Shown piece after piece: positions 1 to 10,476 of a stretch of DNA of 10,476 nt. The notes under the pieces are model-generated. The model had not been told where the DNA came from. It saw only the letters and a program-made list of their open reading frames with translations, and searched no databases. The position numbers and the translations under genes were made by a program. Source of the stretch: Rhodobacterales bacterium 34-62-10 (GTDB lineage: Bacteria; Pseudomonadota; Alphaproteobacteria; Rhodobacterales; Rhodobacteraceae). The stretch's first letter is position 1. Each line of letters starts with the position of its first letter. Where the stretch lies: assembly GCA_002282555.1 (NCBI GenBank), contig NCJR01000047.1, positions 1 through 10,476 of the forward strand, in the 5' to 3' direction.

Positions 1-832
1 GTCGTCCGAAGACACCCAGAATCCGCAGGTTGCGCTGCACGCCCAGCACGGCATAGGCGGCGCGGAAAGCTGTGTCATCTTGGCCGGTTGCGGCGATATA
101 GCGGGTGATCATCGCCTCTTCGATGGCAGGGGGCACGTCGCGCCGGGCATCCTGCAGCACTGACACGAGGTCATAGGCGGGATGCCCTTTCATCGCGTCC
201 TGAAAATCCAGCAATCCCACGCGCGCGGGGCCATCGCGATCAGGCAGCCAGAGCAGGTTTTCGGCGTGATAATCGCGCTGGATCAGGACTGGGGTCGCGC
301 TGGCATGGGCTTGCAGGACCCGTGCGAATGCGGCGCGGAAGGCGTGTTCAGACGTGGTATCTTCGGCCAAGGCCCCGCCCAGATACCACCGCCATGCCAG
401 TGCCGCCATGTCCAGCATGACAGCCGGGTCATAGGGTTTCAGATCATCCGGCGGTGGTGACTTGTGCAGGTGGATCAGCGCATCTGTCGCCGCCTCATAC
501 AGCGGGCGTTCCAGTTCGGGTTGGCGCGGGATCACCTTTGCGAAGAGGTTGTCGCCCAGATCCTCGAGCAGGAGAAACCCGTTCTCGACATCTTCGGCCA
601 TGATCGCGGGCGCGCTGAGGCCGAGGCTGGAGAGGAAGCGGGCGATGCGGACGAAGGGGCGGATATCCTCGCCCTTGTCGCGGGGCGCATCCATCAGGAC
701 GGCGGTTTTTCCATCCAGATGCAGACGGTCATACCGGCGATTGGACGCGTCACCCGCCAAGGGTTTGCGTGTCGCGCCCGCCCAAGCGGTGGAGGCCACG
801 AACCTATCGGCAAGGGTGCTTCGGTCAGTCAT
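1..832 (-). CDS. AmgK-like aminoglycoside-phosphotransferase-fold sugar kinase, partial (C-terminus beyond window)
   Basis: The first 277 residues of an APH/choline-kinase-fold protein (COG3178 type) are visible; the family is usually about 330-340 residues, so the C-terminus lies left of base 1. Visible motifs are a nucleotide-loop GDASNRRY (residues 27-34), the catalytic-loop RDYHAEN with Asp187 and Asn192, and the metal-binding DFQD beginning at Asp209. AmgK is the anomeric kinase that phosphorylates N-acetylmuramate/N-acetylglucosamine at C1 in cell-wall sugar recycling. The ATG at 832 overlaps the tsaE stop by 8 bp, so the two are translationally coupled. In many alphaproteobacteria the next gene is a MurU-like nucleotidyltransferase, which would support the recycling role but lies outside this window. 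Substrate is inferred from family and synteny only; the fold assignment is firm. Confidence 0.85.
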   Translation of the reverse strand, partial: MTDRSTLADRFVASTAWAGATRKPLAGDASNRRYDRLHLDGKTAVLMDAPRDKGEDIRPFVRIARFLSSLGLSAPAIMAEDVENGFLLLEDLGDNLFAKVIPRQPELERPLYEAATDALIHLHKSPPPDDLKPYDPAVMLDMAALAWRWYLGGALAEDTTSEHAFRAAFARVLQAHASATPVLIQRDYHAENLLWLPDRDGPARVGLLDFQDAMKGHPAYDLVSVLQDARRDVPPAIEEAMITRYIAATGQDDTAFRAAYAVLGVQRNLRILGVFGR

Positions 833-1301
833 GCAAAACTCCGGACAGGCGGGCGGCCCATTCAGGGGCGGTCCAGGACAGTGTCAATTCGCGCGAATCT
901 TCGGCCTTGCCCTGCGCGAAATTCAGGGTCAAGGCATCCTGTGGGGCCAAGGATCCCAAGCGGTCCGGCCATTCCACGAGGCAGATCGCGGTCTGGAATG
1001 CGTCGGTCAGGCCCAGTTCGACAACCTGGTCCGGGGATGTGAGCCGGTAAAGATCGGCATGCCAGATCTCGACCCCGTCTGCGTCATAGGTTTGGACAAG
1101 GGTGAAGGTTGGCGAGGGTACATCCTCAAGCGTGGCAAGGCGCGATTGGATCAGGCTGCGCGCGAAATGGGTCTTGCCCGCACCGATCGGACCTTGCAGC
1201 AGAATGGTATCGCCCGGAGCCAGGCATGTGCCAAGGCGTTCGGCCAAAGCCGCTGTCTGATCGGGTGAGGACAGGGTGATACGGGCGGTTTCTTGCGACA
1301 T
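825..1301 (-). CDS. tsaE: TsaE, ATPase of the tRNA threonylcarbamoyladenosine (t6A37) complex
   Basis: A 158-residue cytoplasmic P-loop ATPase. The Walker A is GPIGAGKT (residues 37-44). It is followed by the family signature PSPTFTLV (62-69), HADLYRL (81-87) and the VEWPDR segment with Glu110-Trp111, all typical of TsaE (formerly YjeE). TsaE binds the TsaB-TsaD pair and drives turnover of the complex that puts t6A on ANN-decoding tRNAs. Length is normal for a stand-alone TsaE; in Rhizobiales it is often fused to the phosphotransferase that here is a separate, overlapping downstream gene. The ATG at 1301 is kept because the protein aligns from its first residues, although no clear Shine-Dalgarno precedes it. 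A 52-bp gap separates it from the upstream PAS gene; no terminator is visible there, so co-transcription is likely. Confidence 0.93.
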   Translation of the reverse strand: MSQETARITLSSPDQTAALAERLGTCLAPGDTILLQGPIGAGKTHFARSLIQSRLATLEDVPSPTFTLVQTYDADGVEIWHADLYRLTSPDQVVELGLTDAFQTAICLVEWPDRLGSLAPQDALTLNFAQGKAEDSRELTLSWTAPEWAARLSGVLHD

Positions 1302-1353
1302 CAGGGCAGAGTAACGCGACCGTCACCGCCTGCAAGGGCCATCCGACCAAGGG

Positions 1354-2958
1354 TCAGGCGGGGCTGTACAAAAGATCGCCGCGTATGGGGGGTGTCACGC
1401 TGTCCAGGGGCTGGAAAAGCACCATCGTCGCGCCACCTGCCATCGGCACCACCTGACATGTCACTGTCCGGCCGTCGCGCAAGGTCACATCCGCCTGCCA
1501 GTCGGCCCGTTCACCGAACTGGACCACGAAGTCACGCAGATCGCCCCAGACCGGCGTGGGCATGCTTCCCGCCTGCCAATGGCGCGAGGCATCGGTGACC
1601 GAAATGTCGGCAAAGCTGCTGTCGGGGTCGATTCCCCACATCTGCCGATAGGCGGTGTTGGAAAAGGCCAGCACGCCGGACGGGGAAAAGACCGCGATGG
1701 ATTGCTCCAACGTGTTGAGGACGGATTGCCCGAGTTCCAGTTGTGACCGGAACCGCCGGGTCAGCGAGATTTCGGCGCTGATATCTTCGAACAGGAAGGC
1801 GACAGCGCCATCGGGATGCGGGCGTCCACTGATCCGGTAGGTCAAGCCGGATGGGAGTGACCACGTCTCAAGGTATTGGCCATTGTCGGCGGCGGCCACC
1901 AGATCGGCGATCTGGTCACGCCAGGAGCGGTAATTCTTGGGTTCTGGCATCATCTGGCGATCCCTGAGCCGGTCAAAGAAGGACAGCAGGTTTGGTCGGG
2001 CGCTGAGGAATTCGGCCGGAAGCGAGGTCAGGTCGATCAGGGCCGGATTGAACAGGGCCAGTTGCCGCTTGCGGTCGAAAATCGCCAGTCCGATGGAAAG
2101 CTGGGCGAAGGTCTTGGTCAAGGTCTGCACGAAATTGCGCTGGGCAATCTCGGCGTTGACGACGGCGTTGACATCGGTGGCATAGTTCATCCAGCCGGCG
2201 TCAAGTCGCAGCGAGCGCACGTCGAACCAATAGGGTTGGACTGATCCGGCGGGCGTGACGGACATCCGGTATGTCGTGCTGCCACCGTCGTCATGGAAGG
2301 GGATCTTGAACAAGGCCGGACAGTCGGCATCAGGCAGCGGCCCGGCCTTGAAGCGGGCGACAAGGTCCCGGTAGGCGGTGTTGGCCCAGAGCACCTGTCC
2401 GGTTCCGTCAGATTGCCAGATCGGATAGGGCGCGCCGGTCACTGCCTGCCGCAGCCACCCGGCCTCGTCGGATGGTGGGGCGGGCGGATGAAGCCGGGAC
2501 AGATTGGGTAGGTGTTCGTTCAGGATCAGCCGCAGATTGCCGTCCCACCATTCAAGGATGATGTGTCCAGAGTCGTTGGGTCCCGCCGCATCAAAGGCGG
2601 TCCTGCCGCTTTCACTGGTCCATTCTGGGCGGACGGGCAGGTTTGGAAACCGGTGCAGCAGAGCGTCGCGCAGGATGTCCCAATCGCTTTTGAGCTTGGA
2701 CATATCGTCTGATGTCATCGGAGCGGCGATATTGTCGAGCAGGCGGGTCGCGGCTTCGGTTGATTGCACGATGTCCTGACCAGCAAAGAGGAACACGACG
2801 GCATCCGCATCCTCGGGCTGCGGCAGGACAGGGAGGCGTGGCGTTTTGCGCTTTTCGGCAAGTTTGTCCGTGACCATGAGCAAGATCAGCAGAAGGCCGC
2901 CAACAAGAACACCGGCGATTACAGCGGTTCCGATCTGAGGCTGGCTGAACAGCTCCAT
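1354..2958 (-). CDS. divL: Membrane-anchored multi-PAS protein lacking a kinase domain, DivL-like
   Basis: A 534-residue protein with one N-terminal membrane helix (about residues 10-30), a charged juxtamembrane stretch, then at least three PAS-like modules at about 165-262, 275-395 and 405-518. These are recognised by repeats of the pattern 'I/LW/VFxxxGxVLxxNTAYRxL' (for example around residues 183-200 and 421-440). The segment at about 52-150 may be a fourth, degenerate PAS. Nothing follows the last PAS: there is no DHp helix pair, no H/Y-box and no HATPase motifs. In R. capsulatus a PAS-domain DivL acts on the CckA-ChpT-CtrA relay and on gene transfer agent production. The position next to tsaE also matches divL in other alphaproteobacteria, as I recall it. 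The start at 2958 is chosen because AAAGGA lies 7 nt upstream; an in-frame ATG at 2985 falls within the predicted -10. The DivL name rests on architecture and synteny. Confidence 0.72.
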   Translation of the reverse strand: MELFSQPQIGTAVIAGVLVGGLLLILLMVTDKLAEKRKTPRLPVLPQPEDADAVVFLFAGQDIVQSTEAATRLLDNIAAPMTSDDMSKLKSDWDILRDALLHRFPNLPVRPEWTSESGRTAFDAAGPNDSGHIILEWWDGNLRLILNEHLPNLSRLHPPAPPSDEAGWLRQAVTGAPYPIWQSDGTGQVLWANTAYRDLVARFKAGPLPDADCPALFKIPFHDDGGSTTYRMSVTPAGSVQPYWFDVRSLRLDAGWMNYATDVNAVVNAEIAQRNFVQTLTKTFAQLSIGLAIFDRKRQLALFNPALIDLTSLPAEFLSARPNLLSFFDRLRDRQMMPEPKNYRSWRDQIADLVAAADNGQYLETWSLPSGLTYRISGRPHPDGAVAFLFEDISAEISLTRRFRSQLELGQSVLNTLEQSIAVFSPSGVLAFSNTAYRQMWGIDPDSSFADISVTDASRHWQAGSMPTPVWGDLRDFVVQFGERADWQADVTLRDGRTVTCQVVPMAGGATMVLFQPLDSVTPPIRGDLLYSPA

Positions 2959-2973
2959 TCGCGTGTCCTTTGA

Positions 2974-2996
2974 TATCTTGTGCAAGATACATCTTG
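2974..2996. repeat. 16-bp perfect palindrome plus a third half-site, overlapping the -10 of the DivL-like gene
   Basis: TATCTTG-TG-CAAGATA (2974-2989) is a perfect inverted repeat with 7-bp arms. A third ATCTTG follows at 2991-2996, so the half-site ATCTTG/CAAGAT recurs three times at 8-bp intervals in alternating orientation. It covers the predicted -10 and transcription start of the PAS gene, so it could be a repressor operator. There is no U-tract as expected of a terminator for regB. I do not recognise the regulator. Confidence 0.5.
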
Positions 2997-3012
2997 AACG
3001 CGAAAAGGTTAA
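2984..3012 (-). promoter_or_regulatory. Candidate promoter of the DivL-like gene
   Basis: On the minus strand TTAACC (3007-3012) is followed after exactly 17 bp by TATCTT (2984-2989), a sigma70-like spacing. The predicted start of transcription near 2977 gives a leader of about 19 nt containing AAAGGA. The -35 is poor on its own and coincides with the downstream half of the CtrA box, which suggests activator dependence. Confidence 0.45.
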
Positions 3013-3023
3013 AGTGGTGTTAA
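3008..3023 (-). promoter_or_regulatory. CtrA box (TTAA-N7-TTAAC) upstream of the DivL-like gene
   Basis: Read on the minus strand, the sequence is TTAA, seven bases, then TTAAC: an exact match to the full CtrA consensus established in Caulobacter and shared by other alphaproteobacteria. It lies in the 93-bp gap between regB and the PAS gene, centred about 57 bp upstream of the chosen start. Its downstream half overlaps the candidate -35 (TTAACC, 3007-3012), the arrangement used by CtrA-activated promoters. Binding is inferred from the motif only. Confidence 0.6.
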
Positions 3024-3051
3024 CAAAGCTTCACAAGGCAAGGACGTGGAT

Positions 3052-4449
3052 TCAGACGTCGATCCGCCGGTTCTGACCCATCGGCATGGCGTTTTCCGGT
3101 GCGCGTGCGTCGATCTTTGAGCGTGGCCACACCACCTCGACGATGGCGCCGCATTTTTCGGGCTGTTCGCCGCTGGCCAGATAGGGATCGCGCCCGTTGG
3201 CGAAGCTGAGTTCGGCACCTGATCGTTCCAGCAGCGTCTTGGCGATGAACAGGCCCAGCCCCATCCCCTCATACTCGGGTCTTTGGATGTTATCCGGCTG
3301 ACTGCGCCGCAGACGCATGAAGGGATCACCGATCCGACCCATCATGCTGGGCGGATAGCCCATCCCGTCATCCATGATCCGAACCGACAGCGTGTCGTCA
3401 TCCCATGTGGTTTCGACCCAGACATTGGCGCGGGCAAAGTCCACGCCATTCTGCAAAAGGTTGCGCAAACCATGCACAAGATCAGGGCGGCGCAGGACTA
3501 TGGGCTGGTTCTGGCTATCCTCGCTGTTCCGACCGTCCTGAAAGTGGATCGCCTTGCCACGGTTCATATGAGGTGCAGCAGCTTCACGCACGACCGTGCC
3601 GAGGGGGGCCTGACGCAGCATCAGGTCATCCTTGCCGGCCCGTCCCATCGAACGCAGGATATCGCGGCATCGATCCGCCTGCTCTCGGATCAGGCGGGCA
3701 TCGTCCTGAAGTTCGGGAAAGCCGTCCAATTCTTCGATCAGTTCGGCGCTTGTCAGTTTGATCGTGGCCAGAGGCGTGCCCAGTTCGTGCGCGGCTGCCG
3801 CCACGACGCCCCCCAGATCGGTCAGTTTCTGCTCGCGGGCCAGCGCCATCTGCGTGGCTTGGAGCGCGTCGGACATGGAGTGCATTTCCTGCGTGACGCG
3901 GCGCGAATAGAAGCTGAGGAAGACGACCGCAATCGTGATCGCCACCCAGTTGCCGAAAACGAAGATATCCGGGACCCGCAGCAGGAAGCCCTGATCGGTG
4001 CGCAGCGGCAGATGAAATTCCGCCAGAAGCGTGACGGCGAGGATCGCGGTGATCCCCAGAAACACCGTGGACCGCAGGGTTAGGACCAAGGCCGACACGG
4101 TGACCGGTCCGAGGATCAGGATGTAGAACGGATTGTGCAGCCCGCCGGTCAGGTAGAGCAGCAGGGCCAGTTGCAGAAGATCGAAAAGAACCATCAGCAG
4201 GTTCTCGGTCTCAGAGAGGCGCTTGTTTTCCGGGAAGATGAACATCGCGATCAGGTTGCCCATGACCGACACGCTGACCACCAACAGGCACAGCGCCATC
4301 TCGATCTGAAGGCCGTAGGCCTGCTGCGCCACGAAAAGCGCGACCAGCTGTCCGATCACGGCGCCCCAGCGCAGAAGGATGATCGTGCGCAGGCGTACCC
4401 AGTTTCCGCGCTCGCGGCCCTTGAGGACGCCAAGTTGACTATCACTCAT
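3052..4449 (-). CDS. regB: RegB/PrrB redox-sensing membrane histidine kinase
   Basis: A 465-residue sensor kinase. About six membrane helices occupy residues 22-183, including the fully conserved quinone-binding heptapeptide GGLHNPF (102-108). The H-box AAAHELGTPLA carries the phosphorylated His221. The redox box ADRCRDILR places the redox-active cysteine at Cys261 (equivalent to Cys265 of R. capsulatus RegB). The ATPase domain has the N-box (N330-N334), DDGMG (360-364) and GMGLGL (395-400). RegB phosphorylates RegA when the respiratory chain/quinone pool is reduced, controlling photosynthesis, CO2 and N2 fixation, and respiration genes. The start at 4449 is preferred over the ATG at 4473 because GAAGG lies 7 nt upstream of it, and the resulting length fits the family. 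It is divergent from senC, as in Rhodobacter. Confidence 0.95.
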   Translation of the reverse strand: MSDSQLGVLKGRERGNWVRLRTIILLRWGAVIGQLVALFVAQQAYGLQIEMALCLLVVSVSVMGNLIAMFIFPENKRLSETENLLMVLFDLLQLALLLYLTGGLHNPFYILILGPVTVSALVLTLRSTVFLGITAILAVTLLAEFHLPLRTDQGFLLRVPDIFVFGNWVAITIAVVFLSFYSRRVTQEMHSMSDALQATQMALAREQKLTDLGGVVAAAAHELGTPLATIKLTSAELIEELDGFPELQDDARLIREQADRCRDILRSMGRAGKDDLMLRQAPLGTVVREAAAPHMNRGKAIHFQDGRNSEDSQNQPIVLRRPDLVHGLRNLLQNGVDFARANVWVETTWDDDTLSVRIMDDGMGYPPSMMGRIGDPFMRLRRSQPDNIQRPEYEGMGLGLFIAKTLLERSGAELSFANGRDPYLASGEQPEKCGAIVEVVWPRSKIDARAPENAMPMGQNRRIDV

Positions 4450-4544
4450 ATGTGCGCCTTCGTCCCGTTGCATATCAGGCCCAAGTCGTAAATATGCACC
4501 CGGCAGGGCAAATGGCCAGCCCCGCCGGGAAAAGGAGACAGAAC
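4450..4544. promoter_or_regulatory. Divergent regB-senC intergenic region
   Basis: These 95 bp separate two divergent start codons and must carry the promoters and leaders of both. For senC a weak candidate is TTGCAT (4468-4473) with TAAATA (4489-4494), a short 15-bp spacer, followed by the ribosome-binding site AAAGGAG at about 4531-4537. No convincing promoter is seen for regB. In R. capsulatus this region is autoregulated by RegA, but I could not identify a clear RegA site by eye. Confidence 0.4.
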
Positions 4545-5174
4545 ATGCTTCGGATCTATGCCATCGCAGCCGCGGGTCTTGTGGTTGCCATGACGGGGGG
4601 TGTTTTCATTTACACGCAATTTGCAGCAGAGCCTGACAAATACGCGCAGTGCCGCAGCACCGCGATTGCAGGCGGCGGCGCGCAGATCGGCGGGCCCTTC
4701 ACCCTGATTGACGAGACTGGCGCAACCGTCACCGATGCCGAGGTGATCGACCAGCCGACGCTGATCTATTTCGGCTATACCTATTGCCCGGATGTCTGCC
4801 CGCTGGACACCGCCCGCAATGCCGAAGCGATCGATATTCTGGAAGAGCGCGGTCTGATGGTGAAGCCTGTGTTCATCTCGATCGATCCCGAACGCGATAC
4901 GCCCGAGGTGGTGGATGCCTTCACCGCGAACCTGCACGAACGGATGCTGGGTCTGACCGGGACGCCCGAGCAGGTGCGCGAGGCCAGCCGCGCCTATCGG
5001 ACCTTCTATCAGAAGCAGGAGCCGGCGGCGGGCGAGGAAGACTACTATCTGGTTGACCATTCGACCATGAGCTATCTGGTGTTCCCCGGGGAAGGTCTGA
5101 TCGACGTATTCCAGCGATCTCTGCGTGCCGATGATGTTGCCGACCGCATCCAGTGCTTTATGGAAGCCAGCTGA
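4545..5174 (+). CDS. senC: SenC/PrrC, SCO1-type copper chaperone for cytochrome oxidase assembly
   Basis: A 209-residue thioredoxin-fold protein anchored by a single N-terminal membrane helix (about residues 5-26), with the rest periplasmic. The copper ligands of SCO proteins are all present: Cys81 and Cys85 in YCPDVCP and His172 in LVDHSTM. The SCO motif around FISIDPERDTP (110-120) is also intact. SCO proteins deliver copper to the CuA or CuB site of haem-copper oxidases; in Rhodobacter SenC/PrrC is needed for cbb3 or aa3 oxidase activity and affects RegBA-dependent regulation. Two further cysteines, Cys36 just after the helix and Cys204 near the C-terminus, are outside the copper motif. 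The start at 4545 is set by AAAGGAG about 7 nt upstream; the frame stays open upstream to 4452, but that would bury the membrane anchor. Confidence 0.93.
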   Translation: MLRIYAIAAAGLVVAMTGGVFIYTQFAAEPDKYAQCRSTAIAGGGAQIGGPFTLIDETGATVTDAEVIDQPTLIYFGYTYCPDVCPLDTARNAEAIDILEERGLMVKPVFISIDPERDTPEVVDAFTANLHERMLGLTGTPEQVREASRAYRTFYQKQEPAAGEEDYYLVDHSTMSYLVFPGEGLIDVFQRSLRADDVADRIQCFMEAS

Positions 5175-5210
5175 CAGGTCACATTGACATCACTGATATG
5201 ACAGCGCGGT

Positions 5211-5237
5211 TTGACGCCTGCAGGGACGCGCTATAAT
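5211..5237 (+). promoter_or_regulatory. Candidate regA promoter
   Basis: TTGACG (5211-5216) and a perfect TATAAT (5232-5237) are separated by 15 bp, shorter than the optimal 17. They lie in the 103-bp gap between senC and regA. A small dyad, ATACC-CTT-GGTAT (5236-5248), starts inside the -10 and spans the likely transcription start. A direct repeat TGATCG (5248-5253, 5260-5265) follows in the leader. This would let regA be expressed independently of senC. Confidence 0.5.
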
Positions 5238-5277
5238 ACCCTTGGTATGATCGTTGTACTGATCGGGGGAACACCGC

Positions 5278-5829
5278 GTGGCCGAAGACCTTTTCGAAAT
5301 CGGAGATGACAGGACCCTTCTTCTGGTCGATGACGACGACGCCTTCCTCAAGCGGTTGGCCAAAGCGATGGAAAAGCGTGGTTTCGATGTGGAAACAGCC
5401 GACTCCGTTGCGGCGGGCAAAGCGATTGCCACCGCCCGGCCACCTGCTTATGCGGTGTGCGATCTGCGGCTGGAAGATGGCAATGGGCTTGACGTGGTCG
5501 AGGTGTTGCGGGCCAAGCGTCCCGATTGCCGGATCGTTGTTCTGACGGGATATGGTGCCATCGCCACGGCGGTGGCCGCCGTAAAGATCGGGGCGACGGA
5601 TTATCTGAGCAAACCTGCGGATGCGACGGATATTACCAATGCGCTTTTGGCGACGGGTGCCGATCTGCCGCCGCCGCCGGAAAATCCCATGAGCGCCGAC
5701 CGTGTGAGATGGGAACATATCCAGCGGGTTTATGAGCTGTGCGACCGGAATGTTTCGGAAACGGCACGGCGCCTGAACATGCACCGTCGCACCCTGCAGC
5801 GTATTCTGGCAAAGCGTTCACCCCGCTGA
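5278..5829 (+). CDS. regA: RegA/PrrA global redox response regulator
   Basis: A 183-residue two-domain regulator, matching the usual length of RegA (184). The receiver domain (residues 12-127) has the acidic pocket Asp18-Asp21, phosphoacceptor Asp62 in VCDLRLEDG, Thr90 and Lys112. A four-proline linker (131-134) leads to a Fis-type helix-turn-helix (about 143-180), including SETARRLNMHRRTLQR, which is nearly invariant in the RegA/PrrA/ActR family. RegB-phosphorylated RegA activates or represses photosynthesis, respiration, carbon- and nitrogen-fixation genes. Translation starts at GTG 5278, with GGGGGA about 7 nt upstream. Unlike the R. capsulatus cluster, the next gene is not hvrA or ahcY on the same strand but a convergent hpt gene whose end overlaps by 12 bp. 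Confidence 0.96.
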   Translation: MAEDLFEIGDDRTLLLVDDDDAFLKRLAKAMEKRGFDVETADSVAAGKAIATARPPAYAVCDLRLEDGNGLDVVEVLRAKRPDCRIVVLTGYGAIATAVAAVKIGATDYLSKPADATDITNALLATGADLPPPPENPMSADRVRWEHIQRVYELCDRNVSETARRLNMHRRTLQRILAKRSPR

Positions 5830-6165
5830 AGCCTTGTGTCCGAGGCGCTGTGCCACTTCGGACAGGAAGATCTGGCAGGCAGCGTCATAGCCCTGCACGA
5901 TACTTCGCGTATCCACTTGATCGGGATGTCCCTTGGCGGCCAGAGCCTCTCCTTGTTGGCACAGGGCAGAGACATGCGTGAAGCCAAGGTTCAGCAGCCC
6001 GCCCCTGAGGGCGTGGAGGGTCATTTCCAGTTGATGTGGTTCGGGGGCATCGCGCAACTGCGCGACGATGCTGTCCATTTCTTGCACAAACACCTCAACA
6101 ACCTCGTTGAAGCCGGCTTCGCCGATTTCGTCATGAAGGTCGGCGACACGCGTCCAGTCGATCAT
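5818..6165 (-). CDS. Single-domain Hpt (histidine phosphotransfer) protein
   Basis: A 115-residue, entirely helical-looking soluble protein. The signature HALRGGLLNLGF places the candidate phosphoacceptor at His51, followed by the small/hydrophobic pattern and conserved LGF of Hpt helix bundles. The upstream acidic helix (about 14-37) and downstream helix (about 60-80) complete a four-helix arrangement. Such proteins relay phosphate between a hybrid kinase and a response regulator. No kinase is adjacent; the divergent gene encodes a REC-PP2C phosphatase that is the obvious candidate partner. GGAG lies 8 nt upstream of the ATG at 6165. The 3' end overlaps convergent regA by 12 bp, so there is no room for a terminator between the two genes. 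It is not ChpT-like, because it lacks a pseudo-HATPase domain. Confidence 0.85.
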   Translation of the reverse strand: MIDWTRVADLHDEIGEAGFNEVVEVFVQEMDSIVAQLRDAPEPHQLEMTLHALRGGLLNLGFTHVSALCQQGEALAAKGHPDQVDTRSIVQGYDAACQIFLSEVAQRLGHKASAG

Positions 6166-6190
6166 TGCAATACTCCGCCAGATGATCGCC

Positions 6191-6214
6191 AGTTTAGGGG
6201 AGATGCCCTAAGCT
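6191..6214. repeat. Imperfect inverted repeat between divergent hpt and REC-PP2C genes
   Basis: AGTTTAGGG (6191-6199) and CCCTAAGCT (6206-6214) are 9-bp arms with one mismatch around a 6-bp spacer; the inner TTAGGG/CCCTAA is perfect. It sits 26 bp upstream of hpt and about 90 bp upstream of the phosphatase gene, in an AT-richer 138-bp region. A shared operator for the two divergent genes is possible. No clear -35/-10 pair could be assigned here. Confidence 0.45.
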
Positions 6215-6303
6215 AATGTAAACGTGAAAAATTTTAAGGTTCAGTTTCTGTCAACGAATGACCGCTACACCGAATCCCGACGAGGATGGAGAGGGAAAAA
6301 CCG

Positions 6304-7578
6304 GTGTCGGCCCAGGTGCACAAACCCCTTGGTGATCCGCATGACGCGGCAGACCCACAGCCAAGGCCGCTGCATGTGCTGGTCGTGGATGACAGTGGCT
6401 TGCAGCGACGGATAGTGTCGGCCTCTTTGATCCGCTGGGGTTTTCGTGTGTCCGAGGCTGACAATGGGCAGATCGCGCTGAGCCTGTGTCAATCGGACCC
6501 GCCCGATCTGGTGCTGAGCGACTGGATGATGCCGGGCATGGACGGGCTTGAGTTCTGCAAAGCGTTTCGCCACCTGCCGCGGGAGGATTATGGCTATTTC
6601 ATCCTGCTCACCTCGAAAAGTGAGAAGGAAGAAGTTGCGATGGGTCTGGATTGCGGCGCGGATGATTTCCTGACCAAACCGGTGAACCCGGCGGAATTGC
6701 GTGCAAGGATCAATGCCGGGATGCGGATCATCGACATGCAGCGGCAGCTGACCGAGAAGAACCGCCTGATCGGTAGCACCCTGCTGGAGCTGCAGACGCT
6801 TTATGACGCGCTTGACAGTGATCTGGTCCAGGCCAAGAAACTTCAACAATCGCTGGTGCGTGAAAGGTTCCGCGATTTCGGGACGGCGCAGGTGTCGCTT
6901 TTGTTGCGGTCCAGCGGGCATGTGGGGGGCGATCTTGTCGGGTTCTATCCCGCAGGCGAGACACGTGTCGGGCTGTTCGCGATCGATGTGTCGGGGCATG
7001 GCATCAGTTCGGCACTGATGACGGCGCGGCTTGCCGGGTATCTGTCACCCGGTTCGCCCGAATACAATGTTGCGCTGACGCGGCTGGAGGATGGAACCCA
7101 TGGCCCCCTGCCCCCGGCACAGGTGGTTGAAACCCTGAACCGTCTTGTGCTTGAGGAGTTGCAGACCGAGCATTATTTCACGCTGCTTCTGGCAGATCTG
7201 GATCTGGTTTCGGGGCGTGTCGTGATGGTGCAGGCCGGGCATCCGCATCCGATGATCCAGCGGGTCGATGGCCGACTTGAGGTGTTGGGTCAGGGTGGTC
7301 TTCCGGTTGGCCTGATTGAAGGTGCCGGATTTGAGGAGTTCGACTGTGTTCTGGCGCCCGGCGACCGTCTGGTGATCCTGTCGGACGGGGTGATGGAATG
7401 TCCCGATCCGGCAAACGTCCTGCTGGGCCATGATGGTGTCGCAACCATCCTTGATGACTTGGCGGGGCTGGCGGGCACTTCGTTTCTGGAAGCCCTGATC
7501 TGGCGCGTGACATCCTATGCGGGGGGGCGCGACTTTCCCGATGACGTATCGGCCATCACGCTGGAATTTGTCGGATAG
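6304..7578 (+). CDS. Response regulator with REC and PP2C (RsbU/SpoIIE-type) serine phosphatase domains
   Basis: A 424-residue fusion. The receiver domain (about 23-138) has Asp29/Asp30, phosphoacceptor Asp73 in LSDWMMPGMDG, Thr103 and Lys125. A coiled-coil-like helix (about 140-190) links it to a PP2C phosphatase domain that retains the metal ligands: GGD (Asp210), DVSGHG (Asp228), SDG (Asp361) and a C-terminal DD (413-414). Such proteins dephosphorylate anti-sigma-factor antagonists, releasing a sigma factor or another partner. Known relatives in architecture are Pseudomonas HsbR (paired with HptB) and R. capsulatus RbaY, which affects gene transfer agent production. GTG 6304 is chosen because GAGGG lies 8-9 nt upstream. 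The in-frame ATG at 6286 has GAGG immediately against it with no spacer, but cannot be excluded; it would add six residues. The target protein is not encoded in the window. Confidence 0.88.
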   Translation: MSAQVHKPLGDPHDAADPQPRPLHVLVVDDSGLQRRIVSASLIRWGFRVSEADNGQIALSLCQSDPPDLVLSDWMMPGMDGLEFCKAFRHLPREDYGYFILLTSKSEKEEVAMGLDCGADDFLTKPVNPAELRARINAGMRIIDMQRQLTEKNRLIGSTLLELQTLYDALDSDLVQAKKLQQSLVRERFRDFGTAQVSLLLRSSGHVGGDLVGFYPAGETRVGLFAIDVSGHGISSALMTARLAGYLSPGSPEYNVALTRLEDGTHGPLPPAQVVETLNRLVLEELQTEHYFTLLLADLDLVSGRVVMVQAGHPHPMIQRVDGRLEVLGQGGLPVGLIEGAGFEEFDCVLAPGDRLVILSDGVMECPDPANVLLGHDGVATILDDLAGLAGTSFLEALIWRVTSYAGGRDFPDDVSAITLEFVG

Positions 7579-7632
7579 ACGAGAGTGGTGCGCGCCAAGG
7601 CGTGTGCCAAAGTGCGTAAGACTGCAGATCTG

Positions 7633-8073
7633 TCACGAGGTCGCATAGCGTGCCACGAAATGCCTGTCACCTGCATTTCCCAGTTTTCTGGCCGCCAGTG
7701 CGGGGGGCATCCACAGGGCGATGTGGCCGGGCTCTGTCGGGGGGCCGATCTGACGGACGGGACGCGCGACAAAGATCATGCAGACCTTTTCGGCCCACAG
7801 GTCGTATTCGGGCATATAGGTGAAACGTCGGAATGTCCCGATCCGGCGCGGGTTTGCGATGGTCCAGCCGGTTTCTTCGAACACCTCGCGGTGCAGGGCG
7901 GCCACGGGGGATTCGCCGGGGTCGATCCCGCCACCCGGAAGCTGGAATTCGGGCACCGGTTCGGCCTGATGCGTCAGCAGCAGATCGGTTCCGCGCGTCA
8001 GGATCGCATAGGCGCCGGGCCTGCGGGTATAAACCTGCCCATACCGTGGAGTTTCACCGAACCGTCTGATCAT
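7633..8073 (-). CDS. Nudix hydrolase
   Basis: A 146-residue single-domain protein with a complete Nudix box from Gly48: GX5E (Glu54), seven residues, then REVFEETGW (62-70), matching GX5EX7REUXEEXGU. The family hydrolyses nucleoside diphosphates linked to another moiety; the substrate cannot be told from the sequence. The start at 8073 is chosen because AAAGG lies about 8 nt upstream. The frame remains open to 8196, but that extension would run into the hslO leader and has no Nudix-like sequence. It is convergent with the REC-PP2C gene (54-bp gap, no obvious terminator hairpin) and divergent from hslO. It is distinct from the second Nudix gene further right, which has the CoA-pyrophosphatase signature. 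Confidence 0.88.
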   Translation of the reverse strand: MIRRFGETPRYGQVYTRRPGAYAILTRGTDLLLTHQAEPVPEFQLPGGGIDPGESPVAALHREVFEETGWTIANPRRIGTFRRFTYMPEYDLWAEKVCMIFVARPVRQIGPPTEPGHIALWMPPALAARKLGNAGDRHFVARYATS

Positions 8074-8122
8074 TCTGTCACCCTTTGCACAGGCCATGCG
8101 CGCAAGCGATGGCAGCCATTCC

Positions 8123-8150
8123 CTTGGTCCCTGCCTTGCCCCGCCTATAT
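8123..8150 (+). promoter_or_regulatory. Candidate RpoH (sigma32) heat-shock promoter of hslO
   Basis: CTTG (8123-8126), a 17-bp spacer, then CCTATAT (8144-8150) matches the alphaproteobacterial RpoH pattern (CTTG-N17/18-CYTATNT). The expected transcription start near 8157 leaves a leader of about 33 nt before the hslO ATG. Hsp33 is a heat- and oxidative-stress gene, so the sigma factor fits the product. In Rhodobacter RpoHI/RpoHII also serve the singlet-oxygen response. Confidence 0.55.
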
Positions 8151-8189
8151 ACACGCGATATGCCAAGACACGGCGCTGAAGGAAACCCC

Positions 8190-9188
8190 ATGACACTTGG
8201 ATCGAAAATAGCCTGGGACGACACGGTATTGCCGTTCCAGCTGGACAGTTCGGATATTCGCGGCCGCGTGGCCCGGCTGGACGGGGTACTGGACGGTATC
8301 CTGAAGCAGCACGACTATCCCCCGGTGGTCGAGGCCCTGGTGGCCGAGATGGCGCTTTTGACCGCGTTGATCGGGCAGACCGTCAAGCTGCGGTGGAAGT
8401 TGCAGCTTCAGGTGCAGTCGAATGGTCCGGTGCGGATGATCGCAACCGACTATTATGGACCGACCGAGGAAGGCGAATCCGCGCGGATCCGTGCCTATGC
8501 CAGCTATGATGCCGCGCGGCTGACGGATGGCAGGCCCTTCGATCAGATCGGGGCTGGGTATTTCGCGATCATGATCGATCAGGGTCGGGATATGGCACCC
8601 TATCAGGGGATCACGCCTTTGGCGGGGGGATCGCTGTCCTCCTGCGCCGAGGCATATTTTGCCCAGTCCGAGCAATTGCCGACGCGCTTTGCCCTCAGCT
8701 TCGGGAAATCGACGGAACGTGGCGGGCATGAATATTGGCGTGCCGGTGGCGTCATGTTGCAGCATATGCCCAAAGCATCGCCCTTTGCCAAAGGGACCGA
8801 GGCGACGGGGGAGGACGGGCTGTTGCATGCGCGCGATCTGGTTGATGGCGAGGATGGCGAGAATTGGAACCGGGTCAACCTGCTGCTTGATACGGTTGAG
8901 GAGTTGGAACTGGTCGGTCCTCGCGTGGCACCCACCGATCTGCTGGTTCGGTTGTTCCATGAGGAATCGCCGCGCGTGTTCGACGCGCAACCCGTGCGTT
9001 TCGGGTGCACCTGTTCGGAGGATCGTGTGCGGCAAAGCCTGTCGATCTATTCGGCCAAGGACATCAGGACGATGACCACGGATGAAGGCCGCGTGACGGC
9101 GGATTGTCAGTATTGCGGCGCGCATTACGATCTGGACCCGGCGACACTTGGCTTTGAAGCCAAAGGGACGGATGGGGATGACGCGTGA
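8190..9188 (+). CDS. hslO: Hsp33 redox-regulated molecular chaperone
   Basis: A 332-residue cytoplasmic holdase. The N-terminal domain carries the Hsp33 pattern, including VRMIATDYYG and YQGITPLAGGSLSSCAEAYF-like segments (strongly family-specific). The C-terminal zinc-binding redox switch is complete: Cys273 and Cys275 (CxC), then Cys306 and Cys309 (CxxC) after a 30-residue spacer. Under peroxide plus heat these cysteines form disulfides, zinc is released and the chaperone dimerises and becomes active. The start at 8190 is set by GAAGGA 6 nt upstream; an ATG at 8160 and the frame back to 8085 lack support. It appears to be the first gene of an operon with the CoA pyrophosphatase and cca genes, overlapping the former by about 11 bp. 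Confidence 0.95.
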   Translation: MTLGSKIAWDDTVLPFQLDSSDIRGRVARLDGVLDGILKQHDYPPVVEALVAEMALLTALIGQTVKLRWKLQLQVQSNGPVRMIATDYYGPTEEGESARIRAYASYDAARLTDGRPFDQIGAGYFAIMIDQGRDMAPYQGITPLAGGSLSSCAEAYFAQSEQLPTRFALSFGKSTERGGHEYWRAGGVMLQHMPKASPFAKGTEATGEDGLLHARDLVDGEDGENWNRVNLLLDTVEELELVGPRVAPTDLLVRLFHEESPRVFDAQPVRFGCTCSEDRVRQSLSIYSAKDIRTMTTDEGRVTADCQYCGAHYDLDPATLGFEAKGTDGDDA

Positions 9189-9783
9189 TCCAGACCCTCT
9201 GGCGCATGTCATCAGGGCGCTGGGCCGCGAAGGGCGGCCCTCGTCGGATTTCGATCTGAACCCGGATGTGGTGCTGCCTGAAGATCGTCGCCTGCGGGCG
9301 GCGGGGGTTTTGGTGCCACTGATCGAGCGGTCTTTTGGTATGCAGGTGATCCTGACCAAGCGGTCGTCGGCCTTGAAGCATCATCCGGGGCAGATCGCCT
9401 TTCCAGGCGGCAAGCAGGATGAGGGCGATGCCGATGTGATCGCCGCTGCCCTGCGCGAGGCCGAGGAAGAGATCGGGCTGGACCGCGCCAATGTCGAGGT
9501 GTTGGGCACCATGCCCGCGCATGAGACGGTGACGGGTTTCATCGTGACCCCGGTTCTGGCGCGGGTGTGCGCGCCGTTCCAGCCCCGCCCCGAACCGGGT
9601 GAGGTGGCCGAGGTGTTTGAGGCGCCGCTGGCGCATGTGACCGATCCTGCCCGTTTCATCATCCAGTCGCGGCGTTGGCGCGGGCAAAGGCGGCATTACT
9701 TTACCGTGCCTTACGGCCCCTATTACATCTGGGGGGCTACTGCCCGTATCCTGCGGTCGCTGGCCGACCGGATGGAGGGGTGA
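9178..9783 (+). CDS. NudL/YeaB-type CoA pyrophosphatase (Nudix)
   Basis: A 201-residue protein with the UPF0035/CoA-specific signature: LTKRSSALKHHPGQIAFPGG (59-78), which precedes and merges into the Nudix box containing AALREAEEEIGL (90-101). This combination marks the subfamily that cleaves coenzyme A and acyl-CoA to 4'-phosphopantetheine derivatives and 3',5'-ADP. As usual for the subfamily, the first Nudix glutamate position is replaced by Asp (Asp84). The ATG at 9178 is preferred because GGGACGG is well spaced; in-frame ATGs at 9172 and 9148 are possible and would add 2 or 10 residues. The gene overlaps the end of hslO and its TGA shares one base with the cca ATG, so the three genes are probably translated together. 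Confidence 0.92.
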   Translation: MTRDPDPLAHVIRALGREGRPSSDFDLNPDVVLPEDRRLRAAGVLVPLIERSFGMQVILTKRSSALKHHPGQIAFPGGKQDEGDADVIAAALREAEEEIGLDRANVEVLGTMPAHETVTGFIVTPVLARVCAPFQPRPEPGEVAEVFEAPLAHVTDPARFIIQSRRWRGQRRHYFTVPYGPYYIWGATARILRSLADRMEG

Positions 9784-10476
9784 TGCGGATCACGGCGGAG
9801 TGGATCACGGCGGATCATACGCAGGCGGTGTGCCGGATGCTGAACGATGCGGGACACAGGGCGCTGTTCGTGGGGGGCTGCGTGCGCAACGCGATCATCG
9901 GGGAACCGGTGACGGATATCGACATCGCCACGGATGCGCGGCCTGAAATGGTGATCGAACTGGCCAAGGATGCGGGGCTGCGGCCTGTTCCCACCGGGTT
10001 GGAGCATGGCACGATCACTGTGATCGCGGGCGGTATCCCGCATGAGGTGACGACGTTTCGCCGCGATGTAGAGACTGATGGACGCCGCGCCGTCGTCGCC
10101 TATTCCACGCGGGTCGAGGATGATGCCGTGCGGCGTGATTTCACGATGAACGCGCTTTATGCGGATCGTGCGGGCCATGTTCTGGACCCGTTGGGCGGTT
10201 TGCCCGATCTGATGGCGCGGCGCGTCCGGTTCATCGAGGATGCTGCCGCGCGGATTGCCGAGGATTACCTGCGTATCCTTCGGTTCTTTCGGTTTCACGC
10301 GTGGTATGGTGACGATGCCGAGGGGCCTGATCCGCATGCCTTGGCCGCCATTGCCGAGGCGACGGATGGTTTGGCGCAGTTGTCGCGGGAGCGGATCGGG
10401 GCTGAGATGCGCAAGCTTTTGTCGGCGCCCGACCCGGCACCATCCGTTGCGGCGATGCGGGCTTGCGGGGTGTTGA
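9783..10476 (+). CDS. cca: CCA tRNA nucleotidyltransferase, partial (C-terminus beyond window)
   Basis: The first 231 residues are visible. The nucleotidyltransferase core is clear: FVGGCVRN (29-36), the catalytic DIDIAT with Asp45 and Asp47, the HGTITV segment, and RRDFTMNALY, followed by the RIAEDYLRILRFFRF region that begins the neck domain. This is the class II CCA-adding/poly(A) polymerase head that adds or repairs the 3' CCA of tRNAs. The ATG overlaps the preceding TGA (TGATG), so translation is coupled to the CoA pyrophosphatase gene. The N-terminus carries two near-identical 15-bp units in frame (9787-9814). The gene runs off the right edge of the window with no stop. Confidence 0.93.
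   Translation, partial: MRITAEWITADHTQAVCRMLNDAGHRALFVGGCVRNAIIGEPVTDIDIATDARPEMVIELAKDAGLRPVPTGLEHGTITVIAGGIPHEVTTFRRDVETDGRRAVVAYSTRVEDDAVRRDFTMNALYADRAGHVLDPLGGLPDLMARRVRFIEDAAARIAEDYLRILRFFRFHAWYGDDAEGPDPHALAAIAEATDGLAQLSRERIGAEMRKLLSAPDPAPSVAAMRACGVL

Follow-up and report, generated by a model that had tools for sequence, protein, structure and literature searches.

An exact CtrA full box lies in the gap between regB and divL of the DNA stretch analysed here (10,476 nucleotides; the window), and a box at this position after regB is strongly conserved across the family Rhodobacteraceae. From its sequence context, and by analogy with characterised CtrA promoters, we consider it highly likely that this box forms the core of a dedicated, CtrA-activated divL promoter, which would create positive feedback through DivL. 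Both flanking genes are read from the minus strand. The sensor histidine kinase gene regB (3052..4473; NF045988, 780 bits, cut-off 570) lies immediately upstream of a short-form divL (1354..2958; 534 aa from the ATG at 2958, with PAS matches), whose likely ribosome-binding site, AAAGGA (2966..2971, minus strand), can be read directly 7 nt ahead of the start codon. Downstream of divL, on the same strand, is an ORF (825..1301) that we take to be tsaE-like. On the other side of regB, the plus strand carries senC (4545..5174; SCO1/SenC, PF02630) and the response regulator gene regA (5278..5829; NF033791, 319 bits, cut-off 250).

The box spans 3008..3024. Read on the minus strand from 3023 to 3008, it is TTAA-N7-TTAAC with zero mismatches, as the initial annotation had stated, and its downstream half is TTAACC; the core is symmetric, so that the plus strand at 3009-3024 likewise reads TTAA-N7-TTAAC and the box is exact on both strands. 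The word TTAA-N7-TTAA occurs exactly once in the window (3009-3023), compared with 0.01 occurrences expected from dinucleotide shuffles, where one of 200 shuffles contained it. Across the source assembly (2.66 Mb, 72% complete), the exact word is found at six places and the reversed control pattern at 13, an absence of enrichment that would fit a chance AT-rich word in the gap. Given this absence, the word alone is no evidence, and the case for the box rests on its position and its conservation.

Conservation was assessed by comparing the gap across relatives, a check that had been proposed together with the initial annotation. Of 295 Rhodobacteraceae genomes, each labelled as a different genus and including the window's own genome, 264 gave a DivL match (E up to 1e-20). 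Loci were picked by DivL similarity and comprised 130 top-ranked places, 30 hand-picked weak scorers, five loci from the same genus and three further relatives, and the box was sought from 60 bases before to 200 bases after the regB stop codon. RegB was detected in 126 of the 130 top-ranked places and in 29 of the 30 weak scorers; the five loci in which it was not detectable (L008, L098, L117, L129 and L193) are omitted from the box counts. In counts that ignore the relatedness of the genomes, as do all counts and tests reported here, an exact box is present at 115 of the 126 top-ranked loci with RegB and a one-mismatch box at the remaining 11. The control word AATT-N7-AATT was found at four of these 126 loci, and shuffled gaps gave a mean of 0.2 exact boxes per 126 loci over 20 rounds. 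Taking all divL loci with a detectable regB together, own genome included, the box is exact in 142 of 163, has one mismatch in 16 and has at least two mismatches in five. It is also exact in all five same-genus genomes, while a sixth genome of that genus (79% complete) gave no DivL match. The comparison thus bore out the annotated site, and these counts, set against the two controls on the first set of loci, reduce the likelihood that the box is a chance AT-rich word to a practically negligible level. The five loci with at least two mismatches (L185, L189, L191, L172 and L177) count against a CtrA-dependent divL promoter, as ctrA is present in all five genomes. As a separate observation, three of these five loci have a long DivL, with open frames of 755-881 aa.

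The 115 exact boxes were profiled in the orientation of divL, taking the box with a following C where a gap held two of them. Besides the box, the profile shows conservation of an A followed four bases later by a T (nAnnnT), the hallmark of a -10 hexamer. These letters follow TTAACC after 9 bp in 51 and after 10 bp in 48 of the 115 loci, and at one or other spacing in 93, compared with 1-10 loci at other offsets; the 9- or 10-bp register is also found in all five same-genus genomes. In the window, the conserved hexamer is CAAGAT (2991..2996, minus strand; A at position 2 and T at position 6), 10 bp after TTAACC. If its A is assigned to -11, the box has its right half beginning at -28. A right half at -27/-28 is also the arrangement in the mapped CtrA-dependent promoters of the R. 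sphaeroides fla2 system, which are reported to have the box near -35, an invariant A at -11 and 23-24 nt from box to start, and among which changing -27/-28 reduced expression of flgB2 (PMC6180460). The G at -4 of five R. sphaeroides flagellar promoters is an A in the divL promoter, a difference in a feature that is not part of a general definition of these promoters. Sequence and analogy together indicate that the box stands in for the -35 element in the predicted divL promoter. With the same box-to-start distance, transcription would begin at about 2983..2985 on the minus strand, 25-27 nt ahead of the divL ATG, rather than near 2977 as first predicted. No consensus sigma-70 promoter (-35 and -10 elements spaced by 16-18 bp) was found between 2900 and 3100, which is expected if CtrA supplies the -35 contact, although a promoterless gap would look alike.

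This register bears directly on the promoter that the initial annotation had proposed, in which TTAACC is a true -35 element placed 17 bp from a -10 element TATCTT (2984..2989, minus strand) and is overlapped by CtrA. Both words and their spacing are present in the window, and -10 letters also occur at this register in two of the five same-genus loci. Across the profile, however, the 17-bp spacer has -10 letters in 5 of 115 boxes, a background value inside the range of the other offsets, against the 51 and 48 found at 9 and 10 bp, and a 17-bp layout is at odds with the CtrA promoters mapped in R. sphaeroides. We therefore regard it as very unlikely that TTAACC serves as a conventional -35 element, and TATCTT lies off the conserved register. 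The -10 region at 2980-2999 also contains an inverted pair of alternating CAAGAT and ATCTTG half-sites (CAAGAT-GT-ATCTTG-CA-CAAGAT). This palindrome was considered as a repressor site and rejected, as both halves are missing from the corresponding gaps in all five same-genus genomes, and it is probably a product of chance.

The gene downstream of the box is identified by its sequence and that of its relatives as a true "short" DivL. The 534-aa window protein has PAS matches that include PF12860, and no match to a HisKA/HATPase (pseudokinase) domain was found in it; a short form of DivL has been reported for the Rhodobacterales (PMC2877005, PMC9430884). A protein search returned 4302 relatives, the best of which is 82% identical. 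Ten genomes from other families of the class matched DivL, and the proteins of the nine that were fetched (L159-L167) run 244-328 residues beyond the aligned part. Eight of these nine feature the H-box tyrosine within the motif SY[EQ]LR[TN]P, a tyrosine in place of the kinase phospho-histidine being the hallmark of DivL (PMC4211667). The best PDB match of one of them, L160, is DivL itself (4q20, 4e-42), while the window protein gave no PDB match at 0.01. Together with the PF12860 match, these relatives support the DivL-like call that had been made from the window sequence. A plasmid search for DivL gave seven records, from Rhizobiales and Sphingomonas, at 25-26% identity. A comparison with R. 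capsulatus divL was made through its published qPCR primers (PMC9143464), whose sequences would encode PTLYAF and MTELEQ. The first peptide is found exactly in the regB-linked DivL of three genomes, and of the 21 bases of the MTELEQ primer, 17 and 20 match in the two of these loci that reach far enough. R. capsulatus DivL has reportedly been characterised by Westbye et al. in 2018.

There is a hint that the box is commoner alongside a kinase-less DivL. In a small, hand-picked set of loci that hold the whole gene, 49 of 57 with a short DivL have an exact box, compared with 3 of 7 whose product is extended at the C terminus by 150 residues or more. The count leaves out two loci open at the end and two without RegB, and it includes L188, probably a split gene, among the seven long ones. 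The hint agrees with published work that links CtrA control of divL to loss of the kinase domain and of DivK.

The association between box, divL and ctrA was also followed in genomes that lack one of them. No divL was called in 31 genomes; regB was sought in 20 of these and found in eight, where an exact box is present in none and a one-mismatch box in two. Five of these eight loci are clean, two (in G017 and G194) hold a weak, sub-threshold divL-like ORF, and in G069 the contig ends 83 bp after regB. By eye, four of the eight loci (L195, L196, L198 and L199) have a tsaE-like ORF straight after regB, as if divL had been excised. Of the 295 genomes, 271 gave a CtrA match at E up to 1e-60, 266 of them above the curated cut-off, and a recheck of the 24 CtrA-negative genomes, in which all candidates were scored, gave none above this cut-off. 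Called divL is absent in 17 of these 24 genomes, compared with 14 of the other 271 (Fisher p 4e-14, with relatedness ignored). Overall, divL tends to be absent where ctrA is absent, with one clear exception, G184.

Seven genomes have divL without a detected CtrA, of which six are at most 87% complete and G184 is 99% complete. In the loci examined, the divL gene is regB-linked in five of the seven, and the box is exact in four of these, including G184, and has one mismatch in the fifth. The retention of exact boxes in four of five genomes without detected CtrA counts against control by CtrA: either ctrA was missed, three of the four genomes being 73-87% complete and the fourth, G184 (locus L221), 99% complete, or the link between box and CtrA is not a strict one. 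A rival reading is that the site mainly serves a different regulator that recognises TTAA, such as a Crp/Fnr protein. The box of G184 speaks for it, and FnrL binding beside divL has been suggested for R. capsulatus, with Dnr/Fnr sites sharing a half-site with CtrA. However, what is conserved is the full CtrA site with its 7-bp spacing and not an Fnr palindrome, and most genomes without a detected ctrA (17 of 24) also lack a called divL, which together make a different principal regulator highly improbable.

Regarding the CtrA relay itself, the source assembly encodes a CtrA-type ORF that covers model positions 1-172 of 224 and scores 304 bits against a cut-off of 350, a shortfall that is probably due to the ORF being cut short, and a ChpT-type Pfam match above its cut-off. 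The CtrA-type ORF (L131, G000:C199, about 555-1136) leaves the family after position 172, possibly at an assembly join. Upstream of this ORF, a one-mismatch box followed after 9 bp by CAGGGT, in the geometry of the divL site, can be seen by eye.

The proposed mechanism builds on features observed directly, namely the conserved box with its -10 register, the identity of DivL, the cut-short ctrA-type ORF and the ChpT-type match. Phosphorylated CtrA would bind the box in the place of the -35 element and recruit sigma-70 RNA polymerase to the weak -10 element CAAGAT 10 bp downstream, with initiation at about 2983-2985. The resulting DivL, with PAS domains and no kinase domain, would stimulate CckA, which, through ChpT, would phosphorylate CtrA and close a positive feedback loop. 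For binding, activation, the start site and the sign of the loop, we extrapolate from work in R. sphaeroides, D. shibae and R. capsulatus. A working CtrA site could instead repress divL and provide negative feedback. Caulobacter CtrA can repress, for example from a half site on the -10 element of ctrA P1, and R. sphaeroides has an inhibitory loop through Osp, which is activated by CtrA and inhibits CckA (PMC9430884). The divL box, however, is at an activating -35 position and not over the -10 element or the start, and the divL transcript is down, not up, in D. shibae ctrA-pathway mutants (PMC4046655), so we consider repression very unlikely. The proposed divL loop and the Osp loop would share a design, in that each has a CtrA-activated gene acting back on CckA in the Rhodobacterales, with the difference that Osp inhibits CckA and DivL is expected to stimulate it. 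All things considered, the site is real and very probably functions as an activating CtrA promoter with positive feedback through DivL.

A link between CtrA and divL is already in print, and the window is a well-supported new instance of it. From a multi-genome scan, Brilli et al. (2010; PMC2877005) predicted that CtrA controls itself, cckA and divL in the "cluster B" Rhodobacterales and noted the feedback; in that group DivK is absent and DivL lacks a kinase domain, as does the window protein. The available passages of that study contain neither a promoter register nor a count of ctrA/divL co-loss, both of which are given here. Wang et al. (2014; PMC4046655) described a predicted CtrA site in the divL (Dshi_3433) promoter of D. 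shibae and lower divL expression in ctrA, cckA and chpT mutants; D. shibae belongs to a different genus from the window, and a predicted CtrA site in the divL promoter is common to both. In R. capsulatus, rcc00042 (divL) is reported to be affected by loss of CtrA (PMC4158056), and citing texts state that DivL enhances CckA kinase activity. A 2019 D. shibae paper reports that divL is up at 2-3 h after addition of autoinducer, and in the passages available it names CtrA sites for ctrA and cckA, with divL not among them, a point against CtrA control of divL. That paper applies the name DivL to two genes, Dshi_3433 with two PAS domains and Dshi_3346 with PAS, kinase and receiver domains, and at one point treats the latter as the counterpart of R. 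capsulatus divL; judged by domains, it is Dshi_3433 and not Dshi_3346 that resembles the window DivL. The loop from CtrA through divL to CckA, ChpT and CtrA that had been suggested for this locus is thus supported by the conserved predicted site, the identity of DivL and these published data, and it is not novel. Among the matches listed from open-access main texts, the passages available offer, apart from the 2010 scan, nothing that surveys the divL box, its register or co-loss with ctrA. As far as these passages allow, the new elements are the family-wide count of the box, the register with its corrected -10 element and the table of co-loss.

The predicted CtrA-divL link is thereby seen to rest on a strongly kept site, and the exact promoter layout and start site can now be tested. 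Conserved feedback that acts positively on CtrA activation would be relevant to the question of why motility and gene-transfer-agent traits are switched on in just part of a population. A broader and tentative idea, which we think possible but doubtful, is that divL has become essentially a CtrA-only gene in the family: it has no -35 element of its own, the box tracks divL and not regB, divL is mostly absent from genomes that lack ctrA, and the box is commoner with kinase-less DivL in the small sample. The lost control by DivK might then be offset by a transcriptional positive feedback that renders CtrA activity switch-like, which could explain why gene transfer agents are made in only a few cells.

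Further candidate CtrA-related features were noted in the window and its assembly. Beside regA lie divergent genes for an Hpt-domain protein (5818..6165, minus strand) and a REC-SpoIIE phosphatase (6286..7578, plus strand), both recognised by a domain scan and together spanning 5818-7578. The gap between them contains CtrA sites with two mismatches at best. The domains of D. shibae Dshi_3484/3485 match those of this pair, and Dshi_3484 is reported to have a CtrA site. Elsewhere in the assembly, one exact box (L138, G000:C244:4190-4204) is found just 3' of an ORF that looks LuxR-type, near an ORF resembling elongation factor Ts, both judged by eye. In a genome-wide scan restricted to the 10-bp spacer, an exact box followed by C and by the conserved -10 letters occurs at two places in the assembly, one of which is the divL site. 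The other (L137, G000:C201:3599-3631) is a candidate CtrA target and lies upstream of a small ORF that appears lipoprotein-like by eye.
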